NCBI GenBank assembly: GCA_012729555.1
Contig: JAAYCX010000036.1
Coordinates: forward strand, 1 to 40,332
Direction: 5' to 3'
Origin: Acidobacteriota bacterium
Lineage (GTDB): Bacteria; Acidobacteriota; UBA6911
Length of the DNA: 40,332 bases
Part shown: piece by piece, positions 1 through 40,332 of the stretch
Numbering within the stretch: the stretch's first letter is position 1
Layout of the letters: the number at the start of each line of letters is the position of its first letter
Notes under the pieces: generated by a model
Told to the model about the DNA's origin: nothing
Database searches by the model: none
The model's input: only the letters and a program-made list of their open reading frames with translations
Program-made: the position numbers and the translations under genes

Positions 1-75
1 ATCATAAACATTTCATTTTAAATCGGGATCGTCCGGCATGCAAACCCTATTCCGGCCGTCGGCGCGGGAGTCCGG

Positions 76-1245
76 TCAAAAAGTGTCGAGGTGGCGGCGG
101 TACTCGGCGTAGCGGGCGTCGATTTCCGCGACCGCGTCCCCCCCGAACTTTTCGAGAAAGGCGCGCGCCAGGACGAGGCACAGCATGGCTTCGGCCACCA
201 CGCCCCCGGCCGGGACCGCGCAGACGTCGCTCCGCTCCATCGCCCCCTCGCTCGCCTCCCGCGACCGGATATCCACGCTCGCGAGCGGCCGCCCCAGGGT
301 GGGGATCGGCTTGAAAAAGACCCGGACCCGGATCTCGTCGCCGTTGCTCATCCCCCCCTCGATCCCCCCGGCGCGGTTGGTCTTGCGGAAAAACCCCCTG
401 TCCTCGCCGCAGTAGATCGCGTCATGGACCCCCGACCCGGGGGTCCGGGCCGACTCGAGACCGCAGCCGATTTCAAGCGCCTTGACCGACGGGATCGACA
501 GCATCGCCTGCGCGATCCACCCGTCGAGCCGCAGGTCCCACTGGATGTGGGTGCCCAGCCCGGGGGGGACGCCCCCGGCGACGACCTCGACCGCCCCCCC
601 CAGGGTGTCCCCCCCCTCGCGCGCCCGGTCGATGGCCGCCTTCATCCTCCCTTCGGCCTCGCCGTCCGCCGCACGCAAGGGGGACTGCGGGTCGAGGCCG
701 AGGATCCGCTCGAGGGGCGGCCGCTCGAACTCCGGCGCGACCCGCTCCGGCCCGACGGCGATCACGTGGCTGCCGATGCGGATGCCGTAGCGGTCGAGCA
801 GGAGGCGCGCGAAAGCGCCCCCGGCCACCCGCGCGGCCGTCTCCCGGGCGCTGGCGCGTTCGAGCACGTCCCGCACGTCCCCCCTCCGGTATTTGAGCAC
901 ACCGGCCAGGTCCGCATGCCCCGGCCTCGGCCGCGTAACCTCCCGCCGTCCGGCCCCCTCCGGGAGGGGGGCCGATCCCATCGCCGCGGTCCAGTTCTCC
1001 CAGTCACGGTTGGCGATCAGGAAGGAGAGGGGGCTTCCGAGCGTTTCTCCGTGCCGGACCCCCGAGAGGATCTCGACCCGGTCCCGCTCGATCTTCATCC
1101 GCCCCCCCCGGCCGTAACCCGCCTGCCGGCGCCCGAGCTCGCGGTCGATGAAGCCCCCGTCCACCCCGAGGCCGGCGGGGAGCCCCTCCAGGATGCCGAT
1201 CAGCCCCTTGCCGTGAGATTCGCCCGCCGTCATAAAACGAAGCAT
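76..1245 (-). CDS. aroC: Chorismate synthase
   Basis: Last step of the shikimate pathway: it converts 5-enolpyruvylshikimate-3-phosphate to chorismate using reduced FMN, in the cytoplasm. The 389-residue protein begins MLRFMTAGESHGKGL, the family's N-terminal signature (start, then GESHG), and continues with the RRQxGYGRGGRM, RPGHAD and RASARETAARVAGG blocks. Length is normal for the family. The ATG at 1245 is chosen because the signature starts there and AAAGGA lies just upstream; a longer in-frame extension to 1365 would run through the promoter region. The gene stands alone, divergent from the mlaE operon. Its -10 box (TACAAT, 1275-1280) lies just upstream. Confidence 0.97.
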   Translation of the reverse strand: MLRFMTAGESHGKGLIGILEGLPAGLGVDGGFIDRELGRRQAGYGRGGRMKIERDRVEILSGVRHGETLGSPLSFLIANRDWENWTAAMGSAPLPEGAGRREVTRPRPGHADLAGVLKYRRGDVRDVLERASARETAARVAGGAFARLLLDRYGIRIGSHVIAVGPERVAPEFERPPLERILGLDPQSPLRAADGEAEGRMKAAIDRAREGGDTLGGAVEVVAGGVPPGLGTHIQWDLRLDGWIAQAMLSIPSVKALEIGCGLESARTPGSGVHDAIYCGEDRGFFRKTNRAGGIEGGMSNGDEIRVRVFFKPIPTLGRPLASVDIRSREASEGAMERSDVCAVPAGGVVAEAMLCLVLARAFLEKFGGDAVAEIDARYAEYRRHLDTF

Positions 1246-1274
1246 GGATTGTCCTTTCGTGCCGTGACGGTGCG

Positions 1275-1285
1275 ATTGTACCGCA
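1275..1285 (-). promoter_or_regulatory. aroC promoter, extended -10 type
   Basis: On the minus strand TGCGG precedes TACAAT (1280-1275), 29 bases before the aroC start codon. No convincing -35 box is present. The TG-N-G-N extension recurs before other genes in this window. Confidence 0.5.
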
Positions 1286-1340
1286 GGCGTCCCGGCGAGG
1301 GAAAGATTTCCGGACCCCGCAGCGCGAAGCCAAATCCACC

Positions 1341-1370
1341 TTGACTTCGCGCGCCGCCCGCCCATACACT
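1341..1370 (+). promoter_or_regulatory. mlaE operon promoter
   Basis: TTGACT (1341-1346), an 18-base spacer and TACACT (1365-1370) lie 21 bases before the mlaE ATG. The -35 element supports the ATG at 1392 and argues against the upstream in-frame TTG, which is part of the -35 box itself. Confidence 0.5.
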
Positions 1371-1391
1371 TCCGCCAGGTTGATATTTGCT

Positions 1392-2198
1392 ATGGAAAAC
1401 CCGGTGGTACGCGTATTTCTGGCCCTTTCGCGGGCCGTTGTCGGCCCGATCCTGACGATCCAGTCCTACACCCTCCTGTCGGTCCGGGCGGTGGCCAACC
1501 TTTTCTCCCGCCCCGTCTACTGGCGCGAGATCGTGCTGCAGATGGACCGGGTCGGGGTCGGGTCGCTGACGATCGTGGTGCTGACCGGGTTTTTCACCGG
1601 TGCCGTGATGGCGATCCAGTCCGAGGGGGCCCTGCGCCGCTACGGTGCGGTCGGCATGACGGGGCAGCTGGTGGCCCTGACGGTGATCCGTGAGCTGGGC
1701 CCCGTCCTTTCCGCCCTGATGCTGGCGGGACGGATCGGGGCCGGGATCGCGTCCGAGCTCGGCTCCATGGTGGTCTCGGAGCAGATCAACGCCATGCGGG
1801 CGCTCGGGACCGACCCGGTCCGCCGCCTGGTGACCCCGCGCATGCTGGCCATGGTCCTCATGCTCCCGGTGCTCACGATCATATGCGACGCCGCGGGGAT
1901 GGTGGGCGGCTGGCTCATCGCCGCCTACAAGCTCCTGATCAGCTCCAACCAGTACTGGTCCGACGCCATGAACGCCCTGCAGTTTTCGGACATGGTGGGG
2001 ACCCTGGTCAAACCGGTGGTGTTCGGCTTCATCATCGCCATGACCGGGTGCTACATCGGGCTCGGCACCACCGGCGGAACCGAGGGGGTGGGGCGCAGCA
2101 CGACCCGGGCCGTGGTGAGCGCATCGATCCTGGTGATCGCGGCCGATTTTTTCCTGAACAACCTGCTCATTCACCTCGCACCCCTTATGAACCGATGA
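1392..2198 (+). CDS. mlaE: MlaE-type phospholipid ABC transporter permease
   Basis: Inner-membrane permease of an MCE/Mla lipid transporter, which moves phospholipids between inner and outer membrane with MlaF and MlaD. The 268-residue protein has the usual MlaE length and about five or six hydrophobic segments. It carries the family core GAVMAIQSEGALRRYG, the RELGPVLSALMLAGRIGAG block and the SELGSMVVSEQINAMRALG cytoplasmic coupling segment. The ATG at 1392 follows a plausible promoter and gives the normal N-terminus. It is first in the operon; mlaF starts 15 bases after its stop. The direction of lipid transport cannot be read from the sequence. Confidence 0.92.
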   Translation: MENPVVRVFLALSRAVVGPILTIQSYTLLSVRAVANLFSRPVYWREIVLQMDRVGVGSLTIVVLTGFFTGAVMAIQSEGALRRYGAVGMTGQLVALTVIRELGPVLSALMLAGRIGAGIASELGSMVVSEQINAMRALGTDPVRRLVTPRMLAMVLMLPVLTIICDAAGMVGGWLIAAYKLLISSNQYWSDAMNALQFSDMVGTLVKPVVFGFIIAMTGCYIGLGTTGGTEGVGRSTTRAVVSASILVIAADFFLNNLLIHLAPLMNR

Positions 2199-2213
2199 CG
2201 GACAGACGGACCG

Positions 2214-3005
2214 ATGATTGAATTTCGCGCAGTCGACAAATCGTTCAATGATGAAGCGGTGCTCCGGCAGGTCAGCTTCAGGATCGGCCCGGGCGAGACC
2301 AAGATCATCGTGGGCGCCAGCGGCAGCGGCAAATCGACCATCCTGAAGCTGATCCTCGGGCTCATCCGGCCCGATTCGGGACAGATCCTGGTCGAGGGGC
2401 GCGACATCACCCGGCTCGAGGAGGAGGAGATGGTCTCCGTCCGCCGCCGCATCGGCATGGTCTTCCAGGAGGGGGCCCTGTTCGATTCGCTCAGCGTCAG
2501 GGAAAACGTAGGCTACCGCTTTTTCGAGGAGGGGGCCCTCGAAGAGGACGCCATCGAGCGCGAGGTGCTCCGGCTGCTCGGTGTCGTGGGGCTCGAGGAG
2601 GCGATCGACAAGATGCCGGCCGAACTCTCGGGGGGGATGAAGCGGCGGGTGGGGATCGCCCGCGCCCTGGCCGGGTCCCCCCGCATCGTCCTCTACGACG
2701 AGCCGACGGCGGGGCTGGACCCGATTACCAAGAGGACCATCGTCGAACTGATGATCCAGCTGCGCGACCTGGAGGGGGTGACGAGCGTCTTCGTGACCCA
2801 CGACCTGCCGGCCGCCACCACCATCGCGGCCGAATGTGCCGCGCTCGACGAGGGGGGCCGGGTCCGGTTCAACCGGCAGGGTGACGCGCGCTGCCTCCTC
2901 GACATCAGTTTCATCCTGCTGGAGGACGGGGCGGTCTGCTTCGAGGGGAACTACCAGCAGCTCATGGCTTCCAGGATCCCCTACGTCCGGAGGTTTGTGG
3001 ACTAG
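2214..3005 (+). CDS. mlaF: MlaF-type ABC transporter ATPase
   Basis: Cytoplasmic ATPase that powers the MlaE permease. The 263-residue protein has Walker A GASGSGKST near residue 38, the signature LSGGMKRR with the GM typical of MlaF, Walker B IVLYDEP followed by TAGLDP, and the switch His in VTHDL. The Q-loop reads MVFQEGALFDS, also MlaF-like. It lies between mlaE and mlaD in one operon. The C-terminal part (ILLEDGAVCFEG...) is the short extension common in the family. Confidence 0.94.
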   Translation: MIEFRAVDKSFNDEAVLRQVSFRIGPGETKIIVGASGSGKSTILKLILGLIRPDSGQILVEGRDITRLEEEEMVSVRRRIGMVFQEGALFDSLSVRENVGYRFFEEGALEEDAIEREVLRLLGVVGLEEAIDKMPAELSGGMKRRVGIARALAGSPRIVLYDEPTAGLDPITKRTIVELMIQLRDLEGVTSVFVTHDLPAATTIAAECAALDEGGRVRFNRQGDARCLLDISFILLEDGAVCFEGNYQQLMASRIPYVRRFVD

Positions 3006-3061
3006 GCGGGGCCGGGGCAGGCAGCCCCCCCGCCATCAACAGACCGGAAAAGAGAGGTCCC

Positions 3062-4285
3062 ATGCCGCAACAGAAACGAGTAAGACTGGCCGAACTGAAA
3101 GTGGGGATTTTCGTCCTCGTCGGTCTCATCCTGCTCCTGGCCCTGATCCTGCAGCAGAGCTGGGGGATCCGGTGGTTTTCGTCCTCGGCCAAGGTGCTGG
3201 CCTACCTGACCGACGTGGGCGGGTTGAAGCCGGGCGCCCCCGTCTGGTTCGCGGGGATGGAGATCGGGCGGGTGCGGGCCGTGTCCATCGTCCCCCCGGA
3301 AAGCTACGACGGCAACGCCGAAGTCTTCGCCCGGATCGACCAGGTCAAGAAGGAGATCGAAGCGCTCGAGGCCTCCGCCCCGGACCGCGAGGAGGACCTC
3401 GAGGAGCTGCGGGACCGGATCCGGGATCTCAAGATGAGCATCCGCTTCGTGGAGGTCAAGCTCGACATCGACCCGGAGTACCTCGGACGGATCAGCAGGG
3501 ATTCGGAGATCAGCATCGAATCGAGGGGGCTGATCGGGGACTCCTTCATCGACATTTCCCCCGGCACCTTCGGATCCCCCCCCGTCAGGCAGGGGGACTA
3601 CTACGTCATCGAGAGCGTCCAGAGCGCCGGTTTCCGCGAGATCATGACCGGGGCCAACGACGTGGTGGCCAATTTCGGAGTCCTCTCCGAGCAGTTCAAG
3701 GAGATCGTCAAGCGCGTCAACCCCGCCAAGGTCGGGTCGGGGATGGGCGATATCCTCGAGGATACCCAGCGGACGATCCGGGAGGCGAACCGGACCTTCA
3801 CCCACGCCACCTCCCTGCTCGACGAGATGCAGAAGGGGGAGGGGACGGTGGGGCGGCTCGTGGCCGATCCCGGGCTGTACAACCGGCTCACCGAGTCGCT
3901 CGAGAAGTTCAACGCCCTGGCCGAGAACATCCAGAACGGCCAGGGCACGATCGGCCGGCTGATGTCCGACCCTTCCCTGTTCGAAAACGCCAACCAGATG
4001 CTGGCCAAGGCCGAGAAGGTCATGGACCGGATGGAGAGGGGGGAGGGAACCCTCGGCAAGCTGTCCAGGGACGACGCCTTCTACCGCTCGAGCACCGAGG
4101 CGCTCGCGAAGTTCGCCCTCCTCATGGAGGAGATCGAGGAGGGAAAGGGGACCATGGGCAAGCTCCTGAAGGACCCGAGCCTGTACCACAACCTCGACCA
4201 GTCCTCCGCCGAGATCACCAAGCTGCTGTACGATATCCGGAAGGACCCCAAGAAGTTTCTGACCATCCGCTTCCGGATCTTTTGA
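3062..4285 (+). CDS. mlaD: MlaD-type MCE domain protein with C-terminal repeats
   Basis: Periplasmic lipid-shuttling subunit anchored by one N-terminal helix (about residues 12-31). The MCE domain follows, with GLKPGAPVWFAGMEIGRV and the later GLIGDSFIDISPG. Between these halves sits a charged, probably helical insertion of roughly 45 residues, rich in E, K, R and D, which a simple MCE domain lacks. The C-terminal half contains four imperfect repeats with a 'G-x-G-T-x-G-[RK]-L-x-x-D' core (GEGTVGRL, GQGTIGRL, GEGTLGKL, GKGTMGKL) spaced about 40-45 residues apart, a pattern known in long MCE proteins. The ATG is preceded by GAGAGG. Confidence 0.9.
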   Translation: MPQQKRVRLAELKVGIFVLVGLILLLALILQQSWGIRWFSSSAKVLAYLTDVGGLKPGAPVWFAGMEIGRVRAVSIVPPESYDGNAEVFARIDQVKKEIEALEASAPDREEDLEELRDRIRDLKMSIRFVEVKLDIDPEYLGRISRDSEISIESRGLIGDSFIDISPGTFGSPPVRQGDYYVIESVQSAGFREIMTGANDVVANFGVLSEQFKEIVKRVNPAKVGSGMGDILEDTQRTIREANRTFTHATSLLDEMQKGEGTVGRLVADPGLYNRLTESLEKFNALAENIQNGQGTIGRLMSDPSLFENANQMLAKAEKVMDRMERGEGTLGKLSRDDAFYRSSTEALAKFALLMEEIEEGKGTMGKLLKDPSLYHNLDQSSAEITKLLYDIRKDPKKFLTIRFRIF

Positions 4286-4287
4286 AC

Positions 4288-4316
4288 TTGACACAAATGA
4301 TGAATCTGTCTAGCCT
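4288..4316 (+). promoter_or_regulatory. Possible promoter for the phosphatidyltransferase, leaderless
   Basis: TTGACA (4288-4293), a 17-base spacer and TAGCCT (4311-4316) sit between mlaD and the next gene. The -10 box is poor (3 of 6), but only six bases separate it from the ATG and there is no ribosome binding site. That geometry predicts a leaderless transcript. Confidence 0.4.
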
Positions 4317-4322
4317 TACGCC

Positions 4323-4943
4323 ATGTTGAGCGACGTCATCGGAAGAGCGGGCAAATGTGTTCTCGACGGGATCGTGCGGGTCCTCTCGTTTTTTCACGTC
4401 AACCCCAACATCCTCACCTTCACCGGCGTGCTGATCAGCTTCTGGGCCGCCTTCGAATTCGGCTACGGCAACCTCTTCCGGGGCGGGCTCGTCATCATCC
4501 TCGCCGGCCTGTTCGACATGCTCGACGGCGAGGTGGCGCGCGTCAGCCAGAGCGCCACCCGGTTCGGCGCCTTCTACGACTCGGTCATCGACCGCTACTC
4601 GGACGTCATCATCCTCCAGGGGCTCGTGGTGTACTACGCACGCCAGCAGAGCCTGGGGTACGTGGTGCTGGTCGGGGTGGTGGTCATGGGGGCGGTGCTC
4701 ACGAGCTACACCCGGGCGCGCGCGGAATCGCTGATCCCCAAATGCAAGGTCGGGTTCCTGGAGCGTCCGGAGCGGATAGTGCTCCTGATCATCGGCGGGC
4801 TTTCGGGGCGGATGGAAGCCGTGCTCTGGGTCCTGGCGGTGCTGGGCAACTGGACCGTGTTCGACCGGATCTATTACACCTGGAAGCAGCTCCCCAAGTC
4901 CTCCCCCTCCCTAGAGCGCCCGGCGGCGCCGGTCGCCCCGTAA
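4323..4943 (+). CDS. CDP-alcohol phosphatidyltransferase
   Basis: Integral-membrane enzyme that transfers a phosphatidyl group from a CDP-lipid to an alcohol (glycerol-phosphate, inositol-phosphate or similar). The 206-residue protein has the complete signature D-x2-D-G-x2-A-R-x8-G-x3-D-x3-D: D65, D68-G69, A72-R73, G82, D86 and D90, plus about five hydrophobic segments. The acceptor alcohol cannot be told; PgsA and inositol-phosphate-type enzymes are both possible. It follows mlaEFD by 37 bases, consistent with a shared role in phospholipid supply. Its stop codon abuts the stop codon of the convergent LolA-like gene with no base between. Confidence 0.88.
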   Translation: MLSDVIGRAGKCVLDGIVRVLSFFHVNPNILTFTGVLISFWAAFEFGYGNLFRGGLVIILAGLFDMLDGEVARVSQSATRFGAFYDSVIDRYSDVIILQGLVVYYARQQSLGYVVLVGVVVMGAVLTSYTRARAESLIPKCKVGFLERPERIVLLIIGGLSGRMEAVLWVLAVLGNWTVFDRIYYTWKQLPKSSPSLERPAAPVAP

Positions 4944-5648
4944 TCAGAATTTGAGGACTTCGACCCCCCTGGGGAGTTTCTGCTCGAAGAGCTCCTCCGG
5001 GAGCCGGGTGTTGAGCTTTCCCTCGCTGAAGGTCTCGAGGAGGTAATCGCCGCTCGGCTCCTCGATCCGGTACCGGACCGGGGTCACGTTCGTCTGGTCG
5101 AACGATACCGTGATCGATCGGACGCTCGCGGCCGCCTTCGGGTCGCGGGGTTTGAATTCGAGCACGAAGCACTTCCGGCCGTCGATCGACGCGCTCCCCT
5201 TCCAGGCGATGTGGAATTTGCGCCGCAGGTTCTCCGACGACTGGCCGAGCCCCGTCCCGAGGTACTCCACCAGGTTCTTCCGCTTCCCGAGCGCGTACAC
5301 CTGCGCCTGGCGCACGACGGGCTGGTAGAGCACCGCGCTGTCCCCCTTGATCGTCAGGATCCGTTTCCCCGGGGCCTCGATCTCGTGCCGCATCATGACC
5401 GATCCGTCCCGGGCGACGGCGTAGTGGAAGCGCCCTTTTTCCGGGGTGTCGAACTCCTCGAGCACCGCCGTGTATTTCTTCTGGGACAGCCGCGCCGAAA
5501 AGGAGCGGAACGTCCGGCTGATCTGGTCCACCCGGGCCAGGGCCTTTTCGAGTTCGGCGGACTCGTCGGCCTCCGCCGCGGGGGCGCCCCCCGCCAGGCA
5601 CGCGGCCAGGAGAATGGATGGATACACCAACGCCAATGCCAGTCGCAT
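4944..5648 (-). CDS. lolA: LolA-like outer-membrane lipoprotein carrier
   Basis: Probable periplasmic carrier for lipoproteins. The 234-residue protein has a signal peptide (residues 1 to about 25, ending near GAPAAEA) and a LolA-type fold signature: alternating beta strands with GRFHYAV, the KRILTIKGDSAVLYQPVVRQAQVY stretch, and a C-terminal segment on partial hydrolysis-like strands (VRSITVSFDQ). Sequence similarity to LolA is moderate, so the call rests partly on context: it is the last gene of an operon that also encodes a permease, a LolD-type ATPase and a LolB-like lipoprotein. The ATG at 5648 has GGGAGGG eight bases upstream. Confidence 0.75.
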   Translation of the reverse strand: MRLALALVYPSILLAACLAGGAPAAEADESAELEKALARVDQISRTFRSFSARLSQKKYTAVLEEFDTPEKGRFHYAVARDGSVMMRHEIEAPGKRILTIKGDSAVLYQPVVRQAQVYALGKRKNLVEYLGTGLGQSSENLRRKFHIAWKGSASIDGRKCFVLEFKPRDPKAAASVRSITVSFDQTNVTPVRYRIEEPSGDYLLETFSEGKLNTRLPEELFEQKLPRGVEVLKF

Positions 5649-5677
5649 CGAATTCCCTCCCTATGGACTATAGACGC

Positions 5678-5887
5678 TTACGGACGCTCAGGGGGTCGAT
5701 AATTTTCGGCCGGGGTCCCCGCGTTGTGCGGCAAAAGGCGGCGGTCCGCGCCGCTTTTGACGAAACAGCCGCGCGGAACCAGGAAGATGAAGGCGAGGAT
5801 CAGAATGCAGATGATGTCGTACTGGAGGGTGCCCCGGCCGTAGGACCAGACAAAAATTTTCCTCGATGCCGCGCGCACTCGTCCCAT
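5678..5887 (-). CDS. Small single-helix membrane protein in the Lol-like operon
   Basis: A 69-residue protein of unknown function with one central hydrophobic stretch (YDIICILILAFIFLVP, about residues 23-38), flanked by a basic N-terminus (RVRAASRK) and a polar C-terminus rich in P and R. The positive-inside pattern predicts a cytoplasmic N-terminus. It begins six bases after the stop of the ABC ATPase gene and ends 29 bases before the LolA-like gene, on the same strand, so it is very probably co-transcribed. No good ribosome binding site is visible, which fits translational coupling. It is not a fragment of a neighbouring gene as far as I can see. Confidence 0.62.
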   Translation of the reverse strand: MGRVRAASRKIFVWSYGRGTLQYDIICILILAFIFLVPRGCFVKSGADRRLLPHNAGTPAENYRPPERP

Positions 5888-5893
5888 GGCCGA

Positions 5894-6637
<744 letters not shown>

Positions 6638-6644
6638 GTTTCCC

Positions 6645-7739
6645 CTACTCGTAGCTCAACGCTTTGACCGGATCCATCTTCGCGGCCTTGTAAGCCGGGT
6701 ACAGCGCGCCAAAGGTCCCTGCCAGAAGGCCCAGGACAAGTCCTCGGAGCAGGTCCTCGGCCGTCATGGACACCTGGAGCGTCGGGAACCGCGCGATGAT
6801 CACGAAACGGATGACCTCGCTGACCGCTATCCCCAAAAGCGCGCCCAAGCCGCATATCATAGCAGATTCCTGAATGATCATGCCAACTATAAAACGCCTC
6901 GACGCCCCCAGCGATTTCAGGATCCCGATCTCGCGCGTCCGTTCGAAGATGGTGGTGTACATGGCCAGCAGGATGACCATGAAGCTGAGGAGCATCGACA
7001 CGAGCACCACCAGCATGCGGAACTCGTTGAGGCCCGGCAGCCGCGTTTCGGCCAGCAGCAGGTTGGGGTCCGATGCGCGCAGGATGGAGTTGCCCGGAAA
7101 CTTATCCGCGAGGGTCTGGTACACGGTGTCCAGGTCCGCCTTCGGCTCCGCCTTGATGAACATGATCGTCACCTTGTCGGGGGTGCCGTTGAGCATCTTC
7201 ATCGTTTCGAGGGGGATGAAAACCCGGACCACCGCCCCCGGCCGGCAGATGGCCGTGACGGTGAAGTCGTGGTTCAGCACGTTGATCGTCATTCCCGGTT
7301 TGAGTTTCTGGGCGTCGGCGTAGGCCTGGTCCACGATCACCTCGTCCCCCTCGAGGGACGGGGTGCCTTCCAGGATCTCCAGCCGGCCCGGGAACTTGTT
7401 GTAGCTTTCCATGTCGATCCCGAAGACCAGGCCGAATCCCTTGGCGTGGAACTTGCTGAGCACCGGGGTGACCGCGGCCACCCCCGGAAGGCCCTCGATC
7501 ACGCCCGTCAGCTTCTGGTTCAGACTGGCGTCGCTGAAGGCGTAGAAGATGGAGGAGCCGCCCGGCTGCAGGATGAAGTCCGATCCGAGCGCCATCGTAC
7601 GCCCGAGATAATCGTCCAGGGTGCCGGAGACGATGCCGCCGACCACCAGCATGAGGATGACCCCCAGGGCGACGGCAAGGATGCTGATGAAAGTGCGCGT
7701 CGGGCGCGAACGGATGTTGGCGGTGACCAGGTTTTCCAT
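6645..7739 (-). CDS. FtsX/LolCE-type ABC transporter permease
   Basis: Inner-membrane permease, 364 residues, pairing with the LolD-type ATPase downstream. Topology is typical for the class: one N-terminal helix ([20 protein letters not shown]), a periplasmic domain of about 200 residues, then three C-terminal helices with the FtsX-domain motif [25 protein letters not shown], which couples to the ATPase. The chosen ATG at 7739 lies just after the upstream stop (7741) and has AAAGGAG about 13 bases before it; an in-frame TTG further upstream would overlap the previous gene by 30 bases. A single permease may work as a homodimer, replacing the LolC/LolE pair. Confidence 0.88.
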
Positions 7740-7740
7740 T

Positions 7741-8679
7741 TTAAAAGCGCTGCTCCTTTTCGGTATTCCCAAGTGTCACGATTTCGGCGCCCGGCGGCGG
7801 GGAGAGCTGGAAGGCTTCGTCCCCGAGCCCCCTGGCGACGCGCCAGCTGTCGCCCTCGAACTCCAGTTTCACCGCGTACCCGTCCTCGGGGCGCTCGAGG
7901 CGGATCTCCGCCGGGAGCATGAGCCCCCCGGCCGGCTCCATCCCGAGGTATTCGATGTCGCTGATCAGGCGCCCGTCCTCGCGAAAGATCTGCTGCCGGG
8001 CGATGGCCAGCCGGGAGCGCTCGATCCAGATCCTGCGCAGGCAGTGAATCCTGGCCCCCTCCCCATCACGGTATAAGGAAAGTATATAATATTTGGCCTC
8101 GTTGTCAGCCGCTTCTTCGAGCGAAACCCGCACCCCTTGCGCACCGGGATCGATCCCGGCCGGGATCAGCGCCTCGTAGATGTGGGGGGCCCGCAGCGGG
8201 ATGCCGCCCGGCAGCTCCTCCAGCAGGAGGTCTTCGGCCGAATTGCTCCCCCGGTAGAACCGGAGCTTGCCCGGCACCCAGGCGGAAAAATCGTCCCCCA
8301 CGCTCAGCACGTCGAAGATGGCGGTCTTGGTGATGGGGTTCTGAACCACCAGGCGCAGGGTGTCCGGGTTGCGCACCAGCAGGTAACCGGGCGCCCGCCT
8401 GTACTCTTCCTGCTCCCCGCTCTCCCATCTGCCGTAAGTGAGCGTCACTTTCATCCGCGCGTTGGCCAGGTCCGGGATCCCGCTGTAGCCGTTGACGATC
8501 CCGAGGAGCTGGTCGAAACCCGCCTCCCGCGCGGCGAGGATCCGGGCGGGGACCTCCACGTTGACCGTTCGCTTGATGCTGCACCCCGTCCCGAGCGCCA
8601 GCGCCAGGAGGACTCCGGCAAGCGCCCGAGCGCGTCCTCTGGTTCCCCCAGGTGCTGGCAACTGCAACATTTCTTTCAT
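7741..8679 (-). CDS. Outer-membrane-type lipoprotein, LolB/DUF4292-like
   Basis: A 312-residue predicted lipoprotein. The N-terminal hydrophobic segment ends in LALGTGC, a slightly atypical lipobox with Cys33 as the likely lipidated residue. The rest looks like an extended beta-rich lipid-binding fold of the LolA/LolB superfamily: hydrophobic strands such as MKVTLTYGRW, GYLLVRNPDTLRLVVQNP and DDFSAWVPGKLRFYRG, the last resembling the 'lipoprotein acts on a lipid' region of DUF4292 proteins. It is the first gene of the Lol-like operon and has its own strong promoter. A LolB-like acceptor role is an inference from fold and position; specific binding is not shown. Confidence 0.7.
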   Translation of the reverse strand: MKEMLQLPAPGGTRGRARALAGVLLALALGTGCSIKRTVNVEVPARILAAREAGFDQLLGIVNGYSGIPDLANARMKVTLTYGRWESGEQEEYRRAPGYLLVRNPDTLRLVVQNPITKTAIFDVLSVGDDFSAWVPGKLRFYRGSNSAEDLLLEELPGGIPLRAPHIYEALIPAGIDPGAQGVRVSLEEAADNEAKYYILSLYRDGEGARIHCLRRIWIERSRLAIARQQIFREDGRLISDIEYLGMEPAGGLMLPAEIRLERPEDGYAVKLEFEGDSWRVARGLGDEAFQLSPPPGAEIVTLGNTEKEQRF

Positions 8680-8710
8680 TTAAGCCCCGGCCCGTCGTTC
8701 GGGATGGGAG

Positions 8711-8739
8711 AATCTAACAAAGTACGCAGGCCTTGTCAA
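8711..8739 (-). promoter_or_regulatory. Promoter of the Lol-like operon
   Basis: On the minus strand TTGACA (8739-8734), a 17-base spacer and TAGATT (8716-8711) lie 31 bases before the lipoprotein start codon. The -35 box overlaps the stop codon of the upstream DedA-family gene. Confidence 0.65.
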
Positions 8740-9395
8740 CGAAGCCTCCGGCGCTTCACCGTGAGATAATACGCCGCGACGGCGGCCGCTGCGAGGAGAA
8801 AAAGGCCGAAAAGCGCCCGCCCGATGAGGCCCAGGTTGTTCTCGACGAAAACCTTGATCGGCTCGCCGTAGAGCACCGCCAGGATTCCCCAGGTCGCGTA
8901 TCTCACGGTCCGGCCGAGGAGAACGGCGCCCAGAAAGGGGGCCAGGCTCATGCGGAAGACCCCGGCGCTCAAAACGAAAATCTTGAAAGGCATGGGGGGG
9001 GGGATGATGCTGGGGATGAGGACGGTGAAGATGCCCCATTTCAGGTACATCCGGCGGGCGCTCTCGATCTTCTGCTCGGAGAAGCGGCGCCGCAGGATCG
9101 GCTGCCCCCCCTTGCGCCCCACGGTGTAGAGGATGAGGCACCCGATCACGGATCCCACGATCGTCATGGCCACGAAGTAGGCCATGCGCCCCCACGGCCC
9201 CCCGGCCGACAGCAGGATGATGAGGATGTCGTTCCCCTCGGGAACGCTCAGAAAGGAGGAGTCCGCTATCGCCAGGAGCAGGACACCCAGTCCTCCCAGG
9301 CTCATGACCAGGGCCCCGGCCGAACTCCCCATCCTTTCGAGCCAGTGCCCGGTCGAAAGCGCGATCCAGCTTAGATGACCATAGATAGAATACAT
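8736..9395 (-). CDS. DedA/VTT-family membrane protein
   Basis: Integral-membrane protein of the DedA (SNARE-associated, VTT) family, members of which act as lipid scramblases or undecaprenyl-phosphate/phosphatidylethanolamine flippases. The 219-residue protein carries the motif G-x3-G-x3-Y-x2-G-R-x2-G (GSVIGCLILYTVGRKGG, near residues 81-97), the re-entrant PEGNDILIILLS segment and a late proline-rich re-entrant loop (IPSIIPPPMPFK). The ATG at 9395 is the most upstream reasonable start; an internal ATG at 9332 would lose part of the first helix. Its location next to Mla and Lol genes again suggests envelope lipid traffic. Confidence 0.82.
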   Translation of the reverse strand: MYSIYGHLSWIALSTGHWLERMGSSAGALVMSLGGLGVLLLAIADSSFLSVPEGNDILIILLSAGGPWGRMAYFVAMTIVGSVIGCLILYTVGRKGGQPILRRRFSEQKIESARRMYLKWGIFTVLIPSIIPPPMPFKIFVLSAGVFRMSLAPFLGAVLLGRTVRYATWGILAVLYGEPIKVFVENNLGLIGRALFGLFLLAAAAVAAYYLTVKRRRLR

Positions 9396-9739
9396 GGATG
9401 CCAGCGGCCCTGCCCGGCCGACGCTTGCGCGCGGCCCCGATCCCGGTTCATTCTTACGGTTGAGGCGGAAACCGTGGCCCGAAGCGCACCCGTTCCCGAG
9501 GGTTGAAAGTAACACAGCGGCCGATTTCGCGGCAAGAGCCAGTTCTCCTCTCCCCCCCACCCGGGGGCCCTGGAGGGGGCGGCAGCCGCCCGGTCTCTGG
9601 GGCTCCTGTTCAAAAAAGCCGTAACTCGTTGACATGGAATGACACTGCAGTTAGAATGCCTCCAAAGCAAAGGCAAGGAGACTGGAAGGAGAACCGGCTT
9701 TCGGTGGAGCCGTGGGTGAATCCGGATAAAGATCCTGCT
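9396..9739. other. Intergenic region between the DedA gene and rodZ
   Basis: 344 bases without a gene. The left part is GC-rich with long C and G runs around 9547-9590 that could form stem-loops but have no T-run. The right part holds the rodZ promoter (9629-9657). I see no ncRNA or repeat element here. Confidence 0.5.
9629..9657 (+). promoter_or_regulatory. rodZ promoter
   Basis: TTGACA (9629-9634), a 17-base spacer and TAGAAT (9652-9657). Start of transcription near 9664 excludes the in-frame ATG at 9656 as the start of the protein. Confidence 0.7.
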
Positions 9740-10636
9740 ATGGAATCTATCGCGGCGGTACTGAAATCGCAGAGGGAGCAGCGCAAACTCTCCCTTTCCC
9801 AGGTTGCGGCCGACACACGGATCAGCACGCGCCACCTCGAGAGCATCGAGGAGGGGCGTTTCGATGACCTGCCGGGCGGCATGTACAACCGCGCCTTTCT
9901 GCGCGCCTACTGCGAACGCCTCGGCCTGGACCAGTCGGAGATGCTCGAGCGTTACGAGTCGGAGGTCTCCCCCCGCACCGAAAAACCGATGCGGAGCCGA
10001 ACCCCGATCGATCCCGGCACCTCGTGGCGCATCCCGCCCGCGCTGGTCTGGAGCCTGATGCTGGCCCTCTCCGCGGCCGGGATCTTCCTGGCCAGGGAAT
10101 CGATTTACGAAATCTTCTCCCCCTATTTTTCCAGGCCGGCGGCCCCGGCGGTGACCTATGCCCCGCCCGCCTCCGCGGCCGCGTCCGCTTCGGCGGGCTC
10201 CGCTCCTTCGGGGGACGCCGGGACGGGCGCGGCGCCTTCGCCCGATTCCGCACCCGCGACGGGCGCGGCACCTTCAACCGATTCCGCGCCCGCGACGGGT
10301 TCCGCACCTTCGACCGGTACGGCGGACCAGTCCGGCGAAGCGGCCGCAGCCGCGGAGGCGGACGGCATCCTCCGGCTCGAAGTCGAAGGAACCGAATCGA
10401 GCTGGATCTCCATCTCCAGCGACGGCGGCCCGGCGATCCAGAAAATCCTCGAGCCGGGAGAGATCCAGTCGGCCAGCGCGACGGAGCAGATCCGGATCGT
10501 GGTCGGCAACGCCGGCGGCGTCCGCCTCAGGATCAACGGCAAACGGGCGAAACCGCTGGGCCGGTCCGGAGAGGTGGTCCGGCTGCTCATCGACCGGGCC
10601 ACCCTGGCCGGACTCCTCGATCCGGGCGCGGGTTAA
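9740..10636 (+). CDS. rodZ: RodZ-like cytoskeletal anchor protein
   Basis: Predicted bitopic membrane protein linking MreB to the cell wall machinery. The 298 residues comprise an N-terminal HTH_25 domain (residues 1-75, with LSLSQVAADTRISTRHLESIEEG and the family's YNRAFLRAYCERLGLD), a transmembrane helix at about 100-118, an Ala/Pro/Ser/Thr-rich periplasmic linker, and a C-terminal DUF4115-type beta domain (from about 215). The linker is built from a 36-bp DNA repeat. The ATG at 9740 gives the typical N-terminus but lacks a ribosome binding site; a GTG at 9704, 12 bases after AAGGAG (9686-9691), is an alternative that would add 12 residues. It heads an operon with two uncharacterised genes. 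Confidence 0.82.
   Translation: MESIAAVLKSQREQRKLSLSQVAADTRISTRHLESIEEGRFDDLPGGMYNRAFLRAYCERLGLDQSEMLERYESEVSPRTEKPMRSRTPIDPGTSWRIPPALVWSLMLALSAAGIFLARESIYEIFSPYFSRPAAPAVTYAPPASAAASASAGSAPSGDAGTGAAPSPDSAPATGAAPSTDSAPATGSAPSTGTADQSGEAAAAAEADGILRLEVEGTESSWISISSDGGPAIQKILEPGEIQSASATEQIRIVVGNAGGVRLRINGKRAKPLGRSGEVVRLLIDRATLAGLLDPGAG
10225..10314 (+). repeat. 36-bp tandem repeat in the rodZ linker
   Basis: Two 36-bp units (10225-10260 and 10261-10296) and an 18-bp half unit (10297-10314) encode the linker peptide GAAPSxDSAPAT. The units differ at few positions, so copy number is probably variable between strains. Confidence 0.75.
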
Positions 10637-10639
10637 GGA

Positions 10640-11773
10640 ATGGCCCCCGACCTTCTTCGGCACCCCCTCCCCAGGAGCCGTCGTCTCCTGGCGGCGCGCG
10701 GTCTCCTCCCGCTGCCGCCCGCCGACACGCTCGCCCTCCTGGTCGCCCTGACCGCTGACGAGGATCCGGAGGTCGCGCGCCTCGCCTCGGCGACGATCGA
10801 CGCCTGGCCCGCCCGGGATCTCGCCCCCCTGCTGCGCGGGAAGGAGTGCGCGCCCGCCGTTCTCGGGCACCTGGCCGACCCCTCGAGACCCGCCGCGGTG
10901 CTCGAGGCCCTGATCGAAAACCCGGCCACCCCGGGGCCCGCCGTAGCCGTCCTCTCCGGCGCGCTCGGCGAGCCCCTCGTCGGCCGGACGCTCGACAACC
11001 GCCGCCGCGTTCTGGAATGTCCCGCGATCCTGGACGGCGTGCGCCGGAATCCCCGGGCCGGCACCGAAACCCTCCGGGTGCTGCGGGAGATCGAGACCGA
11101 TTTCATGGGCACCCGGCGCGCCGGCTACGCCGTCGCCCCTTCCTCCCCGGCTCCCGCGGCTCCCGCGGCTTCCGCGGCTCCCGCGGCTCCCGCGGCTTCC
11201 GGCGCGGCCGCCCGCGCGGGGGACGCCGGCGTTCGGGACGCCCGCGCTCGGGACGTAGCCGCCCCAAAACCGCCCGCGGAGCCGGAGCCCGAAATCCCCC
11301 CGCAGGATCTCTCCCTCGAGGGGCTCCCGCCGGACGAGGAGGACCGACGCCGCGCCATCGGCACCCGGCTTTCCTCCATGCCGGTCCGGGAAAAGATCCG
11401 TTACGCCCTGTTCGGCACCCGCGAAGTCCGGGCCATGCTCATCGCCGACACCAACAAGGAGGTCGCCCGCGCCGTGCTCCGCAGCCCCAAGATGGGGGAC
11501 AGCGAGGTGGAGAGCATCGCCGCCATGCGCACGGTGGGCGAAGAGATCCTGCGCGAAATCGGGGGGAGCCGGGAGTGGACCAAGAGCTACACCACCGTCC
11601 ATAACCTGGTGCGCAACCCCAAGACGCCGGTGGCCGTCTCCCAGCGGCTGATGTTCCGCCTGCGCAACCAGGACCTGGGGATGATGGCGCACGACAGGAG
11701 CCTCCCCGACGCCGTCCGCCACAACGCCGCGCGCCTGGTCAAGCAGCGGACCCGGGAGAGGAACGGCTCATGA
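10640..11773 (+). CDS. Uncharacterised HEAT-like repeat protein
   Basis: A 377-residue cytoplasmic protein (no signal peptide or membrane helix) whose function I do not recognise. The N-terminal 150 residues are alpha-helical with a HEAT-like flavour (LLVALTADEDPEVARLASATIDAW). A low-complexity Ala/Pro linker follows (about 165-215, encoded by GC-rich simple repeats at about 11140-11210). The C-terminal 150 residues form a more conserved-looking helical domain (MPVREKIRYALFGTREVR, NKEVARAVLRSPKM, VRNPKTPVAVSQRLM). The repeated 'RNPxTP' and 'NKEVARAVL' phrases suggest repeats that count or bind helices. It starts three bases after rodZ stops and overlaps the next gene by four bases (ATGA), so the three genes are an operon. 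Confidence 0.75.
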   Translation: MAPDLLRHPLPRSRRLLAARGLLPLPPADTLALLVALTADEDPEVARLASATIDAWPARDLAPLLRGKECAPAVLGHLADPSRPAAVLEALIENPATPGPAVAVLSGALGEPLVGRTLDNRRRVLECPAILDGVRRNPRAGTETLRVLREIETDFMGTRRAGYAVAPSSPAPAAPAASAAPAAPAASGAAARAGDAGVRDARARDVAAPKPPAEPEPEIPPQDLSLEGLPPDEEDRRRAIGTRLSSMPVREKIRYALFGTREVRAMLIADTNKEVARAVLRSPKMGDSEVESIAAMRTVGEEILREIGGSREWTKSYTTVHNLVRNPKTPVAVSQRLMFRLRNQDLGMMAHDRSLPDAVRHNAARLVKQRTRERNGS

Positions 11774-12225
11774 CGACTCCGCCCCCGCCTCCCGCCCGCG
11801 CGAAGATCCCCCACCTGGAGATCCTCGACGACTCCCCCGACGCCGCCCGGATCGTGCAGCTCTACACCGGCGAGGTGCTCGCCGGCCGTACGCGCACCCT
11901 CCGGCTGCTGGGGCGCAAGCATTCGGCCCGCATCCTCCACACCCTCCTCGGATACGAGGTCCAGTCCTCCTACAAGCGGATCCAGTGCCCCGACCTGGTC
12001 ACCGCCCGCTATCTCCGGCTCTTTTCGGAACTGGGGTTCCGGTCGATCCGCCTCCCCTACGACCCGACCGTGACCGCGCGCGTGATCCCCGAACTGGAGG
12101 CCGCGGTCCTGAACCTCGAGCGCCGCGTCCGCGCCCTTTTCCCCGGGGACCCCAAGCTCGGGGCCTACGTCCTGCGCCGCGTCTACGCCATTCTCCGCAC
12201 ACGCATCCGCGCCCTCTCCGCCTGA
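11770..12225 (+). CDS. Uncharacterised 151-residue protein
   Basis: Small soluble, basic protein of unknown family. After a proline-rich start (PPPPPARAKIP), it contains LEILDDSPDAARIVQLYTGEVLAGRTRTLRLLGRK split over a short helical region, followed by a mostly helical C-terminus. The phrase CPDLVTARYLRLFSELGFRSIRLPYDPT looks like a compact alpha/beta fold. No catalytic motif is visible. Its start codon overlaps the stop of the upstream HEAT-like gene (ATGA), so it is translationally coupled to the rodZ operon and probably works with that protein. Confidence 0.72.
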   Translation: MTTPPPPPARAKIPHLEILDDSPDAARIVQLYTGEVLAGRTRTLRLLGRKHSARILHTLLGYEVQSSYKRIQCPDLVTARYLRLFSELGFRSIRLPYDPTVTARVIPELEAAVLNLERRVRALFPGDPKLGAYVLRRVYAILRTRIRALSA

Positions 12226-12265
12226 GGCCCGGGGCGCGCGATTCGGCTGTCCGCGCCCGCGCCGT

Positions 12266-12276
12266 TGTGCTAAACT
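12266..12276 (+). promoter_or_regulatory. Extended -10 promoter of the CxxC exported protein gene
   Basis: TGTGC followed by TAAACT (12271-12276) matches the TRTGN extension of -10 promoters. No clear -35 box is visible. The predicted leader is about 95 bases. Confidence 0.4.
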
Positions 12277-12376
12277 GGTGTCAAAGATCGAATCAGGACA
12301 TTCTGTGGCGCCCGGCGCTTTCCGGGTATCGGCATCCGTCCGGACGCCCGTTTATCTGACCTGCGAGGAAGAAGCT

Positions 12377-12838
12377 ATGCGATTTCCCTATGTTCGGATA
12401 TTGGCGGCGGTGGCGGTGGCGTTCTGTTTGGGCGCGGGTGGCCGGGCGCAGGACAAGGTGCAGCGGGAAGTCAATGTTCACGAGAACGTGCGGCTGCTGA
12501 TCATGGTCCCGCCGGCGGAGCTGCCGCCGGAGATCCAGAAGCAGTACCAGGATTTCCTGCCCCTTTTCGAGGAGGTGCTCAAGGAATCGACCACGGATGA
12601 AACGGACGCGTGCGCCCTGACCCTCCGCGTGAGCGCCGGCATGAAAGAGGTGGGCTCGGCCAAAACGCAGCGCCCGCTGGCGCGGGTGTCGGCCTTCCGC
12701 CGGAATTCACGGCAGGAATTCATGGCCACGTTCATCCTCTACAGTTATCTTTCCGCCGGCCCCGTAAACAAGGAAGAGACGGAGCAGTTTCTGAAGAAGC
12801 AGATCCTGGACTGCGCCATCTGCAATTCAGCGAAGTGA
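12377..12838 (+). CDS. Exported protein with C-terminal CxxC
   Basis: A 153-residue protein with a clear signal peptide (RILAAVAVAFCLGAGGRA, cleavage near residue 24) and unknown function. The mature part is hydrophilic and helical (PPEIQKQYQDFLPLFEEVLKES), with one Cys mid-protein and a CxxC at the very end (DCAIC), which may form a disulfide or bind metal. GAGGAAG lies just before the ATG, which decides the start. The 3' end overlaps the convergent exported-protein gene of the heat-shock operon by 12 bases. Confidence 0.75.
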   Translation: MRFPYVRILAAVAVAFCLGAGGRAQDKVQREVNVHENVRLLIMVPPAELPPEIQKQYQDFLPLFEEVLKESTTDETDACALTLRVSAGMKEVGSAKTQRPLARVSAFRRNSRQEFMATFILYSYLSAGPVNKEETEQFLKKQILDCAICNSAK

Positions 12839-13555
12839 GGAGCGCCCCGTGACGCCCGGGGCCAGGTCCGCGCGCACGACTTCGAGATCCCGGGCGGGGA
12901 TGCTGAGCCGGACCAGGCGGTTGCGCCCGTCCACGGCGAGGTTCCCCGTCCAGATCCCGACCAGCTCGAGGCGGAAACTGCGGACCGGCACCTCCCCCGC
13001 CGCGGTCTCCAGCTTCGCGGTGCCGGCCGGGGTGAGGACGAGGGGGAGATCGGCGCCCACGACGGGGATGAAATTCGCGAAGGTCTGCGCCCCCCCCTTG
13101 TCCTCGTCGTAGCGCGCGGCGAGGTAGTCGGCCTGGTGGTAGACGTTGAAGTCGAAGATCACCATGTCCGAGGTGAAGGGGACGGTGATCTCGCTCGTCT
13201 GCCCGGAGCGCGTGAGCACCCTCGTGAGCCGTCCGGCGTCGACCGTCACTTCGAAGGAATCGCCCGCCGACCCGCTCGTGTAGCGGTAGTGGTAGGAAAT
13301 GAGCTCGCGCTCCGCCGAAAAGACCATCCGCGCGGTATACGCCATGCGGCTGGACCGGTTGCCGTCCGCGATGATGATCTCGTGCTCGGAAACCGAGGTC
13401 AGGGTCCCGTCGTCGCCGACGGTTTCCCTGACGCTTTCGCTCCCGACCGGCTCCCCCTTGATCAGGATCACGTAGGACTGGGCGTAGTCTCCCTCACCGG
13501 CGGCGGCCGCCGCCAGGAGCAGAACCGCCAGCCCGCAAAAAACGGGTATCTTCAT
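12827..13555 (-). CDS. Exported DUF3108-like protein, last gene of the heat-shock operon
   Basis: A 242-residue protein with an N-terminal signal peptide (CGLAVLLLAAAAAGEG). The mature part is beta-rich and reminiscent of DUF3108 or DUF6134 proteins: it opens with a short strand and the phrase ILIKGEPVGSES, then contains strands such as ELISYHYRYTSG, and a mid-protein VIFDFNVYHQADYLAARYD that could be a lipid- or sugar-binding groove. Family assignment is tentative. Its ATG overlaps the stop of hspR (ATGA), so it is translationally coupled to a heat-shock regulator, an odd setting for an envelope protein. Confidence 0.78.
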   Translation of the reverse strand: MKIPVFCGLAVLLLAAAAAGEGDYAQSYVILIKGEPVGSESVRETVGDDGTLTSVSEHEIIIADGNRSSRMAYTARMVFSAERELISYHYRYTSGSAGDSFEVTVDAGRLTRVLTRSGQTSEITVPFTSDMVIFDFNVYHQADYLAARYDEDKGGAQTFANFIPVVGADLPLVLTPAGTAKLETAAGEVPVRSFRLELVGIWTGNLAVDGRNRLVRLSIPARDLEVVRADLAPGVTGRSSLR

Positions 13556-13926
13556 CTCCGGCTCCTCACGATCTTGGTTGCGGGCACGCGCACGAGCGCG
13601 CTCCGCATGGAGGCGGCCATGGAGGGGGAAACCTGCTCGCGCACGAACGTGACCAGCTGCTCCATCTCCAGCTGCAGCTGCTCCATCTTTTCCCGCATGT
13701 GCAGGATGACCTCGACCCCCGCGAGGTTCACCCCCAGCTCCCTCGTCAGGGTCAGGATGACCTCCAGCTGCTGGAGGTCCTCCCTGGTGTACAGGCGGGT
13801 GTTCCCGTCGCTCCGGGAGGGCTTGAGCAGCCCCAGCCGCTCGTACAGGCGCAGGGTCTGGGGGTGGATCCCGTACGTCTCCGCCACCGAGCTGATCATG
13901 TAGCCTGTCTTTTTACGCCCTACCAC
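13552..13926 (-). CDS. hspR: HspR, MerR-family heat-shock repressor
   Basis: A 124-residue MerR-type regulator. The winged HTH at residues 10-75 has ISSVAETYGIHPQTLRLYER and the LGLLKPSRSDGNTRLYTREDL wing, both diagnostic for HspR: the HPQTLR triad and the LYT-EDL continuation. A coiled-coil dimerisation helix follows (MREKMEQLQLEMEQL). HspR represses dnaK operons by binding HAIR sites with DnaK as co-repressor. GTG at 13926 is chosen because AGGAGGG (13938-13932) sits five bases upstream; an in-frame ATG at 13899 would cut the N-terminus. It lies 13 bases after dnaJ and is coupled to the following exported-protein gene. Confidence 0.9.
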   Translation of the reverse strand: MVGRKKTGYMISSVAETYGIHPQTLRLYERLGLLKPSRSDGNTRLYTREDLQQLEVILTLTRELGVNLAGVEVILHMREKMEQLQLEMEQLVTFVREQVSPSMAASMRSALVRVPATKIVRSRR

Positions 13927-13939
13927 CGCTTCCCTCCTG

Positions 13940-15055
13940 TCATAAACCCTGAAGGCCGGCGCGCGGGTCCTCCGGGTTCAGCCGTGCGAGCTCCCTCAGG
14001 ATCTCCCGGGAGCGCTCGTCGGCCGCGTGCGGGACCACCACCCGCACCTCGACGATCTGGTTGCCGGGCACGTCCCCCCTGAGCGAGGGGGCGCCTTTGC
14101 CCCGAAGCCGGAATTTCTGCCCGCTCTGGGTGCCGGGGGGGATCTTCAGCAGCGCTTTCCCGCCGACCGAGGGGACCTCGATCTTGGCTCCCAGGGCCGC
14201 CTCCGTCACCGTGACCGGCACGGTACAGACGATGTCGTTCCCTTCCCGGCGGAAAAACTCGTGCGGCCGGACCGATATGATGAGATAGAGGTCCCCCGGG
14301 GGGGATCCGTTCCTCCCCGCGTTCCCCTTCCCCGCCACCCGCATCCGGTACCCGTTGGCCACCCCGGGCGGGATCCGGACCGTGACCGTTTCCTGCACCT
14401 GCCGGCTCCCCGAGCCGCCGCAGGCGCCGCAACGCCCCCCGACCCGGCCGTTCCCCCCGCACATCCGGCAGGGGCCGGAGACCTTCATGAATCCCTGCGA
14501 CCGCGCCTCCTGTCCCGATCCCTGGCAGCGGGGGCAGACCTGCTGCCCCTGGGAGCGGTCGGCGCCGGTGCCGCCGCACGCCGTGCACGCCTCGCGCCGG
14601 GCGATGGAGAGCCGGGCCGAAAACCCGCGGATGCTCTCCATGAACGAGATGTTGAGCTGCTGTTCGAGGTCGTCCCCCCGCGTCGGCGCCTCCTGGCGCC
14701 CGCGCCCGAAAAGCTCGCTGAAGATGTCGCGAAAACCTCCCCCGCCGAAGCCGGCCCCGGAAAAATCGAAGCCCTGGGAGGCGCCCCCCCCGGCCCCCCT
14801 CCCGCGTGCACCCGCCTGCTCCCTGATATTGTCGGAATAGAAGCCGTACTGGTCGTAGACCGCCCGCTTTTTGGCGTCGCTGAGCACGTCGTAGGCTTCC
14901 TGGATCTTCTTGAAGCGCTCCTCGGCGGACTTGTCCCCCGGGTTCACGTCGGGATGGTTCTTCCGGGCCAGGCGCCGGTAGGCCTTCTTGATCTCGGCTT
15001 CCTTGGCCCCGCGCGGCACTCCCAGAATGGTGTAGAAATCCTCTTTGCCAGCCAT
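13940..15055 (-). CDS. dnaJ: Chaperone DnaJ (Hsp40)
   Basis: Co-chaperone that delivers substrates to DnaK and stimulates its ATPase. The 371-residue protein has the J domain (1-70) with HPD at residues 34-36, a Gly/Phe-rich stretch (about 80-115), a zinc-binding domain of four CxxCxGxG-type motifs (Cys157/160, 174/177, 196/199, 209/212), and two C-terminal beta domains. Start at the ATG at 15055, one base after the hsp20 stop; upstream residues would extend into hsp20. The zinc motifs are intact. No grpE gene lies in the operon, unlike many dnaK loci. Confidence 0.96.
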
Positions 15056-15056
15056 A

Positions 15057-15398
15057 CTAGCGCCTTTTTCCCCCGCGCGGTCCCCGGGCGCCCGATTTCG
15101 GCAGCACCAGGTGCACCAGCCCGTCGGCAAGCCTCATCCGCGCCTTCTCCGTCTCCGCCGCCTCGGGAAGCTCGAAGCGGCGCAGGAACCTGCCGCGCTG
15201 CCCTTCCAGCCTCTGGTAGTTCTCGTCCTCGCAGCAGGTGTCGAAGCGCCGCTCCCCCCGGATGGTGAGAGTCCGCCCGGAAAACTCGAGCCGGATGTCC
15301 TCGAGCTCCACGCCCGGGATTTCGGCGCACAGGACGTACTCGCCGGCGGTCTCGTAGAAATCGGTGGGGGGCACCCAGGTGACGACCTCTTCCTTCAT
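15057..15398 (-). CDS. Small heat-shock protein (Hsp20/alpha-crystallin)
   Basis: A short (113-residue) holdase chaperone. The alpha-crystallin domain spans roughly residues 8-100: [22 protein letters not shown] at the start, the [14 protein letters not shown] strand pair, and [32 protein letters not shown] with the conserved G-x-L motif (DGLVHLVLP). The C-terminal tail is short and basic, lacking the IxI motif used in oligomerisation, which could limit assembly size. It lies between dnaK and dnaJ and is preceded by a strong GC stem-loop (15411-15441) that may set its expression relative to dnaK. Confidence 0.92.
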
Positions 15399-15410
15399 GA
15401 TCGATCCCCG

Positions 15411-15441
15411 GCGGGCGGCCGGAAGAACGCCGGCCGCCCGC
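15411..15441 (-). promoter_or_regulatory. GC-rich stem-loop between dnaK and hsp20
   Basis: A perfect 12-bp stem (15411-15422 with 15430-15441) closes a 7-base loop. It lies after the dnaK stop and a few bases before the weak hsp20 ribosome binding site (GGGGATC). There is no T-run, so it is not an intrinsic terminator. It could be an mRNA-stability or processing element. Confidence 0.6.
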
Positions 15442-15451
15442 GTCGTCGAGA

Positions 15452-17374
<1,923 letters not shown>

Positions 17375-17462
17375 CTCTCTCCTCCTTCAGGATTCGGATC
17401 CACTTCCAAACGCTTAGCATGAATGCAATCTCGATGCGGACGCCCATCCTTAGCGTCACCCT

Positions 17463-17492
17463 TATATAGAACCTGAGTGTGTTATTGTCAAT
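17463..17492 (-). promoter_or_regulatory. dnaK operon promoter with HAIR-like site
   Basis: On the minus strand TTGACA (17491-17486), a 17-base spacer and TATATA (17468-17463) make a near-consensus promoter about 90 bases before dnaK. ACTCAGG (17478-17472), six of seven bases matching the HAIR half-site ACTCAAG, lies 7 bases after ATTGACA (17492-17486), the position of the other half-site. The left half matches only four of seven bases. An HspR operator overlapping the promoter is plausible but not proven. No CIRCE element is visible. Confidence 0.6.
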
Positions 17493-17510
17493 CTCCCCAG
17501 CCCCCAAAAA

Positions 17511-17602
17511 AATCCTGGACATCCACCCTTTTGACCTGCTCCGGCTAATCCTGGACATCCACTCTTTGACCCGATGACCCAAAAGGGTGGATGTCCAGGA
17601 TT
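17511..17602. repeat. REPIN-like inverted and direct repeat cluster
   Basis: Three copies of a unit centred on CCTGGACATCCAC lie within 92 bases. Copies at 17511-17532 and 17581-17602 are a perfect 22-bp inverted pair; a third copy (from 17547) is in direct orientation to the first with one substitution and one base deletion. The layout resembles REP/REPIN elements mobilised in trans by REP-associated tyrosine transposases. It lies between the dnaK promoter and the promoter of the next gene. Confidence 0.6.
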
Positions 17603-17609
17603 GGGGGGG

Positions 17610-17620
17610 TGTGTTATGAT
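17610..17620 (+). promoter_or_regulatory. Extended -10 promoter, probably leaderless
   Basis: TGTGT precedes TATGAT (17615-17620), matching the TRTGN extension exactly. Only nine bases separate the -10 box from the ATG at 17630, and there is no ribosome binding site, so the mRNA is probably leaderless. Confidence 0.5.
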
Positions 17621-17629
17621 AAACGGGCT

Positions 17630-18259
17630 ATGAAAAGACGGGGCTTCTGGTTTTCGTTGCTGATTCTGGCCGGCGGCATCGCGGCCGCCGCCTACGAGAT
17701 CAAGACCGTGCCGGTCCGTCCGATCGAAAGCTACCCGGCCCGGGCGACCGTAGGCGGGGCGACCATCGCCGCCGACCCCTACCCGGACGACGAGAAATCG
17801 TATACCGCTTTCGACATCAAGGACCTGAACTCGCGCGGGTACAACCCCGTCCACATCATCATCCAGAACGGGACGACCGGCTTCCTCAACATCCGCACCC
17901 GGAACATCATCCTCATCACCTCCGCGGGGGAGCAGATCTACTCGACCCCCGGGACCATCGTGGTGGACGACGTGACCCGCTCCGGCCTGACCGCGAGGAT
18001 GCCGGGGATCGGTTCCGGGGACGACGCGACCTCCACCCGCGCGGGGTCGCCCCTGTCCGATTTCACCTCCAAGGAGCTGATCAACGCCTCGATGGCGCCG
18101 GCGTCGGTCACCGACGGCTTCCTCTTCTTCTATAACCCGGACCGCAAGAAGAGCCTCTTCGAGGGGGCCACCCTCTACATCCCGAAACTGGAGGAGGAGG
18201 GGACGCGCAGGCCGGTCGGGCCCTTCACCATCCACCTCGGCCGGGCCGCGGCCGAATAG
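17630..18259 (+). CDS. Uncharacterised exported or membrane-anchored protein
   Basis: A 209-residue protein of unknown family with an N-terminal hydrophobic anchor or signal (FWFSLLILAGGIAAAAYEI). The mature part is beta-rich, with an Ig-like feel: the phrases SYTAFDIKDLNSRGYNPVHIIIQN and NIRTRNIILITSAGEQIY suggest a domain that presents hydrophobic strands, followed by a Gly/Ser/Thr-rich middle and a final strand (GPFTIHLGR). The start at 17630 fits the leaderless promoter; a longer reading frame starting at 17591 would include repeat sequence and is rejected. Confidence 0.75.
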   Translation: MKRRGFWFSLLILAGGIAAAAYEIKTVPVRPIESYPARATVGGATIAADPYPDDEKSYTAFDIKDLNSRGYNPVHIIIQNGTTGFLNIRTRNIILITSAGEQIYSTPGTIVVDDVTRSGLTARMPGIGSGDDATSTRAGSPLSDFTSKELINASMAPASVTDGFLFFYNPDRKKSLFEGATLYIPKLEEEGTRRPVGPFTIHLGRAAAE

Positions 18260-18274
18260 CCACCGGGCCGGGGC

Positions 18275-18326
18275 AAAAAAAAAGCCGCCCGCCGCCGGAG
18301 AGACCCATGCTCCGGGGTCGGGCAGC
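18275..18326 (-). terminator. Intrinsic terminator of the downstream minus-strand gene
   Basis: On the minus strand, a stem of about 17 bp with a few mismatches (arms 18326-18310 and 18300-18284, 9-base loop) is followed by nine T residues (18283-18275). It ends transcription of the gene at 18364-18972. Confidence 0.75.
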
Positions 18327-18363
18327 CGCCGGCCGCCTTGCCGCGCCCGTCGAGGGCGCGGGT

Positions 18364-18972
18364 TTATCTCCGCTTGATCCGGTACACCTCGGCGTAGATG
18401 CGCCGAAGCGGGGCCACGCAGTAGTGGTGGATCAGTTCCATGAAGTTGGCGGGGTCCGCGATCAGCTCCTCGAGCAGACTGTCCCGGATGCCGAAGGAGA
18501 GCCGCACGATGTCGGCCTTCCCCTCGCGCGTCTCCACCTTGATGCTCCCGGCGATGTCCTCCCCGAGGGTGAACACGTCGCAGTTGCGCGTCTTCCTGAT
18601 TTTCTTGAAACCCTCGACGGCCTTCTCGCTGTTGGCCCGGTAGTAGTCGGCGATCCGCCGCGCCAGCTCGGCGTAGTCGAAATTCGGGACCTTGTTGTTG
18701 ACGCTCACCTCGATGCCGCACTCCGCCTCGTCGGCCGTCACCGACAGGCCGTAGGTGAAATCGAGATCGCCCTTATCGAACTTGATCCTGTGCCCGTTTT
18801 CGTCGTGAAAACGCTTGAGCTCGGCGGGGCCGAAGATGTCGGGGTTTTCGGTCTTCTTTTCCGTTGTGATGTAGTAGTCGCTGACGCTCAGGTACCACTG
18901 GTCGATGATGGTTTCGAGCGCCTTGTCGATCAGTTCCGCCGTTTGGGGTGGGATGTTTTTCTTTCCAGACAA
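18364..18972 (-). CDS. Uncharacterised soluble 202-residue protein
   Basis: A cytoplasmic protein with no signal peptide and no recognised domain. The N-terminus is helical (TAELIDKALETIIDQWYLSV); the middle has charged strands (IKFDKGDLDFTYGLSVTADEAECGIEVSVNNKVPNFDY), then ELARRIADYYRANSEKAVEGFKKIRKTRN and a C-terminal helix. It may be a nucleotide- or metal-binding regulator, but I cannot assign it. The start is a TTG at 18972, supported by GAGG about ten bases upstream; no ATG in frame is nearby. It has its own extended -10 promoter and a strong terminator, so it is monocistronic. Confidence 0.7.
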   Translation of the reverse strand: MSGKKNIPPQTAELIDKALETIIDQWYLSVSDYYITTEKKTENPDIFGPAELKRFHDENGHRIKFDKGDLDFTYGLSVTADEAECGIEVSVNNKVPNFDYAELARRIADYYRANSEKAVEGFKKIRKTRNCDVFTLGEDIAGSIKVETREGKADIVRLSFGIRDSLLEELIADPANFMELIHHYCVAPLRRIYAEVYRIKRR

Positions 18973-19041
18973 GCTTTTGATCCTCAGAAATGTGGGTAAA
19001 GGTCCAGCCGCCCTGCACTCTCCTGCGCCATGAAAAACGGG

Positions 19042-19050
19042 AGTATATCA
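19042..19050 (-). promoter_or_regulatory. Extended -10 promoter of the 202-residue protein gene
   Basis: TGATATACT on the minus strand gives a TGn-extended TATACT box (19047-19042). No -35 is apparent. The predicted leader is about 60 bases. Confidence 0.5.
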
Positions 19051-19129
19051 CGCCCCCCGGTCCGTGGGGAAATTTCTTGCCGGCATTTTGCCCCGCGCCC
19101 CATCCCCGCCCCCCGGGCCCGAACACCGA

Positions 19130-19158
19130 TTGACAGCGACGGCCCGATCATGGATAAT
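19130..19158 (+). promoter_or_regulatory. tRNA-Ala promoter
   Basis: TTGACA (19130-19135), 17 bases, then GATAAT (19153-19158). Transcription would start about 15 bases before the mature tRNA. Confidence 0.7.
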
Positions 19159-19180
19159 GCGACTCCGAAATGCCGACCGT

Positions 19181-19256
<76 letters not shown>

Positions 19257-19413
19257 TCGGCTACCCCGGATCCTCGCCTCTGCGATTTCCCCGACTAAGG
19301 TCTTGGTATTCTCCTCTGCCCATGCGGGTGCGCGAAACATCCATCGTTTTAGGACGTAGTAAATGTCCTCGGCACCCGCCCGGGCTTGCGCGCGGGCCGG
19401 GGACAGGAGGAGC

Positions 19414-19905
19414 ATGGCGGACAAGGAACACCTCACGGTGCTGATCGACGCGCTCAGGAGCGCGGACATCGGGATCTGGAACTCCTGGCGCGCGGCACTC
19501 GCCGGGAGCCCCGACCTCAGGGGAGCGGACCTCAGGGGCGCGGACCTGCGCCGCGCCGACCTGAGGGGCGCACTCCTCGGGCGCGCCGACCTGCGCCGCG
19601 CCTCCCTTCTGAAAGCCGACCTGCGCCGGGCGGTCCTGCGCAAGGCGGACCTGTGCGGCGCCGTCCTGCGCAAGGCCGATCTCCGCCTGGCCGATGCGAG
19701 CGCCGCCCTCCTGCGCCGGGCCGACCTGCGCCGCGCCGACCTCTCCGGGGCCGACCTGCGGAGCGCGGACCTGCGGTGGGCCAACCTCTCGGGCGCCGTG
19801 CTGGAAACGGCCGACCTGCGCTGGGCCAGGCTGCGCGGGTCGATCCGGGCGGAAGCGTCCGAGGCGGACGGGGCGTCCAAGGCGGACGGGGCGGCCGCGG
19901 ACTAG
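19414..19905 (+). CDS. Pentapeptide-repeat protein
   Basis: A 163-residue protein of which most (about residues 32-145) is pentapeptide repeats of the A(D/N)LxX type: DLRGADLRGADLRRADLRG, RADLRRASLLKADLRRAVL and so on, about 20 units. These form a right-handed quadrilateral beta helix. The N-terminal 30 residues are helical and the C-terminus is a low-complexity Ala/Glu/Asp tail. Such proteins can mimic DNA (Qnr/MfpA) and protect gyrase, or act in other interactions; the acidic-basic balance here (many Arg) makes DNA mimicry less likely. GGAGGA precedes the ATG. It lies directly downstream of tRNA-Ala. Confidence 0.85.
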   Translation: MADKEHLTVLIDALRSADIGIWNSWRAALAGSPDLRGADLRGADLRRADLRGALLGRADLRRASLLKADLRRAVLRKADLCGAVLRKADLRLADASAALLRRADLRRADLSGADLRSADLRWANLSGAVLETADLRWARLRGSIRAEASEADGASKADGAAAD

Positions 19906-20462
19906 TTCAGTTCTTTCTGCGCGGCCGCGAGAATCTTTTCCTGCCCGATGAGGCTCCCCTTGTTCCGGGCCCGGTAGGCGATGTCGAGCTGGGTCTTCGC
20001 CCTCTTCTGGAAACGGTTCTGGATCAGGTGGCACTTGGCGAACGCCATCATCGCTTCCTCGATCTTCCCCTCGTTCTTGAGCGCCACCCCGAGATAGAGG
20101 TAGGCCTCGCCGAACTTCGGCCGCGCGCCGAGGGCCCGCTCCGAGAGGCCGCGCACCGCGATGGAGTTCCCCTGCTTGAGGAGCGCATCCAGGTTCTCCG
20201 TGAAAAGCCCGTCGGCGTAGGCCGTGAGCCGCGAGTCCATATCGGGCCGCTCCTTGTAGATGGCCGCGATCTGCTGTGCCCGCTGCGTCGGGTTTTTCAC
20301 CGCCGCGATCGCCTGGAGGCGCTCGTAGTCCTCCGCGTACTTGATGTCATCGACGCCGGCTTCCTGGGCGGGGATGGAAGGAACCGCCGCCAGGGCGGCC
20401 ACCAGAAGGCACGCGAGAGAGAGGATCCAGGTCCGAAGGGGATATTTGCTGTTGGCCGACAT
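19902..20462 (-). CDS. Exported TPR-like protein
   Basis: A 186-residue protein with a signal peptide (WILSLACLLVAALAAVPSIPAQ) and a helical mature part. GARPKFGEAYLYLGVALKNEGKIEEAMMAFAKCHLIQN reads as one clear TPR motif, with weaker repeats before and after (YERLQAIAAVKNPTQRAQQIAAIYKERP). The likely role is a periplasmic scaffold. It converges with the pentapeptide-repeat gene with a 4-base overlap and its start lies just before the tRNA-Val promoter. Confidence 0.78.
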   Translation of the reverse strand: MSANSKYPLRTWILSLACLLVAALAAVPSIPAQEAGVDDIKYAEDYERLQAIAAVKNPTQRAQQIAAIYKERPDMDSRLTAYADGLFTENLDALLKQGNSIAVRGLSERALGARPKFGEAYLYLGVALKNEGKIEEAMMAFAKCHLIQNRFQKRAKTQLDIAYRARNKGSLIGQEKILAAAQKELN

Positions 20463-20488
20463 TAAATGAACCTCCCGTGGAAAGTCTA

Positions 20489-20516
20489 TTTACAAATGGG
20501 AACCGGAATGTTAAAT
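20489..20516 (+). promoter_or_regulatory. Possible tRNA-Val promoter
   Basis: TTTACA (20489-20494), 16 bases, then TTAAAT (20511-20516), 14 bases before the tRNA. Both boxes are fair rather than consensus. Confidence 0.45.
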
Positions 20517-20530
20517 ACTATCTTCGCCGG

Positions 20531-20606
20531 GGGCGCCTAGCTCAGCTGGTAGAGCACTGCGATCACACCGCAGGGGTCACAGGTTCGAGTCCTGTGGCGC
20601 CCACCA
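20531..20606 (+). tRNA. tRNA-Val (CAC)
   Basis: 76 bases with a perfect acceptor stem GGGCGCC/GGCGCCC, D arm GCTC/GAGC, anticodon arm CTGCG-ATCACAC-CGCAG with anticodon CAC at 20564-20566, variable loop GGGTC, T arm ACAGG/CCTGT and an encoded CCA. It reads GTG codons. Confidence 0.95.
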
Positions 20607-20695
20607 CCCTTTTCCCGCCATTGTAACGGCCCTTCCCGATTTCCAAAAGCTTTTTCCTTTAGGCCGCCGGGGAGGCCCGGCCGGCGCCCCGCCGC

Positions 20696-20753
20696 CCCAT
20701 TCACCGGCCGCCGGCTTCGGCACGCCCATCCACCGGCCGCTGGCTTCGGCGCG
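20696..20753 (+). repeat. 29-bp tandem direct repeat upstream of the kinase gene
   Basis: Two adjacent copies (20696-20724 and 20725-20753) differ at three positions. Each contains GCYGGCTTCGGC, able to form a small hairpin. A TTTT follows the second copy, then the kinase promoter. Confidence 0.7.
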
Positions 20754-20758
20754 CCTTT

Positions 20759-20769
20759 TGGGTTATGGT
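20759..20769 (+). promoter_or_regulatory. Extended -10 promoter of the kinase gene
   Basis: TGGGT precedes TATGGT (20764-20769), about 38 bases before the kinase ATG. No -35 is visible; the tandem repeats lie just upstream. Confidence 0.4.
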
Positions 20770-20807
20770 AGTCGCACCGCGGCGCTTGCGAATCCCGGGG
20801 AGAGCGG

Positions 20808-23804
20808 ATGGCCGAAATCGTTGGACACTACGAGATCCTGGAGAAGCTGGGGGAGGGGGGGATGGGCCTCGTCTACCGGGCCCGCGACACCCGCCTCGGC
20901 CGCGAGGTCGCCCTCAAGCTGCTGCCCGAGCGGCTGGCCGTCCAGCCGGCCTACCTGCAGCGCTTCAAGCGCGAGGCGCGCGCGGCCTCCTCGCTCAACC
21001 ACCCCAATATCTGCACCATCTACGAAATCGGGGAGCACGAGGGGCGCCCCTTCATCGCCATGGAACTGCTCGAGGGGGAAACCGTGCGGCAGCTCCTCCC
21101 GCACAGGCCGCTCGAGGAGGACCGCATCCTCGCCCTCGGGCTCGAAATCGCCGACGCCCTGGAGGCGGCGCACTCGAAGGGCATCATCCACCGGGATCTC
21201 AAGCCCGCGAACATCTTCGTCACCCGCCGCGGCGGCGTCAAGATCCTCGATTTCGGCCTGGCCAAGCTGGCCGCGGCCGGCGAGGCCCCCGACCCCGCCG
21301 CGCAGGGGGACGAGATCTCGCCCGAGTACCTGAGCTCCCCGCAGGTGGCCATCGGCACCCTCCCCTACATGTCGCCCGAACAGGCGCTCTCGGAGGAACT
21401 CGACGGGCGCTCGGACCTCTTCTCGCTCGGCTCGGTCCTCTACGAGATGGCCACCGGCCTCCCGGCCTTCACCGGGAAGTCGCACCCCGTCCTCTTCCAG
21501 CAGATCCTGACCCGCGTCCCCGCCCCCCCGAACCGGCTCAACCCGGAGATTTCCCCGAGGCTTGCAGACGCCATCTGCCGCCTGCTCGAAAAGGACCGGG
21601 AGCTGCGCTACCAGACCGCGGCCGACCTGCGCGCCGATTTCAGGCGGATCCGGCGCGACCGCGAACTCGCCCGGGCGGTCCCCGGCGCCCCGCCCCCGCC
21701 CCCGGCCGAACCCGCCCCCGCCGCCTCCGGGCCGCACCGCCGTCCCTGGGCCCTCTTCCGGGCACAAGCCCGTCCCGCGGGGAGCGCGCCCCGTCCCGAA
21801 ACGACGGGGCGCCCCCTCCCGGCCCTCCTCTCGCGCCTCCGCCGCCCGAAGACCGCCGCGCTCGCCCTCCTCGCCCTGCTGGCCCTGGCCCTTTCGGCCC
21901 TCTACCTCCTCCCCCGTCCGGTTTACCTCCCCTGCATCGAGTTCGCGGACTTCACGGGCGGCTCCGAATCGGTCGACGCCGATGTGGTGAGCTTCGTCCT
22001 CGGGCGCACCCTCTCCCAGTTCCCCGAGATCAGCGTGCTCGACGGCAAGGAATTCGGCCACCTCCTCCGGATGGAGCGGGCGCGCCGTCAAAGCGCCGGA
22101 GCCGCGTCCCTGCTCGAGCGCCTGCCGTGGCGCGAGCGGCGGCTGGAGCCCGCGGTGCGGGTCGGCGGGCACGTGAGCGACTCGCTGGGCCAGCTCGAGA
22201 TCCGCCTCGACTGCCGCATCCGCGGCCGCGCGAGCGTCCAGGTCCGGCGTTTCCGGGGGGTCGACGACCTGCTCAACCAGGGGATCGACGAACTGGCGCG
22301 GTACACGCTCGAGGCCTACGCCCCCGCCGCGGCGGAGCGCCGCTACCGCGCCCGCCCCCGCGCCTACCGCACCGCGGTCGAGCTGCTCTCGCCGCGCTGG
22401 GACGCGCTGCGCCACTACCACCGCGGCGCGCGGGCCTGGGAGAGCTTCGACATGTACTCGGCCGAACGGGAGCTCCGCTCCGCGCTCGAGATCGACCCCA
22501 ACCTGGCCCTGGCCCACCTCAAACTGGGCGAGGTCCGGATTTTCCAGAACCAGTGGGACGCGGCGCAGTCGGAAATCCTGGCCGCCCGGCGCCAGTCGGG
22601 GGCCCTGACCGAGGAGGACCAGCTGCGGGTGGAGGCCTTCCTGGCCCGTGTCTTCGGCCAGCCGTTCGACGAGCGCGTCTACCTGCAGCGCCTCATCGGG
22701 CTGCGCCCGCACAAGCGGGAGTACCTCTACGAACTGGCCGAGTCGTACTTCCACACCGCCGACGTCGACGAGGCGATCAGCCGCTACCAGGACGCGCTCA
22801 GCCTCGACGCCGATTACGCCCGCGTCTACAACCACCTGGCCTACTGCTACTCCTGGAAGGGGGAGCACGCCAGGGCGCTCGAGGCCTGCCGCCGTTACCT
22901 CGAGCTGGACCGGAGCGCCAACGCCTACGACAGCCTCGGGGACGCCCACATGCAGGCGGGGGAATACGAGCGCGCCCGGGAGATGAAATCGCGCGCCATC
23001 GAGATGGACCCCGACATCTTCTACGCCATCCGCAACCTCGCCTTCATCGAGATGCTGACCGGGCGCGGCGACGCCGCCCTGGAGCGGCTCCGGTCGATCG
23101 CCGGAGCCACCGACGACAAGGTGCAGATGGCGCAGTCGTACGCGGCGCTGGCCTACGTCCACTACCGCGCGGGGCGGGCGGCGGAGGCGCGCGAAATGTG
23201 CCGCCGCGGACTGGGGCTGCTCGGCTCGGTCCAGTACGACGCCCCCCACGACGAGCTGGTCTGGATCCTCGGCATGATCGAGATCGGCCGCGGCGACCTC
23301 GCGGCCGCGCGCCGCGCCCTGGGGCAGCTGCGCGATATCCTCGATTCCAGCTCCATCACCGCGATGAACTACAAGCCGGCCTACAAGTACTGGCTCTACC
23401 TGAACGCCCGCATCCTGGCCGAGGAGGGGCGCCGCGCCGAGGCCGCGGCCGCCGTCAACGACCTGGTCTGGATCCGGGACAAGCTCGGGTACTGGAGCAC
23501 CCCGTACGACTGCGCCTTCTTCTTCGACCTGATCGGGAAGATCCACGAGCGGATGGGGCAGGAGGAGGAGGCCGAGCAGGCCTACCTCGACAGCCTCTCC
23601 TACAACCCCCGTTACGCCGAGGCCAGGCTGCACCTGGCCGAATTGCTGCAGCGCAAGGGGGCAGCGGAGGCGGCGCAGCGGGAGATGAGCCTGTTCTGGC
23701 AGCAGTGGCGGGGGGCGGAGGAAGACGACCCCCTCACCGTGGCCGCGCTCCGCGCCTCGGCCCTGATGGGGTTGTCGCGGCCGGACGCCGGAGCGCGGCG
23801 ATGA
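20808..23804 (+). CDS. Receptor-like Ser/Thr protein kinase with TPR domain
   Basis: A 998-residue membrane kinase. The cytoplasmic kinase domain (residues 7 to about 285) has the glycine loop GEGGMG, Lys37 in VALK, the HRDLKPAN catalytic loop with Asp130, DFG at 148-150 and a [11 protein letters not shown] activation segment, so it should be active. A Pro-rich linker leads to a transmembrane helix (about 348-368). The external part starts with a FlgO- or adenylate-cyclase-associated-like domain ([28 protein letters not shown] split over about 375-520) and ends with roughly ten TPR units. GGGGAGAG precedes the ATG. The TPR region probably senses or binds an envelope partner. Confidence 0.93.
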
Positions 23805-24472
23805 TCCGGGCGGTCCTGTTCGACCTCGACGGGGTGCTGTTCGACACCCTCGGCTACCACTGCCGGGCGTGGCGCCGGGCGTTCGAGCTGCGCGGGGGGA
23901 CGATCCGGGACGAGACCGTTCTCCGCAACGAAGGGCGCAGCTCGGGCGACATCCTCCCCCTCCTGATGCGGGAATCGGGGGTGGAGATCCCGCCCGGGGA
24001 GCGGGAGGCGTTCCTCGAGGAAAAGCGCCGCTACTTCCAGGCCATCCTGGAGGTCCGCCCCTTCCCGGGCGCCCTCCGGGTGGTGCGGGAGCTGCGGGAG
24101 CGCGGATACCGCCTCGCCCTGGTCACCGGCAGCGACTCGCGCAACGTCCGCCTCCTCCTGGACGACGCGCTGCGGGAGTGCTTCGGGGCCGTCGTCACCG
24201 GCGACGGGGCCGGGCGCACGAAACCCGCCCCCGACCCCTGGCTCGCCGCGGCCCGCGCGCTCGATGTCGAGCCCCGCGAGTGCCTCGTGGTGGAGAACGC
24301 GCCGCTGGGGATCGAGGCCGCCCGCGCCGCCGGGATGACGTGCGTCGCCGTGCGGAGCACCCTCGGGGCAAAGTGGCTGGCCGCCGCCGACCTGGTCGTC
24401 CCCGAGATCGGCCGTGTCCTGGACCACCCCCTCCTGGCGCCCGGGGCGCGCGGACCGGAATCTAGCTCTTGA
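23801..24472 (+). CDS. HAD-superfamily phosphatase, beta-phosphoglucomutase-like
   Basis: A 223-residue HAD hydrolase. Motif I is DLDGVLFDT with nucleophile Asp and acid Asp two residues on; motif II is VTGSDS; motif III is the Lys in GRTKPAPD; motif IV is VVENAPLGIEAA. The substrate (a phosphosugar or a small phosphate) cannot be told. Its ATG overlaps the stop of the kinase gene (ATGA), so it is coupled to a Ser/Thr kinase, though HAD enzymes of this subgroup normally act on metabolites. It overlaps the convergent ExeA-like gene by 11 bases. Confidence 0.9.
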   Translation: MIRAVLFDLDGVLFDTLGYHCRAWRRAFELRGGTIRDETVLRNEGRSSGDILPLLMRESGVEIPPGEREAFLEEKRRYFQAILEVRPFPGALRVVRELRERGYRLALVTGSDSRNVRLLLDDALRECFGAVVTGDGAGRTKPAPDPWLAAARALDVEPRECLVVENAPLGIEAARAAGMTCVAVRSTLGAKWLAAADLVVPEIGRVLDHPLLAPGARGPESSS

Positions 24473-25655
24473 CCACGTAAAGGTGGGGTTTCGCGCGGGA
24501 GCGGCCCCCGCCCCCCCCCTCGTCCCAGGGGGAGAGCGCCTGCGAGCGCAGGACCAGGTCGTAGGCCGAGTCCTCCACGATCCGTTCGTCCACGGCCGGG
24601 AGGCCGATCGAGGCGGCCAGCGACAGGGAGTGGCGGCAGAGCATGTTGACGCTGAGCGGGATGCCGCGCGAATACAGGGCCACCAGGTCGAGGGCCGCGG
24701 GGGTGAAGGCCCCCGGGGCGCAGCCGGAAAGCCGGAGCCGGTGGAGCACGTACCCGCGCGTCTCGGCCGCGTCCATGGGCGTCAGCCGGCAGTAGACGCC
24801 GATCCGCCGGCCGGGCGCCTCTTCCCCCCGCCCCGCGAGGCGGTCGGCCAGCCCCGGCCTCCCGGCCAGGATCACGGTCAGCAGCCGCTGCCGCCCGAGC
24901 GCCGGCTCCGCCAGCGCTACGAGGCGTCCGAGCGCGTCCCCGTCCAGTTCCTGGGCGTTGTCGACGATGACGGCCGCGCGCCGGCCCGCGAGGGCCCGCC
25001 GGACGAGCTCCCGCTCGAGGCGCCCCGGGGCGTCGGCGGCGGCGCAATCCCCCCCTTCGATCCCGAGGGCCCCCATGACGGCCCGCGCCAGCTGCCCGCT
25101 CCCCCTCGAGGGGCCGGAGAGGTGGACGAAATCGCACTGCCGCCGGAGGCTCCCCGCCAGGAAGGCCAGCAGCGTCGTCTTCCCCATTCCCGCCTGTCCC
25201 AGGAGCGCGGCGGCGCCGCGCCCCTCGCGCAGGACCGTGCGGAGCGCGGCCAGCACGTCCCGGTGCGCGCGCGTGAGGCAGTAGAGAGCGGGGTCGGGGG
25301 CGAAGCCGAAGGGGTCCGCGAGCCCCCGCGCGCGCCGGTCGCGCCCGCCGGGCGCCGCCGCGAGCCCCCGCTCGAGGAGCAGGGCGACGGAAGCGTCGGG
25401 CACGCCCTGCGCCCAGCGGGTGGCGAGCTGGAAGGCGCGGCAGAGGTAGCGGCGCTTCCCCGACTGCAGCTGCGCCACCGTGGAGCCCTCGGCGGCAAGT
25501 TGCTCCGCGTCGAGGATCGAGAGGATCCGGTCCCCGATCAGGGCGTCGAGCGCCTCGGGACGATCCGCCGGGTTCGGGTAGGCCAGGATCCTGACCGATT
25601 CCGGGTCGCCCGCCAGGGGCCGCAGGGCGGCGTCGAGCAGGATGATACCGTTCAC
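24462..25655 (-). CDS. ExeA/GspA-like AAA ATPase with an N-terminal extra domain
   Basis: A 397-residue protein. Residues 1-100 form a PAS-like domain (ILLDAALRPLAGDPESVRILAYP) resembling N-termini of some acidobacterial regulators. The AAA domain (about 112-345) opens with FGFAPDPALYCLTRAHRDVLAAL, the usual ExeA lead-in, and has Walker A GQAGMGKTT (153-161), Walker B AAVIVDNAQEL and the sensor region LLTVILAGRPGL. ExeA proteins normally help assemble secretins; the C-terminal peptidoglycan-binding domain is missing. Start is GTG at 25655, with AAGGAGG six bases before it. It stands alone. Confidence 0.82.
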   Translation of the reverse strand: MNGIILLDAALRPLAGDPESVRILAYPNPADRPEALDALIGDRILSILDAEQLAAEGSTVAQLQSGKRRYLCRAFQLATRWAQGVPDASVALLLERGLAAAPGGRDRRARGLADPFGFAPDPALYCLTRAHRDVLAALRTVLREGRGAAALLGQAGMGKTTLLAFLAGSLRRQCDFVHLSGPSRGSGQLARAVMGALGIEGGDCAAADAPGRLERELVRRALAGRRAAVIVDNAQELDGDALGRLVALAEPALGRQRLLTVILAGRPGLADRLAGRGEEAPGRRIGVYCRLTPMDAAETRGYVLHRLRLSGCAPGAFTPAALDLVALYSRGIPLSVNMLCRHSLSLAASIGLPAVDERIVEDSAYDLVLRSQALSPWDEGGGGGRSRAKPHLYVVKS

Positions 25656-25753
25656 ACATCGCCTCCTTCGCCCCCCTTATCGGGCGGAAGGGGGGGACGG
25701 AATACTCTTTTGCCCCCCGATTCTTCTCCGCCGGCGGGCGCCCGCCCCCGTTA

Positions 25754-25764
25754 TGCGCTACAAT
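25754..25764 (+). promoter_or_regulatory. Extended -10 promoter of the E1 gene
   Basis: TGCGC precedes TACAAT (25759-25764). The box contains the in-frame ATG at 25763, which is therefore not the start of the protein. Confidence 0.5.
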
Positions 25765-25792
25765 GGAAGGCAGGAAAGAAAGGGGCGCGCCC

Positions 25793-28168
25793 ATGAAGAA
25801 AAAACCGCCGCTTGCCGCCGCACTCCCGGACCGGGCCGCCGTCCTCGAGGACTACCGCACCGCGTGGCTCGGCCGTTTCCTCAGCATCGTCGCCCGCCAG
25901 GAGGTCTTTTCGGGGAAGGCCAAGTTCGGCATCTTCGGCGACGGCAAGGAAGCGGCGCAGGTCGCCCTGGCCCGCGCCTTCCGCCCCGGCGATTTCCGGT
26001 CGGGCTATTACCGGGACCAGGCGCTGATGCTGGCCCTCGGGCTGGTCACCCCGGAGCAGTTCTTCGCGCAGCTCTACGCCCACGCCGACCCCGACGCCGA
26101 GCCCTGGTTCGGCGGGCGCCACATGACGGGGCATTACGCCACGCGGCTGCTCGACGCGGACGGCCGGTGGCGCCACCAGCTCGAGGGGGTGAACTCCTCG
26201 GCCGACCTCTCGCCGACGGCGGCGCAGATGCCGCGCCTGGTCGGGCTCGCCCTGGCCTCCAAGCTCTACCGCCGGCGGCCGGACCTGGGCGCCGGGCGCT
26301 GGAGCGACGGCGGCAACGAGATCGCCTTCGGCACCATCGGCAACGCCTCCTGCGCGGAAGGGGCTTTCTGGGAATCGATCAACGCCGTCGCCGTCATGCA
26401 GGCGCCGATGCTCCTGGCGATCTGGGACGACGGCTACGGCATCTCGGTCCCCAACGAGCTGCAGCTCGCCAAGAGCGACATCTCGATCATCCTCGAGGGC
26501 TTCCGCGAAAGCGCCGGCGCGGCCGATTGCGCCGGCTGCGGGATCCGCATCTTCCGCGTGTGCGGGTGGGACTACGCGGCGCTCTACCGCACCTTCCAGG
26601 AGGCCGCCGCGGCGGTGCGGCGCGACCACGTGCCCGGCATCGTCCATGTCACCGAACTGACGCAGCCGCACGGGCATTCCACCTCAGGGAGCCAGGAGCG
26701 CTACAAGCCCCCCGAGCGCCTCAAGTGGGAGCGGGAGCACGACTGCCTCCTCAGGATGCGCGCGTGGCTGATCTCCGGGGCGTTCGCGACCCCGGAGGAG
26801 CTCAACGCCATCGAGGGGGAGGAAAAGGCGCACGCGCTCGACGCGCGCGACCGCGCCTGGAGCGCCTACCGCGCCCCGCTCGACGCCGAGCGCGACCGGC
26901 TCCTGGGGCTGCTCGAGGCCGCGGCCGGGGAAGCCGCCGACCCCGGCGCGTTCGAACTCGCCGCGCGCCGGCTCCGGGAGGCCCCGCACCCGCTGCGGCG
27001 GGATCTTCTGGCCGCCGCGGCCGAGGCGCAGCTCCTCGGGGGGGAAGACCCCGCCCTCACGAGCTGGATCGCCGGGCAGAAGAAAGCGGCCGCGGAACGC
27101 TACGGGTCGCACCTCTACAGCGAATCGGCCCGCTCCCCCCTCCGCGTCACGCCGGTCCCCGCCCGCTATTCGGAACAATCCCCCGTCCGGCAGGGGTTCG
27201 AGATCCTCAACGCCTGCTTCGACGCCGCCTTCGAGCGCCACCCCGAACTCGTGGCCATGGGGGAGGACGTGGGACGGCTGGGGGACGTCAACCAGGGGTT
27301 TGCGGGGCTGCAGGCGAAGTACGGGGCCGACCGGGTCATGGACACCGGGATCCGCGAGGCCACCATCATCGGCCAGGCGATCGGCCTGGCGCTGCGCGGC
27401 TTCCGCCCGATCGCCGAAATCCAGTACCTGGACTACATCCACTACGCCCTCGAGGTGCTGTCGGACGACCTGGCCTCGCTCCGCTGGCGCACCCGCGGCG
27501 GGCAGAAGGCGCCCGTCATCATCCGCACCCGCGGGCACCGGCTGGAGGGGATCTGGCACTCCGGCTCCCCCATGGCGGGGATCCTCAACCTCGTCCGGGG
27601 GATCCATGTCTGCGTCCCCCGCGACGCCACCCAGGCCGCCGGCTTCTACAACACCCTCTTCCGGTCGGACGACCCGGCGCTGGTGGTGGAGGTGCTCAAC
27701 GGCTACCGGCTGCGGGCGCCGCTCCCCGACAACATCGGGGAGTTTTCCCTCCCGCTGGGGGTGCCCGAGACCGTGCGCCCGGGGCGCGACGTGACGATCG
27801 CCACCTACGGCGCCTGCTGCGCCATCGCGCTCGAGGCGGCCGGACTGCTCGCGCGGGCGGGGATCGAGGCGGAGGTCGTCGACGTCCGCACCCTGCTCCC
27901 CTTCGACACCGAAGGGAGGCTCGTCGAGTCGCTCCGGCGCACCCACCGCATCCTCTTCGTCGACGAGGACGTCCCGGGCGGGGCCACCGCCTACATGATG
28001 CAGAAGGTGATCGAACAGCAGGGGGGGTTCGACTGGCTCCTGGCCCCGCCGCGCACCCTGCCGGCCCGGGAGCACCGCCCCGCGGCCGGGGGGGACGGCG
28101 ATTACTTCAGCAAGCCGAACCGGGAGGAGATCGTCGAGGCGGTGCGGGACCTGGTGCGCTACACCTAG
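25793..28168 (+). CDS. Fused E1 alpha/beta 2-oxoacid dehydrogenase component
   Basis: A 791-residue thiamin-diphosphate enzyme joining E1 alpha (about 20-340) and E1 beta (about 465-790), an arrangement seen in Bacteroidota and Acidobacteriota. The alpha half has the YYRDQALMLALG and the ThDP/Mg region; the beta half has VAMGEDVGRLGDVNQGFAG, DTGIREATIIGQAIGLALRGFRPIAEIQY and the VIIRTRGHR and EVVDVRTLLPFD blocks. The Mg motif reads GNAS (Asn184 in place of Asp) and the second site reads WDDGYGI (Asp212-213 in place of Asn-Asn). No E2 or E3 gene is in the window, and the substrate (pyruvate, branched-chain or other) is unknown. AAAGGGG precedes the ATG. Confidence 0.9.
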   Translation: MKKKPPLAAALPDRAAVLEDYRTAWLGRFLSIVARQEVFSGKAKFGIFGDGKEAAQVALARAFRPGDFRSGYYRDQALMLALGLVTPEQFFAQLYAHADPDAEPWFGGRHMTGHYATRLLDADGRWRHQLEGVNSSADLSPTAAQMPRLVGLALASKLYRRRPDLGAGRWSDGGNEIAFGTIGNASCAEGAFWESINAVAVMQAPMLLAIWDDGYGISVPNELQLAKSDISIILEGFRESAGAADCAGCGIRIFRVCGWDYAALYRTFQEAAAAVRRDHVPGIVHVTELTQPHGHSTSGSQERYKPPERLKWEREHDCLLRMRAWLISGAFATPEELNAIEGEEKAHALDARDRAWSAYRAPLDAERDRLLGLLEAAAGEAADPGAFELAARRLREAPHPLRRDLLAAAAEAQLLGGEDPALTSWIAGQKKAAAERYGSHLYSESARSPLRVTPVPARYSEQSPVRQGFEILNACFDAAFERHPELVAMGEDVGRLGDVNQGFAGLQAKYGADRVMDTGIREATIIGQAIGLALRGFRPIAEIQYLDYIHYALEVLSDDLASLRWRTRGGQKAPVIIRTRGHRLEGIWHSGSPMAGILNLVRGIHVCVPRDATQAAGFYNTLFRSDDPALVVEVLNGYRLRAPLPDNIGEFSLPLGVPETVRPGRDVTIATYGACCAIALEAAGLLARAGIEAEVVDVRTLLPFDTEGRLVESLRRTHRILFVDEDVPGGATAYMMQKVIEQQGGFDWLLAPPRTLPAREHRPAAGGDGDYFSKPNREEIVEAVRDLVRYT

Positions 28169-28794
28169 TTTTCGGTGAAGAGCAGGAGTTCGTCGAGCGA
28201 GCCGAGGAGACGGTCGGCCGCCTCCCCGAGGCCGGGGGCGGGAAAACCGCTCCGGATCCCGAAGACGCGCACCCCCGCCCGGCGCCCCGTCTCCATGTCG
28301 ACCGGGTGGTCCCCGACGTAGCAGGAGCGCCGAGGGTCCTTCTGCAGCTGCCCGAGCGCCCTGAGCACCCCCTCCGGGTGGGGCTTGGGAAGGCGCACGT
28401 CCTCGCCGCAGACGACGGCGCCGAAGGAGCCGGAGAAACCGTGGGCGGCGATCTCGCCCTTCACCCGGGCGCGGGAGCCGCTCGAGACCACCCCGAGGAG
28501 GACCCCGCGCTCCCCGAGCGCGCGCATCACGTTCTCCGCCCCGGCGCGCAGTTCGGGCACCCGCTCCCCGTAGTGGCGGGTCCAGAGCTCCTCCGCCTCC
28601 GCCCACCGGCTCTCGGGGAGGCCCAGCTCGCGGTACATCCTCCTCCAGTCGGGGGTGAAGTGCCGGGCGTAGATCTCCTCGCTGAAGGGGACGCCGAAAT
28701 GCTCCATGCTCCGGCTGAAGGCCTCGTAGCAGACGCGCTCCGAATGGACCAGCGTCCCGTCCCAGTCGAACAGGACCGTGTCGAGCCCCCTCAC
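28165..28794 (-). CDS. HAD-superfamily phosphatase, Gph/PPase-like
   Basis: A 209-residue HAD hydrolase. Motif I FDWDGTLVHSE, motif II VVSSGS, motif III Lys in VRLPKPHPEG and motif IV YVGDHPVDMETGRRAG are all present. The pattern is that of phosphoglycolate phosphatase and pyrophosphatase PpaX relatives; the actual substrate is unknown. GTG at 28794 overlaps the stop of elbB (GTGA), so the pair is translationally coupled. A repair role (phosphoglycolate) would fit ElbB's supposed dicarbonyl detoxification, but that is inference. Confidence 0.9.
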   Translation of the reverse strand: MRGLDTVLFDWDGTLVHSERVCYEAFSRSMEHFGVPFSEEIYARHFTPDWRRMYRELGLPESRWAEAEELWTRHYGERVPELRAGAENVMRALGERGVLLGVVSSGSRARVKGEIAAHGFSGSFGAVVCGEDVRLPKPHPEGVLRALGQLQKDPRRSCYVGDHPVDMETGRRAGVRVFGIRSGFPAPGLGEAADRLLGSLDELLLFTEN

Positions 28795-29456
28795 GCGATC
28801 ATTTCGAGGATCCGGGCCACGAGTTTTTCGGCTCCCGCACCCACCTCGGCGATCCCCTGGGCCATCATGTAGCAGGGGGTGGTCACGATCCGGTTCTTTT
28901 CGTCGACGACGATGTCGGTCGCCTGCGCCTTTTTGTGCTTCGCCCCCATCTCCTCGAGCGCCCCGGCGGTGGCCCCGTCCATCCCGATGGTCAGCGTCGG
29001 GGAGAGTTCGCGCCCGAAAAGCGCGGCGAGGATGGTGGGGGCGATGCAGAGGGCGCCGATCGGCTTGCCCGCCCGGGCCAGTTCGCGCAAGAGCGCCGCC
29101 ACGTCATCGTCGACGAGACAGTCGGCCCCGTCGACGGCGAAGGTGCAGAGGTTCTTGGCCGCGCCGAACCCGCCCGGGATGACGAGGGCGTCGATGTCGT
29201 CCGTCATCACCGTCTTCACGTCGCGGATCTTTCCCCGCGCGATCCGGGCCGCCTCCGTCAGGCAGTTGCGCGTCTCCTCCACGGGGGAGCCGGTGACGTG
29301 GTTCACCACGTCGGCCTGGTTCTTGCCCGGCGCCATGCAGAGGATGTCGGCCCCCATCTTGTCGAGAAAGTAGAGCGTGAGCGTCGCCTCGTGGATCTCG
29401 CTCCCGTCCTGCACCCCGCATCCGGACAGCAGCACTCCCACCGTTTTCCTTTTCAT
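28791..29456 (-). CDS. elbB: ElbB-like glyoxalase/DJ-1 family protein
   Basis: A 221-residue protein of the ElbB (YhbL, sigma cross-reacting protein 27A) branch of the DJ-1/PfpI superfamily. It has VGVLLSGCGVQDGSEIHEA at the start, the nested VIPGGFGAAKNLCTFA block and the nucleophile Cys in IGALCIAPTIL. E. coli ElbB has been linked to isoprenoid synthesis and to glyoxalase activity; its true job is unsettled. GGAGGGGA is placed ideally before the ATG. Confidence 0.93.
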   Translation of the reverse strand: MKRKTVGVLLSGCGVQDGSEIHEATLTLYFLDKMGADILCMAPGKNQADVVNHVTGSPVEETRNCLTEAARIARGKIRDVKTVMTDDIDALVIPGGFGAAKNLCTFAVDGADCLVDDDVAALLRELARAGKPIGALCIAPTILAALFGRELSPTLTIGMDGATAGALEEMGAKHKKAQATDIVVDEKNRIVTTPCYMMAQGIAEVGAGAEKLVARILEMIA

Positions 29457-29601
29457 GATCCCCTCCAGGGTGATGGCTTCGATTTCTCCGGCGGCCCCGC
29501 GGGCCCCGATGACGGCCTTACCAAATTAAAACAAAAAGCGGCGCGACTTTCCACCCCTTCCGGCCTGGCGTGCCCGGAAAGGCTCGAAATCCGCGCCCCC
29601 C

Positions 29602-29612
29602 TGCGCTACAAT
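29602..29612 (+). promoter_or_regulatory. Extended -10 promoter, leaderless peptidase gene
   Basis: TGCGC precedes TACAAT (29607-29612), and just six bases separate the box from the ATG at 29619. There is no ribosome binding site. Transcription should start at the start codon. Confidence 0.55.
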
Positions 29613-29618
29613 CGCCCC

Positions 29619-30476
29619 ATGCGCTTACGAATCCTCGCCCCCTTGCTCCCGCTCCTGCTTCTGATGCACCCCCCCGTGCCGGCCTCCGGGCAGCCGCTCG
29701 CGATCTCCGCGGCGGGTCCGCTCACCCCCGGGGAGGTCGTGCTCCTCAGGATCGGGACCCGGCTCGACTCGCTCGAGATCCGCGCCTTCGGCCGCTCCTT
29801 CCCCGCCTTCCCCGTCGACGGGGCCTGGAACGCCCTCGTGGGGGTCGACCTCGGCACGAAGCCGGGGACCTACACCCTGCGGCTCGAGGGGACGCTGCCG
29901 GGGGGCGAAAAGATCACGGGCGCCGACACCCTCACCGTGCGCGGGAAGAGCTTCCCCACCCGCCATCTCAAGGTCGAGCCGAAATACGTGACCCCGCCTG
30001 CAGCCGTGCTCGCCCGGATCGAGCGCGAGAGCGCCGAGGTGGAGGCCGTCTTCGGCGCCCTCTCCCCCGCGCGCCTCTGGAGCGGCCCCTTCGCCAAGCC
30101 GGTCCCGGGCGCGCTGATCAGCGAGTTCGGCAAGCGCACGGTCTACAACGGCCAGCCGCGCAAGCCCCACACCGGGGTCGACCTGCGCGGCGCCGCCGGC
30201 ACCCCCGTCGCCGCCCCCAACGCCGGCCGGGTGGCGCTGGCCCAGGACCTCTACTACTCCGGCCTCACCGTGATCCTCGACCACGGCCTGGGCGCCTGCT
30301 CCTACCTGGCCCACCTCTCGGAGATGTCGGTCCAGGCCGGGGACGTCGTCAAGAAGGGGGAGATCGTCGGAAAGGTGGGCGCGACCGGCCGCGTGACCGG
30401 CCCCCACCTGCACTGGACCGTCACCCTCTCCGGCGCCCGCGTCGACCCGCTGTCGCTGATAGATGTGACGAGGTAG
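29619..30476 (+). CDS. M23 (LytM-type) peptidase, exported
   Basis: A 285-residue exported protein with a signal peptide (RILAPLLPLLLLMHPPVPASG). The first half is a beta-rich domain (LTPGEVVLLRIGTRLDSLEIRAF) that probably binds cell wall or caps the enzyme. The second half is the LytM metalloprotease domain with HTGVDLRG (His and Asp zinc ligands), the VILDHGLGACSYLAHL strand and HLHW (second and third histidines). All zinc ligands are present, so it is likely an active peptidoglycan endopeptidase rather than an inactive activator. Start follows the leaderless promoter. Confidence 0.88.
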   Translation: MRLRILAPLLPLLLLMHPPVPASGQPLAISAAGPLTPGEVVLLRIGTRLDSLEIRAFGRSFPAFPVDGAWNALVGVDLGTKPGTYTLRLEGTLPGGEKITGADTLTVRGKSFPTRHLKVEPKYVTPPAAVLARIERESAEVEAVFGALSPARLWSGPFAKPVPGALISEFGKRTVYNGQPRKPHTGVDLRGAAGTPVAAPNAGRVALAQDLYYSGLTVILDHGLGACSYLAHLSEMSVQAGDVVKKGEIVGKVGATGRVTGPHLHWTVTLSGARVDPLSLIDVTR

Positions 30477-30482
30477 GCCGGG

Positions 30483-31475
30483 CTACCGGGTCTCCACCGT
30501 CTCCCGGGTGTGGGTGACGCGCATCCCCCCGTTCGGAGAGGGTTCCTGCACCTCGAGCACCCGGCGGGTCCTTTCGGCTCCCGCGGGAGCGCTCCGCTCG
30601 ACGATCCGGCGCACCACCCGCACCCCCTCGCCCGGGGCGGCGGGACTCGCCTCCTCGCGGGTTTCGACCGTTTCCACACCCCCGTCCCCCAGCTCCCGCC
30701 GGCTCTGCCGGACCCGGCCGGCAAAGCGGAGCCTGCCTTCAAGGTCGGCATTGAAGATCTGGGCCTCCATCCGGCTCCGGCCGGCCGAATCCTTCCACTC
30801 CCGCGCCTCGACCTGCCGCTCGAGCCTGAGCCGGTTGTTCACGTCGTAGCTGTAGAGCGCCTCATCGGTGCGCGTCTCCCCCTCCGCCGCGGTGCTCTGG
30901 CTCACGCGCCGTTCGACGACGCTCCACTTACCCGACAGGTCGGGCTGGTAGCGCACGCGGTCGATCTCGACCGCCTCCCCGTCGCGCCGCTCGCTCTGGC
31001 GCACCCGCTCCCGCTCCTCCATGGCGCCCGACACGCCCGGGACCAGGGAGCGGAAGGTGACCTCGAACCCCTCCCCTTCCGGCACCGCCCGCTGCGTCTG
31101 CCGCTCGACCGCCCGCATCGCGCCGCCCGGGCCGGCCCGGGAAACGGTGCGGGTGGCGTCGTGACCGCCCCCCTTCAGCTCCCCGATCTCCTCGACGACG
31201 GTCTCGACCAGCCGCCGCCGCCCGTTGACGTCCTTCCCGTAGACGGTGCGGGTGACGCGGGTGGTGGCCCCCGACACCTCGCGCCGGACCTCGATCTCGA
31301 CCGGGGGGCCGGTGACAACGGCCGCCTCGAGCGACTCCGCCCGGCGCGTGGCCAGGCTCACCCCCGCGGTCTCCCCGGCGGGGTCGATCCATCGAAATGC
31401 GGGTTTTTCCGCTTCGGCGGCAACGAGGGAAACAACAGAACAAGAGAGCAAAAGCAAAACGAGCGGTCGGCGCAT
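30483..31475 (-). CDS. Exported repetitive protein of unknown function
   Basis: A 330-residue protein with a signal peptide (LVLLLLSCSVVSLVAAEA). The mature part is made of about seven degenerate repeats of roughly 40-45 residues that share a D-x-[GN]-[RK]-x-x-[LV]-V-E-R-x-V core: DVNGRRRLVETVVEE, DLSGKWSVVERRVSQS, DVNNRLRLERQVEAR, DLEGRLRFAGRVRQS. They are rich in Arg and Glu and should form beta hairpins. No homolog comes to mind. AGGAGGAGG precedes the ATG. It follows the AAA+ gene by 54 bases and probably shares its transcript. Confidence 0.78.
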   Translation of the reverse strand: MRRPLVLLLLSCSVVSLVAAEAEKPAFRWIDPAGETAGVSLATRRAESLEAAVVTGPPVEIEVRREVSGATTRVTRTVYGKDVNGRRRLVETVVEEIGELKGGGHDATRTVSRAGPGGAMRAVERQTQRAVPEGEGFEVTFRSLVPGVSGAMEERERVRQSERRDGEAVEIDRVRYQPDLSGKWSVVERRVSQSTAAEGETRTDEALYSYDVNNRLRLERQVEAREWKDSAGRSRMEAQIFNADLEGRLRFAGRVRQSRRELGDGGVETVETREEASPAAPGEGVRVVRRIVERSAPAGAERTRRVLEVQEPSPNGGMRVTHTRETVETR

Positions 31476-31529
31476 GAAGCCTCCTCCTCCCCTAATGAAA
31501 ATCCTATGGATGAGGAAAATCAATCCCAA

Positions 31530-32924
31530 TCAGGAGGCGCGCTCGGCCCGGGCGGACCCTACGGCGGGCGCGGACGACTCGGGCGCGGACGACTCGGGCG
31601 CGGACGCCCCGGGCGCGGACGCCCCTGGCGCGCGTTCCACCAGGAAGAGGTTTTCGAGCGCGTCGGCCACGAGGTCCCTGGTCAGGCGCGGCTCGCGCCC
31701 CATGTAGCGGCAGGTGGCCTCGGCGTGCTCCACGATGAAGGCGGGGTGAAACGCCGCGCAGGAGCCGCCGTGGCGGGGGTAGAAATCCTCGAGCAGCCAG
31801 GAGAGGATCTCGTCCGGAAGGTCCATCTCCCTGCGCCGGCAGACCCCCTGGAAGATGCTGACGTAGTCGGCCATCGAGGGGGGGTCGAGATGGAGCTTGT
31901 ACTTGACCCGCCGCATCAGCCCGGGGTCCATCAGCTCGCGGGGCGAGAGGTTGGTGGAGAAGATCACCAGTTCGTCGAACGGCACGTCGAACTTTTTTCC
32001 GGTGTGGAGCTTCAGGTAATCCACCCGGCGCTCGAGCGGGATGATCCAGCGGTTGAGCAGGTCCTTGGGGCGCACCAGCTGCCGGCCGAAATCGTCGATG
32101 ATGAAGACCCCCCCGATCGCCTTCATCTGCGGCGGGGCCTCGTAGAACTTGGCCGTCTGGTCGAAATCGAGGTCGAGCATCTCGAGGGTCAGCTCCCCCC
32201 CGGTCACCACCACCGGGCGGCGGCAGCGGGTCCAGCGCGGGTCGGGCCTCTTCTTCAGAAGCTCGCGGTAGTCCCCCGCCCCGCTCTTCTCCTCCCGGAT
32301 CTCCTCGTGCACGGTGGGGTCGTAGACGCGGATCACCTGCCCGTCCACCTCGACGCAGTGGGGGATGAAGATCGGCTGCGCGAACGCCCGCCCGATCGCC
32401 TCGCTGATCGAACTTTTCCCGTTGCCGGGGGGGCCGTAGATCAGGAGCGACTGCCCCGAATTGACCGCGGGGCCGAGGCGGCGGATCACGCTCGCGGGAA
32501 GCACCAGGTGGGAGAGGGCCGAAGCGAGCCGCTCCATCGAAATCTGCTCGTTGGCGAGGCCCTGGCGCACCACCTGCTCCTGGTACTGGGCCAGGGGGAC
32601 CGGCAGGGGCCCCACGTACTCGCACTGGCGGGCCGATTCGATGGCGAGGTCCCGAGCCGCGGTCGTGAGGGAGTAGCGGGCGACGCGGGAGTCGGCCCCC
32701 TCGAACCCCTTGATCTCGATGAACCCCTGCTGCTTGAGTTTGCCGAGCAGGTCGTCGACGATCCCCTGCCCCAGCCGGAGCTGGGCGGCGATGGCCACGT
32801 TGGTCTCGAGCCCCAGCAGGTACATGCTCCGAAACAGCAGGGCGCTGACGAACTTCACGTTGAGCCCGGTTTCCTCGAGCCTGGCGGGCATGGGGGGGAA
32901 GAAATCTTCGGCGATCGGGTCCAT
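31530..32924 (-). CDS. AAA+ ATPase with N-terminal winged-helix domain
   Basis: A 464-residue MoxR-like AAA+ protein. Residues 1-110 look like a winged helix (PPMPARLEETGLNVKFVSALL, then VDDLLGKLKQQGFIEIKGFEG). The AAA domain has Walker A GPPGNGKSS (164-172), Walker B GGVFIIDDFG (near 271-280), sensor 1 IFSTNLSP and an arginine finger in LMRRVKYKL. The C-terminus is an Ala/Ser/Pro tail coded by a 15-bp repeat. ATG at 32924 gives the family's usual start near PPxPxxLEETGL; the frame stays open upstream to 33110 but with codon use unlike the rest. It is not next to a VWA-domain gene, the usual MoxR partner. Confidence 0.85.
   Translation of the reverse strand: MDPIAEDFFPPMPARLEETGLNVKFVSALLFRSMYLLGLETNVAIAAQLRLGQGIVDDLLGKLKQQGFIEIKGFEGADSRVARYSLTTAARDLAIESARQCEYVGPLPVPLAQYQEQVVRQGLANEQISMERLASALSHLVLPASVIRRLGPAVNSGQSLLIYGPPGNGKSSISEAIGRAFAQPIFIPHCVEVDGQVIRVYDPTVHEEIREEKSGAGDYRELLKKRPDPRWTRCRRPVVVTGGELTLEMLDLDFDQTAKFYEAPPQMKAIGGVFIIDDFGRQLVRPKDLLNRWIIPLERRVDYLKLHTGKKFDVPFDELVIFSTNLSPRELMDPGLMRRVKYKLHLDPPSMADYVSIFQGVCRRREMDLPDEILSWLLEDFYPRHGGSCAAFHPAFIVEHAEATCRYMGREPRLTRDLVADALENLFLVERAPGASAPGASAPESSAPESSAPAVGSARAERAS
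31566..31625. repeat. 15-bp tandem repeat, four units
   Basis: Units at 31566, 31581, 31596 and 31611 share GGGCGCGGACG plus four variable bases. They encode the repeated APESS/APGAS tail of the AAA+ protein and could vary in copy number. Confidence 0.85.
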
Positions 32925-33017
32925 GGTCTCCTCGGCAATAAGCAATTCCCTAGCCTCATCGGCCGCGCCGGCGGGGGATTTACCGAAAAACGCCGGGGCC
33001 ACCCGCCGCAATTTTCC

Positions 33018-33046
33018 TTGATCCCCGGCGCCAAACCCCATAGTAT
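33018..33046 (+). promoter_or_regulatory. Possible promoter of the two-component operon
   Basis: TTGATC (33018-33023), 17 bases, TAGTAT (33041-33046), 35 bases before the ATG at 33082. Both boxes match four of six. Confidence 0.45.
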
Positions 33047-33081
33047 GTTTGTTTTCAACCATCAGCGGGCTTTCGAACCCT

Positions 33082-35184
33082 ATGGCGCTCCTGAGAAGAA
33101 ACAACCGCACCCTCCGCCTGAAGGCCGTCCGCCTCTACCTCCTGGCGGTGCTGGTGGCCACCCTCGTCCTGCTCGGCTTCAGCGTGGTCTCCCTCTACGA
33201 GCAGCGGCTGCGGGCCCGGGAACTCTCCACCGCGAACCTCGACGACGCCGGGGAGCGGCTGGCGCGCGAAATGGAAGGGCGCATCGCGCTTTTGGCCGAG
33301 GACTGCCTCGACCCGCACGCCCTGGGGATGCTGCGCTACGACCCGCGCAGGGCGGATTCGCTCGAGGAGCTCGCCCGCTACCGGGAATTCTTCAACCGGC
33401 GCCGCGACCTGCACCCGATCGCGCAGAATTTCTTCCTCTTCGAAGGGGCGCGCCAGGTCTTCCCCCGCCTCGCCCTGCCGCCAGAGGAAACGCCGGAGGA
33501 GATCGCGCCCTTCCATGCGGGGCGGCAGAACGCGGCCTTTTTACGCCTCCTGGCCGAAGGGGAGCAGCTGGAAAAGAGCAGCGACCGGGCCCGGGCGGTG
33601 CAGGCGTATCGCCAGGCCGAGGCCCTGCCCGTAGCCCCCCGGCTGCGCGGGACGGCGCTCTACCGCGCCGCCCGGGCGCTGCGCCGCGCCGGGCGGGAAA
33701 CGGAAGCGCGGGAGGCGCTGCGGCTCCTGGTGAGCCGCTACGGAGACGCTTACGACGGCTCCCAGCTCCCTTTCGTCCTCGGCGTGGCGACGAGCGAAGA
33801 CGCGCCGCTCCTCGAGCACCCCCTCCCCACCGTCCACGACCTCTACCACGACCTGCTCGAGGGGCGGTGGGAGCTGTCGGCCGCCCAGCTCGAGCGCGTC
33901 CTCCCGAACCTCGAATCGCGGCTGGGAACGGGGGACACCTACCGCACCGACTCCTTCTTCCTGGCGGGGATGAAAACGGCCGCCGGCATCCGGTCCCATT
34001 TTTCCCCCGAGCGGCTCGAGCAGCCGAACCGGACCTACCCCCAGGCCTTCCACCACCAGGACACCCCCTACCAGGTCTTCATGACGCGCCTGCCGCAGCC
34101 GGGGGGGGAGGATCTCACCGTCGGCTTCTTCCTCTCCTTCCGCTGGCTCGAGCGGGGCCTGATCCCGAGCTACGCCCGGCAGGGGGCCTTCGAGTCGCTC
34201 CGCTCGGCCGCGCTGGTCGACTCGCAGCAGCTCGCGAGCCTCGGGCGGGAGGAGGGGGAAACGATCGCCTCCTTCCAGAACCTCCTCCCCTACTGGAAGC
34301 TGCGGGTGGTGTCGGACCCCGTCCCCGCCGGCTCCGGATCGCGGCGCGAACTCTGGTTCATGGCGCTTTCGGCGGTGATGTTCGGCCTGATCCTGGCCCT
34401 CGGCCTCTTCCTCTTCATCCAGGTGTCGTGGGACATCCGCTCCTTCCAGCTCCGCTCCGACTTCGTGAGCGGGGTTTCGCACGAGTTCAAGACCCCGCTC
34501 AGCCTGATCCGCCTCTACAGCGAAACGCTGGCGGACGACAACGGGGAGTTCGCGCCCGAGGACCGGAAGAATTACCTCAGCATCATCGCCCGCGAGAGCG
34601 CGCGCCTGAGCCGGCTGATCAACAACGTGCTCGATTTTTCCCGCCGGGAGAAGAACCTCCCCCCGCCCGCCATGCCCGAGGGGCAGGTCGAAGAGGCGGT
34701 GGCGCAGGTGGCCCAGGATTTCAGCGACTACCTGTTCATGAAGGGATTCGAGCTCCGCCTCTCGATCCAGCCCGGCCTGCCCCCGGTGCGGCACAACCCG
34801 GAGCAGGTCTACCAGATGGTGGCGAACCTGATCGACAACGCGCGCAAGTATTCGGGCGCCTCCCGCCTGATCCGGCTCAACGCCTGGCGCGAGGGGGACG
34901 AGGTGGTCGTGGAAGTGCAGGATAACGGGATCGGGATTTCGGCCGAAGAGAAGAAGCGGATCTTCGACGCCTTCTACCGGGTCCCGGGGACGGCTGAAAA
35001 AGGAGGGTGCGGCCTGGGGCTCTACCTCGTGGCCCAGGTCATGAAAGACCACGGGGGGAAAGTCGAGGCCGAGAGCGAGGTCGGCCAGGGGAGCCGCTTC
35101 CGCCTCCGCTTCCCGGTGGCTAAAGCACAGAAGACCAGGATCACGGCTGTCGAAGCGCGGCTGAAACGGGGGCTGGAAAGCTAA
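33082..35184 (+). CDS. Sensor histidine kinase with large periplasmic TPR-like sensor
   Basis: A 700-residue membrane histidine kinase. A first helix (about 17-37) is followed by a sensor region of about 380 residues, partly helical and TPR-like (AVQAYRQAEALPVAPRLRGTALYRAARALRRAG), before the second helix (about 423-450). The HisKA domain has the H-box SGVSHEFKTPLSLIRLYSE with His467, and the ATPase domain has N-box NLIDNARKYS (Asn586), G1 DNGIGIS and G2 GCGLGLYL. ATG at 33082 is preferred; a TTG at 33049 would overlap the promoter. It overlaps the response regulator gene by one base (TAATG). Confidence 0.93.
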   Translation: MALLRRNNRTLRLKAVRLYLLAVLVATLVLLGFSVVSLYEQRLRARELSTANLDDAGERLAREMEGRIALLAEDCLDPHALGMLRYDPRRADSLEELARYREFFNRRRDLHPIAQNFFLFEGARQVFPRLALPPEETPEEIAPFHAGRQNAAFLRLLAEGEQLEKSSDRARAVQAYRQAEALPVAPRLRGTALYRAARALRRAGRETEAREALRLLVSRYGDAYDGSQLPFVLGVATSEDAPLLEHPLPTVHDLYHDLLEGRWELSAAQLERVLPNLESRLGTGDTYRTDSFFLAGMKTAAGIRSHFSPERLEQPNRTYPQAFHHQDTPYQVFMTRLPQPGGEDLTVGFFLSFRWLERGLIPSYARQGAFESLRSAALVDSQQLASLGREEGETIASFQNLLPYWKLRVVSDPVPAGSGSRRELWFMALSAVMFGLILALGLFLFIQVSWDIRSFQLRSDFVSGVSHEFKTPLSLIRLYSETLADDNGEFAPEDRKNYLSIIARESARLSRLINNVLDFSRREKNLPPPAMPEGQVEEAVAQVAQDFSDYLFMKGFELRLSIQPGLPPVRHNPEQVYQMVANLIDNARKYSGASRLIRLNAWREGDEVVVEVQDNGIGISAEEKKRIFDAFYRVPGTAEKGGCGLGLYLVAQVMKDHGGKVEAESEVGQGSRFRLRFPVAKAQKTRITAVEARLKRGLES

Positions 35185-35861
35185 TGATCAAGATACTCAT
35201 CGTCGAAGACAACGCCGAAATGGCCATGGGGCTCGAGCTCAACCTTAAAAAAGAAGGGTACAAGGTCCTCAAGGCCGCTACCGGGGAGGAGGCGCTCAAG
35301 CGGGTGTTCCAGGACGGCCCCGACCTCATCCTGCTCGACGTCATGCTTCCCGGCATCAGCGGGCTGGACGTCTGCCGCGAGCTGCGGCAGCGGTCGGTCT
35401 CGACCCCCATCATCATGCTCACGGCCAAGGGGGAGGAGCTCGACCGGGTGCTCGGGCTCGAGATCGGGGCCGACGACTACGTCACCAAGCCGTTCGGCGT
35501 CCGGGAGCTGATGGCCCGCATCCGCGTCTGCCTGCGGCGCCAGTCGGCCCAGCCGCAGCTGTCGCGCTACCGCTTCGGCAACGTGGAGATCGACTTCGAC
35601 CGCTACCGCGCCACCATCGGCGACCGCCACGTGGAGTTCACCCAGAAGGAGTTCGACCTGCTCAGCTACCTGATCCACAACCGCGAGGTCGTCGTCAGCC
35701 GCGATCGGCTGCTCAACGAAGTCTGGGGCTACGACAGCTACCCCACCACCCGCACGGTCGACACCCACATCCTGAAGCTGCGCAAGAAGATCGAGGAAGA
35801 CCCCTCCAACCCCAAATTCATCCTCTCCGTCTACGGCGGCGGGTATCGGTTTGTGGGGTAG
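35184..35861 (+). CDS. OmpR/PhoB-family response regulator
   Basis: A 225-residue regulator with a receiver domain (1-120) whose phosphorylated Asp is Asp52 in DLILLDVMLPG, acidic pair Glu8-Asp9, and the conserved Lys in YVTKPFGVREL. A winged-helix DNA-binding domain (130-225) has the EFTQKEFDLLSYLIHNREVVVS and TVDTHILKLRKKIE segments. It is coupled to the histidine kinase by TAATG and must be its partner. Target genes are unknown. Confidence 0.96.
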   Translation: MIKILIVEDNAEMAMGLELNLKKEGYKVLKAATGEEALKRVFQDGPDLILLDVMLPGISGLDVCRELRQRSVSTPIIMLTAKGEELDRVLGLEIGADDYVTKPFGVRELMARIRVCLRRQSAQPQLSRYRFGNVEIDFDRYRATIGDRHVEFTQKEFDLLSYLIHNREVVVSRDRLLNEVWGYDSYPTTRTVDTHILKLRKKIEEDPSNPKFILSVYGGGYRFVG

Positions 35862-35878
35862 GGGCAAACCCATGTTTT
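35848..35878 (+). terminator. Weak terminator after the response regulator
   Basis: GGTTTG (35848-35853) pairs with CAAACC (35865-35870), an 11-base loop, followed by TTTT at 35875-35878. The left arm overlaps the end of the gene. Modest stability. Confidence 0.4.
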
Positions 35879-35879
35879 C

Positions 35880-35907
35880 TTGACTTCCGGCCGCTAGATA
35901 GGATATT
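35880..35907 (+). promoter_or_regulatory. Possible promoter of the GT87 gene
   Basis: TTGACT (35880-35885), 16 bases, then GATATT (35902-35907). Confidence 0.4.
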
Positions 35908-35967
35908 CACCAAGCGTAGGCAACTATATCTGATTCAAGCAATTACATAAACGCAATCGATCCTCCG

Positions 35968-37254
35968 ATGCTCAATACAGGCAAGCCGATCCCATTCCGG
36001 AATTTTGCGCTTTTCCTCTTTATCCTGTTCAACTGTATTGTCCTCATAACAACCATCCGGATCTACCAGGCTAACTACAGCCATTCTAACGGTATACTTC
36101 TCCCCAACAATACGCTGGTGGGGGGAGACTTCATCTGCTTCTACGTTGCGGGGGAAAACGCAAAAAACAATATCCATCAACTCTACGATTTCGAGGCATC
36201 GCATCAGCGCCAGCGCCAGATTGTCGGAGACAATCCGGTTGAGGAACTTTACCTCCCCTTCGCCTACCCCCCCCTTGTCGCAAAACTCTTCTCCCTTTTT
36301 TCATGGCTTCCGTTCCAGCAGGCGTATTTCGCATGGCTGGTGTTTTCCCTGCTGCTTGCGGGCAGCTCCATTGCTCTTATCCTCTCGCACACCCCTCTTT
36401 CAAATCAGATGAAGTCGCTTTTCTTTCTCTGCGCGATAGCCTTCGTCCCTTTTTCGGTCAACTGCCTGGCGGGTGGTCAAACGTCCTGTCTCGGGTTATT
36501 GATGTTTTCCCTGATCTATCATTTCCTTAAAAACAACCGGGATTTTCTTGCCGGAGCGGCGCTCGCGCTCTCCTACTATAAGCCCCCACTCTTTCTCATC
36601 TTTTTGGTTTTTGTCTTGCTAGAGAGGCGCTGGCGCATGCTGGCCGGCTTCGCCACTGTGGCAGTTGTTCTGATTTCAGGCAGCCTTCATATGCTGGGTT
36701 TTGACGGGTTTCTTGCCTATCTGAAAACGGCCTCCCAATATGTTTATGGACAGGAATTGCTGCAGGGGGTTCAACTGCCACCCGATCAGGGAGTCGGCCT
36801 TTTTGCCTTGATCACCCGATTGTTTGCTCGCACCCCCGCTGCTGGCAATGGTTATTTTGTGCTGTTTGGGGCGATGCTTGTAGCCTTGAGTCATTTTTGG
36901 GTGAACGGGAAGACTGGAAGGGAGAGAAAGAGCAAGGATTTTGACCTTCAGTTTTCCCTGCAGGCCGCACTATCGGTGATGTTTTCGGTTCAACTGCTCT
37001 ATTATGACCTTACCCTTCTTCTCGCACCCATGATCATCTCGGCAGCCTGGATTCTTCGAGAAAGGATAAACAAGGGGTATCTGCTAATCGTGATGGGAAT
37101 AATCGGCCTCTACCTGGAGTTCTTCTTTCGTTCCAGTCTTAGCCGTTTCGAACCCTTCAAGATGGCCCCCGTAGCCCTGTTTCTCTTTTGCATCGGTCTT
37201 CTGCTGGTCCTGTGTCGAAAGCAGACAAATTACCAAAGCGACTACGGCCAGTAG
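35968..37254 (+). CDS. GT87/DUF2029-type membrane glycosyltransferase
   Basis: A 428-residue integral-membrane protein with about ten hydrophobic segments and the DUF2029/GT87 family features: GGDFICFYVAG in the first external loop (the presumed catalytic Asp), YLPFAYPPLVAKLFSLFSWLPF, the AGGQTSCLGLLMF helix and ALSYYKPPLFL. These polyprenyl-phosphate-mannose-dependent enzymes add sugars on the outer face of the membrane. The start lacks a clear ribosome binding site. Its 3' end overlaps the convergent GT2 gene by 13 bases. Codon use is much less GC-biased than in genes to the left. Confidence 0.82.
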   Translation: MLNTGKPIPFRNFALFLFILFNCIVLITTIRIYQANYSHSNGILLPNNTLVGGDFICFYVAGENAKNNIHQLYDFEASHQRQRQIVGDNPVEELYLPFAYPPLVAKLFSLFSWLPFQQAYFAWLVFSLLLAGSSIALILSHTPLSNQMKSLFFLCAIAFVPFSVNCLAGGQTSCLGLLMFSLIYHFLKNNRDFLAGAALALSYYKPPLFLIFLVFVLLERRWRMLAGFATVAVVLISGSLHMLGFDGFLAYLKTASQYVYGQELLQGVQLPPDQGVGLFALITRLFARTPAAGNGYFVLFGAMLVALSHFWVNGKTGRERKSKDFDLQFSLQAALSVMFSVQLLYYDLTLLLAPMIISAAWILRERINKGYLLIVMGIIGLYLEFFFRSSLSRFEPFKMAPVALFLFCIGLLLVLCRKQTNYQSDYGQ

Positions 37255-38024
37255 CGGACCATCCCCAGCTTTTCAAGTTTCTCGCTTTTGTACCTCCCCA
37301 TCCGCCAGTACAGCGGAAGCGGAATAATCGAAGACAGCATCATCACCCCATCCGTCCAGGGGTTGACGGTCGTTGACGAAGATGACGTGTAACGCACAGG
37401 TATTCGACGAATTTCCAAGTTATATTTAAGAGCAACGTAGAGCAATTCAACGTCGAAGCCAAAACCCTTCAGCCGGAGCTGTGAAAAAAGTTCTTCAGCC
37501 ACATCCCCCCTGAATGCTTTGAACCCGCACTGGGTATCGGGAACCTCACCCGTGATCGCAAGCCTTATAAATGTTGAAAATATTTTGGATGCCGCATTTC
37601 TCAGCCGGCTTACATCATCAAAATAATTCGATCCGGGGAGGGTCCGGTCACCGATCACCAGATGATAATCGCGGCGATTGATAAGCTCCATCGCCAAAGG
37701 AATGGCTCTAAGATCATAGGGAAGATCGATATCAGTGAAAATCCTGCACTGGCCGCTTGCCACAAGCATTGCGCGCGCGACGGCGCTCCCCTTCCCTGCA
37801 TTCCGGTCATTTCGCAATACACGTAGCTCCGGAATGCTCAGTGCGGATAATATTTCAGAGGTCCGATCAGCGCTCCCGTCATCAACGACGATGATCTCAA
37901 ACGACCGGCTGCAGGAAGTCAAAAACCGCTGGACGGAACTAACGCTGTTTTCTACGCAAAACGCCGCATTGTAGGCGGGAAGGATCACCGAGACTTCGAC
38001 GTTTTTGGGGAAAATTCCAGGCAT
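37242..38024 (-). CDS. GT2-family polyprenyl-phosphate glycosyltransferase
   Basis: A 260-residue cytoplasmic GT-A enzyme of the dolichol-phosphate mannosyl/glucosyltransferase type. It starts VSVILPAYNA, has the nucleotide-binding VVDDGSADRT, NAGKGSAVARAML, the FTDIDLPYD metal site and the VPDTQCGFKAFRGDVA block, and ends without membrane helices. It would load a polyprenyl-phosphate sugar for the GT87 and GT-C enzymes beside it. ATG at 38024 lies eight bases after the upstream stop; a TTG at 38039 is also in frame. Confidence 0.9.
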   Translation of the reverse strand: MPGIFPKNVEVSVILPAYNAAFCVENSVSSVQRFLTSCSRSFEIIVVDDGSADRTSEILSALSIPELRVLRNDRNAGKGSAVARAMLVASGQCRIFTDIDLPYDLRAIPLAMELINRRDYHLVIGDRTLPGSNYFDDVSRLRNAASKIFSTFIRLAITGEVPDTQCGFKAFRGDVAEELFSQLRLKGFGFDVELLYVALKYNLEIRRIPVRYTSSSSTTVNPWTDGVMMLSSIIPLPLYWRMGRYKSEKLEKLGMVRYWP

Positions 38025-38031
38025 AGCAGTC

Positions 38032-39570
38032 TCAATCAATCGGCGTCAGCCGTTCCCAGAGAATAGACCGGGAATCCTCAAATATCTTCTTCCAGTTTCT
38101 AGAACGCCCTATCCTGCCGACCAACCCTTTCCCTTCGTCCGATTCCTGCGGTTTCTCCAGCAAGACATAACGAATCTTGGATTTTTTCAACCTATCTTCC
38201 CAATCGGAATCCTCGTAAATCCGGAAGTAGGCACGCACAAACTCCTCCCCATACAAATGCACTCTTCCATCGAAAAACACACGCTGCTGGGGCCAGAGTC
38301 TCCAGAGCAAATAATCCCCGTAAATCTGCGGATGAAAGGTATTGCCCTTCAGATTATGTTCCTCAATGTAATCAGCTGCTCCCACTGGAGTCTGACTGTC
38401 GAGCAGACCCTCACCCTGCAGATTCCGCCACAATGGAGATTTGACCAACACCAGAAAAACCAAAAGTCCGGCAACCGCGAGGTTGATTCTTTGAACATTT
38501 CCTGAACCTGGGGACAAGGAAAACAACGAGTTTCTTTTAAGATCGGATCCCCAGCAAACCAACATTGATTTCCATGGAATCGAGGGAAGATGACGTGCCA
38601 GAATCGGTGTGGCAATCAATTGAAACCAGGCGCAGTTGCGCATTGCAGTGAGGCCGAACAAGGCAAATCCCGTAAACAGAATTAAATCAATCATCCGGGG
38701 CTGTTTCTCAGAAAGAATAAGCGTGATCGCCGTGAGGAAAAAGGGGAAGAAAAATAATAGAATCCCCGTAAGTTCCATAATATGTGGAGGTTGCCATTCA
38801 GACACGAACAGCCGCGAAGAGGCGTCGTTAACAACCGTGCCAATATATCGATAGATCCCGTAGCCCTCGGGATTGGCGAGCGTAGCCACAAGAGACAACA
38901 TGAAGGCGGCCCCAAGATGGACAATTCTTCTTCGATCGGCGTATTCACCCGCCACGGTGGTTACCCGCAGATGAATGGCTTCCACGGCAAGGAAAATGGC
39001 CATGAGTCCCAACCCCAGCACAAAAGCGCCATGCAGGTTGACCCAGGCTACCACCAAAATAGGGAGCCAATAGATTCGTTTGAAACCTCCCGCGTCCCAG
39101 GAACTGAGAATCCAATAAAACAGGGCAAATAAAAGAAAAGAGAAAATCTGTGGCCTGATGTTTACCGGGAGGCATACGGCCACGACCATGGTGGCGAACA
39201 CACTTGCCCATGTACTATGCGACAGGCTCCGGCTGATGCGCCATAGAATGAAGATCACGGCGAAGAAAACGGCCGTATTGAAAAGGAGCAGAATCTTCTC
39301 CCCGCCAAGCGCATAAACTGCATAAAGAATGGTTTCTGCCAGCCAGTTTTGAACGACAAAGACCTTCCCCGCCGCAGTAAAGGAAAATATGTCGGTTCGG
39401 GGGATGGCGCCATTTTCTAGAATGACCTGCCCCATTTTCAGGTGCCACCAGAAATCAAGAAGCGGAAGGTTCTCTCGGAAGCATTTTTGTATGATGAAGA
39501 AAAAGGGGATGCTGTACCAGAGCTGCTCCCTAGTCGGCGACAGACGTTTCAATAAGCCTGATAGTTGCAT
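38032..39570 (-). CDS. GT-C-type multi-spanning membrane protein
   Basis: A 512-residue membrane protein with about ten to twelve hydrophobic segments. The first loop has LLDFWWHLKMGQVILENG and IPRTDIFSFTAAGK, features shared with dolichol-phosphate-dependent GT-C glycosyltransferases, followed by QNWLAETILYAVY. The soluble C-terminus (VGAADYIEEHNLKGNTFHPQIYGDYLLW, then FFDGRVHLYG) is also typical of that group. The donor and acceptor are unknown. GAGG sits eight bases before the ATG at 39570. It is followed directly by the GT2 gene. Confidence 0.78.
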   Translation of the reverse strand: MQLSGLLKRLSPTREQLWYSIPFFFIIQKCFRENLPLLDFWWHLKMGQVILENGAIPRTDIFSFTAAGKVFVVQNWLAETILYAVYALGGEKILLLFNTAVFFAVIFILWRISRSLSHSTWASVFATMVVAVCLPVNIRPQIFSFLLFALFYWILSSWDAGGFKRIYWLPILVVAWVNLHGAFVLGLGLMAIFLAVEAIHLRVTTVAGEYADRRRIVHLGAAFMLSLVATLANPEGYGIYRYIGTVVNDASSRLFVSEWQPPHIMELTGILLFFFPFFLTAITLILSEKQPRMIDLILFTGFALFGLTAMRNCAWFQLIATPILARHLPSIPWKSMLVCWGSDLKRNSLFSLSPGSGNVQRINLAVAGLLVFLVLVKSPLWRNLQGEGLLDSQTPVGAADYIEEHNLKGNTFHPQIYGDYLLWRLWPQQRVFFDGRVHLYGEEFVRAYFRIYEDSDWEDRLKKSKIRYVLLEKPQESDEGKGLVGRIGRSRNWKKIFEDSRSILWERLTPID

Positions 39571-39621
39571 AGTCAAACCTCATGATCCCCGGCCCTGGAC
39601 AAAACATTCAGGTCCATCAAA

Positions 39622-39750
39622 AGCGATCGATCCGGTAATACCGCCGTGACACGCAAATGTATCGACCCAATTGCCTATGCTCTTAATATTTTCGCGAAAG
39701 TAAAGAAGAATCACGGTCCCGATGCCGATGAAGTGTCCCAGAAAGCAGTT
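39622..39750 (-). pseudogene. Relic of an ammonium-transporter (Amt) gene
   Basis: In the gap between the GT-C gene and the pilin gene, a minus-strand frame reads IGIGTVILLYFRENIKS and, nine residues on, WVDTFACHGGITGSIAF. The phrase D-T-F-x-C-H-G followed by G-I-T-G resembles the conserved C-terminal region of Amt channels (DxFxxHGxGGxxG), with two residues missing. Upstream residues do not continue the family and the frame ends soon after. It looks like the decayed end of an amt gene. Similarity is short, so this could be chance. Confidence 0.4.
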
Positions 39751-39829
39751 TCGGCGATATCGCTGGGCTGAAAGGGCGGGCGAAGTGATCTTTTGAGAGT
39801 TCCTGCCATTTACAATATTTGACATTCGG

Positions 39830-39859
39830 TTGACATTTTTTTTTGTGACCGGGTGTAAA
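39830..39859 (+). promoter_or_regulatory. Probable flp promoter
   Basis: TTGACA (39830-39835), 18 bases, TGTAAA (39854-39859). A second TTGACA lies at 39819-39824, so two -35 elements overlap in this region. The leader would be about 85 bases. Confidence 0.45.
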
Positions 39860-39950
39860 GTTGCTGCACCCCTCACTGTTATTTGATTTAGCCTATGCTG
39901 CATTTCCAAAGGTTTTGATTGCCAGCACAAACAACAAAGGAGAAACAACC

Positions 39951-40142
39951 ATGCTTTCACTGTATGCGAAATATCTGGATCTCAAAACGAAACTTACCCG
40001 GGAAGAAGAAGGGCAGACCGTGATCGAATATGCCCTGCTGCTCGTGCTGATCGCGCTGGCCCTGCTTGCCGCCAACCCGAACATCACCAGCCAGCTCAGT
40101 GCTGTTTTCTCGAGAGTGACCTCAGGACTCGCGATCACCTAG
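39951..40142 (+). CDS. flp: Flp/Fap-type pilin
   Basis: A 63-residue prepilin. The leader peptide ends at EEEG, and the mature pilin starts QTVIEYALLLVLIALALLAA: Glu at +5 and Tyr at +6 after the Gly, the signature for prepilin peptidase cleavage in the Flp subfamily. The hydrophobic stretch is the pilin spine; the short tail (NPNITSQLSAVFSRVTSG) is hydrophilic. AAAGGAG sits nine bases before the ATG. Flp pilins belong to tad loci, and the next gene starts after a terminator at the window's edge. Confidence 0.92.
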   Translation: MLSLYAKYLDLKTKLTREEEGQTVIEYALLLVLIALALLAANPNITSQLSAVFSRVTSGLAIT

Positions 40143-40158
40143 ACCTAACAAACCTTCG

Positions 40159-40199
40159 GGGGGGTGACGGGCCGGGTCGGTCGTCACCCCCCGGCTTTT
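40159..40199 (+). terminator. Terminator after flp
   Basis: An 11-bp perfect stem (40159-40169 with 40182-40192) with a 12-base loop is followed after three bases by TTTT (40196-40199). It would limit read-through from the pilin into the next gene, as in other loci where the major pilin is made in excess. Confidence 0.75.
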
Positions 40200-40308
40200 C
40201 TCCTGCTAGTCAAAATGGAACGACCGACTCCGAATTCGTAGGCCGTGGGTTACACTACGGATCGGATAAACCAACGTAGTGCAGAGCCACATACGAAAGG
40301 AGCCGGTC

Positions 40309-40332
40309 ATGAAAAAGATACGATTTATTGGC
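40309..40332 (+). CDS. Start of a further gene, truncated by the window
   Basis: Only eight codons (MKKIRFIG) are inside the window. AAAGGAG lies eight bases before the ATG. Position after flp suggests a tad/cpa pilus gene, but nothing in eight residues proves it. Confidence 0.6.

Follow-up and report, generated by a model that had tools for sequence, protein, structure and literature searches.

Two minus-strand genes, coding for an AAA+ ATPase and a putative exported repeat protein, lie divergent from a histidine kinase-response regulator pair in the window (the whole stretch of 40,332 nucleotides analysed, from the Acidobacteriota genome designated G000). The locus comprises:

29616-30476, gene for an M23 peptidase, converging on the repeat-protein gene.
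30483..31475, minus strand, gene for the putative exported repeat protein (330 aa; start codon ATG at 31475, stop at 30483).
31476..31529, minus strand, 54-bp gap between the co-directional ATPase and repeat-protein genes.
31530..32924, minus strand, AAA+ ATPase gene (464 aa), with ATG at 32924 and the stop ending at 31530.
31565..31632, minus strand, 15-bp tandem repeat within the ATPase gene, coding for an Ala/Ser/Pro-rich C-terminal tail.
32925..33081, no strand, 157-bp divergent intergenic region between the ATPase and kinase genes.
33082..35184, plus strand, histidine kinase gene (700 aa), with ATG at 33082.
35184..35861, plus strand, gene for an OmpR/PhoB-type response regulator (225 aa).

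The coordinates and gene order of the original prediction were right, and the divergent gap is confirmed by the starts of the two ORFs. A GGAGGAGG-type ribosome site precedes the start of the repeat-protein ORF, and this gene and the ATPase gene probably form an operon. In the divergent region, 32925-33081, neither a sigma-70-type site nor a direct repeat was found. Elsewhere in the window are found a gene for a RodZ-like protein (9503-10636) with an internal 36-bp tandem repeat (10218-10316), imperfect 15-bp and 45-bp tandem repeats at 19511-19827 together with two long ORFs that have no Pfam match, a serine/threonine protein kinase with TPR repeats (20808-23804) and a second ATPase (AAA_22; 24462-25655) unrelated to the AAA+ gene.

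The ATPase carries a Walker A motif (GPPGNGKS, residues 164-171), a Walker B motif (IIDDFGR, 275-281), sensor 1 (STN, 323-325) and an arginine pair (338-339), all of them invariant or nearly so in an alignment of 11 sequences. These elements, together with its matches to AAA proteins in the PDB, identify it as an AAA+ protein. Its best Pfam match is AAA_16 (E 4.8e-4), all Pfam matches lying under the family cut-off; NCBIfam matches were far under theirs, the best of them spanning only Walker A. A family profile made from the 11 sequences retrieved classical AAA proteins from the PDB (Rix7, Cdc48, spastin; best E 7.9e-10), and it is this class that the AAA region resembles, to judge from the profile matches. 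The protein had originally been described as MoxR-like. The AAA_3 and AAA_5 models mark MoxR-type proteins; AAA_5 gave only E 0.092, below cut-off, AAA_3 was not listed among the matches and no MoxR model of NCBIfam was matched. The MoxR identity, countered also by the classical-AAA matches, was rejected. Full-length identity to ten relatives ranges from 34 to 58%, and this relationship, along with the tree described below, assigns the window ATPase by sequence to an unnamed AAA family linked to Tad loci. The Ala/Ser/Pro-rich tail is missing from its relatives.

No hydrophobic or membrane segment was detected in the ATPase, which is predicted to be cytosolic. Its structural model is poor except in the N- and C-terminal parts, the AAA core having a mean pLDDT of 43. 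In the first 100 residues, the model consists of helices and a beta hairpin in a winged-helix-like arrangement (block pLDDT about 56-80 over residues 11-100). Thus modelled, the protein is apparently a cytosolic AAA protein with an N-terminal winged helix. Helices and hairpin of this kind are typical of winged-helix domains, and the ATPase could itself be a regulator, with a winged helix that binds DNA or a transcription partner; it would then act serially with the two-component system in controlling the repeat gene. The lack of a membrane segment in a protein whose partner looks exported would agree with such a role, as would the MarR-type matches, all of them weak (E 0.0028 for the AdcR family in NCBIfam, E 0.024 for a PDB match). 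DNA-binding families give no significant match, however, and we consider the regulator role unlikely.

The repeat protein has a single hydrophobic stretch, at the N-terminus, and is predicted to be exported, as had been proposed. It matched no family in Pfam, NCBIfam or PADLOC, again in line with the original description. Arginine and glutamate are its most frequent residues (46 and 38 of 272, respectively), and the repeats are genuine: the self-score at a lag of 33 residues, averaged over four family members, is -0.073, a value reached by none of 500 shuffles even when the maximum over all lags is taken (mean -0.527, highest -0.380). For the window protein alone, the best lag was matched by 6 of 1000 shuffles. 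We count eight 33-residue units plus a partial one, rather than the seven previously reported. A single-sequence model (mean pLDDT 67) shows alternating strands, 17 in all and each some 11 residues long. With this model, VIA-align ranked beta-barrels first, VDAC at their head (Z 14.4, 220 residues superposed at 3.4 A), and Foldseek returned nothing at E<=0.001. Charged residues make up 36% of the protein and occupy both faces of most modelled strands. We read the model as a soluble or surface beta-meander; an outer-membrane barrel is a possible reading that we do not adopt.

In a profile search of the phylum, the repeat protein was found in 9 of 396 genomes. Its gene adjoins the ATPase gene in three of them (G000, G010 and G013) and lies without a neighbouring ATPase gene in the other six: it adjoins a TIGR03436 VWA gene in G014, in G023 and G027 it follows a gene for RNase R, and in G115 it is remote from every ATPase of this family, as are the weak matches of G206 and G295. 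The exported-looking proteins of the last two (L108:6991-8016 and L109:6892-7839) have DxNGR-type repeats and are apparently distant relatives. Where the repeat gene stands by itself (L023, L024, L025 and L107), a search of the upstream DNA for hidden ATPase remnants gave no match better than E 0.02. The repeat protein is absent from all nine other genomes of the same genus.

The ATPase family is more widespread, being present in 40 of the 396 genomes by profile search. We compared 45 loci, namely 44 of the 46 places obtained from the phylum search plus L020, whose record is titled Deltaproteobacteria. The stretches read are 3.2-40 kb long and, because their lengths differ, the counts of Tad, VWA and DUF192 neighbours given here are lower bounds. 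Tad genes, designated by their Pfam names, adjoin the ATPase gene in 24 of the 45 loci: at least two kinds are present in 20 loci and a single kind in four more on short contigs (CpaF in L035; TadB/C in L088, L093 and L099). Loci L076, L103 and L105, with single weak or distant matches that may be due to chance, were left out of this count. DUF192 genes occur in 12 of the 45 stretches, every one Tad-linked (L035, L079-L082, L084-L088, L090 and L111). By eye, J-domain-like genes were seen two genes upstream of the ATPase gene in L020 (2-634), L032 (297-917) and L033 (4652-5272), and the G027 C360 ATPase (L028:452-1918) was seen to have an N-terminal extension resembling the GspE/MshE N-terminal domain. 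Many of the Tad-linked relatives stand where the pilus cluster ends, behind TadB/C genes, a position that suits a role in assembly as well as it does a regulatory one.

VWA genes lie within the stretch in 11 of the 45 loci, so that the VWA partnership supposed at the outset would suit some relatives; a profile built from these VWA neighbours found no such gene in the window. The same 11 loci are what could be said for a MoxR-like chaperone working directly on the exported repeat protein. This proposal is largely refuted by family membership, the ATPase matching classical AAA profiles and no MoxR model, and the ATPase and repeat protein are moreover predicted to lie on opposite sides of the membrane; we consider it highly improbable.

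The link with Tad extends to whole genomes. The Tad marker CpaB/RcpC was found in 86 of the 396 genomes: 32 of the 40 ATPase-bearing genomes have it, as against 54 of the other 356 (Fisher p 6e-17, a value that overstates the association because the genomes are related and kinship is uncorrected). Eight ATPase-bearing genomes have no CpaB: G000, G010, G013, G035, G023, G242, G249 and G312. In G242, other Tad genes adjoin the ATPase gene, and in G312 a contig of 3.5 kb carries TadB/C. In a tree of 43 rows, Tad linkage changes at least five times; an origin of the 23 Tad-linked rows in one clade was rejected (p-AU 1.5e-5, for a group named after the tree had been seen). The Tad locus is the usual home of the ATPase family in this phylum. 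We found no description of such an ATPase in Tad loci in the open PMC literature searched (including PMC13234629, PMC6668835, PMC13170226 and PMC3174227).

The window copy departs from this pattern. There is no Tad gene of any kind near the ATPase gene in the 40-kb window, and CpaB was not found in the window's genome, which is 98.9% complete. Nor was it found in G010, G013 or G035, where its lack is weaker evidence because these genomes are only 84-88% complete. The window's genome gave six T2SSE matches, which by family names assigned by eye resemble PilB, PilT, GspE and fragments. No obvious CpaF is among them, as they are like CpaF in the nucleotide-binding region only. In the tree, the window ATPase groups with that of G013 (98/98), G035 joins less surely (81/69) and the long-branched row of G358 joins these three (100/99). 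None of the ATPase loci in this group is counted as Tad-linked; G358 has one CpaB, far off. Among the nine other genomes of the same genus, eight lack the ATPase family and one, G001, has it at two places (L029 and L035), both adjoining Tad genes. The firm result is an unnamed ATPase family that is tied to Tad loci in the phylum and is an orphan in the window's genome.

The kinase has two hydrophobic stretches, one from about residue 11 and one ending at about residue 452. Between them lies a large predicted extracytoplasmic part, described earlier as a TPR-like sensor, with a TPR_6 match that is weak and below cut-off (E 2.4e-4). This sensor part was matched in 4 of 60 relatives, its own genome included, the other three matches being 25-27% identical, and the idea that it is shared with the kinases of other ATPase loci was rejected on these figures. 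The three other matches belong to kinase-regulator pairs that have no ATPase gene in the stretch read. Kinases in L076, L080, L082 and L085 have only the kinase core in common with it. The ATPase relative of G035 has a second kinase gene immediately upstream. The kinase that it encodes and that of the window pick each other as best match, at 45% identity (the best of seven matches in the forward search in G035, the next being at 39%; in the reverse search the next of eight was at 35%). This second G035 kinase gene is cut by the contig end, and its sensor part is therefore unseen.

How far these genes belong together was judged from their neighbourhoods. The order ATPase then repeat protein recurs in 3 of the 45 ATPase loci (G000, G010 and G013), which represent one family and two genera; in the other 42 the ATPase has different partners. 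The contig of G010 begins inside the ATPase gene. Instead of a kinase gene, G013 has a dehydrogenase-like gene divergent from the ATPase gene, so that the whole three-gene set is seen only in the window. The original prediction, that ATPase, repeat protein and kinase may form one module, had named differing ATPase partners or relatives lacking the repeat protein as the evidence that would speak against it. To a large extent this is what was found, since partners differ in 42 of 45 loci and the repeat protein stands apart from the ATPase in six of nine genomes. An obligate trio is thus unsupported, and what survives are the two pairings. Because these are kept in different genomes and the full set occurs only in the window, a module is possible but loose; it is plausible and partly conserved, if unproven.

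One alternative is that the neighbours are independent, a stand-alone ATPase of a Tad-associated family adjoining by chance an exported repeat protein and a two-component system unrelated to them. Such independence would account for the varied neighbours of the non-Tad ATPase loci elsewhere, for the repeat genes next to RNase R or VWA genes, and for the similar kinase-regulator pairs in three relatives of the same class, G030, G032 and G035, which have no ATPase gene in the stretch read. It fits less well with an ATPase-repeat order kept in two genera and a kinase-ATPase adjacency kept in a second family, that of G035. We regard chance adjacency as quite possible, though less likely than not, and only slightly less probable than the explanation favoured below.

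The explanation that we favour, tentatively and with a likelihood somewhat below even, is a Tad-family ATPase now associated with a repeat protein under two-component control. The family of winged-helix cytosolic AAA proteins would mostly serve Tad pilus loci in the phylum; in the window's branch, the ATPase would have split from the Tad pilus or never have been part of one, and it would now probably be transcribed together with the exported beta-hairpin repeat protein. The kinase would sense a condition of the envelope, and the regulator, acting on the shared upstream region, would activate the operon of ATPase and repeat genes. Exported through Sec, the repeat protein would build a beta-meander scaffold in the envelope. 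A cytosolic ATPase is unlikely to touch an exported protein without a transport step; it would rather act in the cytosol on a client that is regulatory or in the inner membrane. Observed are the gene order, the family assignment, the Tad linkage of relatives, the lack of CpaB and the two partly kept pairings, whereas operon, regulation, export route and client are inferred. Against this explanation speak the dehydrogenase-like gene of G013, the near absence of the ATPase and the complete absence of the repeat protein in the rest of the genus, the truncated G035 kinase, the negative search for a promoter or direct-repeat site in the shared region and the poorly modelled AAA core. The more specific version, in which a hitherto unrecognised winged-helix AAA ATPase is a regular Tad accessory in this phylum, taken over in a Tad-free branch for a different, two-component-controlled envelope structure made of the 33-residue beta-hairpin repeat protein, seems to us somewhat unlikely. 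Were the ATPase a true Tad component, a large group of Tad pili would have a further ATPase in addition to CpaF and CpaE, and its Tad-free copies would reveal which part of its task needs no pilus. If it is not, its family would still be clearly delimited, an AAA family without a name to whose role genome context gives a strong clue.

Among known systems, IetA is the top PADLOC match of the ATPase (E 6.8e-8; 1.5e-6 in NCBIfam). The likeness covers only some 35 residues around Walker A and scores 27.6 bits against an NCBIfam cut-off of 510, and an anti-phage defence reading was rejected. MoxR/VWA pairs share with the locus an AAA ATPase and, near some relatives, a VWA gene; unlike them, the window ATPase has no MoxR sequence match and has a repeat protein for partner. 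With classical AAA proteins (Rix7, Cdc48, spastin, Msp1) the Walker A and sensor-1/arginine regions match, but the matches are short and leave the winged helix and the middle part of the window ATPase uncovered. The Tad/Flp (type IVc) clusters are the context of many relatives, which in 24 of 45 loci adjoin genes for CpaB, secretin, CpaE, CpaF, TadB/C and TadE/G; the window copy, unlike these, has no Tad gene nearby, in a genome without CpaB. The Tad ATPase CpaF/TadA belongs to the T2SSE ATPases, and the family of the window ATPase is a different one.
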